Source: Enterococcus innesii (lineage in GTDB: Bacteria > Bacillota > Bacilli > Lactobacillales > Enterococcaceae). Taken from it: DNA of 64,000 nt. Below, one piece after another: positions 1 to 64,000 of this stretch. The stretch's first letter is position 1. Each line of letters begins with the position of its first letter. Where the stretch lies: the NCBI GenBank assembly GCA_018982785.1, contig JAHHEN010000004.1:315001-379000 (forward strand). Direction: 5' to 3'. The position numbers and the translations under genes were made by a program. The notes under the pieces were generated by a model, which saw only the letters and a program-made list of their open reading frames with translations, made no database searches and had not been told where the DNA came from.

Positions 1-168
1 AGTATCGTATTTACGATTTTGTTCGCTGGTATCCTATCCTTTGTCATTATCACCTTGATCAAATGGGTGATGCCGATTCGGGTCTCTCAGCAAGAAGAAG
101 CGGTGGGGATGGATCGGATCGAACATGATGAAACGGCCTATCCTACCTTTATGGGGTTAGATTCTTAA
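1..168 (+). CDS. amtB: Ammonium transporter Amt, C-terminal end (partial)
   Basis: The gene enters from the left edge; 55 residues and the stop are visible. They form one hydrophobic segment (about residues 3-22) followed by a polar tail with QEEAVGMDRIEHDETAY. The 'G-D-x-x-x-H-x-E-x-A-Y' tail is typical of Amt/AmtB channels, trimeric inner-membrane proteins that conduct ammonium. A PII gene follows 16 bases downstream, the classic amtB-glnK pairing in which PII plugs the channel. Only the cytoplasmic tail is seen, so the identification rests on that motif and on the neighbour. Confidence 0.8.
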   Translation, partial: SIVFTILFAGILSFVIITLIKWVMPIRVSQQEEAVGMDRIEHDETAYPTFMGLDS

Positions 169-184
169 GAGTGGAGGAGCAGTC

Positions 185-525
185 ATGAAAAAGTTGAAGC
201 GATTATTCGCCAAGAAAAATTAGAGGAGCTAAAAGCCGCATTGGATCAATCGGATCTGATCAGCGGGATGACGGTCAGTCAAGTCCTCGGATGTGGCAAT
301 CAAAAAGGCCTAAAAGAGTTTATTCGTGGCCAAGAAGTGATCACGACTCTTTTACCAAAAGTAAATGTCCGTTTCGTTTTAGCAGATGAAAAAGTTAACG
401 ATGTGATTGAGTTGATTTTATCGATCTGTCGAACAGATGAAGTCGGTGATGGCAAAATATTCGTCTACCCGTTGGAAGAAGCGATTCGGATTCGCACCAA
501 TGAACGAGGGGAAGCCGCCTTATAA
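185..525 (+). pseudogene. glnK: Nitrogen regulatory PII protein (GlnB/GlnK), frameshifted at codon 3
   Basis: PII proteins are small trimeric sensors of 2-oxoglutarate and ATP/ADP that gate the ammonium transporter. A GGAGGAG ribosome site (173-179) precedes ATG 185, but that frame stops after 12 codons. Restoring one A to the A5 run at 188-192 gives a 113-residue PII of normal length with the T-loop region GCGNQKGLKEFIRGQE and B-loop GDGKIFVYPLEEAIRIRT. The tyrosines at E. coli positions 46 and 51 are Ile and Val here, so uridylylation is not expected. Without the correction only a truncated frame from TTG 241 remains. The gene sits directly behind the ammonium transporter. The break is probably a sequencing error. 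Confidence 0.85.
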
Positions 526-576
526 CAGAAATTCTTAGACTATGAACTTTGCAGCAAAAGCAGTGAACGTAGAGGG

Positions 577-603
577 AAGGACCAATGAAAATTGGTCCTT
601 TTT
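577..603 (+). terminator. Rho-independent terminator after PII gene
   Basis: Perfect 10-bp stem AAGGACCAAT / ATTGGTCCTT with a GAAA loop, followed by T residues. It closes the ammonium transporter-PII unit. Confidence 0.85.
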
Positions 604-675
604 GCGTGCTTCGCTTGATTCCTTGCTTGATAGGGAACCTCTGTTCGTTTATAATGAGAAGTGAGGTGAGCAACG

Positions 676-1800
676 ATGTCGGAACTGCAATTTCCCTTAA
701 AAAATGATACCAGCCGCAAAATTATTCATATTGATATGGATGCTTTTTTTGCTTCGGTGGAAGAACGGGATGATCCTTAGCTGGCCAAGCATCCCCTCGT
801 GATTGCCCGTCACCCAAGCGATACTGGCGGACGAGGAGTGGTCACGACAGCGAATTATTTGGCGCGACAATATGGTATCCATTCGGCAATGAGTGCGCAA
901 AAAGCCTACGAGCTTTGTCCGCAAGCGATTTTTAAACCGGGGAATCATCAAAAGTATCGTGAAGTGTCCCAGCAAGTCAGAGAAATTTTTCACCGATACA
1001 CCGACATCATCGAACCAGTTTCTATCGATGAAGCGTATCTAGATGTGACAGTTAACAAAATCAATTGTCCTTCCGCGATCAAGATCGCTCGTTTGATTCA
1101 ACGAGACATTTGGCAAGAGACTCATTTGACCTGTTCGGCGGGTGTCAGTTACAACAAATTCTTGGCAAAACTATCTTCCGATTATCATAAACCACGAGGA
1201 TTAACGGTGGTGATGCCGGATGAGGCAGTGGCCTTTTTACACCAACTACCCATCGATAAATTTCATGGGATCGGGAAGAAAACTGTCCCCAGGATGCATG
1301 AGTTAGGCATTTTTACAGGAGCCGATCTATACGCTTGGAGTGAGATGGCGTTGATCCGCGAATTTGGCAAAATGGGGTATTCCTTGTATCGGAAAGTTAG
1401 AGGAATCCATGATTCACCAGTCAGTGTGACCAGAGAACGAAAATCAGTTGGAAAAGAGCATACATACGGCAATCCATTAACTAGTGAAGAACAAGTTTTG
1501 AGCCAATTACGGGCTATCGCAGAAGAAGTCGAAAGATCACTGAAGCGCACACAAAAACATGGCAAAACAGTCGTGTTAAAAGTCCGTTACAGTGATTACT
1601 CTACGATCACCAAGCGAGTGACCTTGCCAACCTATGTTCATAAAAAAGAACAGCTGTTTTCCGAAGCAAGTCTGATCTGGGAAGAAATTTTAGGTTTGGA
1701 AAAAGGCATCCGTCTTTTGGGGATCACCGTCACAAATCTTGATCCACTGACCTATGAAAATATCGTACTGCCCTTATGGCAACTATCTGACGAGCAGTAG
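676..1800 (+). pseudogene. dinB: DNA polymerase IV (DinB), interrupted by an in-frame TAG
   Basis: Y-family translesion polymerase. From ATG 676 the frame runs 374 residues, the usual length, with the metal-binding [10 protein letters not shown] near the start (Asp20, Asp22), SIDEAYLD (Asp118, Glu119), the helix-hairpin-helix region 'FHGIGKKT' and a C-terminal little-finger domain. Codon 35 (778-780) is TAG where relatives have a lysine or glutamine-type residue before LAKHP. This is a single substitution, not a frameshift. A product restarting at GTG 799 would lack the catalytic Asp20 and be inactive. Either a real nonsense mutation or a base-call error. It stands alone, 19 bases before the alkylation repair gene. 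Confidence 0.85.
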
Positions 1801-1819
1801 GTAAAAGAGGAGGAGCAAA

Positions 1820-2476
1820 ATGACACTCTATCAAGTATATGACACGATGGTGGGGTTGGCTGATTTGGAGCGAAGTGAAAAAATGGCCGCCTACATGCGG
1901 CATCAGTTTGATTTTCTGGGCATTCCTGCGCCGTTGCGCCGCCAGCAAGAAAAAACAGCCTTTAAAGCAGCAAAACAAACGAAAATGGTCGATTGGGATT
2001 TTATCGATCATTGTTGGCAAAGTAACTATCGAGAACACCAGTACTTTGGGATTGATTATTTAGTTGCGATGGAGCCCTTTTTAATAGCCGTTGATCTAGC
2101 AAAAATTGAACAGTTGGTCATAACGAAAGCTTGGTGGGACAGCGTGGACGCACTGAGTGAGGTCGTCAGAAAACTTGTTTGCCGATTGTCAGCGTTAAAG
2201 GTTGAGATGCTTCGTTGGAGTCTTGACGATAATCTTTGGCTACGGCGCGTGGCGATTCTCCACCAACTGTTGCAAAAAGAACAGATGGATGAACCATTGC
2301 TAGAAGAGATCCTTGTTAACAATTTGGGTAGTTCTGAATTTTTTATCAACAAAGCCATTGGCTGGACCTTGCGAGATTATGCCAAGACAAATCCTCAGTG
2401 GGTTCAAGATTTTCTCCTGCGTTATCAAACAAGTCTGGCGCCTTTGACGGTTCGTGAAGCGAGTAAGTACCTTTAA
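1820..2476 (+). CDS. DNA alkylation repair protein, AlkD-like
   Basis: 218-residue all-helical protein of the AlkD/AlkC HEAT-like repeat family, which excises alkylated purines without base flipping. Family hallmarks seen are the helical repeats around 'WDFIDHCWQSNYREHQYFGIDYL', 'WWDSVDALSEVV' (the conserved Trp and Asp region), 'NLWLRRVAILHQL' and 'FFINKAIGWTLRDYAKTNP'. A GGAGGAGC site lies 8 bases before the ATG. It follows dinB closely, so the two may form a small DNA-damage unit, and a bidirectional terminator ends it. Function is by family; substrate range is not shown by sequence. Confidence 0.85.
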   Translation: MTLYQVYDTMVGLADLERSEKMAAYMRHQFDFLGIPAPLRRQQEKTAFKAAKQTKMVDWDFIDHCWQSNYREHQYFGIDYLVAMEPFLIAVDLAKIEQLVITKAWWDSVDALSEVVRKLVCRLSALKVEMLRWSLDDNLWLRRVAILHQLLQKEQMDEPLLEEILVNNLGSSEFFINKAIGWTLRDYAKTNPQWVQDFLLRYQTSLAPLTVREASKYL

Positions 2477-2508
2477 AAAGTAGCTTTACTGGCTGAGTAT
2501 AGCAATAA

Positions 2509-2551
2509 AAAACACCGTGCAGTATCTTTTTTGAAAGATGCACGGTGTTTT
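2509..2551. terminator. Bidirectional terminator between alkD-like gene and nrdG
   Basis: AAAACACCGTGCA (2509-2521) pairs with TGCACGGTGTTTT (2539-2551), with A and T runs on both sides, so it can serve both convergent units. Confidence 0.85.
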
Positions 2552-2556
2552 GATCG

Positions 2557-3153
2557 TTAAATTTGTTTTTTGATTTGTTCGTAGCTTGCTTCCGCATCTT
2601 TGCACTTTGCCCAGATAACCGCTTTTCCTTGTTCCTGGGATGCAGCAAGATCAATGATTCGTTGATTGCTGCTGCCACGAAATTGCAAGTTTAGGTTTCG
2701 CTTACTGAGTTCAAAGCGGCCGTCCACCAAAATATCGATTTTGGATAAGAGTTCCAGTTTATCAGGTGTTTCCAAAAGCAATTCTTCATAGGTGTAGCCG
2801 GACCAGCTCCAAATATCTTTGCTGTGCCCGAACTCAGCACGAACGCGATCAACGACTTTCAGACAGACTGTCGTGTTTAAGAAAGGTTCGCCGCCTAGGA
2901 GCGTCAGTCCTTGAACATACTCATGTCGCAGATCTTCAATGATTCGATCCTCTAGTTCTTGCGTAAAAGGTGTCCCATAGCGAAAGTTTTGGACGGCTTT
3001 GTTGAAACAGCCTTCACAAGCAAACAGACAGCCGCTCACATACAAACTATTTCGAATGCCTTCACCATCCACAAAGTTGAAGGCTTTGTAATCAGCAATA
3101 TAATTTTGACTGTACTCGTTTGCTTTCCATTCTTGGGGCTTAGGATTTCTCAT
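2557..3153 (-). CDS. nrdG: Anaerobic ribonucleotide reductase activating protein NrdG
   Basis: 198-residue radical-SAM enzyme that makes the glycyl radical on NrdD. The cluster motif C-x3-C-x2-C is at Cys42, Cys46 and Cys49 (GCLFACEGCFN), followed by the GGEPF S-adenosylmethionine-binding motif. It lies about 80 bases downstream of nrdD on the same strand, as in other Firmicutes, and works in the cytoplasm without oxygen. No damage is visible. Confidence 0.95.
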   Translation of the reverse strand: MRNPKPQEWKANEYSQNYIADYKAFNFVDGEGIRNSLYVSGCLFACEGCFNKAVQNFRYGTPFTQELEDRIIEDLRHEYVQGLTLLGGEPFLNTTVCLKVVDRVRAEFGHSKDIWSWSGYTYEELLLETPDKLELLSKIDILVDGRFELSKRNLNLQFRGSSNQRIIDLAASQEQGKAVIWAKCKDAEASYEQIKKQI

Positions 3154-3236
3154 AAGAAAACTTCTTTCTATTGTGAATTACAGGGGTTGGTCTTCGATAA
3201 AAGGAGTGTAGAGGAAATCTAACACTCCTTTTATGA

Positions 3237-5431
3237 TTATTCTTGCAAATGTTTGACCCGAGCAGAGATTTCTTTGTGACGACCGTTGACCATTGGACGA
3301 GCTTGAGGATTTCCAAGATACCCACAGGTTCTTTTGACAACATCACAACTTTTTGGATCGTGATTGCCACATTGTGGACATTCAAAGCCTCGTTCGGTTG
3401 GATTAAAGTCTCCTTCATATCCGCACTCGTAACAGTGATCGATAGGGGTATTTGTTCCAAGATAAGCGACCCGATCGTATGCGTAATCCCAAACCGCTTC
3501 TAACGCTTTTGGATTTTGCTGCAAGACTGGATATTCACAGTAATGAATAAAGCCACCAGAACAGTATTTTGGATAGTCCTTTTCAAAATCAAGTTTCTCA
3601 AATGGTGTCGGATTTTTCCGCACATCATAGTGGAAGCTGTTCGTATAATATTCTTTGTCGGTAATGTTTTCAACTTCACCGAATTTTTCGGTATCTAAGC
3701 GACAGAAACGATCAGTCAGGCTTTCACTTGGCGTAGAGTACACGCTGAAATGATAACCGTATTCATCGCCCCAGGCATCCGCATGAGCTTTCAATTCTTT
3801 CACGATCGCCATCGTAAAGGCTTTTGCTTCTGGGTCTTGTTCCCAAGTTCCGCCATAAAAAGCAGAAGCAGCTTCGTATAAACCAATGTAGCCAAGTGAA
3901 ACAGTGGCCCGTTTATTTTTGAATAATTCGTTGACATTGTCTTTGCGATCCAAACGCTCACCGAAAGCCCCATACATATAAAGGATCGGCGCATTGGCGG
4001 GACTCGCTTCTTTACAGCGTTCTACGCGATAGACAAGGGCATCTTTAACGATTTGCAGGCGGTCCTCCAGCAGCGACCAGAATTTTTCTTGATCGCCATT
4101 TGCTTCTAAGGCGATCCGTGGAATATTCAATGTCACGACACCTAGATTCATCCGACCGACATTGATTTCTTCACCACGTTCGTTTTTCCAGCCTTGCAAG
4201 AAAGAACGACAGCCCATCGGCACTTTAAAGCTACCGGTCAATTCAACCAATTTATCATAATTCAAAATATCCGGGTACATCCGTTTAGTGGCACATTCTA
4301 ATGCCAGTTCTTTGATATCGTAATTTGGATCGGTAGGGCCAAGTTGACCCCACGGCGAATACTAAAAATCAATTTTGGGAAAATAGCGGTGCGCTTTTCA
4401 CTGCCTAACCCATTGATCCGAATTTGGAGAATCGCTCGTTGAATCTCCCGTTCGAACCAATTGGTACCTAAACCAAAGCCAAGGGAAGTAAACGGCGTTT
4501 GTCCGTTCGAGGTGAATAACGTATTGATTTCGTATTCTAGACTTTGCATTGCATCATAGATATCTTTGCGGGTTTTGCTCTTCGCGTACGCTTCCCGACG
4601 TTCGGGTGTCTCGATCCATTCTTCGGCATCTTTTAGATGCTTTTGATAATTCAACTCAGCAAAAGGAGCCAATAATTCATCCGTTCGATCAGCAGAACAG
4701 CCGCCATATTGACTCGATGCTACGTTTGCAATGATTTGTGAGATTTGAGCGGTGGCCGTTTGGATCGATTTTGGCGATTCCACTTCGGCGTTCCCAATTT
4801 TAAACCCATTATTTAGCATGCCTTTAAAATCGATCAGGCAGCAGTTGGTCATTGGTGTGTAAGGATGATAATCCAAGTCATGGTAATGAATGTCGCCTTT
4901 TTGATGGGCATTTGCCACGTGAGGAGGCAGCATTTTCAAACCGATCGATTTTCCTACGATCCCGGCGGTCAAATCACGTTGTGTGTTGAACACATTGCTA
5001 TCTTTATTGGCATTTTCATTGACGACCGATTGATCTTTATTCATCAATTTGTTGATCGTAAAGTTGATGTCTGTTGCTTTGCTGCGCTCGAAATCACGAT
5101 GGGTCCGATAGTTGATATATTCTTCAGCCAAGGCATATTCGTTTTTTGCTAACAAGATATGCTCGACGATATTTTGAATCTCATAGATTTTTACATTTGT
5201 ACGAAAACGTTCCGCGATCTCGTGATCGACACTGTCAACGATCTCGGTGATTTTTTCGTGGTCGATGGGAGAAAGCTCGCCGTTGACTTTTCTTAGGGCT
5301 TTCACTAACGCATCGTAAATTTTTTGATCATCAAAATCGACAAGCCGTCCATCACGTTTTACGATTTTTAACTGACGCAAAGCGGACTGTCTTTCCAACC
5401 CTTGCTCAGGATTTCTCTTAATGTTCATCAT
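3237..5431 (-). pseudogene. nrdD: Anaerobic ribonucleoside-triphosphate reductase NrdD, frameshifted
   Basis: Glycyl-radical enzyme reducing NTPs to dNTPs without oxygen. Corrected length is 731 residues, normal for the family. The N terminus carries an ATP-cone ('KIVKRDGRLVDFDDQKIYDAL'). The C terminus has the zinc site C-x2-C...C-x2-C (CYECGYEG, CPQCGNHD) and the radical loop RTCGYLG. The frame breaks near 4340: after RRGVNL one base is missing from a GG/CC stretch, and adding it gives GPTDPNYDIKELALECATKR leading into the second half. I chose ATG 5431 because AAGGAG ends 8 bases upstream; a GTG at 5440 overlaps that site. NrdR boxes lie upstream. Confidence 0.9.
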
Positions 5432-5483
5432 TTCTACCACTCCTTATCTTCCTCAATATAATAAAACATATTATAGAAATGAG

Positions 5484-5499
5484 CAACTATATATAGTGG
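5484..5499. promoter_or_regulatory. NrdR box 1 upstream of nrdDG
   Basis: CAACTATATATAGTGG matches the palindromic NrdR box (ACACWATATATWGTGT) at 12 or more positions. NrdR represses ribonucleotide reductase genes when dATP is plentiful. Confidence 0.75.
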
Positions 5500-5525
5500 T
5501 GAATAAGGGATAGTAAATTGGATAT

Positions 5526-5541
5526 ACACAATATATGGTGT
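5526..5541. promoter_or_regulatory. NrdR box 2 upstream of nrdDG
   Basis: ACACAATATATGGTGT is a near-perfect NrdR box. It starts 42 bp (four helical turns) from box 1, placing both sites on one DNA face as expected for cooperative NrdR binding. The rest of 5432-5720 holds no gene. Confidence 0.8.
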
Positions 5542-5720
5542 ATATTCATTGGGGTGTTTTCTGAGAAAACTGATAAGATTAAGGATTTGGTTGTTCCATG
5601 TTTCACATAATGAATAAAAAACTTTTTTAAATTTATTTTTTCTCTGTTTTTAAGCAGAACGATTCAATGAAAAGTATGCTACCATAAGGAGAGAATTTTT
5701 TTTTTTAAGGAGGGTTCTAT

Positions 5721-6485
5721 GTGAAAAATATGATTGATGTGAAGCATCTGACCAAAAGTTACGGCACTCGATTCAATCAAACCAAAGTATTAGATAACCT
5801 TTCTTTTGCAGTGGATCAAGGAGAATTTGTTGGGGTTATGGGACCAAGCGGTGCTGGGAAAACGACCTTGATGAATCTGTTGTCTTCCATCATGCGACCT
5901 AGCTTAGGCTCGATCTATATCGATGGCAAAGACATTACCCGAATGTCGGAAAAAGCCCTCAGCGATTTTCGGCGTCAGCAGATTGGCTTCATCTTTCAAG
6001 ATTTTAATCTTTTAGAGACATTGACAGCCAGGGACAATATCCTGCTTCCGTTAGCCATTGATCGCTTGCCCGTGAAGGAAACCCAAGTACGTATCGAGGA
6101 GACCGCCAATTTGTTAGGGATCGAACACTTATTGGATCGTTACCCAGAAGAATTGTCTGTAGGGCAAAAACAAAGGGTTGCTGCTGCTCGCGCAATCATC
6201 AGTCGTCCGGCGGTCCTTTTTGCTGATGAACCCACCGGAGCCCTTGATTCAAAAGCGGCGACAGAATTGTTACGGTATTTGGCACAAATCAATCAACAAG
6301 AGAAAACAACGATCTTGATGGTCACGCATGATCCTTTCACCGCCAGCTACTGCAATCGGATTTTATTCATCCGCGATGGCGTCTTCTTTGCAGAAGTTGT
6401 CAAAAAAGGCAGTCGTCAGGAATTTTTCGAAAAAATCATCGATATGCAGGCAACGATTGGAGGCGGTCCGCGCCATGTTGTTTAA
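5721..6485 (+). CDS. ABC transporter ATP-binding protein, BceA-like
   Basis: 254-residue nucleotide-binding subunit of a MacB/BceA-type exporter. Walker A GPSGAGKTT is at residues 41-49, Q-loop 'FIFQDFNLL', signature LSVGQKQR, Walker B 'VLFADEPTGALD' and the switch His in 'MVTHD'. The start is GTG 5721, 6 bases behind AAGGAGGG; an overlapping ATG at 5719 runs into TGA at once. Its end overlaps the permease gene by 11 bases, so the two are translationally coupled. Systems of this type usually confer resistance to cell-wall peptides or sense them, often with a BceRS two-component pair. None is adjacent here, so the substrate is open. Confidence 0.9.
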   Translation: MKNMIDVKHLTKSYGTRFNQTKVLDNLSFAVDQGEFVGVMGPSGAGKTTLMNLLSSIMRPSLGSIYIDGKDITRMSEKALSDFRRQQIGFIFQDFNLLETLTARDNILLPLAIDRLPVKETQVRIEETANLLGIEHLLDRYPEELSVGQKQRVAAARAIISRPAVLFADEPTGALDSKAATELLRYLAQINQQEKTTILMVTHDPFTASYCNRILFIRDGVFFAEVVKKGSRQEFFEKIIDMQATIGGGPRHVV

Positions 6486-8528
6486 AATCGGTTGGCGGAG
6501 TTTTTTGCGGCAGTTTCGCAATTATATGGTGTATTTTATCTGTATGATGACTGCCGTGATGATTTTCTATTCATTTAATGCTTTGATGAACGATCGTCTC
6601 TTGAATCAAAGAGTTCAGCAAGATATCCGGATCGAAGGGGTATTAGGATTCGGCAGCAGTGTGGTAGCATTTGTTGTCTTGTTTTTTATGCTGAGTGCCA
6701 ATCATTTTTTTCTTAGCCAGCGACAAAAGGAAATCAGTGTCTATCAGCTTTTGGGGTTACGACAAGGTCGTCTTGCTTGGTTGCTGCTGCGGGAAACGTT
6801 TCTACTGAATTTTTTCTCTTTAGTAACCGGTATTTTTATGGGAATTATTTTTTCGAAATTCTTTTCAATGATTTTGATTCGGGCAATGGGCCTGAATTTA
6901 ACCAGTCATTTCTTTAATTCCCCACAATCGATTTTTTCGACGGTCTTTGTTTTTATCGCGGCGATGATCATTTTGAGTATTCAAGTGATCCTTTTTGTTT
7001 GGCGTACCCCAATGAGTGAATTGATCAAGACCGAATATCGCTTACCGATCAAAAAAATGAAAATGACTCCATTTCGTTCCTTAATGGGGGTTCTAGGTCT
7101 GATTCTACTTGGAGTAGGCTACTATCTGTCATTAACCCTGCGGGAAACATGGACCAACTATATCACGTATACGCAAGACTTTTCAGCGATTCTATGGATC
7201 CCATTACTGATTCTATTTTGCTGTGTAACGGCAACCTATCTCTTTTTTGATTGTACGTTGCCGGCACTGTTGTATTTTTTGAGCAAACCCAAAAAACACC
7301 TCATTAAAGGGGCAAAATTGATTGCTTACAATAACGTGCGTGCATACTTGCAAAGGACGTGGAAAAGCTATGCCCTTTTGACGATCATTACCGCGATCGC
7401 GATCTCACTGATTGGGGGAACAATGGGAGTCATCTCATTAAATTACCAAGCAACGAACCGTATCTACCCAACCTCTTTTCAAGTGTCAGGAGAGCAGGCG
7501 GGGACCTTGCGTACCCTTTTAGAAAAGTCGGGTATGCCAATTACAGCGGAGCAAACGATTCCTTACAAAATGACCAATATGACGGTGCAGACTCGCTACC
7601 TAGGAGAGTTGCAAGATGAAAGTGTAGAAAATATGATGGTGAATCTGGTGGCACTTTCTGATTATCAGCGTCTACGAAAACTAGTTCCAAATGCTCCTGA
7701 AATTCGACTGAGTACAGACAAGCAAGCGGTCCTTTTTGATAGTCAGTACGACGTGACTCGTTCATTTATCACGTATCGGGATGAAGTCAAAGTTGGCAGT
7801 CAACATGAGTTTAAACTTATCCAAGCACAGCAGGACTACTTTGGGGATTATGCCTTGCGCTATTCTTTGCCAAATGTCCTTGTCATTCAAGATGATGCGT
7901 ACCAACAAATCGAGGGATTCACCTATAGCATTGCTTATTTGCAAACCGAAAAGGTGCAAACAGACGCGCTGACACAGTTGTTGGATGAAGAATTGCCGAT
8001 CGAGTGGGCGCATCCTTTGACCTATGAATTTAGCGACGACCAAAAAAGCGTACGCTTTTATCCAGAGACCGCACGGGATTCAAGCAATGATAGTGGTCAG
8101 ACGACCGCTTATCGGCTAACGTTAGCCAATCGCTTTACAACAATGCGGGGGTGCGGCGACAAGCAGGAATCATTTTGTTCGTATCGCTGTTTGTTGGGGT
8201 GATCGTTTTGATCACCACGTCTAGTAGTTTGATCGTTCGACAATTTTCTAACACGGAGCGGGAAAAGCACAATTACCGACTATTGACAAAATTAGGATAC
8301 ACCCGTAACGAAGTGCGCAAGTTGGTGTACTGGCAAAACATTTGGATTTTTATGCCCGGCACCTTATTAGCGATTTTGCATGCGGTATTTGCTATCAATA
8401 CCTTCACACAGATCATCGACAGTCCTGGGTATTGGGTCGCGCATTTGTTTGCAGGAGTAGCAGCAGTTGTCTATCTATTTGCCTATTTGATTACCGTCAA
8501 GCTGTGTCTGCGGATTATTGAAACTTGA
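6475..8528 (+). pseudogene. ABC transporter permease, FtsX/BceB-like, frameshifted
   Basis: Partner membrane subunit of the preceding ATPase. ATG 6475 overlaps the ATPase end. The corrected product is 684 residues: an N-terminal helix (about 17-38), a first FtsX-like bundle with 'FFLSQRQKEISVYQLLGL', more helices to residue 230, a large extracellular domain in the second half and a final three-helix FtsX bundle ('ILFVSLFVGVIVLITTSSS'). This is the BceB plan, 10 helices with one big outside loop. The frame breaks at the G5 run 8147-8151; adding one G restores TMRGVRRQAGIILF. The break is likely artefactual. Confidence 0.85.
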
Positions 8529-8546
8529 TCTATTTATACGATAAAG

Positions 8547-8575
8547 CGATTCTAGGAAACTAGGATCGTTTTTTT
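8547..8575 (+). terminator. Terminator after ABC permease
   Basis: CGATTCTAG / CTAGGATCG stem with GAAA loop and a run of seven T. Confidence 0.85.
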
Positions 8576-8603
8576 CATTTAACCAATCTTTTTGTATTTC
8601 CCT

Positions 8604-8632
8604 CTGGCACCAGATTAAGAGAATGGTATAAT
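8604..8632 (+). promoter_or_regulatory. Probable promoter of M42 peptidase gene
   Basis: Extended -10 TGGTATAAT (TATAAT 8627-8632) with a weak -35-like CTGGCA at 8604-8609, 17 bases upstream. Confidence 0.55.
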
Positions 8633-8662
8633 CATAATCAATGAGACAAAGGAGGAAGCAAG

Positions 8663-9745
8663 ATGGAGAAAAAAGAAGAACAGCTTTTAATAGACCTAAC
8701 GACTGCACGTGGGGTTCCTGGGAATGAGGAGGAAGTGCGTGAAGTCTTTAAAGAATATGCCAAAGACTTTGCTGAAGATATCTTTTTTGATGGTTTAGGA
8801 AGTGTCATTGCGAAACATGTTGGTGATGGCGGCGGTCCGAAAATTTTTATTTCGGGACATATGGATGAAGTCGGCTTTATGGTAACGAAAATTACGGAAA
8901 AAGGCTTTATTGAATTTCAAACCCTTGGTGGCTGGTGGGGGCAAGTGATGCTGGCACAGCAAGTCGAGATCAAAACCAATGATGGCAAATTGATCCACGG
9001 TGTCGTCGGCTCAAAACCACCCCATGTCTTGAGTCCAGAGACTCGAAACAAACCTTACGATATCAAAGATATGTTCATCGATATCGGCGCTTCAAGTGAA
9101 GAGGAAGCCAAAGGCTGGGGGATCCGTCCTGGAGATATGATCACCCCCTATATCCAATACAAACGGATGAACGACAGCAAATTTTTGCTAGCCAAAGCAT
9201 GGGACAATCGAATCGGTACGGCGGTATCACTACGGGTATTAGAAACCTTGGCAGCCGAAGGACATCCAAACTGCTTGTTTGCCGGCAGTGACGTGATGGA
9301 AGAAGTTGGCCTAAGAGGGGCACGAACAAGCACTCACTTAGTGAATCCCGATATCGCTATCGCCCTAGATACTGGTACCGCTGGGGACACACCTGGAATG
9401 ACACCAAAAGAAGCGGATTCTGTGTTAGGCAAAGGCCCACAAGTCTTGATTTTCGATGCTTCCATGATTCCTCACAAGAAATTATTGAATTTTGTGATCG
9501 ATGTCGCTGAAGAGATGGAAATTCCTTTCCAATATACCGTGATCACTGGTGGGGGAACCGATGCTGGTCAAATGCATTTGACTCGTGATGGGGTTCCGTC
9601 GATCGCTATTACTGTGCCAGTTCGTTACCTGCATTCTCATACTTCTGTCATTCATGAGGATGACTACTTCAATACAGTCAAGCTTGTAACGGAAGTGGTT
9701 CGCCGCTTAGACGATAAGACCGTTAAAGCATTGCGTAGTTATTAA
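8663..9745 (+). CDS. pepA: M42 family glutamyl aminopeptidase
   Basis: 360-residue dinuclear-metal aminopeptidase of the TET/M42 family (PepA in lactic acid bacteria), which trims acidic or hydrophobic N-terminal residues from imported peptides in the cytoplasm. Metal and catalytic residues are all present: His66 in SGHMDEVG, Asp181 in AKAWDNR, the Glu pair 213-214 in MEEVGLRGA, Asp236 in ALDTG and the His of LHSHTSVIHE near residue 325. AAAGGAGGAAG precedes the ATG by 5 bases and an extended -10 promoter lies just upstream. The DUF975 gene follows after 9 bases and may be cotranscribed. Confidence 0.9.
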   Translation: MEKKEEQLLIDLTTARGVPGNEEEVREVFKEYAKDFAEDIFFDGLGSVIAKHVGDGGGPKIFISGHMDEVGFMVTKITEKGFIEFQTLGGWWGQVMLAQQVEIKTNDGKLIHGVVGSKPPHVLSPETRNKPYDIKDMFIDIGASSEEEAKGWGIRPGDMITPYIQYKRMNDSKFLLAKAWDNRIGTAVSLRVLETLAAEGHPNCLFAGSDVMEEVGLRGARTSTHLVNPDIAIALDTGTAGDTPGMTPKEADSVLGKGPQVLIFDASMIPHKKLLNFVIDVAEEMEIPFQYTVITGGGTDAGQMHLTRDGVPSIAITVPVRYLHSHTSVIHEDDYFNTVKLVTEVVRRLDDKTVKALRSY

Positions 9746-9754
9746 GGTGAGTCT

Positions 9755-10541
9755 ATGAGATCAAATACAATGATTCGAGAGACGGCTAAAAACTCCTTGC
9801 GCGGATTCTGGGGAACGTTCGTCTTAAGTATTTTAGCGACGGTTGCCGTACAAGCGGTCGTCAATTCACTGTTCAGTAGTTTAGGCTCTTCCGTAGGGAC
9901 AAACAACGCAGGAAATTGGCTTGATTTTATTTTGGACAATTTTGTCTTCTTTGCTTTTTCAGTAGCATTGAGTATTATGGCACTCTATCTGGTTCGTGGT
10001 AAAGGGATCAAAGTGGCGGATATTTTTCTCGTATTTGATAAACGATTCTATGTGCCGTTTTTTGCTGTTAAATTTGGTGAGTACCTTCTTAAACTATCTT
10101 TTGAGTTTTGCGATTTTCTTGCCGCAATTTGTCTTATCAGGCCTTAATCAATATTTGGGCTTGGTATTCAATTTTAATCGGGGAATTTCTATTGATGTAT
10201 CGATGTTTAACGGTTCGATCGCTTTTGTGGTTGGGACGATTCTCTCCATCATCTTGTTCTTCTTTTTGTCGCAAGTCGTTACTGGTGTGATCCAATTAGC
10301 AATCTATCTACGCTATGATCAGCCGGAATTAGGGGTTCTTCAGTCTATCAAAGTAGCCTTTGCTCTCTTGCGACCACATCTGGGCCAATACATTTGGCTG
10401 CAATTATCATTGATTGGCTGGTTTATTCTGGGTTTCTTGGCGCTTATGATTGGGATGTTGTGGGCAAACGCCTATGCGTATGCGGTGAACGCAGCATTCT
10501 ATGAAGAATTGATCAATGAACAACGAGCGCTAATTAGGTAA
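9755..10541 (+). pseudogene. DUF975-type integral membrane protein, frameshifted
   Basis: Unknown-function membrane protein of about 261 residues once the frame is repaired. It opens with IRETAKNSLRGFWGTF, typical of the DUF975 family, and has about six hydrophobic helices. The C-terminal half carries 'LRYDQPELGVLQSIKVAFALLRPHLGQYIWLQL', another DUF975 feature. The break lies near the T6 run 10058-10063. Here the sequence seems to carry one T too many, since dropping it gives VPFLLLNLVSTFLNYLL. This is one of only two apparent insertions in the window. The gene lies 9 bases behind the peptidase gene. Confidence 0.65.
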
Positions 10542-10545
10542 GCAA

Positions 10546-10630
10546 AAAAAACGACGTACCATTGGAATGGTTCCTTAAGGATAGAGTAGAACACTCATTC
10601 AAGGGATTCATCAATAGACGTCGTTTTTTT
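10546..10630 (+). terminator. Long terminator-like hairpin
   Basis: An A-tract plus ACGACGT (10551-10557) pairs with ACGTCGT (10618-10624) and a T-tract, enclosing about 60 bases with its own small stem (ACCATT/ATGGTT). It could be a terminator or the end of a small structured RNA. Confidence 0.55.
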
Positions 10631-10746
10631 CTCATTTTCTTGATCCTTTTCGCAAAAAAAATGGTCAGATTTTAGTCAAATCAGCAGAGATGTGATAGCA
10701 TTAAAGAAGTAGAAAATCAGCTTGAGCCAAAGAGGAGGAAACACAA

Positions 10747-11487
10747 GTGAAAATAACTGTCTTAGGTTGTTTAGGTGCCTATCCGTATAACGGTGAAGGG
10801 ACAACTGGCTATTTAGTTGAGTCAGAAGGCTTTCATTTGCTGCTTGATGCGGGAAGCACCACCTTGGTCCAACTAGAAAAAATCCTTGATCCCTTAGACT
10901 TAGATGCAGTGATTTTGACGCATTACCATCACGATCATATTGCGGATTTAGGGGTATTGCAATACTATTGGCAATTATATCCTGGAAGCGAAGAACGCCA
11001 GGTTTTACCGATCTACGGCCATGGTGAGGATACAGTTCATTTTGAAAGCCTGACGATGCCTGGAGTGACTCAAGGAATTGATTACCTCCAAACGGAGTCA
11101 TTGGAATTGGGCCCGTTTACCATTACCTTTATGAAAACGATCCATCCAGTCACTTGCTATGCCATGCGATTTGTTGAGAAAAGCACCGGCAAGGTCTTTG
11201 TTTTTACTGGAGACTCTGGCTATTTAGAATCTTTTGTTCCGTTTGCACAAGGAGCTGACCTGTTTTTGGCAGATACCTATCTTTTTGCAGGAAATGAGCG
11301 GCACAAGGCTCATTTTACGTCAAAAGAAGCAGGCGAGATCGCCCAGGCAGCGCAGGTAAAAAAATTAATGTTGACGCATTTGCCGCAACATGGTGACTTA
11401 GAACAGTTACGAGAAGAGGCTGCACTAGCTGCCAATGGGATCCCCGTTGAATTGGCGGCTGTTCAAAAAATAATTGAAATCATCTAA
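10747..11487 (+). CDS. MBL-fold metal-dependent hydrolase
   Basis: 246-residue metallo-beta-lactamase-fold protein of the RNase Z-like branch (similar to YhfI). The metal motif THYHHDHI (HxHxDH, residues about 58-65) is intact, with later ligands His in 'MKTIHPVTC', Asp in 'FTGDSGY' and His in 'LTHLPQHG'. No signal peptide, so cytoplasmic. AAGAGGAGG lies 9 bases upstream. lplA follows after 18 bases with its own ribosome site, so the two are likely one transcript. The substrate cannot be read from the sequence; tRNA 3' processing is less likely because the long exosite arm of RNase Z is absent. Confidence 0.85.
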   Translation: MKITVLGCLGAYPYNGEGTTGYLVESEGFHLLLDAGSTTLVQLEKILDPLDLDAVILTHYHHDHIADLGVLQYYWQLYPGSEERQVLPIYGHGEDTVHFESLTMPGVTQGIDYLQTESLELGPFTITFMKTIHPVTCYAMRFVEKSTGKVFVFTGDSGYLESFVPFAQGADLFLADTYLFAGNERHKAHFTSKEAGEIAQAAQVKKLMLTHLPQHGDLEQLREEAALAANGIPVELAAVQKIIEII

Positions 11488-11505
11488 TTAGGAGGAACGA
11501 ATAGT

Positions 11506-12510
11506 ATGCTTTTTGTACCGAACGAACTGAATGACCCACGCATCAATTTAGCCATCGAGATTTTTCTTCTTCAAGAAATGAAAGTGGATGAACCAATCTT
11601 ACTTTTTTACATTAATGAACCATCGATTATCATTGGACGCAATCAAAATACGATCGAAGAGATCAATAAGGAATATGTGGATGAACATGGGATCCATGTC
11701 GTTCGTCGTTTCAGCGGCGGCGGTGCAGTCTATCATGATTTCGGAAACTTGAATTTCAGTTTTATTATGCCTGACGATGGCAATTCTTTCAGAGATTTTG
11801 AAAAGCTGACGAAACCAATCGTCCAAGCCTTGCATGAGATGGGGGTTGAAGGAGCGCAACTAAAAGGCCGCAACGACCTTGTGATCAATGACATGAAGTT
11901 TTCTGGGAATGCGATGTACGCAACGAATGGACGGATGTTTGCTCATGGCACGATCATGTTTGACAGTGACATCAATGAAGTGGTCAACGCATTGAAAGTC
12001 CGCAAAGACAAAATCGAATCAAAAGGTATCAAATCGATCCGCTCAAGAGTAACCAACATCAAACCATTCTTGCCAAAAGAGAAGCAAGACATGACGACTG
12101 AAGAGTTCCGTCAAGAAATCTTATTGAAGATTTTTGGTGTCGATTCCGTTGAAGAAGTCAAAACTTATGAATTAACAGAAGAAGATTGGGTCAAGATCAA
12201 TGAGATTTCCGATAAGTATTATCGCAACTGGGATTGGAATTACGGTAAATCTCCAGCCTTTGATATTGAACGCCGTCATCGCTTTCCAATCGGATCCATC
12301 GAAGTTCGTTTGAATGTGGCAGAAGGAAAAATTACGGATGCCAAAATCTTTGGTGACTTTTTCGGCTTAGGGGACATTGCGGATGTAGAAGAAGCCCTGA
12401 TCGGTACTCGCTATGCGAAAGAAGATTTGGCACAAGTCATTGCCAACATTGATGTCAAAAAATATTTTGGCAACATCACGCCTGAAGATTTTCTTTCATT
12501 GATTTATTAA
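11506..12510 (+). CDS. lplA: Lipoate-protein ligase A
   Basis: 334-residue ligase that activates free lipoate with ATP and attaches it to E2/H-protein lipoyl domains in the cytoplasm. Catalytic-domain motifs include RRFSGGGAVYHDFGNLNFSF (the lipoate-binding RRxSGGGxVxHD loop), 'KGRNDLVINDMKFSGNA' with the catalytic Lys region, and 'FAHGTIMFDSD'. The C-terminal accessory domain (after about residue 250) is present, as in two-domain bacterial LplA. It scavenges lipoate, as enterococci generally must. AGGAGG precedes the ATG and a bidirectional terminator follows. Confidence 0.93.
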   Translation: MLFVPNELNDPRINLAIEIFLLQEMKVDEPILLFYINEPSIIIGRNQNTIEEINKEYVDEHGIHVVRRFSGGGAVYHDFGNLNFSFIMPDDGNSFRDFEKLTKPIVQALHEMGVEGAQLKGRNDLVINDMKFSGNAMYATNGRMFAHGTIMFDSDINEVVNALKVRKDKIESKGIKSIRSRVTNIKPFLPKEKQDMTTEEFRQEILLKIFGVDSVEEVKTYELTEEDWVKINEISDKYYRNWDWNYGKSPAFDIERRHRFPIGSIEVRLNVAEGKITDAKIFGDFFGLGDIADVEEALIGTRYAKEDLAQVIANIDVKKYFGNITPEDFLSLIY

Positions 12511-12513
12511 TCA

Positions 12514-12554
12514 AAAAACGAAGCAGCCTTTTCAATTCTGGCTGCTTCGTTTTT
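12514..12554. terminator. Bidirectional terminator between lplA and proS
   Basis: AAAAACGAAGCAGCC pairs with GGCTGCTTCGTTTTT (15 bp), flanked by A and T runs, ending both convergent genes. Confidence 0.9.
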
Positions 12555-12557
12555 CTA

Positions 12558-13991
12558 TTAGTATGCGCGGGCGATCCAAACGGTATGCTTGGCAGGTTTG
12601 CCGCTGACGATATCGACTGTTTTTTCAATTGGTGCTTCAAACGGAATGTTCCGGGTAGTAAAGCCGGTTTCTTCTTTGATTTTCGCTTCCGTTTCTTCCG
12701 AGCCGTCCCAACCGATCAAGACAAAGCCCGTGACTTTTTCTTCTTGTTTGCACGTTTCGATATGTGCTTTTAGTTCATCTAATGTATCGATGTTGGTGTA
12801 CTCATTTTCTTTGTTCCGTTCCTTCGCCGCTTGCAATAAGCGTGGGGTCATTGCGTGCAGTTCTTGATCAACGAAGGCTTCTAAGTCCTCAAGATCCACC
12901 GTTTGCTTGTCAGCCAGGTCGCGGATTTTGACCATCACTTTGCCAGCTTCTAAATCTCTTGGGCCACATTCGATTCGCAAGCAAGCGCCTTTTAGTTCCC
13001 ATTCGTTGAACTTATAGCCAGGTGAGTTATCAGAATCATCCAAACGAACACGAATGCCCTTGGCTTTAAAGTTGGCATACAGTTCTTCTAATTTTTCTAA
13101 GATGGCTGGATTCTTTTTCCAAGGACCGACTGGTAACAACACAACTTGGGTTGGTGCAATGGTTGGTGGGAAAACTAAACCATTTTCATCGCCATGGGTC
13201 ATGATCAAGGCACCCAACAAGCGGGTAGAGACACCCCAAGAGGTTGTGTGGGCATGGGTATGCTTGTTTTCTTTCGTTAAATACGTAATATCAAATGCTT
13301 CAGCAAATTTTGTCCCCATGTAGTGGCTGGTTCCTGCTTGGACTGCTTTACCGTCTTTCATCATCGCTTCGATTGAATAAGTATCAACTGCTCCAGCAAA
13401 ACGCTCAGAAGGGGTTTTTTGTCCGCGATAAACAGGGATCGCTAGGAATTCTTCGCAAAGGCGGGCATATTCATCTAAGACTTTCATGGTGCGTTGACGT
13501 GCATCTTCTTCATTTTCATGAGCGGTATGACCTTCTTGCCATAAAAACTCTGAGGTACGCAAGAAAGGCAATGTTTTCTTTTCCCAACGAAAGACGTTTG
13601 CCCATTGATTGATTTCATAAGGCAGGTCACGGTAGGAGTTGATCCAATCAGAAAAGGCAGAGCCAATCATGGTTTCTGAGGTTGGTCGCAAGGCCAAAGG
13701 TTCTTCCAATTTTTCATTGCCGACTTCTGTGACCCATGGCAATTCAGGCGCAAACCCTTCAATATGATCGGCTTCTTTCATAAAGAAATTTTGCGGAATC
13801 AGCATTGGGAAGTACGCATTGCGAATGCCCTCTTTTTTCAAGAATCGATTGAACTCTTCTTGGATGTGCTCCCAAAGTTCGAAGCCGTCAGGACGGAAAA
13901 TAATGGAGCCTTTCACTGGGGAGTAAGCCATCAATTCGGCTTTTTGGATCGTTTGAATATACCATTCTGTAAAATCATTTTTTTGTGTCAT
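12558..13991 (-). CDS. proS: Prolyl-tRNA synthetase, archaeal/eukaryotic-type (short form)
   Basis: 477-residue class II synthetase charging tRNA-Pro. Motif 2 'FRWEKKTLPFLRTSEFLWQEGHT' and the LRPTSET segment are typical of the archaeal-type ProRS, as are the anticodon-binding domain (from 'APTQVVLLPVG') and the C-terminal extension. It lacks the roughly 180-residue insertion editing domain of the usual bacterial ProRS (about 570 residues). The strong ribosome site AAGGAGGAAAAAG precedes the ATG. A T-box leader with a CCU proline specifier lies directly upstream, so expression rises when tRNA-Pro is uncharged. It may be a second, inducible ProRS. Confidence 0.93.
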   Translation of the reverse strand: MTQKNDFTEWYIQTIQKAELMAYSPVKGSIIFRPDGFELWEHIQEEFNRFLKKEGIRNAYFPMLIPQNFFMKEADHIEGFAPELPWVTEVGNEKLEEPLALRPTSETMIGSAFSDWINSYRDLPYEINQWANVFRWEKKTLPFLRTSEFLWQEGHTAHENEEDARQRTMKVLDEYARLCEEFLAIPVYRGQKTPSERFAGAVDTYSIEAMMKDGKAVQAGTSHYMGTKFAEAFDITYLTKENKHTHAHTTSWGVSTRLLGALIMTHGDENGLVFPPTIAPTQVVLLPVGPWKKNPAILEKLEELYANFKAKGIRVRLDDSDNSPGYKFNEWELKGACLRIECGPRDLEAGKVMVKIRDLADKQTVDLEDLEAFVDQELHAMTPRLLQAAKERNKENEYTNIDTLDELKAHIETCKQEEKVTGFVLIGWDGSEETEAKIKEETGFTTRNIPFEAPIEKTVDIVSGKPAKHTVWIARAY

Positions 13992-14015
13992 TCTTTTTCC
14001 TCCTTAAAAAAATAA

Positions 14016-14215
14016 AAAAGCATCTCGTCCTAAAAAAGGACGAAATGCTTGGATTTCGCGGTACCACCTTTGTTGATTATCGATAGGGATAATCCAACTC
14101 GTAAAGGATAAGGCCTTTCCACCGACCGTTTTGCGGTCATTGCCATTGGGTAGGTTCATTTTATCAGTGGGTGTCGATTTTTCAGCTGCCATCGACTCTC
14201 TAAGACCATTATAAA
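14016..14215 (-). promoter_or_regulatory. T-box riboswitch (proline) controlling proS
   Basis: On the minus strand the antiterminator sequence GGTGGTACCGCG (14068-14057) matches the T-box consensus. Upstream is AGAGAGTCGATGG and a Stem I with GAA-CCT-ACC; CCT (14154-14152) fits the specifier position and encodes proline. Downstream, AAGCATTTCGTCC / GGACGAGATGCTT followed by T residues is the terminator (14050-14011). A TATAAT -10 sits at 14213-14208. Confidence 0.9.
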
Positions 14216-14260
14216 ACTACTATTCCAATGCTTGTTGCTGTTCTTTATCATGCTAAAGCG

Positions 14261-14296
14261 AAAAAGCGAAAAAAGCAAGAGTTTTTTCGCTTTTTC
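14261..14296 (-). terminator. Terminator after 7TM sensor-like gene
   Basis: Perfect 14-bp inverted repeat AAAAAGCGAAAAAA / TTTTTTCGCTTTTT with a 7-base loop, lying just past the end of the minus-strand gene. Confidence 0.75.
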
Positions 14297-14333
14297 TTAA
14301 AATCGCTCCTTTAAGACTAATGTAGCAAGACAG

Positions 14334-16175
14334 TCAGTCGAATGACAGCGGATCTATTTTCGCCCTAAGTGTCAAATGCAAGAGGTGTAGCCCGTCAGTT
14401 TCTTCGATCCGGATACTTCCTTGGTAGGCTAAACAAAGTTGTTCGAGCATTTGCCTGTCAGCCTGCATCGCCTGTCGTTTGGTTTCATTGTTCTGTAGTT
14501 TTTCTGCTTCTTCATTTGAGAGAAGCGGCATTTGGCAGTCGATATGCAACTGGCCGTTCGTGTCATTCACCCTCAACACGAGTCTTCGCTTTTGAGGATC
14601 AGTGACCGCACAAGTGTATCGGATGGCGTACTCTAGGCAATGAGCGATCAAGGATAGACGATCATTTTCCTCCAATTGTTCCAGTGGTTCTATGATGCCA
14701 TCACAGGCAAAGGTGATTCTTTTTTGAGTAGCTGTGTGTTGATAATTAGTAATCAGCATCGTTGTGAGTGATTCTTTTTCAACGGATGGACGTGTTAGCT
14801 GTTGTTTGATCTGTTCTTCGATCTCACAAAGACCTTCGTACGCCGCTGCCAATTGTTGATCTTCCAACATGTCCTTGACTGTATGAGTTCTTTTTTTGAT
14901 GGCTTGCAAAACTTGTTGCATTTTTAATGATTGTTCTGGGTTATTCGCTTGCTGTTTCTCATAAAGACGGAGTTTGATATCTGCCGTATCGATCCGCTTG
15001 TTTTTGCCTTCGCTGGAAAAAAAGAGTTCAAGAAAGCCGTAACAAGTAAAGATGATAATTAGTAAGAAAAAGATGATCGAACGCCAATTGACATCAGATT
15101 GTGGCAAAACTAAAATATCCTGAATATACAAGAAACAATGACCGATAGCCGCAACGACGATCCAAGGTGCACAAATGACAAAAAATGGATTTTTTTTCAA
15201 TGCTTCATAAATCGCCGCAAAAGAAGTAACAAAGGTGCTGGTGATATTCAGTAAAAAAATGTAATTCATGATAGTGGGTAAACTTTTTGTTTGAAAAAGA
15301 GCGAAAAGGATCGCAAAGAGACCGAAGGAGTAATGAAAATATAACCATTTCTGGTAATACTTACGAACAAAGTGCATGTTTGTACAGTAAAACCCAATCA
15401 GAAACATTGGCGTAATGATAGAAAGAATATTTAACATCGCAGAATTCACGATTGGAGGAAACAGTAGTCCACCAAGCATATCGCTAAAGCCTGCTTCCAA
15501 ACCTGCAGTTAAAGCAAAACCACTGAATAGGATAGAAGACAATTTAAGCTTTCGTTGATTGATAAAAGAAACGATGACATAAAACAAGTTGATGATACAA
15601 ATAAATCCTGTAAATAAGAGGATATAGATATTTAAAATTGACAGACTGAAGACATAGCCGATCAGTGCATTTGCAGGTCCAAAAAAGACTTCGGCGGGAG
15701 AGCCGGAATAGGTGTCAAAAGGGCTAGTTACGTATATTTTTAATGTCTTACCAACGTAATCCTCAGGCAAGGTAATAAAGGCCAGTGTTTTACCTGGATG
15801 GTTGAGAGTCAATGGATCATTTGGCTCCTCGTTGGTGTAAATTTCTTGATCATCGAGATAGACGGTCATGTGTTGGTGGTCGCCAATTAGCAACATCGTA
15901 GGGTATTTATAATCATTGGTCATTTTTCGCTTCATCACAAAACGATCATTGGCTTTCACACTAGGTAAATGTTTCACATAACGACTAATAAAAGTTGATT
16001 CGGGATTGTCCTCGGCATAGAAAATCCAATCTTCCTTTTTCTCCACTGCATGGATATCAGAAGTTGGGAATAAAAAAAGAACGAGAAAAAAGACGATACT
16101 TCCCAGTAAAAATAGAACCAGAAGGATGAAGGGGATCCAACGTTTTAAAAACAATTTGTTATTTAAAAAAGGCAT
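14334..16175 (-). CDS. 7TM-type membrane sensor with degenerate histidine-kinase-like tail
   Basis: 613 residues; function unknown. Layout is an N-terminal helix (about 12-37), a 130-residue extracellular domain, about seven further helices (residues 175-410), a coiled stretch and a C-terminal GHKL-like domain. This is the plan of 7TM sensor kinases. In the tail 'IKKRTHTVKDMLEDQQLAAAYEGL' resembles the dimerisation helix of AgrC-like kinases. The N-box position reads HCLEYAIRY, without the ATP-binding Asn, and no clear G-box is present, so catalysis is doubtful. ATG 16175 is chosen over the ATG 12 codons upstream because GAGGAGA precedes it. No response regulator is adjacent. It is divergent from the SipW-like gene. 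Confidence 0.7.
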   Translation of the reverse strand: MPFLNNKLFLKRWIPFILLVLFLLGSIVFFLVLFLFPTSDIHAVEKKEDWIFYAEDNPESTFISRYVKHLPSVKANDRFVMKRKMTNDYKYPTMLLIGDHQHMTVYLDDQEIYTNEEPNDPLTLNHPGKTLAFITLPEDYVGKTLKIYVTSPFDTYSGSPAEVFFGPANALIGYVFSLSILNIYILLFTGFICIINLFYVIVSFINQRKLKLSSILFSGFALTAGLEAGFSDMLGGLLFPPIVNSAMLNILSIITPMFLIGFYCTNMHFVRKYYQKWLYFHYSFGLFAILFALFQTKSLPTIMNYIFLLNITSTFVTSFAAIYEALKKNPFFVICAPWIVVAAIGHCFLYIQDILVLPQSDVNWRSIIFFLLIIIFTCYGFLELFFSSEGKNKRIDTADIKLRLYEKQQANNPEQSLKMQQVLQAIKKRTHTVKDMLEDQQLAAAYEGLCEIEEQIKQQLTRPSVEKESLTTMLITNYQHTATQKRITFACDGIIEPLEQLEENDRLSLIAHCLEYAIRYTCAVTDPQKRRLVLRVNDTNGQLHIDCQMPLLSNEEAEKLQNNETKRQAMQADRQMLEQLCLAYQGSIRIEETDGLHLLHLTLRAKIDPLSFD

Positions 16176-16353
16176 ATTTTTTCTCCTCTGTTTTTTAATC
16201 GCCTTTAGCATAATATATATGATTAAATAAAGTCAAATAATAATAGATAGAGTTGCGTATAAAAATTCAATGAATCGTTTTTAAATATTTGAAAAAAAAA
16301 GAATTATGTTATAGAATCATAAAATAAACTGAGGTTTAGAAGGAGAGGAAAGA

Positions 16354-16872
16354 ATGAAGCTTTTTCCAAAACAAAGTATCATGCTCTCACTTTTTGTTCT
16401 GATGTTCATGCTGCTATCTGTCTTAACTGTTGTAATACCGCATGCATTTGGTTTCACAATGGCTATTGTTACGAGTGATGCAATGGAACCGACATACTCT
16501 AAAGGAACGCTGCTTTTTGTAAAAAATGCTTCAGAAGATAATTTAGTGGTTGGCAACGAAGTAACGTATTATGTCGATCAAGGTAGACAAATGCGGACCC
16601 GGCGAATCGTTGCGGTTGCGGAAAACCAATCAGTACTGTACACCATTGGCGACAATCAAAACCAGATGGAGCCAAAAGAAATTCAAAAAAGCCAAGTGAT
16701 TGGCCAGCCGATTTTTTATATCCCAAAAGTTGGGGCTTGGTTGAATCAAACGACGATCCAGCTGTTTAAAAACATGTATCTGCTTTTCGCCTTGTATATT
16801 TTAGCAACGACCTTGTTCGTCACGTTTTATCAAATAAAATCTGGTTCAGTAAAAAAGACGATCACTTCTTAA
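16354..16872 (+). CDS. SipW-like signal peptidase I homologue with His-to-Arg change
   Basis: 172-residue membrane protein with an N-terminal helix (about 8-33) and a C-terminal helix (about 138-160), the SipW/ER-type layout. The catalytic-serine motif reads TSDAMEPTYSKG (family SGSMEP) and the later GDN motif is present. Where SipW enzymes have THR(I/V) with the catalytic His, this protein has TRRIVAV, so the general base is Arg. It may be inactive or use another residue. GAAGGAGAGG lies 6 bases upstream and a terminator follows. It stands alone, divergent from the 7TM sensor gene, with no obvious SipW substrate nearby. Confidence 0.75.
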   Translation: MKLFPKQSIMLSLFVLMFMLLSVLTVVIPHAFGFTMAIVTSDAMEPTYSKGTLLFVKNASEDNLVVGNEVTYYVDQGRQMRTRRIVAVAENQSVLYTIGDNQNQMEPKEIQKSQVIGQPIFYIPKVGAWLNQTTIQLFKNMYLLFALYILATTLFVTFYQIKSGSVKKTITS

Positions 16873-16881
16873 TATATAAAC

Positions 16882-16918
16882 AAAGACAAAGAAACGTCAG
16901 GGTTTCTTTGTCTTTTTT
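16882..16918 (+). terminator. Terminator after SipW-like gene
   Basis: AAAGACAAAGAAAC pairs with GTTTCTTTGTCTTT, followed by T residues. Its A-rich start could also end the convergent ykoC unit. Confidence 0.85.
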
Positions 16919-16929
16919 CTCTTTATTGA

Positions 16930-17610
16930 TTATAGGATGAGTGTCCCCCCCAGTCCCATTACCAGGCATAAGGATAGAAATAGTGCATCCATGAAAGTGA
17001 CGCGAAAGGTGTTTGCGTAAGTTCGCTTGGCTTCGCTGTCAAAACCTCTTGAAAGCATGGCAGTCGCCAATAATTCAGACCAACGAATCGATTTGACCAA
17101 TAAAGGGATCAGCATTTTAAATGAAAACGGATTGACCGAGATTCCTCTGGAACGCATGCTATTACGTATATTCTGATACTCTGCTGGAATAATGGGAGCA
17201 ATTTGAAACGCAGCCAGTAGACCGTAGGCAAAAACGGCAGGCAGACGCAGCTGTTGCTGCAGTGAATAAATCAATTCATTGATCGTGGTGGATACACTGA
17301 AGGAGCTTCCTAGAATGCCAAAGCAATAGATACGGCTTGCCATATCAAGACCATAGCGAATAGCTGCTGCAGAGGAAGGACCGCCTTGATTGCCTTGGTA
17401 ATAAAGGAGTCCAGTGAAAAAGACCCCTGTAGCTGCCAGTGTCAATGCAGAAAAGAGCAAAAGACTTTTTTTAAAGGAGCGTTCGTTTACAGTAATACCA
17501 AAGAACAGGACCGAGAGTAGCAGGTTTAATCTGAAATTATTTTGAAAAGAAACCAGTAAGGCGAGCCCTAAAATGGCGAATAATTTGACTGTTGGATTTA
17601 GCGTGCGCAT
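16930..17610 (-). CDS. ykoC: ECF-type transporter transmembrane subunit YkoC
   Basis: 226-residue EcfT-family subunit of the thiamine-precursor transporter YkoFEDC. Four to five helices are visible, along with the two cytoplasmic coupling motifs containing 'SMRSRGI' and 'LSRGFDSEAKR', which match the A-x-x-x-R-G signatures that dock the ATPases. ATG 17610 is chosen because AAGGAGG lies 6 bases before it; in-frame ATGs further up fall inside ykoD. It is the last gene of the operon and overlaps the end of ykoD. Confidence 0.88.
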   Translation of the reverse strand: MRTLNPTVKLFAILGLALLVSFQNNFRLNLLLSVLFFGITVNERSFKKSLLLFSALTLAATGVFFTGLLYYQGNQGGPSSAAAIRYGLDMASRIYCFGILGSSFSVSTTINELIYSLQQQLRLPAVFAYGLLAAFQIAPIIPAEYQNIRNSMRSRGISVNPFSFKMLIPLLVKSIRWSELLATAMLSRGFDSEAKRTYANTFRVTFMDALFLSLCLVMGLGGTLIL

Positions 17611-18947
17611 CAGCATCCTCCTTTTCATAAAGATTAAAATCAATGATTTGGGAGCAGAACTGTTGCAATAACAAGATATCATGGCTAACGATCAAAACTA
17701 ACGTGCCAGTGGTTGCTTTTTCGGCTAATAGCTGCATGATCTGCCAAGCTTGTTTGATATCTTGACCATAGGTCGGTTCGTCCACGAGCAGCAGGTCGAC
17801 CGGGCGTTGCAGTAAAGAGGCAACAGCCAAGCGCCGTTGCTGTCCTTGACTCAGTCGAAAAGGTGACTGAGTGCTCTTATTTTGCAGGCGCAATTTTGCT
17901 AGTAGCTTTTCGCTCTCGGTCGGCGTGCTACCTTGGCTAAGCTCTTGGGCAACGGTGGCAGCCAAAAATTGGTCTTGCGGATTTTGCATGATCCAACTGA
18001 TGGAGCGAAAAGGTGACGGATGCTTCTTGATTGGTTGACCTGCCAAGAGAATATCCCCTTTAGGCATGCTGCTGCAAAATAGCTTTTAAAAACGAAGATT
18101 TGCCACTGCCGCTGCGTCCAGTGATCCCAATCAGCGTGCCTCCATCAAATGCAAAATTGGGAAAAACAATCTCATGGTTGCGGATCGGTAATCGGAATTG
18201 CTGAAAAGATAGCCGTTTTTTGTTAGAAGACGACTTGATTTTTGCAAGCGGCAGTGTCTTTCGCATGTGTTGATCAAGGTCACGGATCGCTGCTTGATCG
18301 ATCGTTCTGAAATCTTCTTCAATCAATAGCCACTCATCGACCCAGTTAGCAGTCTCTTTGATTTGATGGTCGATCAATAAAATACCAATGGCTTTCTTTT
18401 GTTGAATGCGCTGCAGTTTTCGGATGACTTTTTTGCTGGTGTCCGTATCCAAATTCGCAAAGGGCTCATCCAAAAGCAAGTATTGGCTTTCTAGGATCAA
18501 ACAGCAAGCCAATGCGGCTAACTGTTTTTCACCCCCAGACAAGGTCGTGAAAGGTTGATCTGCAAGATGAGTGATCTCGCAAAATGCCAAAGCGTCAGCC
18601 ACTTTGTTTGGCATGTCTTCTTGGGGAATACATTGATTCTCTAAACAGAAAAGCAGCTCTTCTCGAGGTGTTGCCATACAAAACTGCATATCAGGATTTT
18701 GAAACAATAAGCTGACGGACGTGCTTCTTTCCCCGATGGAGAGTTGGCTCATCGTTTGGCCGTCAATCGTATATGTTCCTCCCTCAAAACCTTTCTCGTT
18801 GAGTCCTGCTAAAAGATAGAAAAGGGTGCTTTTCCCTGATCCTGAAGCACCATAAATTCCCTTTGTTTCACCAGGGGCCAAAGACAGAGTCAATTCAAGT
18901 CGCTTTTGATCCACCAAAAAACAGCCGTTTTTTACTAACAGACTCAT
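17537..18947 (-). pseudogene. ykoD: Duplicated ECF ATPase YkoD, frameshifted in the second domain
   Basis: 469 residues when corrected, with two fused ABC ATPase domains. Domain 1 has Walker A GASGSGKST, signature LSGGEKQ and Walker B 'YLLLDEPFANLD'. Domain 2 has GRSGSGKSS, LSQGQQRR and 'LLLVDEPTYGQD'. The frame breaks near 18062-18066, right after the second Walker A; dropping one base of GCCT gives HAKGDILLAG. The downstream reading frame alone has no Walker A, so this is one gene, not two. It energises YkoE/YkoC in thiamine-precursor (hydroxymethylpyrimidine) uptake. Its start overlaps the ykoE stop by 4 bases. Confidence 0.85.
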
Positions 18948-19546
18948 ACGATTTCCCGTTGGACAGTGATCGTTTGATCGTTAGCGATAGGGTAACTGTT
19001 GAGGACTCCCATTCGTGCCAGATGGTCACAGACGATCTTCACCAAAAAGGCTGAAAAGAAAAAAGAAGAAAGCAAGCGAATAAGAAAGATCGCCAACAGC
19101 AACTGCCATTGTAGGTTAATGAAATTTGACCGAATGATTCCCCAAAGAAAACTCGTGATCGTGGCGCCCACAGCTCCTGTGATCAAAGGAAACCAGCCAT
19201 AGCGGCGGTAGCGGCCTAATGCAAAGCCGGCCTCGGTTCCAATCCCTTGTACAAAACCACTAATAAAAATAATAGGTCCATAAAAATTCCCCATAAACAC
19301 TTCTAAAAGAGCCGCAATCATTTCAGTGATCGTAGCTGCCCCCGGCTTACGTAGCACATATCCGGCAAAAGCTGCCGCCATGAACCAAACACCAAAGATA
19401 AACTCATTGGCTAACACAGACAAACCAAAGGGGGTTAGAAGTGTCCCTAATAGCAATCCGAAATGGACAGCCCCAAGATAGATCACGCCAAAAATCAACG
19501 AAGCGATCCCTACCATAATCACATCTTTCAACGCCCACTTAGTCAT
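18944..19546 (-). CDS. ykoE: Thiamine-precursor ECF transporter S component YkoE
   Basis: 200-residue substrate-binding membrane component of the YkoFEDC system, with about five to six helices and motifs 'YLGAVHFGLLLG', 'EFIFGVWFMAAAFAGYVLRKPGAA' and 'ALLEVFMGNFYGP', which are characteristic of YkoE. ATG 19546 is used because GAGGCG lies upstream and homologues begin near MTKWALKD. It overlaps the ykoF end by 8 bases and ykoD by 4, a tightly coupled operon under the TPP riboswitch. Confidence 0.9.
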   Translation of the reverse strand: MTKWALKDVIMVGIASLIFGVIYLGAVHFGLLLGTLLTPFGLSVLANEFIFGVWFMAAAFAGYVLRKPGAATITEMIAALLEVFMGNFYGPIIFISGFVQGIGTEAGFALGRYRRYGWFPLITGAVGATITSFLWGIIRSNFINLQWQLLLAIFLIRLLSSFFFSAFLVKIVCDHLARMGVLNSYPIANDQTITVQREIV

Positions 19547-20159
19547 GTGGCATCGCCTCTTTTGAAGGGCTATTGACTGAAACCGTCGCTTCCAGAACAT
19601 AGTGGGGGAGATGGTCATGGGCATAAGCTAATGCGGCTTCAAAATAAGCAAAGAGTTGACTTGCTGATCCTGTCAGCATCGTTACATAGTGAGCGGAACG
19701 AGGGCTCAAGCCATGAGTTTCTGCCAGCTGGACGATCGTGGCGATTTCTTCCATATAATGATTTTCGCCAAATACATAAAACGAATATTTGCAATCAACC
19801 AAAAAGTCACCATTCGCAAGGTTCTTTCCTTTATTGGGTTGCGCCTGTTCGCCATTCAAAAACGTGTCCCCCGCAGTGTCCCCGGGGCAGCCCTTGGAAA
19901 AGGTAAACTCACCCACGAGGTGTGTCTTGGATTCGTAGGCGTTGATAAATAGCGCTGCTGCTGCGTCTAGGACACTGGGCGCTTCCCCACGAAAAAGGGT
20001 GCTAAACAGGTCGGTTTGCTGCCAAACAGCACTCGTATTCGTTTTTTCGATACTTGTTAAAATTTGTTGCGCGAAATGGTCTTTCATTGGGTACAAGCTC
20101 ACCCGGCACCCCGTGATATCGATTCCATCTTTTGCACAGACGATTGGTTTATTTGCCAT
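19539..20159 (-). CDS. ykoF: Thiamine/hydroxymethylpyrimidine-binding protein YkoF
   Basis: 206-residue cytoplasmic protein with two tandem ferredoxin-like halves (about 15-100 and 120-200), as in B. subtilis YkoF, which binds thiamine. Recognisable parts are 'DITGCRVSLYPMKDHF', 'SKGCPGDT' and 'CKYSFYVFGENHYMEEI'. It is the first gene of the operon; GAGAGGAGAAG precedes the ATG. A TPP riboswitch and its terminator lie upstream, so it is repressed when thiamine pyrophosphate is plentiful. Confidence 0.9.
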   Translation of the reverse strand: MANKPIVCAKDGIDITGCRVSLYPMKDHFAQQILTSIEKTNTSAVWQQTDLFSTLFRGEAPSVLDAAAALFINAYESKTHLVGEFTFSKGCPGDTAGDTFLNGEQAQPNKGKNLANGDFLVDCKYSFYVFGENHYMEEIATIVQLAETHGLSPRSAHYVTMLTGSASQLFAYFEAALAYAHDHLPHYVLEATVSVNSPSKEAMPHD

Positions 20160-20191
20160 TTTTCTCTTCTCCTCTCGATTGTTTTTCTGTC

Positions 20192-20250
20192 TACAAAAAA
20201 AGCGTTCCTCCTTTTTCTATCCACACATAGACAGAAAAAATGGGAACGCG
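20192..20250 (-). terminator. Riboswitch-controlled terminator of ykoFEDC
   Basis: On the minus strand GCGTTCC (20249-20243) pairs with GGAACGC (20208-20202) and is followed by seven T. It lies between the TPP aptamer and ykoF. Confidence 0.75.
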
Positions 20251-20261
20251 AAAAATCATGC

Positions 20262-20350
20262 GCTGCCACTTCCCTACGTTGGTACTAACCAAATCAGGTT
20301 CTAAGGGACCAGACATACGTCTATCTCAGCATAAAGCGCCCCTAGTGGAT
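20262..20350 (-). promoter_or_regulatory. TPP riboswitch (THI element)
   Basis: Minus strand shows CTAGGGGCGC, GCTGAGAT, AGAACCTGATTTGG, TACCAACGTAGGGAAG and a closing P1 (CCACT/AGTGG), all hallmarks of the thiamine-pyrophosphate aptamer in the right order. It controls ykoFEDC. Confidence 0.95.
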
Positions 20351-20529
20351 AATCTTCTATTCAATTACCCCTCGAGTGTAGCATAGGAGGCGACAAAGGA
20401 CAATAGATAGTGACTTTTGCAAATCGCTCGATTCCGACGAATCAAAGGAGTTACTTAGCGATCCTTCCGTGATATCAGCAGTGGTACATATGAAGGTTTT
20501 TACATATAAAAAAACATCTAAAAAAGAAG

Positions 20530-20558
20530 TTGACAGGATTCAAATAGTTGTGTAAAGT
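20530..20558 (+). promoter_or_regulatory. Probable adcA promoter
   Basis: TTGACA at 20530-20535 and TAAAGT at 20553-20558 with a 17-base spacer. It lies just before two zinc-operator-like palindromes. Confidence 0.6.
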
Positions 20559-20572
20559 ATAAAACCGATGGT

Positions 20573-20593
20573 AAAACGTAAACGTTACGTTTT
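20573..20593. promoter_or_regulatory. Zur-type zinc operator of adcA
   Basis: Perfect 9-bp inverted repeat AAAACGTAA / TTACGTTTT with a 3-base centre. This is the 21-bp shape of Firmicute Zur boxes (AAATCGTAA-type arms). It lies just downstream of the likely transcription start. Confidence 0.65.
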
Positions 20594-20599
20594 GTTTTT

Positions 20600-20619
20600 A
20601 TAAATCGTAATTGATTTAT
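20600..20619. promoter_or_regulatory. Second Zur-like palindrome upstream of adcA
   Basis: ATAAATC / GATTTAT arms around GTAATT. The TAAATCGTAATT half is close to the Zur consensus. Together with the first palindrome it fills the adcA leader. Confidence 0.5.
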
Positions 20620-20676
20620 CAACGTTTTTCCAAAGGGAAGAAAAAGAGGAAAATAAAAAGGAGTGTATTTTCAAAA

Positions 20677-22221
20677 ATGAAGAAGTTTTTTAAAATAACT
20701 ATGTTATCTGCTGTGGCCCTGACTTTGGCTGCTTGTGGACAAGGAGGATCTGATGCGACCGAGCAATCAGGAAACGCATCATCTGAGAATGAACAAATTC
20801 AGGTCATGGCTACGTTTTATCCGATGTATGATTTTACTCGTCAAGTTGTAGGGGATGAAGGGAAGGTTGAATTATTGATGCCCGCGGGCACTGATTCCCA
20901 CGATTATGAACCTTCTGCAAAGGACATGGCAAAGATCCAAGATGCGGATGTCTTTGTCTACAACAATGAAAATATGGAAATGTGGGTTCCTTCGATTGAA
21001 GCCACATTAAATGATGGAGACGTGACAGTGGTCAAAGCCACCGAAGGAATGGTCCTGTTACCCGGTGACGATGATCACGACCACGATCATGACCATGATC
21101 ATGGCGATGATGGTCATTCTCATGAATTAGATCCCCATGTCTGGTTAGCCCCAAGCTTAGCCATGAAACAAGTAGAGGCGATCCGTGACCAGCTGAGTGA
21201 GGCTTATCCAGCGAAAGCGGCAGCCTTTGCTGAAAATGCGGCGAATTATTTGGCACAGTTACAAGACCTCCATGAATCATATGAAGAAGCGTTCAGCAAT
21301 CCAGCGCAAAATCATTTCGTGACCCAACACGCTGCTTTTGGTTATTTAGCTTTGGAGTATGGGCTAACGCAAGTGCCGATCTCAGGTCTTTCACCAAGTG
21401 AAGAGCCTTCCGCTTCACGAATCGCAGAACTAAAAGAGTTCGTCCAAGAAACAGGCATTCAAACGATCTATTTTGAAGAAAACGCCAAAGACAGCATTGC
21501 CCGAACGTTAGCGTCAGAAGCAGGCGTCGAATTGGCTGTTTTGAATCCATTAGAAGGGCTGACCCAAGAACAGATGGACGACGGGGAAGACTACATTTCG
21601 ATTATGGAACAAAACCGTGATGCTTTGAGAAAAACCACCGATGTTGCAAATGACAAAGAAATGGCTGAAGCTGAAAAAGAAAAAACAGTTTATAACGGCT
21701 ATTTTGAGGATGCCGACGTACAAGACCGTGCTTTATCTGACTGGGCAGGAGATTGGCAATCCGTTTATCCATTTTTACAAGACGGAACACTGGACCAAGT
21801 GTTTGATTATAAAGCAAAAATGGACAAGAAAATGACGGCTGACGAATACAAAGAATATTACACGACTGGTTATCAAACAGATGTTGCTCAGATCAAGATC
21901 ACAGACAACACAATGACATTTATTTTCGATGATGGTACCGAGAAAGAAGCCAATTATGTGTATTCTGGCAAAGAGATCTTGAACTACTCAGCTGGCAATC
22001 GTGGTGTACGCTTCTTATTTGAAAGCACCGATGAAGATGCGGCATTCAAATATATCCAATTTAGTGACCATATGATCGCTCCTGGCGCATCCCATCATTT
22101 CCATATCTACTTTGGTAACGAGAGTCATGAAGCGTTACTAGAGGAAATGGAACATTGGCCGACCTATTATCCAACGGGGATGAGCGGATTAGAAATTGCA
22201 CAGGAAATGCTCTCCCATTAA
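20677..22221 (+). CDS. adcA: Zinc ABC transporter substrate-binding lipoprotein AdcA (ZnuA-ZinT fusion)
   Basis: 514-residue zinc-binding lipoprotein. A lipobox LTLAAC sits at the end of a short signal peptide, so it is anchored outside the membrane. The N-terminal ZnuA/TroA domain (about 40-320) carries the His-rich, Asp-rich loop near residues 130-150 and ligands in 'DPHVW', 'QHAAFGYLALEYG' and 'YFEENAK'. The C-terminal ZinT domain (about 335-514) ends with the HHFHIYFG zinc motif. ATG 20677 is preferred over earlier codons because the signal peptide then starts MKKFFK. The permease and ATPase (AdcBC) are not adjacent. Zur-like operators precede it. Confidence 0.95.
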   Translation: MKKFFKITMLSAVALTLAACGQGGSDATEQSGNASSENEQIQVMATFYPMYDFTRQVVGDEGKVELLMPAGTDSHDYEPSAKDMAKIQDADVFVYNNENMEMWVPSIEATLNDGDVTVVKATEGMVLLPGDDDHDHDHDHDHGDDGHSHELDPHVWLAPSLAMKQVEAIRDQLSEAYPAKAAAFAENAANYLAQLQDLHESYEEAFSNPAQNHFVTQHAAFGYLALEYGLTQVPISGLSPSEEPSASRIAELKEFVQETGIQTIYFEENAKDSIARTLASEAGVELAVLNPLEGLTQEQMDDGEDYISIMEQNRDALRKTTDVANDKEMAEAEKEKTVYNGYFEDADVQDRALSDWAGDWQSVYPFLQDGTLDQVFDYKAKMDKKMTADEYKEYYTTGYQTDVAQIKITDNTMTFIFDDGTEKEANYVYSGKEILNYSAGNRGVRFLFESTDEDAAFKYIQFSDHMIAPGASHHFHIYFGNESHEALLEEMEHWPTYYPTGMSGLEIAQEMLSH

Positions 22222-22238
22222 AAAAAAGATTGACAATC

Positions 22239-22286
22239 CTCGCTCTTTTCGTCAAAGTAAACTTGATAGGAAGGAGCGAGAATTTT
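22239..22286 (+). promoter_or_regulatory. Hairpin over the ribosome site of the next gene
   Basis: CTCGCTC (22239-22245) pairs with GAGCGAG (22274-22280), extendable to about 10 bp, and T residues follow. It could end adcA transcripts. It also covers the AAGGAG site used by the TTG start at 22287. Confidence 0.45.
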
Positions 22287-23297
22287 TTGGAAAAAACATT
22301 GAAGAAATTAGCGAAAGTGATTGACCGCATGATGGATCACGTTGATTTGTATGGCGGACCAAGTGTGGTTAGTGACGACGATCTTGAACACTACTTAGAT
22401 CCTGTTTTTTACTTGATCTTTTGCGCGGAAACAGATGGTGGCATGACTAAATTAAAAGACAAAGTCTTTGTCGAATCGGTGTATACCGAAATGCTGCCTC
22501 AAGAAGTACCGTACAGTTTAAATTTTCTTCCGTTTGCCAAAACAGCCATTGAAGACTTTTATTACTGCATGTATAAAGAAAAGCATATCACCAAATCACA
22601 ATACCAAGAAATCGCCTTTGTATTGGCTGAAAAACAACCTATCTTTTTCGCACGGATGTCCAAACCCCAGTTTTGGTCAGCTGAAAAGAAAGAAGCGATG
22701 TTAGCGATGATTCAAGACACCGATCCTGAAGAACATGAACTATTGCCCATTGATGACCCGCGTATTGCTACAATCTCGCCAAAAATCGTCCCGTTTCCAA
22801 CGAAACATACGGCTTTTGATGACACGGCGGATACGCCGGTCGCCTATCAAGTCCGTATTGATTTAGAAGGATACCGTCCGCCAATTTGGCGTCGTTTGAT
22901 CATTCCTGCAGGAGTGACCTATGAGCAGTTGCATATGTTGATCCAGATTGCCTTTGAGTGGATGAATCAACATTTGTACTTGTTTATTGCCGGTTCGAAA
23001 TCGATCGGTTTAGGCAATTCCGTTCCAACCGATGCGTCCGGTATTGACCAAGATTTTCAATACTGTAAGTCCATGACCTACATTTATGATATGGGGGCAG
23101 ATTGGACGCATAAAATTAAAATTGAAAAAGTGTTGACCGCAGAAGATCATCCAGATCCCGTCGTTCCGGTTTGTATCAAAGCTGTTGGCGATGTCCCGAT
23201 CGAAGATGCCTTTGATGATGATATGCGAGAACCACTGGATCGTGAGATCATCAATGAAGTCTTACTCGATTATTGGGAAACTGGAGAATATGTTTAG
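22287..23297 (+). CDS. pRiA4b ORF-3-like domain protein, function unknown
   Basis: 336 residues. The C-terminal half (about 185-320) is a plasmid pRiA4b ORF-3-like domain, recognisable by 'YQVRIDLEGYRPPIWRRLIIP' and 'TYEQLHMLIQIAFEWMNQHLYLF'. The N-terminal 170 residues are helical and unassigned. I chose TTG 22287, 10 bases behind AAGGAG. Reading further up runs into the adcA coding end. The protein is soluble with no signal peptide and was not linked by me to any pathway. A terminator follows. Confidence 0.75.
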   Translation: MEKTLKKLAKVIDRMMDHVDLYGGPSVVSDDDLEHYLDPVFYLIFCAETDGGMTKLKDKVFVESVYTEMLPQEVPYSLNFLPFAKTAIEDFYYCMYKEKHITKSQYQEIAFVLAEKQPIFFARMSKPQFWSAEKKEAMLAMIQDTDPEEHELLPIDDPRIATISPKIVPFPTKHTAFDDTADTPVAYQVRIDLEGYRPPIWRRLIIPAGVTYEQLHMLIQIAFEWMNQHLYLFIAGSKSIGLGNSVPTDASGIDQDFQYCKSMTYIYDMGADWTHKIKIEKVLTAEDHPDPVVPVCIKAVGDVPIEDAFDDDMREPLDREIINEVLLDYWETGEYV

Positions 23298-23341
23298 CTA
23301 GTAGCTAGAAATTGTCCGTAATTTTATAAGAATCAAACAAC

Positions 23342-23376
23342 AAAACCACCAGACCGTAACGATTCTGGTGGTTTTT
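23342..23376 (+). terminator. Terminator between convergent genes
   Basis: AAACCACCAGA pairs with TCTGGTGGTTT, followed by T residues; upstream A residues let it work for the convergent oxidoreductase gene too. Confidence 0.85.
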
Positions 23377-23389
23377 TAGCAGTTTCCTA

Positions 23390-24505
23390 TCAAAGTCGTT
23401 TCTTGATATATTCTGTCATCGGCTTGGTGTAAATTGAGAAATCTGTTGGTTGAGTGTGCGTATCATTAATCCGATTGGCTAGCAGATAACCAATATAAGG
23501 CCCGGTCGTTAACCCAGAAGAACCAAGTCCACTGGCGGCGAACAAATTTGCTTCATCAGGCACTTCCCCAAAGAAAGGTGCAAAATCAGAGGTGTAAGCA
23601 CGTGTGCCGACTCGCATAGTCATTGGCGTTGCAAAGAGTGCTTCGGGGTCTTCAAGAAAAGCACCGATTCCTGTCATCAATTGCTGTTTGGCAGCTTCCG
23701 TAGGCGTTAAATCCCAACCCGCATCGTTTTCATGGGTGGCTCCTAGTAAAATTTGACCATTAGAGAAGGGAATCAAGTCACCTTCACCCTCTAACATGGC
23801 GACCGGCCAACTGTTTGTCGGCAGGTTGGTGGCAAAGGAAAGCAACTGGCCTTTTTGTGGACGGATATCGACCTGATAACCTAAAGGTGATAATAAGTCT
23901 AGCAATCCCGGTCCAGCTGTCAGGCAAAGAATCTCGGTTTCAAGAAAGTGATCCTTGGTTTTGATTTGCCAATGGTTGTCGTTTCTGACGACCTCAGCTT
24001 TTTCTTCAATAAAAGTCACTTGCTGCTGCTGAGCGTTTGCTTTTAAGTGGGCAAGATAAGCCTGACCATCTAAGCGGCCACCGCCTGTGATTCGTAAAGA
24101 GGGCATTTCTTTTAGTAACGGCAATGCCTCTTTGGTTTGTGGGCCCGTCAGTAAGTCGATTTCGCCGATTTCTGGTGCCGCTTTACGTCGATTTTCAGCT
24201 AATTCTGCCAGTTCTTGAAGCGCCTTTTCTGGTCGCACTACCAAAGTGCCACAGGGGGCATAGATGGATTCATCTAAAGCAAAATCCCGTACCAATTTCG
24301 GGAAGAAAGCGGCGCCGTCTTGTGCTAACTGGTACCATTTTTTATTGCGCCGTTTGGATAGCCAAGGGGAAATGATGCCAGCGCTGGCAGATGTTGCTTG
24401 ACCGATGAGGGAATCAATGACAGTCACGTCAAATTTGGTTTTATCAAGATAATTGGCGAGGGTCAAACCGATGATCCCACCGCCGATAATCATAACTTTT
24501 TTCAT
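23390..24505 (-). CDS. FAD-dependent oxidoreductase, DadA/glycine-oxidase family
   Basis: 371-residue cytoplasmic flavoenzyme of the DAO family. The N-terminal dinucleotide-binding motif IGGGIIGLTLANYL (residues 6-19), the 'ATSASAGIISPW' loop, a central substrate domain and the C-terminal FAD contact 'FAASGLGSSGLTTGP' are all visible. Relatives oxidise amino or imino acids with oxygen; the substrate here is not defined. It is a single gene with AAGGAGTC upstream, divergent from recQ. Confidence 0.85.
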   Translation of the reverse strand: MKKVMIIGGGIIGLTLANYLDKTKFDVTVIDSLIGQATSASAGIISPWLSKRRNKKWYQLAQDGAAFFPKLVRDFALDESIYAPCGTLVVRPEKALQELAELAENRRKAAPEIGEIDLLTGPQTKEALPLLKEMPSLRITGGGRLDGQAYLAHLKANAQQQQVTFIEEKAEVVRNDNHWQIKTKDHFLETEILCLTAGPGLLDLLSPLGYQVDIRPQKGQLLSFATNLPTNSWPVAMLEGEGDLIPFSNGQILLGATHENDAGWDLTPTEAAKQQLMTGIGAFLEDPEALFATPMTMRVGTRAYTSDFAPFFGEVPDEANLFAASGLGSSGLTTGPYIGYLLANRINDTHTQPTDFSIYTKPMTEYIKKRL

Positions 24506-24571
24506 AGTAGAAGACTCCTTTGGTTGATTTCATTGAAAAGCGAATAAAAAGCGAAAGTTCTCTTAATGCCG

Positions 24572-24600
24572 TTTGCTTTGCGTACTTAATTGCGTATAAT
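24572..24600 (+). promoter_or_regulatory. Probable recQ promoter
   Basis: TATAAT at 24595-24600 with a weak -35 TTTGCT at 24572-24577 (17-base spacer), 24 bases before the recQ ATG. Confidence 0.5.
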
Positions 24601-24623
24601 AAGGAAATGGAAAAGAGGGTATT

Positions 24624-26390
24624 ATGCAAACTATTCAAACAGTCTTAAAAGAACATTTTGGCTATTCACAGTTTCGTGAAGGTCAAGAGACGATTATTCA
24701 ATCTATTTTAACACAACAAAATGTTTTGGGGATCATGCCCACAGGTGGAGGGAAATCCATTTGTTATCAATTGCCAGCGCTTTTGTTGGATGGAGTGACC
24801 TTGGTCATCTCCCCTTTGATTTCATTAATGAAAGACCAAGTAGATAGCCTCGTTGATATGGGGATCCCAGCAGCTTATATCAATTCTTCCTTGACAGGGG
24901 CACAGATCAACCAGCGCTTGCAAGAAGCACGCCAAGGGCGGATCAAACTGCTGTATGTTTCGCCAGAACGCTTAGACTCAGAATCTTTCCGCTACTCATT
25001 GCGGCAGATGCCGATCGCTTTATTGGCCGTTGATGAAGCCCACTGTATTTCCCAATGGGGCCATGATTTTCGCCCGAGCTATCTGCGACTCGCCGAAACG
25101 ATCGAAAACTGGGAGCAAAAGCCAACGATTGTTGCCCTTACGGCGACAGCTACACCTAAAGTTGCCGAAGACATTGAAAACTTACTTTCAATTCCTGCTG
25201 AAAATCAAGTCAAGACCGGGTTTGCTCGGGAAAATTTGGCTTTTCAAGTTGTCAAAGATCAAAAAGATACCTACATTACGACGTATTTGAAAATGAACCA
25301 AGGACAATCAGGTATCATTTATGCCAGCACCCGCAAAGAAGTGGAACGGATCTATCAGCTGTTGAAACATGAACATGTTTCTGTCGGGTATTACCATGGC
25401 GGACTTTCAGAAGAAGAGCGCTCCTTTTTCCAAGAAGAATTTCTTTATGACCGCCTGCAAGTGATGGTAGCGACCAATGCATTCGGGATGGGAATCAACA
25501 AAAGCAACGTCCGCTTTGTGATCCATGCCCAGATACCTGGAAATTTGGAGTCTTATTATCAAGAAGCCGGGCGTGCCGGACGAGACGGCGAACCCAGTGA
25601 TGCGATCTTACTTTATGCTCCGCAAGACATGCAGATTCAGCAATTTTTTATCGATCAATCCGAATCAGATATTCTTTATCGCCAAAACGAATACTTGAAG
25701 TTGCGGGAGATGAGCCAATACGGACATACTCAGCTGTGTTTGCAACGCTATATTTTGCGTTATTTCGGAGAAGATGGACCCGATTGCGGTCGTTGCAGCA
25801 ATTGTCTCGATGAAAGAGAACAAGTGGATATCACCGTGGATACACAAAAAGTGTTGTCATGTGTGAAACGAATGGGCGAACGCTTCGGGAAAGCCTTGGT
25901 GGGGAAAGTGCTGACTGGCTCAGGCGATCAAAAAGTCAAACAGTGGGGCTTTGAAAAATTACCGACTTATGGATTAATGAAAGATTGGTCCCAAAAGGAA
26001 GTCACTCAGCTGATCGATTACTTGACAGCCTCCGGGTACCTTTTGCCGTCCGAAGGGCAATACCCTTTGTTAAGTGTGACAAATGCCGGTATCGATGTAT
26101 TGCTTGGAAAAGCGAAAGTTTATCGAAAACAAACCAAAGTCAAACAGTTAGTGGTTGATGATGAACTATTCGATCAACTGCGCACCTTACGATTGAATCT
26201 CGCACAAGAACAAAACTTGCCACCGTATGTCGTCTTTTCTGATAAGACCCTGCGAGAATTAGCAGAAGTGCAACCAAAAACACCAATCGAATTTTTACAG
26301 ATCAAAGGTGTCGGGCAAAACAAATTGGATAAATATGGCGATGCCTTTCTTACCTTGCTTTCGGACTACCGAGGGAAGGTAAGCGACTAA
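24624..26390 (+). CDS. recQ: ATP-dependent DNA helicase RecQ
   Basis: 588-residue superfamily 2 helicase (3'-5') acting in recombination and fork repair. Seen in order: Walker A 'MPTGGGKSICYQLPAL', DEAH box 'AVDEAHCISQWGHDFRPSY', motif III 'ALTATAT', motif VI 'YQEAGRAGRDG', the zinc-binding Cys cluster (CLQRYILRYFG then CGRCSNC), a winged-helix RQC region and a C-terminal HRDC domain (about 510-588). The full three-domain form is present and uninterrupted. GAAAAGAGGG precedes the ATG. Confidence 0.95.
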   Translation: MQTIQTVLKEHFGYSQFREGQETIIQSILTQQNVLGIMPTGGGKSICYQLPALLLDGVTLVISPLISLMKDQVDSLVDMGIPAAYINSSLTGAQINQRLQEARQGRIKLLYVSPERLDSESFRYSLRQMPIALLAVDEAHCISQWGHDFRPSYLRLAETIENWEQKPTIVALTATATPKVAEDIENLLSIPAENQVKTGFARENLAFQVVKDQKDTYITTYLKMNQGQSGIIYASTRKEVERIYQLLKHEHVSVGYYHGGLSEEERSFFQEEFLYDRLQVMVATNAFGMGINKSNVRFVIHAQIPGNLESYYQEAGRAGRDGEPSDAILLYAPQDMQIQQFFIDQSESDILYRQNEYLKLREMSQYGHTQLCLQRYILRYFGEDGPDCGRCSNCLDEREQVDITVDTQKVLSCVKRMGERFGKALVGKVLTGSGDQKVKQWGFEKLPTYGLMKDWSQKEVTQLIDYLTASGYLLPSEGQYPLLSVTNAGIDVLLGKAKVYRKQTKVKQLVVDDELFDQLRTLRLNLAQEQNLPPYVVFSDKTLRELAEVQPKTPIEFLQIKGVGQNKLDKYGDAFLTLLSDYRGKVSD

Positions 26391-26447
26391 AACAAACGGC
26401 TTCCTCAGAGATAAAATGCAGAATAACAAAGAAAAGGAGTAAAAATC

Positions 26448-26867
26448 ATGATTGCGATTCGACTGGCGGTAGCAACAGATGAAGACTTCTGGCTTTCATT
26501 GGATACCCATTTGCCAAAGGAACGATTCTTCAAAAAGGTAGCTGAACAAACGGCTTATGTCTTGATCGATAATGGACAGCCAATTGGGTTGTTACGCTAT
26601 AATTTTTTCTGGGATACGATTCCTTTTTGTACGATGCTAGTAATCGCCGAATCCCATCAAGGTAGGGGATTTGGGAAGCGTTTGGTCGATCACTGGGAAC
26701 AACAGCAAAAAGTAGCAGGGCATGCTCTTTGTATGACGTCCACACAAGTCGATGAAAATGCCCAGCATTTCTATCGAAAATTAGGGTATCAAGATGCCGG
26801 CGGTTTGCTTTTGAATTCTCCCGGATTTGAACAACCGATGGAATTATTTCTTGTGAAACAGTTGTGA
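26448..26867 (+). CDS. GNAT family N-acetyltransferase
   Basis: 139-residue acyl-CoA-dependent acetyltransferase. The acetyl-CoA loop reads SHQGRGFGKRLVDHW (Q-x-x-G-x-G/A pattern), preceded by the beta-4 strand 'CTMLVIA' and followed by 'ENAQHFYRKLGYQDAG', the usual motif B. AAAAGGAG lies 9 bases before the ATG. The acceptor substrate is unknown. It lies between recQ and the RpiR gene with short gaps. Confidence 0.88.
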   Translation: MIAIRLAVATDEDFWLSLDTHLPKERFFKKVAEQTAYVLIDNGQPIGLLRYNFFWDTIPFCTMLVIAESHQGRGFGKRLVDHWEQQQKVAGHALCMTSTQVDENAQHFYRKLGYQDAGGLLLNSPGFEQPMELFLVKQL

Positions 26868-26883
26868 TGTTTTTGCTAGCTTG

Positions 26884-26890
26884 TGGTACA
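26884..26890. promoter_or_regulatory. Half-site TGGTACA upstream of rpiR-type gene
   Basis: One arm of the TGGTACA-N3-TGTACCA palindrome found at two promoters downstream. Its position 35 bases before the regulator gene suggests autoregulation. Confidence 0.4.
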
Positions 26891-26924
26891 TTGATAGGAG
26901 AATGAGAAAATAGGAGCGTTTACT

Positions 26925-27665
26925 ATGTCTTTTTTTGGAAAAATCGATTTCAATGAGTTATCAGAGACCGATCGTGCGATTTATCATTATATGTCGAGCC
27001 AAAGTGATAAGATTCCCTATATGCGGGTCCGTGAGATCGCGCTTGAATCCCACACCTCAGCTTCTTCTGTTATGCGCTTTATCCGTAAATTAGGGTATGA
27101 GAGCTTTACAGAATTTCGTACCCAGTTCAAAGCACCTGAGTTAGAGGCGGTCAGTTTTTTTAGCAGTATGACCGTTTTGGATCCGGAACGCTTCCCGCGA
27201 GACATCGAAGGAAAAATCCGGCGAATCGCTGAAAGAATGCTGGTATGTGAGAATATTATATTTTATGGCATCGGTGCGTCAGGTTCAATGTGTGAATATG
27301 CTGCTCGCCGTTTTGCTACGATCGGATTTAATAGTTATGCTTTGGTGGATAATACCTATCCAATCTTTGCGAAGCTGAAACATACTTCAGACAATATGAT
27401 CGTAGTCCTTTCAATTACAGGAACGACCACTGAGATCATTGAAGTGGTCAATGGCTTTCGTAACAATCCTGACTTCACCACGGTAGCGATCACCAGTGAT
27501 GCCAACAGCACCTTGGGACGGATGTCCGATTACGTCTTGGACTATTCGGTTGATGTAAAACGCATCAACAAATATGAAGATTTGACGACACAAATTCCTT
27601 GCCTTTTCTTAGTGGAAGCGTTATCGGAGACGGTTCGTCAGTTTTCTTTAACAGCAGAAGAATAG
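26925..27665 (+). CDS. MurR/RpiR family transcriptional regulator
   Basis: 246-residue regulator with an N-terminal helix-turn-helix (about 15-80; 'MRVREIALESHTSASSVMRFIRKLGY') and a C-terminal SIS sugar-phosphate isomerase-like domain (about 100-235; 'IIFYGIGASGSMCEYAARRF', 'VVLSITGTTTEIIEVV'). RpiR proteins sense phosphosugars. It lies directly before the GH3 glucosidase gene, with a TGGTACA half-site in its own leader and full palindromes at the next two promoters, so it is the best candidate for their regulator. A long-stem terminator follows. Confidence 0.92.
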   Translation: MSFFGKIDFNELSETDRAIYHYMSSQSDKIPYMRVREIALESHTSASSVMRFIRKLGYESFTEFRTQFKAPELEAVSFFSSMTVLDPERFPRDIEGKIRRIAERMLVCENIIFYGIGASGSMCEYAARRFATIGFNSYALVDNTYPIFAKLKHTSDNMIVVLSITGTTTEIIEVVNGFRNNPDFTTVAITSDANSTLGRMSDYVLDYSVDVKRINKYEDLTTQIPCLFLVEALSETVRQFSLTAEE

Positions 27666-27700
27666 GGAACGGATTTTTTGTATGTTTAATCATAAATCAA

Positions 27701-27764
27701 CAAACAGCTTCATTCCATCAAAAGGAAGTTCCTTTGTTGGGATGATCCGGCTGTTTGTTTTTTT
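27701..27764 (+). terminator. Long-stem terminator after rpiR-type gene
   Basis: CAAACAGC / GCTGTTTG closes a long hairpin with inner stems (TCATTCC/GGATGA, AAAGGAA/TTCCTTT) and is followed by seven T. Confidence 0.8.
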
Positions 27765-27825
27765 ATTAGAAACGTGGACGAGAAAATGGCGAATGTATCA
27801 GCAGATTTGGTGCTATATATATTTG

Positions 27826-27842
27826 TGGTACACCTTGTACCA
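27826..27842. promoter_or_regulatory. 17-bp palindromic operator upstream of GH3 gene
   Basis: TGGTACA-CCT-TGTACCA, perfect 7-bp arms. It sits just behind a TATATA -10-like element, so a bound repressor would block start-site access. A near-identical copy is at 30192. Confidence 0.65.
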
Positions 27843-27901
27843 TGATGATGATTTTTCCTTTCTACGAAGAGTTGCACCAAAGTATAAAAACAATCTATTT
27901 T

Positions 27902-27915
27902 TGAAAACGTTTTTA
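27902..27915. promoter_or_regulatory. Catabolite-responsive (cre) site upstream of GH3 gene
   Basis: TGAAAACGTTTTTA resembles the cre consensus TGWAANCGNTNWCA and sits between a -35 region and a TATACT -10 at 27918, so CcpA would repress the GH3 gene. The identical 14-mer recurs at 30269. Confidence 0.6.
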
Positions 27916-28024
27916 ATTATACTAAATGAAAGGAATAGACACCATCTTGCTTCTGTCGAGAAGGCGCAAATCAGGCAATTTCGACAAGCAAAAGAAGAGA
28001 GCCTAATGATTGGAGAGAAGAATA

Positions 28025-30168
28025 GTGGAAACCATAAAACTAAAAAAACTAATTGACCGAATGACCGTAGCTGAAAAAGTGGGCCAATTGGTTCAACTAA
28101 CGCCAGATTTTTTTGCACAAGGGGGAGAAATCACCGGTCCGATGCAGCAATGGCAAATGAGCGAAGAACAATTAGGGACGATTGGTTCAGTGTTGGGAAC
28201 CCATACTGCTGAACAAGTCTACACGATCCAAACGTCTTACCTAGAGAAAAGTCGGTTAAAAATTCCCCTTATTTTTATGGCAGACGTTATCCATGGATAT
28301 GAAACGATTTTCCCAATTCCTCTTGCTTTGGCATCTTCCTTTGATGCGCAATTAGTGGAAGAAGTCGCAAAAGCCTCGGCAAAGGAAGCGGCAGAAGCGG
28401 GTATCCATGTCACGTTTTCACCAATGGCGGATCATGTCAAAGATCCGCGCTGGGGAAGGGTTTTAGAGAGTAATGGAGAAGATCCGACCTTATCTGCGGT
28501 GCTGACGGCTGCTTATGTACGAGGGTATCAAGGAACTGCTTCCCTTGCAGAAAATAAACAGCGAATTGCTGCTTGTGTCAAACACTTTGTCGGCTATGGC
28601 GCTGCAGAAGGTGGGCGGGATTATCATACGGTCGATTTGTCTGATCTTGAGCTTTACCAAAATTATCTGCCCGCTTTTCAGGCAGCAATTGAAGCTGGTG
28701 CAGAATTGGTCATGACTTCTTTTAACACGATCCATGGTGTGCCAGCTACAGCCAATCAACCATTGCTGCAGGATGTATTGCGAGAAAAGCTTGGGTTCGA
28801 TGGCTTGATCATCTCAGATTGGGCAGCTGTGGCTGAATTGATGGCCCATCGTGTGGCTGCTGATCGAACGGAAGCAGCGAAAAAAGCCTTTACTGCAGGT
28901 GTCGAAATGGATATGATGAGTGATTGCTATTTAAATGCACTAGAACAAATCATTGATGCAGATCCTGCTATGAATGAGCAGTTGAATAAGGCGGTTTTTC
29001 ATGTGTTACATTTAAAGAACAAGCTAGGCCTGTTTGAAGACCCTTATAGAGGGTTAACACCGGAAAACTTAGCCCCTAGACTCCTAAAAGAAACCCGTCT
29101 TCTTTCACGAGAAGCAGCAAAGAAAACAACAGTCCTTTTGAAAAATCAAGCATTATTGCCTTTACAGAAAAAACAAAAAGTGGCGCTGATCGGTCCAAAA
29201 GCAGATTCAAAGGATCTTTTAGGGGCTTGGTCGTGGATCGGGAAACAGGAAGAGGCAGTTTCATTAGCCAAAGGTCTTTCTCAAAAAGAGATTGACCTCA
29301 CTATCTTGCCTTATCCTGATGGGAAAGTTTTGACGGCAGCCTATATTGAGGAAGCGTGTAGATTAGCAGAACAATCTGAAGTCGTTTTGTTGGCTCTGGG
29401 GAAACCAGTGAGGAAGCGGGGGAAGCGGCAAGTTTGACCAAACTTTCTCTATCAAGAAATCAAGAAGCATTAGTTGCAGCAGTTAGTCAGGTCAATCCTA
29501 AGATCGCAACGATTCTTTTCTGTGGCAGACCACTGGTTTTGTCCGCCATCGAGCCTCTTTGTCAAGCCATTATGATTGCTTGGTTCCCTGGATCAGAAGG
29601 CGGTAATGCATTGGCAGATTTGTTGATGGGCGAGTCTGAACCGCAAGGACGTTTAGCTATGAGTTTTCCTCGAGCAGAAGGACAGTTGCCGATAACCTAT
29701 GCTCAACTCTCAACAGGGCGTCCACTGACAGAAGAGAATAGTGATCAAAAATATATTTCGCGCTATATGGATGAAAAAAACGATCCTCTCTTTTCTTTTG
29801 GCTCAGGAATGGGCTATGGTCGATGCACGATCACCCACACTCAAATCATTAATCCTCAGGAAAAGGATGCGCCATTTGAGATCAGCTGCACGCTGAAAAA
29901 TGAGGGAGATGTGCCGCATACGACGACCTTGCAACTCTATAGCAGAGACGATGTTACTGAAGTGGCACGACCGATGAGAGAATTAAAGCAATGGCAAAAA
30001 ATCAATCTTGCTGCTGCTGAAGAAACGCAGCATTCCTTCTATGTTACACCAGAGGATTTTGCTTATGTTCATTCCGATTTCTTGGCAAAAAGTGATCCTG
30101 GTACGATTTCTTTATACCTTGGCTTTGCTGCTGCCTCAGCGAAGTTGATTGGTACGCTCACGATTTAA
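28025..30168 (+). pseudogene. GH3 family beta-glucosidase, frameshifted
   Basis: Retaining beta-glycosidase of about 714 residues, cytoplasmic (no signal peptide). The GH3 catalytic domain shows 'GRVLESNGEDP', 'CVKHFVGYG' and the nucleophile Asp265 in LIISDW. The second alpha/beta domain follows (LGETSEEAGEAASL, 'WFPGSEGGNALADLL') and a C-terminal fibronectin-like domain ends it. The frame breaks at the G4 run 29398-29401; one more G restores LGETSEEAGE. I chose GTG 28025, 8 bases behind GGAGAG. The neighbours (BglK-like kinase, ABC importer) suggest it splits imported beta-glucosides. Confidence 0.88.
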
Positions 30169-30189
30169 AAGCCTTTCGAGGCTTTTTTT
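30167..30189 (+). terminator. Short terminator after GH3 gene
   Basis: AAAAGCC / GGCTTTT stem with a TTTCGA-type loop and a T run, overlapping the stop codon. Confidence 0.7.
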
Positions 30190-30191
30190 GT

Positions 30192-30208
30192 AGGTACAAC
30201 TTGTACCA
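30192..30208. promoter_or_regulatory. Second copy of the GGTACA palindrome, lacI promoter region
   Basis: AGGTACA-ACT-TGTACCA, 15 of 17 bases identical to the site at 27826. A further half-site TGGTACA lies at 30232-30238. Confidence 0.6.
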
Positions 30209-30268
30209 ATGTGGCACAGGTTTCAAGGTGCTGGTACATGCGCCAACTAGTTCTAGAACCATTGTGGG

Positions 30269-30282
30269 TGAAAACGTTTTTA
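30269..30282. promoter_or_regulatory. cre-like site upstream of lacI-type gene
   Basis: TGAAAACGTTTTTA, the same 14 bases as at 27902, overlapping a TATATA element. Either CcpA or the LacI protein could bind it. Confidence 0.55.
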
Positions 30283-30340
30283 TATATAGTTGGTTTATCG
30301 GATGACCAATCTTAGAGTGGTCGTTGATTTTTTCAGCAAA

Positions 30341-30356
30341 ATAAAAACGTTTTTAT
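30341..30356. promoter_or_regulatory. LacI-type palindrome before the lacI start
   Basis: ATAAAAACGTTTTTAT is a perfect 16-bp palindrome with the central CG typical of LacI-family operators, 35 bases before the TTG start. This suggests autoregulation. Confidence 0.6.
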
Positions 30357-30390
30357 TTTTGAGAAGAATCGTTCAGGAGGGGAGAATCAT

Positions 30391-31390
30391 TTGACAAATC
30401 GAATCACGATTCGGGAAGTGGCAAAGGAGGCAAACGTATCAATTGCGACTGTTTCTAAAGCACTGAACGGTGTCAATGTTGTTCGACCAGCAACGAAAGA
30501 ACGAGTGCTGGCTGCCGCGCAACGTTTGCATTATGTCCCCAATTTAATGGGCAAACAATTGAAAAACACAAAAACCAAGATGCTTGGTTTTTACACCACT
30601 AGCATTAAAGGACCTTACTTTAGCGTATTAGTTGAAGCGATTGCCAGAGAGGCAGAAACGCATGGGTATGCAGTCAACGTCTTCTTATCCACGGATAAAC
30701 GAGTGGTTCTCAATCGTATTTTAGGGGGATGGTTGATGGCATTATTGGATTTGAAGATTTTTTAACAGAGCAGGATTTGGCAGCGATGGAAAGAGAACAA
30801 ATCAAAGCCGTCTTTATCGATCGAAACATTCAAGAGAAGAACTTTGGTAGTGTGGTATTTGATTCCTTCGAAAAAGGAAAAGCTGCTACTAAGTATCTCT
30901 TGTCACTAGGACATAAAAAAATCGTTTTTATCAGTGGGATTGCTGGTGTTTATGACAGTGATGAACGCTTAAGAGGGTATTGCGAAGCATTAAAAGAAGC
31001 CGGCATCTCTTGGCGCTCGGATTATCAATTGCAGGGATTCTTTGAAGAAGAACGGACGAGAGCCAGCGTGCAGCAGTTTTTGTTAGAGCAAAAGACTTGC
31101 CCACAGCATTTTTGGCAGGGAATGATCTTAGTGCGATCGGAACAGTCAAGGCGATCCACGAAACCAAGTGGCGGGTGCCTGATGATTTCAGCGTGATTGG
31201 TTTTGATGGTATTGATCTTTTAGACTATTTTACTCCTCGCTTGACCACAGTGAAAAATCCGATCCAACAGCAAGGGATCACGGCAGTAAAACATTTAGTA
31301 GAATTGATTGAGGAAAACGCATTTGGTATCTCCTACGTTTTACCAGGAGAATTGAGTATTAATCAATCGACAAAACAAGTAAATGAATAA
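30391..31390 (+). pseudogene. LacI family transcriptional regulator, two frameshifts
   Basis: 333 residues when corrected. N-terminal LacI helix-turn-helix 'ITIREVAKEANVSIATVSKALNG' with hinge 'LHYVPNLMGKQLKN', then a periplasmic-binding-like sensor domain to the end. The first break is at the G5 run 30724-30728 (one more G gives NRILGGMVDGIIGFED). The second is at the A4 run 31090-31093 (one more A gives LEQKDLPTAFLAGND). The TTG start has AGGAGGGG upstream. It heads a run of ROK kinase and ABC importer genes and is probably their local repressor. Confidence 0.85.
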
Positions 31391-31403
31391 TGAGGGTGAA
31401 GCG

Positions 31404-32321
31404 ATGTTTATTGGAATTGATGTTGGAGGAACGGCTATCAAATATGGTGTGATCTTGAGAACTGGTGAAATTGTAAAGAAAGGACAGATGCCAACGATTC
31501 ATGAAAAAGAAAATTTTTTGCAGTCTATCGAAGTATTGATCAAATCGCTGCAGCAAGATGCAGTGATCGAAGGTGTCGGTATTAGCGCACCAGGCATTAT
31601 CCAAAAAGATGGCACGATGATCACGGCAGGATCAATCAAATCCCTGTATGGAATCAACTTGAAGCTAGAATTAGAGGGACGTGTTAAGCTGCCGGTCATT
31701 GTTGAAAATGATGCCAATGCGGCGGCGATTGCTGAAAAATGGTTGGGGCACGCACAGACCTGTGAAAACTATCTTTGTCTCGTTGTGGGAACAGGCATTG
31801 GGGGCGGGATCATCGTCAACAATCGGCTCTATCGCGGCAGCCATGGTATGGCGGGGGAATTTGGGTGGATGCTGATCGACTCATTGCCTGAACAGGGAAA
31901 TCTAGAGTCAGTTTCCTTGAACCAACGAGCTGCCATCGTGGGAGGGCTTTGCCATCAATACCAACTGGCACTTCAGCAACTAGGGCGAAGTGATCTGCCC
32001 AAAGATGCAATCGAGATTTTCCAGCGAGGAGAACAAGGAGAAGTAGTAGCGAATCAAGTGATTTCACAGTTCTTCCAAGATTTATCAGTGGGCTTACTGA
32101 ATTTGATCAGTACATTTGATCCCGAGCTGATTTTGGTTGGTGGTGGGGTCAGTGAAAATGATGGTTTCATGACAAGGCTTGAAGAGACCATGAGCCAGCT
32201 AAAAGCTCGCCATGAAAGTATTGGTTATTTAGAAGGTCGCACGATTGCACCGATTCAACGAGCAAAATTAAAAAATGATGCTGGTATGATTGGTGCGGTC
32301 TATCAATTGATGAACCAATAA
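31404..32321 (+). CDS. ROK family sugar kinase, BglK-like
   Basis: 305-residue kinase. ATP-binding DVGGTAIKYG near the start, 'ENDANAAAIAEKWLG', 'VVGTGIGGGIIVNN' with the catalytic Asp in ENDAN, and 'ILVGGGVSEN' are in order. The Cys-rich zinc motif of NagC/Mlc/glucokinase-type ROK proteins is absent, and the overall pattern resembles beta-glucoside kinase BglK, which phosphorylates cellobiose-type sugars on the 6-OH. ATG 31404 is preferred to the one at 31383, which overlaps lacI. The adjacent glucosidase and importer fit an ABC-import-then-phosphorylate route. Confidence 0.85.
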   Translation: MFIGIDVGGTAIKYGVILRTGEIVKKGQMPTIHEKENFLQSIEVLIKSLQQDAVIEGVGISAPGIIQKDGTMITAGSIKSLYGINLKLELEGRVKLPVIVENDANAAAIAEKWLGHAQTCENYLCLVVGTGIGGGIIVNNRLYRGSHGMAGEFGWMLIDSLPEQGNLESVSLNQRAAIVGGLCHQYQLALQQLGRSDLPKDAIEIFQRGEQGEVVANQVISQFFQDLSVGLLNLISTFDPELILVGGGVSENDGFMTRLEETMSQLKARHESIGYLEGRTIAPIQRAKLKNDAGMIGAVYQLMNQ

Positions 32322-32378
32322 AGGAAAGCATGTATTTCCTTTGGGTGAAAAAGTAAGCGTTTTAGAAAGGGTGGAAAA

Positions 32379-33326
32379 ATGGAATCAAAAGGTGTCATGC
32401 TAAAAGCAACCCCACAGAAAAGGTCATTTTTGCAAAAACTAAAAAGCCAAAGCTTTTATCAAGCGATGGTTTGGCCAGGTATTCTCTTGATGATCATTTT
32501 TAATTTTATCCCACTATATGGGATCGTCATCGCGTTTAAAGATTACTCGGTTCTTGATTCGATCGCAAATGCGGAGTGGGTCGGTACCCAGTATTTTCAA
32601 GAGTTTTTTAGTGATTCAATGTTTTGGACGGTGATGAGTAATACACTAGGCATCAGCTTTTTTAAACTGCTGATTGGTTTTCCAGCGGCGATTGGCTTAG
32701 CGGTATTGATCAATGAAATCGTTCATGTTCGTTTAAAGAAGGTCGTTCAAACGGTCTCTTATTTGCCCCATTTTCTGTCTTGGGTCATCTTAGGTGGCAT
32801 GTTTATTACGTGGTTATCTGATACGGGATTGGTCAATAATTTGTTGCTAGGTGTTGGGGTGATCGATGAACCGATCCGTTTCTTGACTGACCCAGAAAAA
32901 TATTGGGCCATCGCAGTCATTTCCGATATTTGGAAAGAAGTTGGCTGGAATACGATTTTATACATTGCTGCTATGACAGGGATCAATCCAGCTCTTTATG
33001 AAGCAGCGAGAATGGATGGTGCCACGAAATTTCAGCAGATCACGCGGATCACGATCCCTTCAATCCGCCATATTATCGCTTTGACGTTTGTTTTATCCGT
33101 TGGTGGGTTATTGGGTTCAAACCTTGATCAAACACTCGTCTTACAAAATCCTGTCAATTATCAGTCCAGTGAAGTCATTAATTCATTCGTCTATAAAATG
33201 GGGATACAACAAGGAGACTTCTCCTATGCGACCGCCGTTGGCCTGTTTGTGTCGGTTGTTTCTTTGATCCTCGTGGTAGGAAGTCATCTTTTGACCAAAA
33301 AAATCAGTGATGAATCAGTTTTTTAG
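32379..33326 (+). CDS. ABC sugar importer permease, LplB/YteP-like
   Basis: 315-residue membrane subunit with six helices. The start of the membrane domain reads 'FNFIPLYGIVIAFKDYSV', a signature of LplB/YteP permeases that move oligosaccharides. The EAA loop 'YEAARMDGATKFQQITRITIPSI' is the ATPase docking site. AAAGGGTGG precedes the ATG. It pairs with the next permease and the lipoprotein; no ATPase is encoded here, so a shared MsmX-type ATPase is expected. Confidence 0.92.
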   Translation: MESKGVMLKATPQKRSFLQKLKSQSFYQAMVWPGILLMIIFNFIPLYGIVIAFKDYSVLDSIANAEWVGTQYFQEFFSDSMFWTVMSNTLGISFFKLLIGFPAAIGLAVLINEIVHVRLKKVVQTVSYLPHFLSWVILGGMFITWLSDTGLVNNLLLGVGVIDEPIRFLTDPEKYWAIAVISDIWKEVGWNTILYIAAMTGINPALYEAARMDGATKFQQITRITIPSIRHIIALTFVLSVGGLLGSNLDQTLVLQNPVNYQSSEVINSFVYKMGIQQGDFSYATAVGLFVSVVSLILVVGSHLLTKKISDESVF

Positions 33327-33338
33327 AGGAGGGAAAGT

Positions 33339-34213
33339 ATGAAGCAAACATTTTCAAAAGATGAGAAAATCTTCAATGTTGCCAATGTGATTTTTATGGT
33401 GTTCTTTTTAGCCATCATTGCTTTGCCTTTGTGGAATATCGTCGCTTTATCTTTCAATGATGCGACCGATGCCGCAAGAGGGGGATCTACTTTTGGCCCC
33501 GGAAATTTTCACTAGAAAGTTACTACACCGTTTTTGAAGATTCTGCGATCTATAAAGCCTTTGTCATCTCAGTTGCAAAAACTGTGATTGGTGTTGTGTT
33601 GCATACGGCACTGACGGCGATGGTCGCCTACGGGATGAGTCGTAGAAACCTAATGGGACGGAAAATTTATATGAACATGGGGATTTTAACGATGTTCGTT
33701 TCTGGAGGGATGATACCCACATTTCTCTTATTTAAGGAACTGGGCTTGTTAAATAATTTTTGGGTCTACATCATACCTGTCTTATTTTCTTTCTATGACA
33801 TGGTGATTTTGATGAATTTTTTCCGGAGCATTCCATTTTCGCTGGAAGAATCTGCCATGATGGATGGCGCCAATCCTTTTATTATTTTCGTGAAAATCAT
33901 TTTGCCATTGTCCCTTCCAGTTTTGGCAACCATCGCATTATTCCACGGGGTCTTTCAGTGGAACGATTATATGACGGCTAATATCTACGTTGATGATCGC
34001 AGCTTATATCCTTTACAAATGCTGCTATTTCGGATCGTTTCGGAAAATCTATCGCCTGCAGTGGCGACCGGAACCAATGTGGTCAGAAATACGACTTCAC
34101 AGTCATTGCAATTAGCAACCATGGTCGTCACGACGGTTCCTGTCGTCGTGATCTATCCATTTTTACAAAAGTACTTTATTCAAGGGATGACTCTTGGATC
34201 AGTAAAAGAATAG
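33339..34213 (+). pseudogene. ABC sugar importer permease, LplC/YtcP-like, frameshifted
   Basis: Second membrane subunit, 291 residues when corrected. ATG 33339 follows AGGAGGG by 6 bases. The EAA loop 'EESAMMDGANPFIIFVKIILPLSLP' and the C-terminal 'FLQKYFIQGMTLGSVKE' are classic for YtcP/LplC. The frame stops at 33512 because the T4 run at 33491-33494 lacks one T; restoring it gives STFWPRKFSLESYYTVF, as in relatives. Without correction the first helix is lost. Confidence 0.88.
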
Positions 34214-34231
34214 ACAAAAGGAGAGAAAAAA

Positions 34232-35875
34232 ATGAAAGCAAGCAAATTATTTTTAGGGATCGGTCTCGCACTTACGTCAACCATAGTATTAGGAGCCTGC
34301 GGCAATTCCAATAATGAGTCCAAAGGGGCCGCCGTCGTAGAAGATCTGCCAGAAGCCCGCTTTGAAGCAGATAAAGACACGCCTAGCTGGCAAAAGGACA
34401 CCGACCATGAAGCGACTTTGAAATGGTATGTCAATTTTGATTGGTATGCTCAGCCGGGTTGGGGCAAAGATACTGTGACGCGAAAAATCAAAGAAGATAT
34501 GAATATCAATGTCGAATTTATTTCAGGAAATGACGAGAACCTTAATACGATGCTAGCTGGTGGCGATCTTCCAGATATCATGACCTTCGATAAAAACCTG
34601 TCTGCTGCAAATGAAGCGACAAAATTTGCCTTGCCATTAAATCTTTTGGCAGAAAAATATGACCCTTACTTCTTAGAACATGCAGCGAAACCGGAATCTG
34701 TTCAATGGTTTACTTTAGAAGATGGCAACATTTATGGATACCCAAGCTTTTCCACGACTGCACAAGATTATGAGGACGGCAATGTAGTAGGAGACCAAGT
34801 TTTCATTGTCCGCAAAGATATTTATGAAGCATTAGGGGAACCCGATATGTCGACGCCAGAAGGATTTTTAGATGCGTTAAAACAGGCAAAAGAAGCATTT
34901 CCGACGGCAGATGATGGTGCAGCTCTAGTCCCATTTGCTTCGACTGCACTAGATATTTCCAATGGCGGGGATGGCGCCTATGGTGGTACTTTGCAAGATT
35001 TTCTAAGCATTGCACCAAGTGTTGATGGGCAATTTAATGATCGAGATGCTGATGAGGAGTATATCACGTGGATCGAGACTTTTAGAAAAGCGTACAATGA
35101 AGGATACATCACCAACGACCAGTTTTCAGACAATGACAACACGATGAAAGAAAAACTAGGACAAGGGCGATATTTTGCTTACCTGCATACGAATACGAAG
35201 GGACTCAATGAGTTTATGTCTGATAATAATGCTCGTAACCCTGAACAAACTTATATTGCCGTCGATGGTCCAAAAAATTCGAATGGCGATGATTCCACTT
35301 TTACTGGCGGAAATATTGGTGGATGGACACAAACCTTTATCACGACGTCGACAAAAGAACCCCAAAAAGCCATGGAACTTTTGACCTATTTAGCAAGTGA
35401 GTATGGCACGATGGTCACTACCTTTGGTATCGAAGGGGAAACATACAATCTCGTAGATGGCGTGGTTGAATACTCAGAAGAAACAGAAGCCTTAAGAAAT
35501 TCGGACATAGCTCGTTTTGACAAGGAAGTTGGTTTGGGCTCTTATTGGTTCGTTGGCAATGACAATTATGCCATCCAAATGGGACAAAAACCAGCTACAT
35601 CGATTCGGCAGATGGTGGAATGGTCGCAAGACAAATTGGCGCCACGTTTTGAGATCGAAGACATTGATCCTCGCACCGGTTCTGAAGCAAGAAATCTCAC
35701 TTCCATCAACACAGCAAGAGTGCAAGCGTTGGTCAACTTTATTCAGGCAGACTCGGAAGAAGCGGGACGTCAGATTTGGGAAGATTACTTACAAGAACGA
35801 GAAAACAATGGTTGGTCAGCAATCGTTGATTATCGAAATGAGAAAATCGCTGAAAATATTGAAAAATTAAAATAA
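34232..35875 (+). CDS. ABC importer solute-binding lipoprotein, LplA-like
   Basis: 547-residue extracellular binding protein of the long LplA/YtcQ class. Signal peptide with lipobox VLGAC (Cys about residue 24), then a two-lobed binding fold with 'GGDLPDIMTFD' and many aromatic residues. AAAGGAGAG precedes the ATG, 18 bases after the permease stop. Long binding proteins of this class take complex oligosaccharides. With the GH3 and BglK-like enzymes upstream, a beta-linked glucoside oligomer is the likely cargo, by inference. Confidence 0.92.
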   Translation: MKASKLFLGIGLALTSTIVLGACGNSNNESKGAAVVEDLPEARFEADKDTPSWQKDTDHEATLKWYVNFDWYAQPGWGKDTVTRKIKEDMNINVEFISGNDENLNTMLAGGDLPDIMTFDKNLSAANEATKFALPLNLLAEKYDPYFLEHAAKPESVQWFTLEDGNIYGYPSFSTTAQDYEDGNVVGDQVFIVRKDIYEALGEPDMSTPEGFLDALKQAKEAFPTADDGAALVPFASTALDISNGGDGAYGGTLQDFLSIAPSVDGQFNDRDADEEYITWIETFRKAYNEGYITNDQFSDNDNTMKEKLGQGRYFAYLHTNTKGLNEFMSDNNARNPEQTYIAVDGPKNSNGDDSTFTGGNIGGWTQTFITTSTKEPQKAMELLTYLASEYGTMVTTFGIEGETYNLVDGVVEYSEETEALRNSDIARFDKEVGLGSYWFVGNDNYAIQMGQKPATSIRQMVEWSQDKLAPRFEIEDIDPRTGSEARNLTSINTARVQALVNFIQADSEEAGRQIWEDYLQERENNGWSAIVDYRNEKIAENIEKLK

Positions 35876-35888
35876 AGGTGTGTGTGTG

Positions 35889-36467
35889 ATGTTTGCTTTA
35901 GAGAGTCGTTTTTATCGTCTTTGCGAAATCGTTTTTCGTATGCTGGTATTGAATCTCTTGTTTTTGGTGGTATCGTTTCCGATCGTCACGTTTCCAGCAG
36001 CTTTGCGAGCAGTGGTCGATGCTTACGAACATCCTGAAGCAAAACTGCTAAAACCCTTTTTGAAAAATAGCAAAAGCGCGTTATTGAAGACTCTGCCACT
36101 AGGGGTCTTCAATCTCTTCTCATTTTTATGCGGACTCAGCTTGTGGCGTTCTGCTGCGTTGACGAATTCATTGTTTTTCTCTTTTTTGACCATCATTTTT
36201 CTTACTTTTTTGTTGTCCTACAACATCAACCTGTATGTGATGCAATCAAAAATGCAAGATCGGCAAAACCTGTTTGACCTTTTTCGTAGTAGTTTTTTCT
36301 TTACGATGATGCACTACCATAAAGGGATCGGAATCTTAGTCCTAGCAGCGATCGGCTATTTCTTCACATGGCAATCAGCACCAGGTATCTTCTATCTGTT
36401 TTGTCTGTCTGGGCCCTTGTATTTCTATCAAAAAGTGTTGTATCTAAAAAGAGTGGATCAATCTTGA
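35889..36467 (+). CDS. YesL-like (DUF624) membrane protein
   Basis: 192 residues, about five to six helices. YesL/DUF624 proteins regularly accompany LplABC-type importers and their role is unknown. It has the family start 'FYRLCEIVFRMLVLNLLFLVVSFPIVTFPAALRA'. ATG 35889 is chosen for its spacing from AAAGGTG. It is the last gene of the importer operon; its 3' end overlaps the terminator stem. A second family member occurs at 57176 with the other ABC system. Confidence 0.85.
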   Translation: MFALESRFYRLCEIVFRMLVLNLLFLVVSFPIVTFPAALRAVVDAYEHPEAKLLKPFLKNSKSALLKTLPLGVFNLFSFLCGLSLWRSAALTNSLFFSFLTIIFLTFLLSYNINLYVMQSKMQDRQNLFDLFRSSFFFTMMHYHKGIGILVLAAIGYFFTWQSAPGIFYLFCLSGPLYFYQKVLYLKRVDQS

Positions 36468-36481
36468 TTCACTCTTTTTTT
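36446..36481 (+). terminator. Terminator after YesL-like gene
   Basis: AAAAAGAGTG...CACTCTTTTT stem with an inner ATCAA/TTGAT pair and a T run, overlapping the gene end. Confidence 0.8.
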
Positions 36482-36552
36482 GTTGCTGGTAATCGCCACT
36501 AGCAAGGAAGGAAACAGGATGAAACACATTCCAATCTTTGAAACGCATTGAA

Positions 36553-36566
36553 TTGAAAACGTTTGC
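36553..36566. promoter_or_regulatory. cre site upstream of PTS gene
   Basis: TGAAAACGTTTGCT matches the cre consensus at nearly all fixed positions. A TATAAT lies at 36591-36596, so CcpA control of the PTS operon is likely. Confidence 0.6.
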
Positions 36567-36631
36567 TATTCTATTAGTAACAAATGTTTCCTATAATGAA
36601 CCTACAAATCAACTACAAAGGAGTTTCCTCA

Positions 36632-39591
<2,960 letters not shown>

Positions 39592-39632
39592 ATTGTTTCA
39601 CATTTGCGAAACATTTGCTGATTGGCTAACTG

Positions 39633-39668
39633 GAAAGAGGAAGATTCTCCAAGAATCTTTCTTTTTTT
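39633..39668 (+). terminator. Terminator after glvA
   Basis: GAAAGA..AAGATTCT / AGAATCTT..TCTTTC stem with seven T. Confidence 0.8.
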
Positions 39669-39810
39669 ATTTTTGCTGTGGAAGGATAATTCTCTGAAGA
39701 AAATCATCACTAAACGTCTTCTCAACAAAACGATCAGACAGGTATACTAGAATATGCCACTAACTATGGTAGAATAAAGCTAATTGAATCAGATGAGAGG
39801 GAGCAATGCG

Positions 39811-41183
39811 ATGTTTTTAGGGATTGATATCGGCACAACAGCTATAAAGTTTGGGGTCATTGAAGATCGGAAAATCATTTACTCACAGTCATTACCAATC
39901 AAAACCCATAGCCACGGGTTAAAACAGACCCAATCAGCGACCCAGATCAGTAGCCAATTAATCAGTGGTGTCACAACGATTCCCGCTCAATTAAAAGCGG
40001 CAATCACAGTGATCGGGTTCAGTACCGCCATGCACAGTTTGATGCCAGTGGCTGGTGAGACAGCAGAAGAGATTTACATTTGGTCAGACAATCAAGCGAG
40101 TCAAACGATGACGGCCTTTCGTCAAACGGATCTGGCGGCAACGTTTTATGAAGAGACAGGGACACCGATCCATGCAATGTCTCCCTTTGCGAAACTGGCT
40201 TATTTTCAAACAAGTGGTTCATATTCCAAAGAGACGAAATGGTTTGGCTTAAAAGAACTTGCAATGGCGTTGTTTACCGGACAAGCACGGATCGATTATA
40301 GTACCGCATCAGCGACCGGTTTTTTTCTTTGAAAGAAAAGCAATGGAGTCAAAAGATTCTCAATTATTTATCCTTTTCAAAAGCCCAGTTAGCGCCTTTA
40401 TGTGCACCGACTGATCGTTTTTTGATTACCGAGGAGATGGCGCAGCGGTGTGGCTTGAAGCCTGAGGTAGAAGTGATGTGCGGGGCTAGCGATGGGTGTT
40501 TGGCAGCATATGCTGGCTATATTTCTACAGGGATCCGCAACAGCTTGACGATCGGGACCAGTGCGGCGGTTCGTAAAGTAAGTGAGACCACCGTCTTTGA
40601 TGACCAAAAACAAAATTTTTGCTACTATCTGCAAGATGACCTCTATGTCGTAGGGGCACCTTCGAATAATGGTGGCTGTGTCCTTGCTTGGGCAAAAGAG
40701 ACCTTATCAGAAGATCCTGATGGGTTTTATCATTATCTGCCGCAAGTCATGGAGGAATCACCGATCGGCAGCAACGGCTTACGTTTTTTCCCCTATTTAA
40801 ACGGGGAGCGGGCACCCTTTTGGACGAATGAGATCACAGGCGGCTTTTCTGGCTTGACTCTGAAACACAATCGCTCAGATATGTTACGGGCAGTCATCGA
40901 AGGCATACTTATGAACATCGATTTATTAAAGCAAATGGCACAGTTGGAAGGGGCAGTCACTGTAAGTGGTGGTTTCTTTCAAACAAAACTTTTAGGTCAA
41001 ATGACCGCGGATGTGTTGGGACTGACCTGTTATCTTTCCGATGAAAATGAACCGATATTCGGCTTGTATGATTTATATAAAAGCTCTGTTGTGCGGCAAG
41101 ATCAGCCAGCTGAAAAATTTGTACCTGATCCGCAGAACCAAGCGCTTTATCAAGAACTGGCAACAACGTACTTTCAAGCATAA
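39811..41183 (+). pseudogene. FGGY family carbohydrate kinase (gluconokinase-like), frameshifted
   Basis: 457 residues when corrected. N-terminal ATP/sugar fold 'FLGIDIGTTAIKFGV' and 'IGFSTAMHSLMPV'; C-terminal domain with 'CGASDGCLAAYAGY', 'YLNGERAPFWT' and 'TVSGGFFQTKL'. The frame stops at 40332 in a T7 run (40320-40326); one more T gives TGFFSLKEKQW and joins the halves. Gluconate or xylulose are the likely substrates; gluconokinase fits the nearby 2-keto-3-deoxygluconate genes but is inference. ATG 39811 follows GAGGGAG. A convergent RpiR gene sits beyond the shared terminator. Confidence 0.8.
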
Positions 41184-41186
41184 GCA

Positions 41187-41220
41187 AAAACCAGCAATCC
41201 ACTAGGGTTGCTGGTTTTCT
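41187..41220. terminator. Bidirectional terminator, FGGY kinase / RpiR gene
   Basis: AAAACCAGCAA pairs with TTGCTGGTTTT. The right arm overlaps the last codons of the minus-strand RpiR gene. Confidence 0.8.
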
Positions 41221-41942
41221 GTTTCAACACGGGTAAAAGCGTCGACGATATATTCCATTAATAAGAGCAATTTACCAAAGAAGCTAGTGTACTGGATGTT
41301 TTGGGTGTCGTAGGGACGTTCATCTGTCACTTCAAAGGAAAAGGTCGCTAGTTGATTGGCGCGATGATCACCGTTCCCGCAAAATAAAACAGTTGGTATG
41401 TGATGTTCATTGGCTAATGCCATCTTTTCCAGCACTTTTTGTGTTTCGCCAGATTTAGAGATGGTGATCAACATACTGATGTTCTCGATGTTGTTACTAA
41501 TGATCCCACCTGAGTCAGAAGCACTGACTAATAAGGTTTTGATGCCGTTGACCAGCATTTTTTTGTGGAGGTATTCTGCCACGATCCCCGAAAAACCTGT
41601 TGCATAAATCGTAATAAACTTGTGCTTATTTTGTCCATAGATTTCTTTGATCGCGTCGATCGTATCTGCAATACTGGCAGCGTCAATCTGGTAATCGATG
41701 GCGGCTTCAGTGATCGTCTGATTTTTTAAGCGATTCTTTAAGAAGTAAAGTAGCTCTAGATAGCCAGAAAAACCTAATTTTTGCGCAAGCCGCACGATGG
41801 TTGCGGGGGAAGTGTAGACCGCTTTAGCGATTTCTCTTAAGGGCAGTCCATCGATCGCAGCGGTATTTGCAAGCAAATAATCAAGAATTTGCAGCTCATT
41901 GTCAGTCAATTTTTTTCCTTTGATCAATACATTTAAGTCCAT
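41202..41942 (-). CDS. MurR/RpiR family transcriptional regulator
   Basis: 246 residues: helix-turn-helix (about 10-80, 'LPLREIAKAVYTSPATIVRLAQKLGF') and SIS domain (about 100-230, 'FITIYATGFSGIVAEYLHKK', 'ITISKSGETQKVLEKM'). ATG 41942 is preferred because AAAGGAG lies 10 bases upstream; earlier in-frame codons lie in a region without a ribosome site. Convergent with the FGGY kinase gene and divergent from the IclR gene, it could serve either. The phosphosugar it senses is unknown. Confidence 0.9.
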   Translation of the reverse strand: MDLNVLIKGKKLTDNELQILDYLLANTAAIDGLPLREIAKAVYTSPATIVRLAQKLGFSGYLELLYFLKNRLKNQTITEAAIDYQIDAASIADTIDAIKEIYGQNKHKFITIYATGFSGIVAEYLHKKMLVNGIKTLLVSASDSGGIISNNIENISMLITISKSGETQKVLEKMALANEHHIPTVLFCGNGDHRANQLATFSFEVTDERPYDTQNIQYTSFFGKLLLLMEYIVDAFTRVETENQQP

Positions 41943-42064
41943 TGTTCGGCACTCCTTTGTCTTGTCTTCATCATACAATGAATAACGACAGAAAGTAAAA
42001 TAGGAATCGCGTCTTGCTGATATATAGGAAAAAAGATTGTGCATTTCCTAAAAAGATATTATAA

Positions 42065-42079
42065 TTTCTTATATAGAAA
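42065..42079. promoter_or_regulatory. Inverted repeat before IclR gene
   Basis: TTTCT-TATAT-AGAAA, the same shape (5-bp arms, 5-base A/T spacer) as the repeat before kdgA at 42926. A wider pair TAGGAAA (42024) / TTTCCTA (42044) lies just upstream. Confidence 0.5.
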
Positions 42080-42093
42080 ATAAAGGTGGAGAA

Positions 42094-42846
42094 ATGATGA
42101 CACAAAAACCATATGGAACCGTACTACTAAAAGCAGCAACCATTTTAGATTATCTCGCAGAAGCGCCAAGTAAACCATTGCAAGAAATTTCTGAAGCAAC
42201 GAAACTGACCCCATCCACAGCTTTGAAAATATTAGAAACGCTGCAAATGATCGGCTATGTCAAACGGGACAAAGAGAAGAATTATCGCTTAGGGTCTAAG
42301 CTGATCAAGTATGCCAATCAAAACATTCAAGAGCTTGATTTAGTGGAAATCAGCTTGCCTTACTTGGAAGCATTGCAGAAAACGGCAGATGAAACGATCC
42401 ACTTAGGGGTCTTGACTGCCAATGAGATTCTTTATGTCAATAAATTGGAGCCCCGCAATCAAACGATCCGCATGTCTTCAAAAGTAGGGATCACAAGACC
42501 GTTGTATAGCTCTGCCATGGGGAAAGCCGTTTTAGCGGAGTTTGATGCCCCTCAAGTGGAAGAATATTTGGCAGCAACGCCTTTAACCGCTTATACGGAA
42601 AACACCATTACGAACCAGTTGAAGTTGAAGAAAGAATTGGAACAGGCAAAAGAAAACCAAGTAGCGTTTGATGATGAAGAAATGGAACAAGAAATCTATT
42701 GCATCGGTGCCTCACTGATAAAAGATCAGGAGATCGTTGGGGCGTTTTCTATCAGCCTACCGAAATACCGCTTGACCCCAGAATACAAAACGACATTGAT
42801 CGATGCGATTATTGCGACAAAACAACAAATTGAACAAGCATTATAA
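42094..42846 (+). CDS. kdgR: IclR family regulator, KdgR-like
   Basis: 250 residues: winged helix-turn-helix (about 10-70, 'PLQEISEATKLTPSTALKILETLQMIGYV') and an IclR effector domain (about 80-245, 'GITRPLYSSAMGKAVLAEF', 'GASLIKDQEIVGAFSISLP'). It stands directly upstream of kdgA-kdgK-kduI-kduD, so by position it is the 2-keto-3-deoxygluconate-responsive regulator of pectin catabolism. GGTGGAG precedes the ATG. Inverted repeats of one type lie before it and before kdgA. Confidence 0.85.
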   Translation: MMTQKPYGTVLLKAATILDYLAEAPSKPLQEISEATKLTPSTALKILETLQMIGYVKRDKEKNYRLGSKLIKYANQNIQELDLVEISLPYLEALQKTADETIHLGVLTANEILYVNKLEPRNQTIRMSSKVGITRPLYSSAMGKAVLAEFDAPQVEEYLAATPLTAYTENTITNQLKLKKELEQAKENQVAFDDEEMEQEIYCIGASLIKDQEIVGAFSISLPKYRLTPEYKTTLIDAIIATKQQIEQAL

Positions 42847-42865
42847 ACTTTTTAGTGGAAAGCCC

Positions 42866-42893
42866 TTGCAAATAAAAACGAGAACGGTATAAT
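42866..42893 (+). promoter_or_regulatory. Promoter of the kdgA operon
   Basis: TTGCAA at 42866-42871 and TATAAT at 42888-42893, 16-base spacer. A candidate operator follows at 42926. Confidence 0.7.
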
Positions 42894-42925
42894 AAACGTG
42901 TAAGTTTCTTTATAATAAATACCAT

Positions 42926-42940
42926 TTTCCAAATAGGAAA
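42926..42940. promoter_or_regulatory. Candidate KdgR operator before kdgA
   Basis: TTTCC-AAATA-GGAAA, in the leader between the -10 box and the kdgA ribosome site. Confidence 0.5.
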
Positions 42941-42956
42941 TAAATGGAGGGTCTCA

Positions 42957-43602
42957 ATGAAAAAAGTAGCGAATTTAATGAAACTAAAAGAAAGCGGCGT
43001 GATCGCTGTTGTGCGTGGCGCTTCAAAAGAAGAAGCGTTACAAGCAAGTAAAGCGATCGTTGCAGGGGGATCACTGGCATTGAGTTGACTTTTACAGTGC
43101 CTCAAGCGGCAGATGTAATCGCTGAATTAGTAGCAACCTTCAAAGATAATCCAGAGGTAGTCGTTGGTGCGGGGACCGTTCTTGATGCAGTGACCGCTCG
43201 CTTAGCGATCATGGCAGGAGCACAATATGTGGTAAGCCCAACCTTTGATCAAGAAACGGCTGAATTATGTAATTTATATCAAATCCCGTATCTGCCTGGT
43301 TGCATGACCATTTCAGAAATGAAGGACGCCTTAAAAGCAGGCGCAGATATCATTAAACTATTCCCGGGTAGTGCGTATGGACCAAATATCATCTCGGCCT
43401 TCAAAGCACCATTGCCACAATTAAACATTATGCCGACCGGTGGTGTCAGCTTAGACAACATGCAAGAATGGTTTGCGGCGGGTGTCGTAGCCGTTGGTGT
43501 AGGGGGAATTTGTTAGCGCCAGCAGCAAGTGGGGATTTTGACAAAGTAACAGAAGTAGCGAAACAATATGCGGCAAAATTAAAAGAGATTCGAGGAAAGT
43601 AA
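42957..43602 (+). pseudogene. kdgA: KDPG/KHG aldolase, two frameshifts
   Basis: Class I aldolase splitting 2-keto-3-deoxy-6-phosphogluconate to pyruvate and glyceraldehyde-3-phosphate. Corrected length is 215 residues, normal. Motifs are 'GVIAVVRG', 'GITGIELTFTVPQA', 'VVGAGTVLDA' and the Schiff-base Lys in DIIKLFPGS. Breaks are at the G5 run 43065-43069 (one more G gives AGGITGIELT) and at AA 43507-43508 (one more A gives GGNLLAPAASGDF). First gene of the kdgA-kdgK-kduI-kduD operon; the next ATG lies 1 base after its stop. Both breaks look like base-calling losses. Confidence 0.88.
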
Positions 43603-43603
43603 G

Positions 43604-44602
43604 ATGGCAAACATTCTGACACTAGGAGAAATCATGTTGCGTCTATCGACAACGTTAGGCGACCGAATCGCCCATAGTTCGATGTTTGCTGCCCATTATG
43701 GTGGTGGAGAAGCCAATGTTGCGATCTCCTTGGCGAATTTTGGTCATCGCGTTTCTTTTGCTAGTAAAGTGCCGGAAAATGCTTTAGGAGATGCCGTTTT
43801 TCAACATTTACGAAGCTATGGCGTCGATTGTCGCCACGTGCTTCGTGGCGGTTCCCGACTAGGTACTTACTATATTGAAACCGGTATCGGGGAACGAGCA
43901 GCGCGAGTGGTTTATGATCGCGCAGGCTCTAGCTTTGCTCAAATGAAGGAAAATGAGTGGCAGTCTGACCTTTTTGATGGGATTGACATTGTTCACCTTT
44001 CAGGGATCACGCCAGCTCTTTCATCGACTTGGCAGACGCTTTTACTGACGTTGATCAAAGAAGCGAAAGCAGCTGGTTGTAAAATCAGTTTCGATATCAA
44101 TTATCGTGGAAAACTGTGGACGACTGCTGAAGCGCGCGTCTTTTTGCAAGAAGTGCTCCCCTATGTCGATTATTGCTCAGCAGGACAGTTAGATGCCCAA
44201 GTCTTTATGGATGTACCTGCTGCAACAGAAGAAGTCGAAGATGACTACTATTATCAAGAAATGCATCGGAAATACCCAAATATCCAGCTCTTTTATTCAA
44301 CTAGTCGTCAGGTGCTCTCAGCAAGTCACAATCAATTGACAGGAAGCCTATGGCACAACGGCAATTATGTCGTTTCTGCAACCCATGAGATCAATCCAAT
44401 CGTTGATCGCGTCGGAGGAGGCGATGCCTTTTCAGCTGGTATCCTACATGGTCTTGTCACGAAGAAACAAGACCAAGAAATCATTGATTTTGCAACTGCC
44501 GCATCTGCCTTGAAGCATACGATCCATGGCGACTGTAATCAGTTTAGCGCCAATGAGATACAAGAATTTATTGCAACAGGTTCAGGAAAAATTATCCGAT
44601 AG
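43604..44602 (+). CDS. kdgK: 2-keto-3-deoxygluconate kinase
   Basis: 332-residue PfkB-family sugar kinase that phosphorylates KDG to KDPG. Seen are the N-terminal 'HYGGGEANVAISLANFG' and the C-terminal anion-hole signature 'VDRVGGGDAFSAGILHGL' with its catalytic Asp. The start is one base past the kdgA stop, with GAGGAAAG as ribosome site inside kdgA. Its role is certain from context: upstream aldolase, downstream KduI and KduD. Confidence 0.93.
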   Translation: MANILTLGEIMLRLSTTLGDRIAHSSMFAAHYGGGEANVAISLANFGHRVSFASKVPENALGDAVFQHLRSYGVDCRHVLRGGSRLGTYYIETGIGERAARVVYDRAGSSFAQMKENEWQSDLFDGIDIVHLSGITPALSSTWQTLLLTLIKEAKAAGCKISFDINYRGKLWTTAEARVFLQEVLPYVDYCSAGQLDAQVFMDVPAATEEVEDDYYYQEMHRKYPNIQLFYSTSRQVLSASHNQLTGSLWHNGNYVVSATHEINPIVDRVGGGDAFSAGILHGLVTKKQDQEIIDFATAASALKHTIHGDCNQFSANEIQEFIATGSGKIIR

Positions 44603-44615
44603 GAGGAAGTTAAAC

Positions 44616-45458
44616 ATGCAACACATGGAAACACGCTATACCCATAGTCCACTTGATATTCGTCACTATAGTACCGAAGAATTACGCAGAGAATTTTTGG
44701 TAGAGAAAATTTTCACACCGGGACAAATCATGCTGATCTATACCCACAATGATCGGATGATCTTTGGCGGAGTGACACCGACAGAAAAAGCGTTAGAAGT
44801 GCAATTAAGCAGTGAACTAGGGGTGGAGTACTTCTTAGAACGCCGTGAATTAGGCGTCATCAATATTGGAGGACCCGGTGCGATCACGATCGATGGCCAA
44901 AAAGAACCAATGAAGAAACAAGACGGTTACTATATCGGCAAGGAAACCAAACAAGTCTTGTTCCACTCAGATGATCCAGCAAATCCAGCGAAATTCTATC
45001 TATCTTGCGTGCCAGCACATAAGAAATACCCAAATGTAAAAATCAGTATCGATCAAGTCACACCAATGGAGACTGGTGAGGGCTTGACCTTAAATGAACG
45101 GAAAATTTATCAATACATTCACCCAAATGTTTGCGAAAGCTGTCAATTACAAATGGGGTACACGATCTTAGAACCAGGCAGTGCTTGGAATACGATGCCC
45201 AGCCATACTCATGAACGTCGGATGGAAGCATATGTGTATTTTGATTTTGCTAATGAAGATACAAAAGTATTCCATATGATGGGCAAACCAGATGAAACGA
45301 AGCATTTAGTGGTTAGTGAAGAACAAGCCGTTATTTCTCCAAGCTGGTCGATCCATTCGGGTGTTGGAACCAGTAACTACTCCTTTATCTGGGCAATGTG
45401 TGGCGAAAACATCACCTATACCGATATGGATATGGTGGCTATGGACGACTTAAAATAA
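44616..45458 (+). CDS. kduI: 5-dehydro-4-deoxy-D-glucuronate isomerase KduI
   Basis: 280-residue cupin isomerase converting the ketouronate derived from unsaturated galacturonate to 3-deoxy-D-glycero-2,5-hexodiulosonate. The zinc-site motif 'MPSHTHERRMEAYVYFD' and the family start 'HSPLDIRHYSTEELRREFL' are plain. ATG 44616 follows AGGAGG; an ATG further up is inside kdgK. Length matches E. coli KduI. It takes the product of the GH105 enzyme encoded downstream. Confidence 0.95.
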   Translation: MQHMETRYTHSPLDIRHYSTEELRREFLVEKIFTPGQIMLIYTHNDRMIFGGVTPTEKALEVQLSSELGVEYFLERRELGVINIGGPGAITIDGQKEPMKKQDGYYIGKETKQVLFHSDDPANPAKFYLSCVPAHKKYPNVKISIDQVTPMETGEGLTLNERKIYQYIHPNVCESCQLQMGYTILEPGSAWNTMPSHTHERRMEAYVYFDFANEDTKVFHMMGKPDETKHLVVSEEQAVISPSWSIHSGVGTSNYSFIWAMCGENITYTDMDMVAMDDLK

Positions 45459-45480
45459 AAAGAAAGAGGGTTTATCAATT

Positions 45481-46287
45481 ATGGATTTTTCAATGGATCA
45501 ATTTCGTTTAGATGGTAAAATCGCCTTAGTGACAGGCGCTGTCTATGGGATCGGTTTTACGATCGCTCGTTCACTAGCAGCAGCAGGAGCAACGATCGTT
45601 TTTAACAACTTGGATCAAGAATCAGTGGATAAAGGATTAGCAAACTATCGTGAAGCAGGGATTGAAGCCCACGGCTATGTCTGTGATGTAACGGATGAAA
45701 AAGCAGTCAACGAAATGGTCAAGCAGATCGAAGAAGAAGTTGGCGTGATCGATATCTTAGTCAATAATGCTGGGATCATCAAACGAATCCCGATGTTGGA
45801 GATGTCTGCTGAAGACTTCCGTCAAGTCGTTGACGTGGACTTGAACGCTCCATTTATCGTTTCAAAAGCAGTCTTACCGTCAATGATCAAAAAAGGACAT
45901 GGAAAAATCATCAACATTTGCTCAATGATGAGTGAATTGGGAAGAGAAACAGTGGCTGGTTATGCAGCGGCTAAAGGCGGCTTGAAAATGTTGACGAAAA
46001 ACATTTGTGCTGAATTTGGTTCAGCTAACATTCAATGTAATGGGATCGGACCTGGTTATATTGCAACACCGCAAACCGCACCATTACGAGAGATCCAACC
46101 AGACGGTTCTCGTCACCCATTTGATCAATTTATCGTAGCAAAAACACCTGCTGCCCGTTGGGGTGAGCCAGAAGATTTAGCAGGACCAACGGTTTTCTTA
46201 GCTTCTGAGGCATCAAACTTTGTCAATGGCCATGTCTTATATGTAGACGGCGGTATCTTGGCATATATCGGGAAACAACCTGAATAA
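45481..46287 (+). CDS. kduD: 2-keto-3-deoxygluconate (KDG) dehydrogenase KduD
   Basis: 268-residue short-chain dehydrogenase reducing 2,5-diketo-3-deoxygluconate to KDG with NAD(P)H. Rossmann motif TGAVYGIG (usually TGAxxGIG), NNAG, catalytic Ser in 'NICSMMSELG' and Y-x-x-x-K in GYAAAKGG. AAAGAGGG precedes the ATG. Last gene of the operon, closed by a strong terminator. Confidence 0.93.
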   Translation: MDFSMDQFRLDGKIALVTGAVYGIGFTIARSLAAAGATIVFNNLDQESVDKGLANYREAGIEAHGYVCDVTDEKAVNEMVKQIEEEVGVIDILVNNAGIIKRIPMLEMSAEDFRQVVDVDLNAPFIVSKAVLPSMIKKGHGKIINICSMMSELGRETVAGYAAAKGGLKMLTKNICAEFGSANIQCNGIGPGYIATPQTAPLREIQPDGSRHPFDQFIVAKTPAARWGEPEDLAGPTVFLASEASNFVNGHVLYVDGGILAYIGKQPE

Positions 46288-46304
46288 AACAATCAATAGT
46301 AAGG

Positions 46305-46335
46305 ATGGGGACGATTGCAATCGTTCCCATTTTTA
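46305..46335 (+). terminator. Terminator of the kdgA-kduD operon
   Basis: ATGGGGACGAT / ATCGTTCCCAT stem with a short loop, then T residues. Confidence 0.85.
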
Positions 46336-46433
46336 TGGTACAACACCTAAGAAATGCAGGTCTTTAAAAGGTAGCTTGGCGAAAAATGGGTGAAGCAAAG
46401 GAATGGCAATCAAACCTTTTAAAAAGAATCAAA

Positions 46434-46476
46434 AGCAAAACGCTGTGAAGGAAAATGTTCTTCGCAGCGTTTTGCT
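46434..46476. terminator. Terminator of the minus-strand uxa operon
   Basis: AGCAAAACGCTG pairs with CAGCGTTTTGCT. On the minus strand it is followed by T-rich sequence, suiting the operon that ends at 46545. Between 46336 and 46433 I see nothing. Confidence 0.7.
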
Positions 46477-46544
46477 TGAGTAGCTCTTTTTTTAATCAGG
46501 TAGCGTATTTATGTTAGGGGAAGATTCAACACGAACAATGAGTT

Positions 46545-47216
46545 TCAATCTAAAAGAACTTGTTGTGCAAGCGGTAATGGAGCATTTGTCAAACATTGGG
46601 CAACTAATTTGGCGACGGCTGTAGCACCTTGGTCATTCAAATGCGTGTTATCCGTAATGCCGGCTGGATAATTGGGGTGCTGGTTTTTTTCTAAATGAAG
46701 AAAATAGGTTTTCGCCTGTTGTGGTTCCAGTGCTGAAAAGAACCGTTGTGTTGCGGCAAAAAGATCCAGACAGACCACATCCAAGGAGGTAGCCAAAGCA
46801 CGCATTGCTTCTGGGTAAGGACCGACTGCCAAAGGATCAAGTTGCTGTTGGTCCACGTAATGCAAACGAGTGATCGAGGTCAATAGGATCGGTGTCGCTT
46901 GCTGCTGGCGTGCCGTTTGCACGAAGGTTGCTAAATTATGCTGATATTCTACAGGTGTCGTACCACGACTATCTGTTTTTTGATCGTTGTGTCCAAATTG
47001 AATCAAGAGATAATCACCAGCATGTAGTTCTTTTTTTGCCTGCAACAAGCGTCCTTCTTCAATGAAGCTTTTGGAGGAACGCCCATTTTTTGCCAAGTTG
47101 ACGATTTGATGCTGGGGGAGATAGCGTGAGATCTTTTCACCCCAGCCCGTTTCTGGACGAGCGCTAGGCTCTTTGATCGATGCGGTGGAATCACCGACGA
47201 TGACGATTTTTTCCAT
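46545..47216 (-). CDS. Rhamnogalacturonan acetylesterase-like SGNH hydrolase
   Basis: 223-residue GDSL/SGNH esterase. Block I 'IVIVGDSTAS' with the catalytic Ser, block III 'IQFGHNDQK' and block V 'DNTHLND' with the Asp-His pair are all present, as in the RGAE/YesT/RhgT family that removes acetyl groups from pectin rhamnogalacturonan. No signal peptide, so cytoplasmic. ATG 47216 follows AGGAGA; it is the last gene of uxaB-uxaA-uxaC-esterase. Activity on galacturonate oligomers is inferred from family and neighbours. Confidence 0.85.
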   Translation of the reverse strand: MEKIVIVGDSTASIKEPSARPETGWGEKISRYLPQHQIVNLAKNGRSSKSFIEEGRLLQAKKELHAGDYLLIQFGHNDQKTDSRGTTPVEYQHNLATFVQTARQQQATPILLTSITRLHYVDQQQLDPLAVGPYPEAMRALATSLDVVCLDLFAATQRFFSALEPQQAKTYFLHLEKNQHPNYPAGITDNTHLNDQGATAVAKLVAQCLTNAPLPLAQQVLLD

Positions 47217-47226
47217 TGTCTTTCTC

Positions 47227-48615
47227 CTAAAATTTGAAGTAGTTGTTGGCGTTTTGATAACAGACATTTTCTACTAATGGTTTTAGCTGACGAAGATCAG
47301 CAGGTGCTTCACCACGTACAACGATCTCAGCAAGCCATTCACAAAAGACGCGTCGGAAATATTCATGACGGGTGTAAGACAGAAAGCTTCTTGAATCCGT
47401 CAGCATGCCGACAAAGTTAAAGATCACACTGCCGTCTGCGAATTTCGTCAATTGGTGACGCATGCCTGCGCGGGTGTCGTTATACCACCAGCCAGATCCT
47501 AACTGCAATTTATTATTGCCTTCTTGCTGGAAGCACCCCATCAAAGCGACGAGTGCATCATAGTCATTGGGATTTAAGGAGTAGAGAATCGTCTGAGGCA
47601 AATGGTCCTGCGCATCAGCAGCGTTCAATAATTTCTGCAAGCTTTGAGTCAGTGGTTGATCATTGATGCCATCGTAGCCCGTATCTGGTCCCAAGCGCTC
47701 AAACATTCGTTGATTGCAGTTACGGTACGCATGGACATGCAGTTGCATCGTCCAACCGTGTTCGTGATACAGCTTCATCAGTTCAACTAGAACATTGGTT
47801 TTGAAGAACGAGACTTCGTTTTCCTCCAAAGATTCCCCAGTTAATGCTTTGGCAAAAATTGCTTCAAGGGATAACTGTTCGTCTGCAGCATACACTAAAG
47901 TATCCAGCGCATGGTCAGACAAGCGGCAGTGATGCTGGTGAAAGTAGGTTACACGGTCCCGCAAGGCTGTCAAGAAAGCATCATAGGTAGTGATCGCGTT
48001 TTCGACACTCTTTTCGAGTTTGGTAACATAGGCAAGAAAATTCGGATGGTCGATTTGTAACGCTTTGTCAGGTCGAAAGGTCGGCAAGACCCGAAAACGT
48101 TGTTCTGTTTGGCTTAATTGGTGATGATAGTGAAGATCATCGACTGGATCATCTGTGGTGCAAACGATCTCGACTTTACTGCGAGCAATCAAAGCTCTTC
48201 GAGTAAAGTTTTTTTGCTGCAATTTTTCGTTGCATAGCCTCCACAAAGTTTCGGCATTTTCTTCAGTAACGGGAAGATCGATCGCAAAAAATCGCTTTAA
48301 TTCTAAATGGGTCCAACTGTAAAGGGGATTTCCCACCAGTTTTGGCACTGTTTGACACCATGCCAAAAATTTTTCATAATCACTGGCATTGCCGGTGATC
48401 GCTTCTTCTGGTACGCCACAAGCGCGCATCAAGCGCCATTTGTAATGATCGCCACTTAGCCATGCCTCGGTGATAGTTTTAAAGGGCCGATCCTCATAGA
48501 TTTCTTTCGGGTCTAGGTGGCAGTGGTAATCAATGATCGGCAGCTCTTTGGCATATTCATGGTAAAGGGTTTGAGCAATTTCATTTGGCAATAAATAGTT
48601 TTCATTTAAAAACAT
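47227..48615 (-). CDS. uxaC: Glucuronate/galacturonate isomerase UxaC
   Basis: 462-residue isomerase turning D-galacturonate into D-tagaturonate (and glucuronate into fructuronate). Family motifs 'PIIDYHCHLDPKEIYEDRPF', 'TDDPVDDLHYH', 'MQLHVHAYRNCN' and 'TDSRSFLSYTRHEYFRR' hold the metal-site His and Asp residues. Full length and unbroken. 20 bases separate it from uxaA upstream and 10 from the esterase downstream. Confidence 0.95.
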   Translation of the reverse strand: MFLNENYLLPNEIAQTLYHEYAKELPIIDYHCHLDPKEIYEDRPFKTITEAWLSGDHYKWRLMRACGVPEEAITGNASDYEKFLAWCQTVPKLVGNPLYSWTHLELKRFFAIDLPVTEENAETLWRLCNEKLQQKNFTRRALIARSKVEIVCTTDDPVDDLHYHHQLSQTEQRFRVLPTFRPDKALQIDHPNFLAYVTKLEKSVENAITTYDAFLTALRDRVTYFHQHHCRLSDHALDTLVYAADEQLSLEAIFAKALTGESLEENEVSFFKTNVLVELMKLYHEHGWTMQLHVHAYRNCNQRMFERLGPDTGYDGINDQPLTQSLQKLLNAADAQDHLPQTILYSLNPNDYDALVALMGCFQQEGNNKLQLGSGWWYNDTRAGMRHQLTKFADGSVIFNFVGMLTDSRSFLSYTRHEYFRRVFCEWLAEIVVRGEAPADLRQLKPLVENVCYQNANNYFKF

Positions 48616-48635
48616 GTCGAACCTCTTTTCTTTGA

Positions 48636-50144
48636 TTATAGTGTCACGCCATTTTTAAAGATGGCGATCTCACGAACGTTGTTGGCTTCATTACGCGTCG
48701 GTTTTCCACTGGCAGTATCGATGATCGCTTGAATAAAGTCTTCCAGCACGACCTCCATCGGCTCTTCCAACAAGCGACCGGCGTTGAAATCCATCCAGTG
48801 GGGTTTCTTATGGTAAATCTCTTGATTCGTGGCAACTTTCATGGTCGGCACATAGGCACCAAATGGCGTGCCGCGACCCGTGGTAAATAAGACGAGTTGG
48901 CAATCGGCAGAAGCCAGTGCAGAAGCGGCAACAAGGTCGTTTCCTGGACCTTCCAGCAGGCTCAAGCCTGGCTTACGGAGTTTCTCCCCATATTTTAAGA
49001 CATCGACGACAGCGGAAGTCCCAGATTTTTGGGTACAGCCTAATGACTTATCTTCTAGTGTTGTGATGCCGCCTGCCTTATTGCCAGGAGAAGGATTTTC
49101 ATAGACCGGTTCACCGTAAGCAAGAAAATAATCTTTAAAGTCGTTGATTAGATGGAGGATTTTTTCAAAGGTTGCTTCATCTTGTGCACGCGCCATCAAG
49201 ACTTGTTCAGCGCCAAACATTTCGGGTACTTCCGTCAAGACCGTACTGCCACCTTGAGAAACTAAAAAGTCAGAAAATGCCCCCAACAAAGGGTTGGCGG
49301 TGATCCCAGAAAACCCGTCGGACCCCCACATTTTAACCCGATCTTTAGCTCACTCAAGGGAACGGCTTCTCGTTGATCCTCTTTTGCTGCTTCCAGTAAT
49401 TCTTCTAATAAGCTTTCGCCGACCGCAATTTCATCGTCGCTTTCCTGTGCCACCATAAATTTGACGCGCTTTGGATCGTAGTCACCCAGGTTTTTCTTAA
49501 ACTCGGGAACGGTGTTGTTCTCACAACCTAAGCCAAAGACCAAGACGCCACCGGCATTTGGATGATGCACCGCATCAATTAAAATTTGACGAGTGTTTTG
49601 ATGATCTTGGCCTAACTGGGAGCAGCCGTAGGGATGTTTAAGGATCGTAATATGATCAAACGTGCCAAGATCTGGATGATTCTTCTTGAAGTTTTCAACA
49701 ATGATCTCTGCGATGCCATTGATGCAACCAACTGTTGGTACGATCAGTAAATCATTCCGAATCCCAACTTTGCCATTCGCCCGACGGTACCCTTGGAACG
49801 TCGCAGCCCTTTTGGATAACGGACGGGATGCAAATCGGGGGCATAGGTGTATGCTAAGGTACCAGAAAGGTTGGTTTTGACATTGTGGGTATGCAACCAT
49901 TGGCCGGTTTTAACGTTAGCTAAGAGATGTCCAATGGGATAGCCGTATTTGATCACGTCTTGTGATTGTGCTAGATCTTTGAGGGCGATTTTGTGTCCTT
50001 GCGGAATATCCTCAAAAGGGTGATCGTTTGGCCTTCAAATGCAAGGGTCGTTTTAGCAGCTAGTGGTTTTAATGCGACTGCGACATTGTCTTTAGGGTGC
50101 AATTTCAATAGTTGCGCGGGCGTTTCTGTTAATGTGGTGGACAT
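48636..50144 (-). pseudogene. uxaA: Altronate dehydratase UxaA, three frameshifts
   Basis: 503 residues when corrected; dehydrates D-altronate to KDG. N-terminal SAF-like domain ('HPKDNVAVALKPL', 'GHKIALKDLAQ', 'THNVKTNL'), then the large UxaA domain ('GYRRANGKVGIRNDLLIVPTVGC', 'HPYGCSQLGQDHQNT', 'GLGCENN', 'LKCGGSDGFSGITANP', 'TGRGTPFGAYVPT'). Breaks lie at A4 50014-50017, AA 49797-49798 and C5 49323-49327 (plus-strand letters); each is mended by one added base. ATG 50144 follows AAAGGAGA. The repeated homopolymer losses argue for sequencing error. Confidence 0.9.
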
Positions 50145-50156
50145 AAAGATTCTCCT

Positions 50157-51560
50157 TTATTTCAAACTTGGCTCAGGGGTGTCAATCGACGCAAGTAACT
50201 GGCGTGGTCCGTCTTGTTTTAGACATGTGCACATTTCATTGATCGTCTCTGTCATGAAGCTCAGGTCTGCATGCCAAAGTTGCTCATTTTTTAATAGAGT
50301 GGCGATCTGTTCTTCTGCTGGTAATTGTTTCACTTGCTGAAATATGGTTGTCACTAGCTCATCATCTTGAAAGGGTCTTGTGAGATAGAAAGTCAGTAAC
50401 CCTGCCAATGCGGCAGTGATTCGTTTTGGTACCTGCTGGTTTTGTTGGACATAACGAGTTAAGACTGGTTGAAGACGCGCACGGAATTTTGAAACACTGT
50501 TTAAAGCGATCGATTGCAGCTGATGCTTCACATAAGGATTTCTGAAGCGTTCTTTGATTTGTTCCGCATAAGCTGTAAGCTGTGCTTTAGGCAAATCAAG
50601 CATTGGAATCAACTCTTCCTGAAAAAGACCATCCAAAAAGGCTGCAAAATCACGGTCGTTCATTACTTCTTCAACCGTTTCTAAACTAGCTAAAAGACCA
50701 AGTGGAACCATCGCCGTATGAGGACCATTTAATAAATGTACTTTTTGTTCACGGTAAGGGGTCATATCTTCTGTCACGATCACATTCAACCCAGCTTCTT
50801 GCAAGGGGAGCTTTTCAGCTACGCCGCTTCCTTCGATCACCCATAACATAAAGGGTTCTGCAGTGACCATTACGGCATCCTCATAGCCAAGAATCTCTTG
50901 GTATTGTGCCACTTTGTCGCGAGGATATCCTGGAACGATCCGATCGACTAAGCTACAGCAGAAGGTGTTTTCTTTTTCTAACCAGTTGACGAAGTCTGAC
51001 TCCAAAGACCATAATGCGGCATATTGTAAGACGATCTCTTTTAATTTTTCCCCATTCCGATCGACCAATTCGCAAGGAATGATCAAAAATCCCGGTTTTT
51101 GTCGTTGAAAACGACGATACAAAAGGGCGGTCAGTTTTGCAGGAAAACTGTGGGGAGGGGTATCGTGCAAGGAATCCTCTGGGTGAAACGCAATACCTGC
51201 TTCCGTCGTATTAGAAACGATGATCTCGAGTTGCTCATCTTCGGCTAAAGCAAGATAGTCTTCCCATTGCTGATAAGGATTTAACACTTGATCGATAGTG
51301 GAGACGACTTCAAATGTTTGAGATAAAGCGCCATCGACAAGTCCTTCTAAGATAACAGTGTAGAGATTTTCTTGTTGTGCCAACAGCTCTTTCAAGCCGT
51401 GATCGATCGGCTGTACCACAACGGCACTGCCGTTAAAAAGACCTTGCTTGTTCATTTGCTGCAGCTGCCAGTTAAAAAAGCCCCGCATAAAATTGCCTTC
51501 CCCGAATTGAATTACTCGGGCTGGATAAGTTTGATGGGTTTGTTCGGTAATTTTTTTCAT
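50157..51560 (-). CDS. uxaB: Tagaturonate reductase UxaB
   Basis: 467-residue mannitol-dehydrogenase-family oxidoreductase reducing tagaturonate to altronate with NADH. N-terminal dinucleotide region 'ARVIQFGEGNFMRGFFNWQL', the 'NTTEAGIAF' and 'FPAKLTALLYRRF' segments and the catalytic helix around 'KVHLLNGPHTAMVPLGLL' match UxaB. First gene of the minus-strand operon; a possible LacI operator lies 24 bases upstream. Confidence 0.93.
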   Translation of the reverse strand: MKKITEQTHQTYPARVIQFGEGNFMRGFFNWQLQQMNKQGLFNGSAVVVQPIDHGLKELLAQQENLYTVILEGLVDGALSQTFEVVSTIDQVLNPYQQWEDYLALAEDEQLEIIVSNTTEAGIAFHPEDSLHDTPPHSFPAKLTALLYRRFQRQKPGFLIIPCELVDRNGEKLKEIVLQYAALWSLESDFVNWLEKENTFCCSLVDRIVPGYPRDKVAQYQEILGYEDAVMVTAEPFMLWVIEGSGVAEKLPLQEAGLNVIVTEDMTPYREQKVHLLNGPHTAMVPLGLLASLETVEEVMNDRDFAAFLDGLFQEELIPMLDLPKAQLTAYAEQIKERFRNPYVKHQLQSIALNSVSKFRARLQPVLTRYVQQNQQVPKRITAALAGLLTFYLTRPFQDDELVTTIFQQVKQLPAEEQIATLLKNEQLWHADLSFMTETINEMCTCLKQDGPRQLLASIDTPEPSLK

Positions 51561-51583
51561 AGAATCCTCCTTAAAAAATAGTT

Positions 51584-51603
51584 ATGCACACGTTAACATT
51601 TTT
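51584..51603. promoter_or_regulatory. Candidate LacI operator before uxaB
   Basis: ATGCACACGTTAACATTTTT; the first 10 bases and the CATTTTT tail recur at 52681. The core TGTTAACGTGTGCA (minus strand) has the central CG of LacI-family sites. Confidence 0.55.
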
Positions 51604-51630
51604 GCGTAAGCACTCTTGAAAACAAGAGGC

Positions 51631-52611
51631 TTACAGCGATTGACGAATGATTAACGAGGTATCAAAGAAATGTTGTTTCTCAACTACTTGATTGGCAAAT
51701 GCTTGCAACAGCAGAGTTGCTGCCAATTGACTCATTTCATAAACTGGTTTGCGGATCGTTGTTAATGGGGGATACGTATAGGGAGAAAAAGAACTATCAT
51801 CAAAACCGATGATACCGATCTCCTCTGGGATCTTTCGTCCTGCTTGATGACAGGCATTGATCGCACCGATCGCCATATCATCATTGGCGCAAAAAATCAC
51901 TTCAGGTGGTTCAGGTAAAGCGAGTAGTTGCTGGGCACCCAGCTGACCACTTTCCAAAGAGTAGTCGCCAGCTACGAAGTATTCTTTCGGGCAGACAAGC
52001 TGCTTTTCTTGAATCGCTTTCATAAATCCTTTACGACGCTCTCTAGCGGAACCAAAGGAAGCGATCCCTTCAATCATGGCGATCTTTCGAAAGCCTTGTT
52101 CAAGCACATAGGTGATCATTTGATAGACCCCTTGGGCATCATTACTAGTGACATTCATCAAGGTTGCATCCTGCAATTGACGATTCAAAACGACGATGGG
52201 AATGTTTTTCTTTGAAAGAGCAGCAATAAAGCCGTCATCCCGATCACTTTGACTCATCACGATCGCTCCATCTAAACGATTCGGCTCTTCATCAAATGTA
52301 TCGGATTGCAATAATTCATGAACCGCTAAAGTATATTCGGATGGTAGGGTATCACTGATTCCTTTGATCACTTCGACTAAAAAGCTATCGGAAGTACCAA
52401 TGGATAGATGAGAAAAATAAAGACCAATGATATAGGATTTTTGATTCACCAGACTTTTGGCATTGACATTGGGCACATAGTGTAAAGATTCAGCGATGGC
52501 TGCGATCTTCTTTTTTGTTTCTGGCTTAATTAATGGGCTATCGTTTAACGCACGAGAAACAGTTGTATGTGAAACACCAGCGACTTTGGCGATATCTTTG
52601 ATCGTGACCAT
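51631..52611 (-). CDS. LacI family transcriptional regulator of the galacturonate genes
   Basis: 326 residues: HTH 'VTIKDIAKVAGVSHTTVSRALND' with hinge helix 'LHYVPNVNAKSLVN', then a full sugar-binding-type domain. It lies between uxaB (same strand, downstream) and the divergent AraC gene. Matching ATGCACACGT elements lie on both sides, before uxaB and in the lacI-araC gap, so it is the likely repressor of the uxa operon and of itself. No enzyme domain; effector (galacturonate, tagaturonate or KDG) unknown. Confidence 0.9.
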   Translation of the reverse strand: MVTIKDIAKVAGVSHTTVSRALNDSPLIKPETKKKIAAIAESLHYVPNVNAKSLVNQKSYIIGLYFSHLSIGTSDSFLVEVIKGISDTLPSEYTLAVHELLQSDTFDEEPNRLDGAIVMSQSDRDDGFIAALSKKNIPIVVLNRQLQDATLMNVTSNDAQGVYQMITYVLEQGFRKIAMIEGIASFGSARERRKGFMKAIQEKQLVCPKEYFVAGDYSLESGQLGAQQLLALPEPPEVIFCANDDMAIGAINACHQAGRKIPEEIGIIGFDDSSFSPYTYPPLTTIRKPVYEMSQLAATLLLQAFANQVVEKQHFFDTSLIIRQSL

Positions 52612-52680
52612 AGAAAACCTTCTTCCTTTTTGCTTGATTCAAGCATAGCTTGTTCCCACGAGAATGTCAATACACCAAGG

Positions 52681-52701
52681 ATGCACACGTGAAACATTTT
52701 T
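52681..52701. promoter_or_regulatory. Candidate LacI operator in the lacI-araC gap
   Basis: Begins ATGCACACGTGAAACATTTT, sharing the first 10 bases and the CATTTTT tail with the site before uxaB. Positioned to affect both divergent genes. Confidence 0.5.
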
Positions 52702-52773
52702 CAAAATAACATAGGAACTTTTTCTGGGATGTGCTAGTATAAAAGGAGATAGTTAGGTAATGGGAGGGAGTCT

Positions 52774-54987
52774 ATGAAATTCTTTTTAAGCTATCATCAA
52801 ACGTCCAACTTGTTCTATAAAATTTTCATTTGGGTCTCTTTGATTGGTAGCGCTTTAATTGTCGGCTTTAGTGGAGTCATTTATCATCGAACGTATCAAA
52901 ACATTCAAGAAACCTTTTTGCAAAGTCAACATAATTTGGTCAACCAAGTCAAACAAAATCTGGATCAAAAAATTCAGATGGTGGAGTATGCCTTTTCTAC
53001 ATATAGCAGTACTCAAAGTTTTTCCGATACGATGGAACAGCCGTTTTCCGTGACGAATTATCGACAAGTGCGCGAGATCAATTCGCAACTGGCTTACATT
53101 GGTGTGATGGGGATCGAAAACGCCAGCTACCAATTGGTGAATTTGAATCAGCATTGGAAAATCGAAGAAGGCTCCTTAAAACAGATCGATGATACTGAAT
53201 TCGCTGCTTTTCAAGCGTTGATCGACAACCAACGCTACTTGTATTGGTTGCCAGAAGATGGCTATTTAAAAATGGTGATGACGCTGCCTGTGTTTCGACA
53301 GGAAACCACTGCTTTGGGGATTGCTGAAATCCAAGACCATACCATTGCGCAGTTGGTGGCAGATCATGACGATTCGTTTTTGAATATTTTTCATGCGGAT
53401 GGACAACTGCTTTTCGATAATGGTGAAGTGATCGATTCTGACTTACACGAAACAATGATCGCAGCTGCCCACGGCGATGGCATCTTCACTGACAAAGAAA
53501 ACAACAAGTATGTGGTCACACAATCGGATTACAATCAGTGGTATCATGTGATCCGTCTGGCGCCAGCCAGTGTTTCGCAAGCAATTCGTGAGTTAAGAAG
53601 CGGTTTGATCGTGATTGGTAGTCTATTGATTTTCCTGTTTTTATTAGTATCTTATCGCATTGCGATCGTGGCTACTTCACCCATCAATCGGATCGGAGAG
53701 CTTTTAAAGCCCAAAAAACAAGGTCAAAAATTAGAAGTCAATCAATTGATTTCCGATATCGACCAAGTCTTGCATCAAAACCATGATCTTGCTGTTAAAG
53801 TTGAACACCAAAAGCCCGAGTTAGAATCTTTGTTTTTATTAAACTTGTTTCGCGGCTGTATCTCAGAAGCAGATATTCACTTAAAACTGTCACAATTTGG
53901 GTATGAAGTACCCGAAACGGAACACTTTGCCGTATTACTGATTCAAATCGATGATTTGTGTGGGCGAGAAACAGCGACCAGTGATATTTTCTTGCTTGCC
54001 ATTGAGAATCTCGTTTCTGAGATCATTCCGGCGAATTTGCGTTTTCAGCCAATCATCTCTAGTCAAGAAACCCAAGGAACGATTTTAAAACTTCCGAAAA
54101 CGATTGATCAAAAACAAGTATTGACCTATTGTCAAAAGATCCATCAAGCGGCAAAAGACTATTTAAGAATTAAAATAAGTTGTGGGGTCTCACAATCCTA
54201 CGACCGCCTCGTAGAAACCAAACTAGCGGTTGATAACGCCAAAGAAGCCTTGCACTATCGAATGAATTTAGGGGAAGAAGTCATTATCTTTTTTGACGAC
54301 ATTGCGGCACAATTGGACAATAACGCGATCGTTCAATACCCTAGAGAAGCAGAAAGTACCTTTTTGGATGCGATGCGTAGTGGGGAGCTAGCGACCATCA
54401 AAGCGAGTTACACGGAAGTTGTACGAGAAATCATCCATGAAAATAAAAATCCGTTGACGATTGAAAGCGCCTTGTTTAAGTTGATCAACAGTATCGTTCA
54501 GCTAGGGCAACTCTTAGGAGCAGATCATACCAGCTTGCAAAATAGTCGTAAAGTTTATCAATCCGTGCTCAACCAAACCAGCTTAGTCAAAGTTGAGCAA
54601 AGCATCTATCAAGAGTTAGTTTTACCTATCGTTGAAACGACACAAGCCAAAACAGATCGAGAAATTCGCTCCTTGTCTGAAAAGATGGTCTTGATCGTAC
54701 ACCAACAATACGATCAGGATCTTTCCTTAGATAGCATTGCTGAACAGCTGCATTATAATGCCAATTACTTAAGTAATGTGTTTAAAAAGGAATTATCCAT
54801 CAATTTTGCCGATTACTTACAAAACTATCGGTTGCGAATCGCCAAAAAATGGTTGCGGGAAACGGATATGACGATCAAGGAAATCGCAGCCAACCTTCAA
54901 TATACCAACTCTCAAAACTTCATTCGCTTTTTCAAAAAAAAAGAACAGATGACGCCCGGAGAGTATCGCAAACGTTCCAAAGAATAA
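52774..54987 (+). CDS. Membrane-bound AraC family regulator with extracellular sensor
   Basis: 737 residues. Helix 1 (about 15-38), an extracellular Cache-like domain (about 40-270), helix 2 (about 275-297, 'LIVIGSLLIFLFLLVSYRIAIV'), a linker and GGDEF-like fold remnant (about 370-500, 'HFAVLLIQIDDL'), then a C-terminal AraC DNA-binding domain (about 640-735, 'LSLDSIAEQLHYNANYLSNVFKKE', 'TIKEIAANLQYTNSQNFIRFFKK'). This one-component design (YtdP/YesS-like) senses sugars outside and activates pectin genes. It lies 60 bases from the divergent ABC permease locus, its likely target. Confidence 0.88.
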   Translation: MKFFLSYHQTSNLFYKIFIWVSLIGSALIVGFSGVIYHRTYQNIQETFLQSQHNLVNQVKQNLDQKIQMVEYAFSTYSSTQSFSDTMEQPFSVTNYRQVREINSQLAYIGVMGIENASYQLVNLNQHWKIEEGSLKQIDDTEFAAFQALIDNQRYLYWLPEDGYLKMVMTLPVFRQETTALGIAEIQDHTIAQLVADHDDSFLNIFHADGQLLFDNGEVIDSDLHETMIAAAHGDGIFTDKENNKYVVTQSDYNQWYHVIRLAPASVSQAIRELRSGLIVIGSLLIFLFLLVSYRIAIVATSPINRIGELLKPKKQGQKLEVNQLISDIDQVLHQNHDLAVKVEHQKPELESLFLLNLFRGCISEADIHLKLSQFGYEVPETEHFAVLLIQIDDLCGRETATSDIFLLAIENLVSEIIPANLRFQPIISSQETQGTILKLPKTIDQKQVLTYCQKIHQAAKDYLRIKISCGVSQSYDRLVETKLAVDNAKEALHYRMNLGEEVIIFFDDIAAQLDNNAIVQYPREAESTFLDAMRSGELATIKASYTEVVREIIHENKNPLTIESALFKLINSIVQLGQLLGADHTSLQNSRKVYQSVLNQTSLVKVEQSIYQELVLPIVETTQAKTDREIRSLSEKMVLIVHQQYDQDLSLDSIAEQLHYNANYLSNVFKKELSINFADYLQNYRLRIAKKWLRETDMTIKEIAANLQYTNSQNFIRFFKKKEQMTPGEYRKRSKE

Positions 54988-54990
54988 AAG

Positions 54991-55031
54991 AAAAACGCGC
55001 TTTTTGATTAACGATCAAAAAGCGCGTTTTT
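54991..55031. terminator. Bidirectional terminator, araC / YtcP-like gene
   Basis: 18-bp perfect stem AAAAACGCGCTTTTTGAT / ATCAAAAAGCGCGTTTTT with a 5-base loop, serving both convergent genes. Confidence 0.9.
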
Positions 55032-55047
55032 CTTGGCTGCCTGTTGG

Positions 55048-55933
55048 TTACCCTTTGACGGAACCAACCATTGCCCCTTTCACGAAATACTTCTGAACAA
55101 ATGGATAGGCGATCAACATTGGCAGCGTCGCAACGACGATCACGGCCATTTTTACGGATTGTGCTGGGGGACAACATCGACACTCGCGGCATCGGCGTTC
55201 ATCCCGCTGGAGACGATCACGATTTGTCGAAGGAGCACTTGGATCGGCCATTTCGCTGAATCATTGATGTACAAAATCGCTGATTGATAAGTATTCCAAT
55301 AACTAACAGTGTAGAACAAAGAGATCGTCGCAATCGATGGTAAGGAAAGGGGTAAGATGATACGGAAAAAGACGCCCCAATCAGAGCAACCATCCATTTT
55401 TGCGGATTCTTCTAAACTATCAGGAATTCCTTGGAAAAAGTTTCTCATAATGATCATATTATATGCACTGATCGCACTCGGTAAGATCAGTGCCCAGAGA
55501 GAATCGATCAAGCCGAGGCTTTGTACCAAAATAAAACTTGGGATCATCCCACCGCTAAACAACATGGTAAATACGACAATAAAGTTGAAGATGCCGCGTC
55601 CATGCAAATATTTTCTTGAAAGAGCATAGGCCATAAAAGAGGTCAAGATCATTGAAAGAACTGTTCCGACGATGGTCACAAAAGGGAAACACCAATACTG
55701 GTAAAAATCGTGGGTGTCGAGAGAATATACCGGTAAGCATTTAAGCTAAATTCACGAGGGATAATGATAAATGTTCGTGTTGCGATCTCAGAAGAAGAAG
55801 CAAAGGAGCTTCCGAGAATGTTTAGAAAAGGTAAGAGACACGTTAAGGTGAAGAGTAGTAGAAAGCCAATAATAAATCCTTGAACGACCCGTTCACTTTT
55901 CGGGCGGTTCGTTTTTTTCAGGGTTTGTTGCAT
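55048..55933 (-). pseudogene. ABC oligosaccharide permease, YtcP/LplC-like, two frameshifts
   Basis: 295 residues when corrected. Six helices, EAA loop 'EESAKMDGCSDWGVFFRIILPLSLP' and C-terminal 'FVQKYFVKGAMVGSVKG' as in YtcP. Breaks are at A4 55680-55683 (one more base gives GVSLFVTIVGTVL) and G5 55166-55170 (gives VDVVPPAQSVKMAV), plus-strand letters. ATG 55933 follows GGAGGT. It is transcribed away from its presumed partner permease at 56193, and no solute-binding protein lies beside it. Confidence 0.85.
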
Positions 55934-55995
55934 AGAAAAAACCTCCATCTTTTTTTACTTAAATAGGTACTTCCAACGTATCATGAGGCGGGGAC

Positions 55996-56135
55996 AACGT
56001 ATATAATCACTTTTACATGTTAAAAAAATCACAATCATGACAAACGTTGGTAAATCAAGGATTATCCAATTCGACTGCGAGATAATCCTAAAAAATGTAT
56101 GCCTTTTCAAAGCTGAGAAAATGATTATATACGTT
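55996..56135. promoter_or_regulatory. Symmetric divergent promoter region of the ABC permeases
   Basis: AACGTATATAATCA (55996-56009) recurs exactly in inverted orientation at 56135-56122. Each copy contains TATAAT with no clear -35. Between them AGGATTATC / GATAATCCT (56058-56066, 56081-56089) forms another palindrome. The layout suggests activator-dependent promoters, perhaps for the AraC protein. Confidence 0.55.
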
Positions 56136-56192
56136 ATCTTTTTTTCACGCTACCATGGGACTATCAAATCAAAAAAATTCGGAGGAACAAGT

Positions 56193-57179
56193 ATGGAAAC
56201 AAAAGTTGATAATTACTTCTCACCACTAAATGAAGAAGAACAGCGGCTGCGGCTGAAAAAGAAAAAATGGGCGCAAATCAGAAAAAATCGTGCCCTCTAT
56301 ATTATGGTATTGCCGGGGATTTTATATTTTCTTATTTTCCGTTACATACCGATGGGCGGGTTAGTCATCGCTTTTCAAGACTACCAACCATTCTTGGGGA
56401 TCCTAGGAAGCCCCTTTGTTGGCTTCACTCATTTTATTCGGCTCTTTACTGAAGATACTTTTGTGATGTTGATGCGCAATACATTGATCATGTTCTTCTT
56501 AAATATCACGATTTCCTTCCCTTTTCCTATAGTATTGGCACTTATGCTAAATGAAGTAAACAATCGCCGTTTGAAAAAAGGGATTCAAACCATCATTTAT
56601 TTGCCTCATTTTATGTCGTGGGTCATCGTTGTTTCCATCTTCTATGTTTTATTAACGACAGAAGGTGGTGTGATCAATAACATGATCGAAAGTCTTGGTG
56701 GCGAACGTATCCCGTTTCTAACAAGTCGCACGTGGTTGCGTCCAATGTACATTTTCCAAGACCTTTGGAAAGGTGCCGGTTGGGGGACGATCGTTTATCT
56801 AGCCGCTATTACCAATGTTGATGAACAGCTTTATGAAGCGGCGGATATGGATGGGGCTGGCAAGCTACGAAAAATGTGGCATATCACATTGCCTTGTATT
56901 CGTCCGACGATCGTAACCTTATTGATTTTAAAGATCGGTTCAATCTTAGATATGGGCTTTGAGCATATGTTCTTGTTGATGAACTCAATGAACCGTGAGG
57001 TTGCCCAAATCTTTGATACCTTTGTCTATACCGCCGGGATTCAAAATGGTCAATTGAGTTACTCGACAGCTGTTGGGCTGTTTAAAGGACTTGTTGGCTT
57101 GATTCTTGTCATCTTTGCCAATCGTTTGGCGAAAAAATTGGTGAAGACGGGATTTATTAAGAAAGAAGGGATCACATGA
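56193..57179 (+). CDS. ABC oligosaccharide permease, LplB/YteP-like
   Basis: 328-residue six-helix permease. 'RYIPMGGLVIAFQDYQPFLGI' is the LplB/YteP signature and 'YEAADMDGAGKLRKMWHITLPCI' the EAA loop. ATG 56193 follows GGAGGAAC; upstream in-frame codons lie in the promoter region. It overlaps the next gene by 4 bases. By position it imports oligogalacturonides or rhamnogalacturonan fragments; the ATPase and binding protein must be elsewhere. Confidence 0.9.
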   Translation: METKVDNYFSPLNEEEQRLRLKKKKWAQIRKNRALYIMVLPGILYFLIFRYIPMGGLVIAFQDYQPFLGILGSPFVGFTHFIRLFTEDTFVMLMRNTLIMFFLNITISFPFPIVLALMLNEVNNRRLKKGIQTIIYLPHFMSWVIVVSIFYVLLTTEGGVINNMIESLGGERIPFLTSRTWLRPMYIFQDLWKGAGWGTIVYLAAITNVDEQLYEAADMDGAGKLRKMWHITLPCIRPTIVTLLILKIGSILDMGFEHMFLLMNSMNREVAQIFDTFVYTAGIQNGQLSYSTAVGLFKGLVGLILVIFANRLAKKLVKTGFIKKEGIT

Positions 57180-57853
57180 CGATCGAAAAGATCACGAAAA
57201 TCAACGAAGGATTACTCGCATTTTTGACGCTGATCGCCCTTCACTTTCTTTGGCTCAGTGTGACTCTCCTGGGAGGCATCCTCTTTGGCATTGGCCCTGC
57301 GTCGTATGCCATGATGAAATATTATGATCGCTGGCTTCGTCTTCATGAACGACCGCCTTTGATCAAAAGTTTTTTCTACTATAGTAAAGAACGGTTCCGG
57401 CAATCGGTGCTAATCAGTTGGTTGTTTTTGATTATCGCAGCAATCGTGATCACCAATATATTTGCGCCATTTCCATGGTTTATCCAAGTGGCGAATGTCC
57501 TCTTTTTGATTGCGTTTCTCTTTTTATTCATGCACGTGTATACCGTCATGGCAGCCACCAACTTTGTGACCGTGTTTGAGATCCTGCGGGGGAGTGCGTT
57601 ATTAGGTTTAGGCTATCTGCATTATTCGATCATAAGTTGGACGATTTTGATCGTTGGCTATTTAGTCCTGGGCAGTTATTTCTTGATCGGCCTCTTTTTG
57701 ATGGGTAGTAGCTTAGTTGGTGGTGTTTTTGCCCTTGCTGGTAAAAAAATTCTTCAAGATATCCACCCAATTGAAACAGATCAGGTGGTTTCAAAAACGG
57801 CATCGACTACGGAGCAAACCGTTGCCAGTAAAGGAGATGAGGTCATTATCTAA
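57176..57853 (+). CDS. YesL-like (DUF624) membrane protein
   Basis: 225 residues, five to six helices, start 'FLTLIALHFLWLSVTLLGGILFGIGPASYAMMKYYDRW' typical of DUF624. ATGA overlap with the permease gene. The family is found with pectin and xylan importers; role unknown. A Ser/Thr/Lys-rich cytoplasmic tail ends it. Downstream, 57854-58018 holds no terminator I can recognise, so read-through into the GH105 operon is possible. Confidence 0.85.
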   Translation: MTIEKITKINEGLLAFLTLIALHFLWLSVTLLGGILFGIGPASYAMMKYYDRWLRLHERPPLIKSFFYYSKERFRQSVLISWLFLIIAAIVITNIFAPFPWFIQVANVLFLIAFLFLFMHVYTVMAATNFVTVFEILRGSALLGLGYLHYSIISWTILIVGYLVLGSYFLIGLFLMGSSLVGGVFALAGKKILQDIHPIETDQVVSKTASTTEQTVASKGDEVII

Positions 57854-58018
57854 AGAAAACGGCTCAAAGACTTTTACTGGTTCGTGAACAAAACGGTCAC
57901 TAGAGAACACCTGGAAATAGCAAAACAAGCTGAACCCTCATGAAATACAGCCAGTAAAACAGATTCATTGAAACAGCTCTATGAATTGAGGAGACTACAA
58001 TAAAAGGAAGTATCGTAC

Positions 58019-59140
58019 ATGAAGAACTATTCGGAAATTGCTTTGAACACGTTATTTGAGCGCTATGACTACTTATGCAAAGAAAAAATTTATCACGGAA
58101 AATGGTCCTATGACATCGGGGTTGTTTTACAAGGCGTGAAAGAAGCCTATGAACAGACTGGTGACAAACGTTATTTCGACTATATCCAAAACACGATGGA
58201 TTTTTATATTGACGAAGACGGTCGTATCAAAAATTATCAGATGGACGCGATGAATATCGATTACATCAATAATGGCAAATGTTTATTCTTACTATACAAA
58301 GAAACAGGTGTTTCAAAATACAAGATCGCCTTGGACACGCTTTATCAACAATTACAGCAGATGCCAAGAACAAGCGAAGGCGGGTTCTGGCATAAAAAAA
58401 TCTATCCATATCAAATGTGGTTAGATGGCTTATATATGGGAGCCCCATTTTTGACAGAATACGCACTGACATTTAAGAAAGCAGAAGCATTGGCAGATGT
58501 CATCAAGCAATTCACCTTATGCTTTAAGCATACCCTAGATCCAAAAACGGGTCTTTTGTATCACGCGTGGGATGAACAAAAAGTCCAGCCGTGGGCAGAT
58601 CCTGAGACTGGTTGTTCAAAAAATTTCTGGGGACGGTCAATGGGATGGTTCATGATGGCACTCGCAGATACGATGGTGCTATTAGGGGAATCAGAGCAGA
58701 AGAATTCGTTAGAAAACATGTTTGTCTCCTGTCTAGAAGCTCTTGCTAAAGTAAGAGATCCCCAGAAAAAAGTGTGGTATCAAGTCTTAGATAAAGGCAG
58801 TGAGCGTGGGAATTATTTAGAAGCATCCGCTTCTTCAATGATTTGTTACGCAACAGCGAAAGCAGTCAAAGCAAGGATCATCGATCAAAAATGGCAAGTG
58901 TTTGCCCAAGAGACCTATCAAGGATTGCTGGATGAGTTTGTCTTTTTAACAAAAGAAGGCTGGTTGAATCTGATCAGAAACTGTGAAGTTGCTGGTCTTG
59001 GTGGACCAGATAATCGGGATGGTACGTTTGTTTACTATATCAGTGAACCCGTTATCACGAATGATTTCAAAGGATACGGTGCCTTTTTACAAGCGAGTTT
59101 ACTGCTGCAACCACTTACGGAGGAAGGAAGCAAGAAATGA
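58019..59140 (+). CDS. Unsaturated rhamnogalacturonyl hydrolase, GH105
   Basis: 373-residue (alpha/alpha)6-barrel enzyme of the YteR/YesR type that removes the unsaturated galacturonate from lyase-cut rhamnogalacturonan by vinyl-ether hydration. Hallmarks are 'YQMWLDGLYMGAPFLTEY' and the catalytic Asp in 'LLYHAWDEQKVQPWADP', plus 'WGRSMGWFMMAL'. No signal peptide, so cytoplasmic. Its product feeds KduI. AAAAGGAAG precedes the ATG; it heads an operon of overlapping genes running past the window edge. Confidence 0.93.
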   Translation: MKNYSEIALNTLFERYDYLCKEKIYHGKWSYDIGVVLQGVKEAYEQTGDKRYFDYIQNTMDFYIDEDGRIKNYQMDAMNIDYINNGKCLFLLYKETGVSKYKIALDTLYQQLQQMPRTSEGGFWHKKIYPYQMWLDGLYMGAPFLTEYALTFKKAEALADVIKQFTLCFKHTLDPKTGLLYHAWDEQKVQPWADPETGCSKNFWGRSMGWFMMALADTMVLLGESEQKNSLENMFVSCLEALAKVRDPQKKVWYQVLDKGSERGNYLEASASSMICYATAKAVKARIIDQKWQVFAQETYQGLLDEFVFLTKEGWLNLIRNCEVAGLGGPDNRDGTFVYYISEPVITNDFKGYGAFLQASLLLQPLTEEGSKK

Positions 59141-60453
59141 ATATCCAATTAACTACAGCTGATTTACAAGGAAAAGAAGGTCTGTTGACAGAAGCGATTC
59201 AAGAAAAAATTGATGAATTGCATCAACAAGGAGGAGGCAGAATCACTTTTTCTGCAGGACGCTATCCGACAGGTGCGCTCTTTTTAAAAAGTAACATTGA
59301 ACTGCACCTACTATTGGGGGCGACCTTATTATTTTCTGATGATCCCAAAGACTATCCCGTCGTCGTGTCTCGCTGGGAAGGGGTCAAACGGGAAGTTTAT
59401 GCCTCTTGTTTATATGCCGAGAATGCGGAAAACATCGCTGTCACAGGACTAGGAATGCTTGATGGACAAGGGCAAAGATGGTGGAAAACCTTTCGAGAAA
59501 ACCGTGAAGAGCTTGCTTATCCACGACCAAAATTAATCAGTTTTGACTCTTGCCAACAAATTACGTTGAAAGATATCCGTCTTGTCGATTCACCAAGTTG
59601 GACTGTCAATCCGATTCTTTGCCAAGATCTAACGATCGATAATCTTCGCATCAAAAATCCAGCGGATTCGCCAAATACGGATGGGATCGATCCTGAATCT
59701 TGTAAAAATGTCCGCATCAGTAACTGTCATATTGATGTTGGCGATGATTGCATCGCCATCAAATCAGGAACGGAGGACACTAAAGAACGGGTCGCCTGTG
59801 AGAATATCACGATCGTAAATTGCCATATGCTTCATGGGCATGGGGCAGTCGTTCTAGGGAGTGAGATGAGCGGCGATATTCGTAATGTCACCATCAGTAA
59901 TTGTATTTTTCAAGATACCGATCGTGGGATTCGTTTGAAATCCCGTCGTGGACGTGGCGGAACGATCGAAGATATTCGAGTGAATAACATTGTGATGGAT
60001 AATGTCATCTGTCCATTCACTTTAAATCTTTACTATTTCTGTGGACCGAAAGGCAAAGAGAAGTATGTTTGGGATAAAAATCCGTACCCGATCAACGAGG
60101 AAACCCCTCATTTCCGGAGAATCCATTTTGCAAATATCTCGGCTCGGAATGTCCATGCGGCCGCTGGGTTTGTTTATGGCTTGGCTGAACAATTTATTTC
60201 AGATATCACTTTCCAAGATATTGCTGTCTCTATGGCTGAACATCCAATTCCAGGAAAGCCTGCAATGATGACAGGTATCGAAGAGATGACAAAACAAGGC
60301 TTTTATATTGGCTGTGGACGGAATATTCAGTTTGATCGTATCAATTTGGAAGGCGTAACTGAAGCGTTCCATATCGAGAATAGTCGGGAAATCACCGTCA
60401 CACAGTCATTTGAGAATCGTCAGCCTCTGGCATTTCAAGGAGATTTTTTGTGA
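59137..60453 (+). CDS. Polygalacturonase-type GH28 hydrolase
   Basis: 438-residue right-handed parallel beta-helix. The GH28 active-site motifs are in order: NTDGIDPESC, GDDCIAIKSG (the Asp pair), HGHGAVVLGSEMSGD with the His, and RGIRLKSRRG. No signal peptide, so an intracellular exo-type enzyme on imported oligogalacturonides or rhamnogalacturonan is likely. ATGA overlap with GH105 upstream and GTGA overlap downstream indicate one transcript. Confidence 0.93.
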   Translation: MNIQLTTADLQGKEGLLTEAIQEKIDELHQQGGGRITFSAGRYPTGALFLKSNIELHLLLGATLLFSDDPKDYPVVVSRWEGVKREVYASCLYAENAENIAVTGLGMLDGQGQRWWKTFRENREELAYPRPKLISFDSCQQITLKDIRLVDSPSWTVNPILCQDLTIDNLRIKNPADSPNTDGIDPESCKNVRISNCHIDVGDDCIAIKSGTEDTKERVACENITIVNCHMLHGHGAVVLGSEMSGDIRNVTISNCIFQDTDRGIRLKSRRGRGGTIEDIRVNNIVMDNVICPFTLNLYYFCGPKGKEKYVWDKNPYPINEETPHFRRIHFANISARNVHAAAGFVYGLAEQFISDITFQDIAVSMAEHPIPGKPAMMTGIEEMTKQGFYIGCGRNIQFDRINLEGVTEAFHIENSREITVTQSFENRQPLAFQGDFL

Positions 60454-61340
60454 GGGATCCTCAGTTACTTCAGCTGCTAGGTCCTGATATGAAAGTTGCA
60501 CCACAAGTGGTTCAGCAAACAAAAGAGCAGGTGCAAAATTATACCTTGGAACATTTACTTCTACGATTAAATCAAGAAGAAGATGTCCCTGCTTACTTTG
60601 CTTATCCTAGCTCTCAGCAACCTGTTCCACTCGTTTTGTTCAATCATTCTCATGGCGGTGACTTCACGATAGGGAAAGAAGAACTTCGGCAAAGTCCGCC
60701 TTATATGCAAAAGGAAAGCCTATTCGCTGCATTTATGAAGCTGGGCGTCGCTGTTGGGGTGATCGACATGTGGGGCTTTGGCGAACGAAAAAATGGTGAA
60801 AATGATAGCTACAAGCGATTTCTCTTGCAAGGCAAAACGTTATGGGGGCAGCGAATCTATGACAATCAACAGTTTTTGACCTATCTTGCTTCCCGCAAAG
60901 AAGTGAAACATTCCGCTATCGCCACATTGGGACTTTCCATGGGCGGCTTGATGAGTTGGTGGTTGGCAGCGCTTGATGAACGGATATCAGTGGTGGTGGA
61001 CATGGCAGCACAAGTGGACTATCAAGCATTGATCGAAGAGGACCGTCTAAGCAAACATGGGTTTTACTATTATGTTCCTAATGTGTTGAAAGACTTTACG
61101 ACTGCGGCGATCCAAAAACAGATTGTACCACGCCCGCGTTTGAGTTTGGTTGGCAAAAAAGATCGTGGATGCCCCTCAAGCGGCGTCGCTCGTTTGGATC
61201 AACAGGTCGGGCAGCATTATGAAGCAATGGGCTACAAGGAGCATTGGCAGGCGCGCAGCTTGCCAGGTGGTCATGAAGAAACCAAGGAGATGAGAGCGCA
61301 GTGGATCGAATTTCTAAAACAGCACCTCCTATCAAGCTAA
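60450..61340 (+). CDS. Alpha/beta-hydrolase, possible pectin-oligomer esterase
   Basis: 296-residue serine hydrolase fold. Nucleophile elbow GLSMGG (Ser about 174), oxyanion region 'VLFNHSHGGDF', and a final His in PGGHEET; the acid residue is likely the Asp of GKKDRG. No signal peptide. It starts with GTG overlapping the GH28 stop (GTGA), 6 bases behind AAGGAG. In a pectin operon it may remove acetyl or feruloyl esters, but nothing in the sequence fixes the substrate. Confidence 0.82.
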   Translation: MRDPQLLQLLGPDMKVAPQVVQQTKEQVQNYTLEHLLLRLNQEEDVPAYFAYPSSQQPVPLVLFNHSHGGDFTIGKEELRQSPPYMQKESLFAAFMKLGVAVGVIDMWGFGERKNGENDSYKRFLLQGKTLWGQRIYDNQQFLTYLASRKEVKHSAIATLGLSMGGLMSWWLAALDERISVVVDMAAQVDYQALIEEDRLSKHGFYYYVPNVLKDFTTAAIQKQIVPRPRLSLVGKKDRGCPSSGVARLDQQVGQHYEAMGYKEHWQARSLPGGHEETKEMRAQWIEFLKQHLLSS

Positions 61341-62218
61341 AGGTTAGTAAAGACCCGCAAAAGGGTGATTTTACGAGTATCCAAGCAGCTGTGCTGGCTG
61401 CTGAAGCCTTAAACGCACCTTGTGAGATCACGATCGCCTCTGGCGTGTACCAAGAACAGGTGAAAATCTATAAAAACCAGCTTACGTTGATCGCGGAACC
61501 CAACACGTTCTTATGCTACCACTTGGCTGCCGAGCAAACCGATGAGAATGGGCAAAAAAGAGGAACCTTTCAAACAGCGACGCTCTTTATCAATAGCCGA
61601 GAAGTCTTTGTAAAAAACCTGACCATCATCAATGACGCAGGGTATGGGCAAGCAGTCGGGCAAGCAGTTGCCGTCTATATCGAAGGGGATGACATTCGCT
61701 TCGAACACTGTCATCTCGATGCTTTTCAAGATACCTTGTGCCTGGGACCATTGCCAAAATATACCAAAGAGGGCGAACCAATGAACAGTCCTTGGCGAAA
61801 AACAATCTTTGACCAACAACAGAGTTTGTTTTTGCATTGCAGGATCAGTGGAACAGTCGATTTTATTTTTGGCGGTGGTTCCGCCATCTTTGAAGAGTGT
61901 CGCTTGCATTGTAAAAATACACTACAAACGAACTACATTACTGCTGCCTCAACTAGCAAACAAGCAAGCGGGTTAACCTTCGATCGGTGTCGGGTGACAG
62001 GGGACAAAGTCTATTATTTAGGCCGTCCTTGGCGCAATGACGCCAAAGTCACCTTTTTATCCTGCTGCTTTGATCAACAGCTCGTCCCTTGCGGCTGGTC
62101 TGATTGGGGAAAAGCAGCAAGCCACCAAACGGTCGCGTTCACGGAGCGAATGTGTTGTTACCAAAGAAGTCCCCAACGTCCTGAATGGGTGACTATCGAA
62201 GGAGTGATAGAAAAATGA
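61301..62218 (+). CDS. Pectinesterase, CE8
   Basis: 305-residue beta-helix pectin methylesterase. Catalytic motifs are intact: 'GQAVAVYIEGDDIRF', DAFQDTL with the first Asp, GTVDFIFGGG with the second Asp, and YLGRPWRN with the Arg. It removes methyl groups from homogalacturonan. No signal peptide, so it seems to act on imported oligomers. GTG 61301 lies inside the end of the previous gene (40-base overlap), and GAGATGAGAG is a weak ribosome site, so translational coupling is likely. Confidence 0.92.
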   Translation: MDRISKTAPPIKLKVSKDPQKGDFTSIQAAVLAAEALNAPCEITIASGVYQEQVKIYKNQLTLIAEPNTFLCYHLAAEQTDENGQKRGTFQTATLFINSREVFVKNLTIINDAGYGQAVGQAVAVYIEGDDIRFEHCHLDAFQDTLCLGPLPKYTKEGEPMNSPWRKTIFDQQQSLFLHCRISGTVDFIFGGGSAIFEECRLHCKNTLQTNYITAASTSKQASGLTFDRCRVTGDKVYYLGRPWRNDAKVTFLSCCFDQQLVPCGWSDWGKAASHQTVAFTERMCCYQRSPQRPEWVTIEGVIEK

Positions 62219-62661
62219 GCAAGGCAAAATGGTCTGGCTGGATCGGGATGGTTCTCGCTCTGGTGTTGATGGGCGGCTTTTCCTTGGCGATCAATCAAAT
62301 GACTGTCCAGCAGTTCGATGAGATCTTTCAACGTGCGTTTCCCACTATACTGAATCAAATGACGGCAGAAGCAGCATTGGCGCAATTTCAAACACTCGGC
62401 GCTTGGTTTGGCTTCACGCTGTTGGCACTCCTGATATTGATTTCAGTGGCGACGATGCTTGTTCGCTATCGTAATTATCGAAAGCAATCTTGTGCTATTT
62501 ATTTTTTGACTGGTGTCGTAACATTGATTGGTAGTCAAATGATCGCTTTTCCGATTGCCTTTTGTTTCTTTTTAGCGGCGGGTTTTTGTTTTCTCCATCG
62601 TGATGACCGACAAAAGAAAAAAACAACGGACGCAGTCAGCAAACAAGGAGGGGTTGCATGA
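62215..62661 (+). CDS. Small membrane protein, possibly DUF4064-like
   Basis: 148 residues with about four helices (roughly 7-27, 58-80, 92-108, 110-126) and a basic C-terminal tail. I do not recognise it firmly; a weak likeness to DUF4064 proteins of lactic acid bacteria is the best guess. ATG 62215 overlaps the pectinesterase stop (ATGA) and its own stop overlaps the GH43 start, so it is part of the operon. GGAGTGAT is the ribosome site. A role in the pectin pathway is only implied by position. Confidence 0.65.
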   Translation: MSKAKWSGWIGMVLALVLMGGFSLAINQMTVQQFDEIFQRAFPTILNQMTAEAALAQFQTLGAWFGFTLLALLILISVATMLVRYRNYRKQSCAIYFLTGVVTLIGSQMIAFPIAFCFFLAAGFCFLHRDDRQKKKTTDAVSKQGGVA

Positions 62662-64000
62662 AGGCAATAATCAATAATCCGATTTTAAGAGGGTTTCATC
62701 CTGATCCGAGTATTTTAAAAGTCGAGGATACTTATTATTTAGCGGTTTCTTCCTTTGAGTGGTTGCCAGGAATTCGGGTCTACTGTTCTCAAGATCTAGT
62801 CAATTGGTCTCATGAAACAGATATTCTGACCAATCAAGTGGATTTATTAGGCAACGCAGCAAATTGCAGCATTTGGGCACCGCAAATCAGTTACGCAAAC
62901 GGACAATACTATTGTGTCTATACAAATGTTCGCAACACGACACGTCCCTTCAAAGACTGTCGAAACTATCTCATGACGGCTCCTACCATTCATGGGCCAT
63001 GGAGTGAGCCCGTTTATTTAAATGGTAGTGGCTTTGATTCGTCCTTGTTTCATGATCAAGAGGGGCGTATCTGGTTATTGAATGCGCTTTGGGATTATCG
63101 TAAGGATACACCAAATAAATCGGTGGGGATCGTGCTTCAAGAATACTCTGAAGCACAAGGCCGCTTGATCGGTGACAGAGTGCCAATTTTTTCTGGAACC
63201 CAGCTGGCGAAGACCGAAGCACCGCATCTTTATTACCACAATGAGTTTTATTACTTACTGACGGCAGAAGGAGGAACGGGTGCAGGTCATGCGGTAACGG
63301 TTTGTCGTAGTAAGACCATCACTGGACCTTATGAAGTAGATCCGCATTTTCCCATAATGCGTGCCTATCAGCGCCAAGATTCCCCTTTTCAATGTACAGG
63401 TCATGGCAGTTTGACGATTGCGCCATCAGGAGAATGGGTCATGAGCTATTTGATGACTCGGCCAGTAGCAGGGGCAGCGATTCTTGGACGAGAGACGGCA
63501 CTCCAAACCGTCTATTGGGATCACGAAGGATGGCTGCGTCTTAGCAATGATGATACGATCCCAGATCAAACCATCAGGCTCGCTAGCGAGGTTCAGAAGC
63601 AAGAGACATCACCTGCTGTTTTTGTTGATGATTTTCAAGGATCGTTGCAAAAAGCATGGAACGGTAGACGATTGCTGCCCAATGAACAGTGGTGCAATCT
63701 GACTGAGCGACCAGGGTATTTGCGATTGATCGGTGGAGAATCGATGCAATCGAACTTTCATAAGCACTTATTAGCGATTCGCCAACAAGACTTTTGTTTT
63801 GAAGCTGAAACAGTGATGGAATATCAACCCCAATCGTTTAACCAGATGGCTGGATTGTCGCTTTTCTTAAACGAAGAAAACTATTTGTTTTTCTATGTGA
63901 CCTATGATGAAGAAGCAGGCAAGGTCCTTCGGTTGCTGCGCTGTTGTGAAGGAGAATTTCACTTGTTCCCAGATAAATTGCCCCTCGCTGCTGCAAGTGA
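62658..64000 (+). CDS. GH43 glycoside hydrolase, beta-xylosidase/arabinofuranosidase type (partial)
   Basis: The frame runs off the right edge after 447 codons. Five-bladed propeller domain with the GH43 triad: Asp in GFHPDPSI (general base), Asp in GSGFDSSLFHD, and Glu in AKTEAPHLYY (general acid). After about residue 315 a concanavalin-like C-terminal domain begins ('VFVDDFQGSLQKAWNGRRL'), as in the xylosidase subfamily. No signal peptide. ATG 62658 overlaps the previous stop and has AAGGAGGGG upstream. It probably strips arabinose or xylose side chains from imported pectin or xylan fragments. Confidence 0.9.
   Translation, partial: MKAIINNPILRGFHPDPSILKVEDTYYLAVSSFEWLPGIRVYCSQDLVNWSHETDILTNQVDLLGNAANCSIWAPQISYANGQYYCVYTNVRNTTRPFKDCRNYLMTAPTIHGPWSEPVYLNGSGFDSSLFHDQEGRIWLLNALWDYRKDTPNKSVGIVLQEYSEAQGRLIGDRVPIFSGTQLAKTEAPHLYYHNEFYYLLTAEGGTGAGHAVTVCRSKTITGPYEVDPHFPIMRAYQRQDSPFQCTGHGSLTIAPSGEWVMSYLMTRPVAGAAILGRETALQTVYWDHEGWLRLSNDDTIPDQTIRLASEVQKQETSPAVFVDDFQGSLQKAWNGRRLLPNEQWCNLTERPGYLRLIGGESMQSNFHKHLLAIRQQDFCFEAETVMEYQPQSFNQMAGLSLFLNEENYLFFYVTYDEEAGKVLRLLRCCEGEFHLFPDKLPLAAAS

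Follow-up and report, generated by a model that had tools for sequence, protein, structure and literature searches.

What directs the transcription of two importer permease genes that stand head to head in Enterococcus innesii, and what part is played by a 14-mer that occurs once on each strand of the gap between them? The window (the whole 64,000-nucleotide stretch analysed here) contains AACGTATATAATCA exactly at 55996-56009 (+) and 56122-56135 (-), a separation of 112 bp, in a gap limited by the lplC start at 55933 (-) and the lplB start at 56193 (+). The initial annotation had drawn attention to this arrangement, and it holds: the window has no further exact copy, and none appeared in 100 dinucleotide shuffles. 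The exact pair is beyond chance. Allowing up to three mismatches gave six matches in the window against 6.1 expected, which shows no excess and means that the signal lies in the exact copies.

The gap lies in a region devoted to the import and breakdown of pectin. The permease names lplC/ytcP and lplB/yteP are those that we assume to apply.

51631-52611: LacI-family gene, beyond the AraC-family gene.
52774..54987, plus strand: AraC-family regulator with a predicted extracytoplasmic dCACHE-like sensor, the proposed activator (from Pfam, co-occurrence and a model).
55048..55933, minus strand: lplC/ytcP-like ABC permease, in three frames here and intact in the near relative G001.
56193..57179, plus strand: lplB/yteP-like ABC permease, first gene of the pectin operon.
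57176..62218, plus strand: rest of the lplB cluster within the window, comprising a DUF624 protein, a GH88/GH105-type hydrolase, a GH28 protein, an alpha/beta hydrolase and a pectinesterase.

The closest named relatives belong to Enterococcus. A solute-binding-protein gene follows the lplB cluster just outside the window. On the other side, lplC and the regulator gene face each other end to end, and beyond the latter, near the LacI-family gene, are genes that in part we presume to belong to the uronate pathway. The three frames of lplC result from two single-base indels relative to G001, which are likely to be assembly errors. The gene at 48636-50144, presumably altronate-dehydratase-like, was matched piecewise in three frames and is a single ORF in locus L051; the split ORFs 28010/29434 and 39784/40329 look similar, and the assembly seems rich in indels.

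Seventeen divergent lplC/lplB gaps, chosen by permease, were drawn from the Enterococcus group, Jeotgalibaca, Lapidilactobacillus and two Paenibacillus. Both boxes are present in all 17 when up to three mismatches are allowed, and the comparison of relatives that the initial annotation had itself proposed thus upholds the conservation of both copies. With one locus near-identical to the window's genome (L040) dropped, 16 loci and 32 sites remain, the outward consensus of which is (AAA)TGATTATATACGTAAT. Most striking is the sequence TAnnnT, which lies exactly 15 bp outward of the 14-mer in 31 of the 32 sites (at the left site of L070 it lies one base further out), and which is never found in more than two sites at any other outward offset from 0 to 35, nor in more than three at any inward offset. 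It is often preceded by TG, with the T in 18 and the G in 25 of the 32. The offset was first spotted by eye in eight loci; in the eight outside this set (L041, L043, L045, L052, L053, L056, L070 and L072) it holds for 15 of 16 sites. Mean pairwise identity between loci is 87% for the box, compared to 39% for the spacer and 40% for the 20 bp upstream; the box is therefore conserved far beyond its surroundings.

The presence of TAnnnT at a fixed 15 bp on the outward side implies that the box occupies the -35 region of a promoter directed outward and is not itself a -10 element. The predicted layout of the gap is given below.

55942..55946, minus strand: Shine-Dalgarno GGAGG of lplC (from the sequence; start codon at 55933).
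Near 55968, minus strand: predicted start site of lplC.
55975..55980, minus strand: TACGTT, predicted lplC -10 element, separated from the box by 15 bp.
55996..56009, minus strand: left activator box, outward TGATTATATACGTT, at the predicted -35 position of the lplC promoter.
56096..56109, plus strand: degenerate cre-like (CcpA) site, 26 bp before the right box, with the central CG changed.
56122..56135, plus strand: right activator box, TGATTATATACGTT, at the predicted -35 position of the lplB promoter.
56151..56156, plus strand: TACCAT, predicted lplB -10 element, separated from the box by 15 bp.
Near 56163, plus strand: predicted start site of lplB.
56181..56185, plus strand: Shine-Dalgarno GGAGG of lplB (from the sequence; start codon at 56193).

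Transcripts from these start sites would carry leaders of approximately 35 and 30 nt, without any overlap. The outward promoters appear to have no -35 element of their own: the best outward -35 hexamers are close to chance (a mean of 2.9 mismatches, compared to 3.0 at random positions), and a scan for consensus sigma-70 promoters found two sites against 1.4 in shuffles, neither of which uses a box. The initial annotation had remarked on the missing -35 boxes, correctly, and had suggested that the promoter elements need an activator, which the missing -35 makes the likely reading. It had also named the outward direction as a possibility, while preferring the inward one. Where AraC or RhaS of E. 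coli acts as a class-II activator, its site overlaps a poor -35 at a fixed distance from the -10. The gap resembles this arrangement, with a conserved site over a non-consensus -35 and a fixed -10 spacing; it differs from E. coli in having one strong box, no clear second half-site and an activator that is predicted to be membrane-anchored.

To what extent does the box occur outside divergent gaps? A scan of 96 loci for the core (with up to one mismatch), made without requiring a -10, recovered 55 boxes in 28 loci. TAnnnT stands at the set offset in 48 of these, lies only one base further in four and is missing from both positions in three. Of 43 sites obtained with seven control cores, none had it at that offset. 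In 11 of the 55 boxes TAnnnT is also seen at offset 12, counted from where the box begins; at this position it overlaps the end of the box itself. An ORF starts 35-250 bp downstream of 50 of the 55 boxes, but the same is true facing the other way for 42, many gaps being divergent; nearness of a start alone thus gives no direction, and the argument for direction is carried by the single-box loci and by the -10.

Among 70 non-divergent loci, box-plus-TAnnnT (up to two mismatches) was absent from 60, and most Paenibacillus among these box-less loci have a distant AraC homologue. The remaining 10 loci hold 12 such sites, compared to 0-2 for each of eight shuffled cores, and their boxes mostly stand alone and point at a binding-protein gene. 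Eight of these loci are of Paenibacillus type with adjacent permease genes; here the box, approximately 1.8 kb upstream of lplB, is directed at the gene that precedes lplB; an ORF starts 73-81 bp from the box in six of the eight, and in L095 and L110 the mechanically assigned ORF start overlaps the box. The gene faced by the box encodes a solute-binding protein in all three loci examined for this (L093, L098 and L115). Loci from a Sporosarcina and an Arthrobacter likewise have an exact box before a solute-binding-protein gene, with TAnnnT one base further. Single boxes that face one gene indicate a one-gene module and not an antisense device.

The proposed activator is the product of 52774-54987. 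It matches Pfam HTH_18 (E 3.3e-22) and HTH_AraC (E 4.1e-15) and thus has the C-terminal double helix-turn-helix of the AraC type, a region that is strongly conserved across 33 homologues. A model of the regulator (from six sequences) resembles in fold both dCACHE sensor domains and the C-terminal AraC domains of YesN and AraT; its mean pLDDT is 74.6 and its pTM 0.37, values at which the arrangement of domains is not reliable. The Pfam dCache_1 match is below the cut-off (E 0.85 here, 8.2e-07 in L070). From these data the protein would be a membrane-anchored sensor-activator, the ligand of which is presumably a pectin fragment.

The distribution of box and regulator points the same way. Within the order, 295 genomes were sampled evenly from a larger group: the exact box with the -10 pattern occurs in seven and the AraC-type protein (at E 1e-80 or better) in 13, and all seven fall within the 13. 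Were the genomes independent, the probability of this overlap would be approximately 5e-11; such independence does not hold. The other six genomes with the regulator include five with variant boxes in the locus and one (G139) with only a weak box (three mismatches). The 17 divergent loci had been chosen by permease, and an AraC-type gene is present in 16; in the exception, L053, it is on another contig and not in the locus. Ten further loci (L174-L183) were chosen by the AraC gene itself, which means that its presence there proves nothing; the boxes found there do count, and nine of the ten have them at up to two mismatches. Judged from sequence, the promoters are very probably driven by the neighbouring AraC-type regulator.

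Taking these results together, we hold it highly probable that the two 14-mers are activator boxes of back-to-back promoters that point outward and serve the permease genes of a pectin-oligosaccharide importer under the neighbouring AraC-type regulator. With its dCACHE-like domain the regulator would detect an extracellular pectin fragment, and with its two helix-turn-helix motifs it would bind each box. With each box overlapping a weak -35 region, and the -10 situated 15 bp beyond, the bound protein would recruit RNA polymerase in class-II fashion, and the lplC gene and the lplB operon would be induced together. The absence of the box from 60 of the 70 non-divergent loci counts slightly against this reading. 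The proposed switch is of an ordinary kind with an unusually clean box.

The explanation offered by the initial annotation is a different one. It took TATAAT in each 14-mer for an inward -10, from which two complementary leaders of about 180 nt would arise and balance the two permeases. There is some reason to consider it: the inward TATAAT is exact in 27 of the 32 sites, and inward -35 candidates within two mismatches occur in 15 of 32, compared to 24% of random gap positions. The quality of the -35 thus partly favours inward promoters, and we reject them on the offsets of TAnnnT and the conservation of the gap. The exact TATAAT is part of the box itself, the conserved partner of which is the outward -10, and this fixed -10 accounts for the conserved positions; the excess of inward -35 candidates we attribute to the reverse complement of the outward TGnTA, and weak inward transcription could still take place. 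Overlapping, complementary leaders would not arise from outward starts, and the distance between boxes varies (66, 66, 88, 90, 112, 118, 126, 126, 128, 132, 135, 141, 148, 148, 153 and 170 bp in the 16 loci). A role in balancing the permeases is most likely wrong, given that the box occurs singly elsewhere, facing one gene, where an inward transcript would run away from that gene. The 9-bp inverted repeat that the annotation placed in the overlap is real (56058-56066 / 56081-56089) but is not kept in G001, where, read from the sequences, six of the nine positions still form Watson-Crick pairs. All 10 differences between G001 and the window's genome (G000) fall between the boxes, where they disrupt the repeat, with zero in the 77 and 74 bp outward of them; in more distant pairs the inner part of the gap is not consistently less conserved. 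Rfam gave no match at the gathering score for 55700-56400. Antisense control of the excludon type rests on overlapping divergent transcripts, and the locus shares the divergent gene pair; here the promoters most likely point apart and there would be no overlap. We regard the inward model as highly unlikely.

Two further possibilities retain the outward promoters or the paired boxes and differ in what binds them. It is improbable that the box belongs to another regulator, either the LacI-family protein of 51631-52611 or a different AraC-type protein, acting on the same outward promoters. The LacI-family gene is near the AraC-type gene in many loci; however, LacI-type operators are palindromes with a central CG, and the box is no such palindrome. 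At the search threshold LacI is missing from L047, L048, L052 and L053 (some of which are on short contigs) and from seven of the ten loci L174-L183, whereas AraC is in 16 of 17 loci chosen by permease and boxes are in nine of ten chosen by AraC. A LacI operator consequently fits less well than an AraC one. A case can also be made for a single operator, of which each box forms one half; a regulator dimer would join the two, and the resulting loop would control both genes together. Loop formation is known from AraC-family proteins, and two near-identical inverted boxes in one gap would suit such a design. Yet the spacing varies between 66 and 170 bp and some boxes have no mirrored counterpart, and we consider this model very unlikely.

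The proposed activation by the AraC-type regulator can be set beside known systems of the Bacillales. We take YtdP of B. subtilis to be the AraC-type counterpart of the window's regulator, and YtcQP-YteP to be the counterpart of its importer. The likeness of ytcPQ-ytdP-ytePRSTUV is one of description: the two importer permease genes flank another gene (ytdP); the gene order differs from that of the window. RhgR is also a member of the AraC family, and its regulon, again by description only, resembles the window's system in substrate theme. The YtcQP-YteP importer is described as taking up polygalacturonan and rhamnogalacturonan (PMC5730181), YteR as an unsaturated rhamnogalacturonyl hydrolase, compared with GH105 (PMC4528949), and RhgR as controlling rhamnogalacturonan utilisation genes (PMC3870299). 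According to the title of a 2022 study cited in PMC12632257, RhgKL and CcpA regulate the B. subtilis operon containing rhgR, CcpA directly.

AraC-family regulators of rhamnose genes are described as recognising direct repeats with a 21-bp period (PMC3870299). The window's box differs in lacking a second full copy, and a direct repeat of this period was not found across the loci, the 20 bp upstream of the box being only 40% alike between them. A 21-bp repeat in the window, CAACGTAT, was considered as the operator and rejected: it falls on the -10 and is no general feature of the other loci. No published motif matching the box was found in open-licence PubMed Central listings, where a full-text search for its letters returned one unrelated yeast paper only; the box may already be listed in Leyn et al. 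2013 or in regulon databases. The analysis provides a precise putative operator, a predicted promoter pair and a candidate regulator for the import of pectin oligosaccharides by lactic-acid bacteria and related groups. It also illustrates how a conserved element can mislead when it contains a strong TATAAT: comparison reversed the likely direction of both promoters.

Repression may be superimposed in part of the relatives. Matches to cre-like sites of the TGNAANCGNTNNCA type number 55 in the 17 gaps (both strands, L040 included), compared to a mean of 15 and a maximum of 30 in base-shuffled gaps. A site 26 bp before the right box occurs in nine of 16 loci, the window's included, and one 40 bp past the beginning of the left box in five of 16; such fixed offsets are seen in part of the relatives (the related loci L041-L056). 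Through these sites CcpA may act as a repressor in some relatives, and the window's own site looks decayed.

The box type is seen from Enterococcus-group bacteria and some Paenibacillus to a Sporosarcina and an Arthrobacter. It is conceivable, although improbable, that box and 15-bp-spaced -10 together are the undescribed signature of a family of membrane-anchored dCACHE-AraC activators; such an activator would hold the gap at the membrane, and transcription and insertion of both importer halves would then share one place. Actinobacterial relatives of the importer (L058-L069, L071, L073, L074 and L127), in which lplB is about 64-70% identical and the permease genes lie several kb apart, gave no AraC-type homologue at the threshold used.

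How specific is the pattern within genomes? In the window, the box with its -10 at up to three mismatches gave two sites, both exact, with 1.3 expected, and in 12 genomes all 21 exact matches of the spaced pattern are in the lplC/lplB gap. The window's own genome has one more exact copy of AACGTATATAATCA, at C12:87564 (L003, C12:86064-89077), flanked by a phospholipase-D-type gene and by a gene for a DNA photolyase, the latter being the one it faces, approximately 270 bp away. At the position expected for TAnnnT it has TAACTC. G001 also has the photolyase, and none of its six pattern matches (up to two mismatches) is on the photolyase contig; this copy was therefore dismissed as a regulon site and is taken to be due to chance. 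A copy with one mismatch (C7:450661) sits inside a permease ORF, and a near-identity search of plasmids gave no match. L179, L180, L181 and L182, which belong to other families within the order, have three or four listed boxes each (up to three mismatches) that face different ORFs, and the regulon may be larger in these genomes than in the window's genus; the box listings for L179-L182, as for L174-L183, were partly selected for TAnnnT, the unselected counts being those of the 55-box scan.
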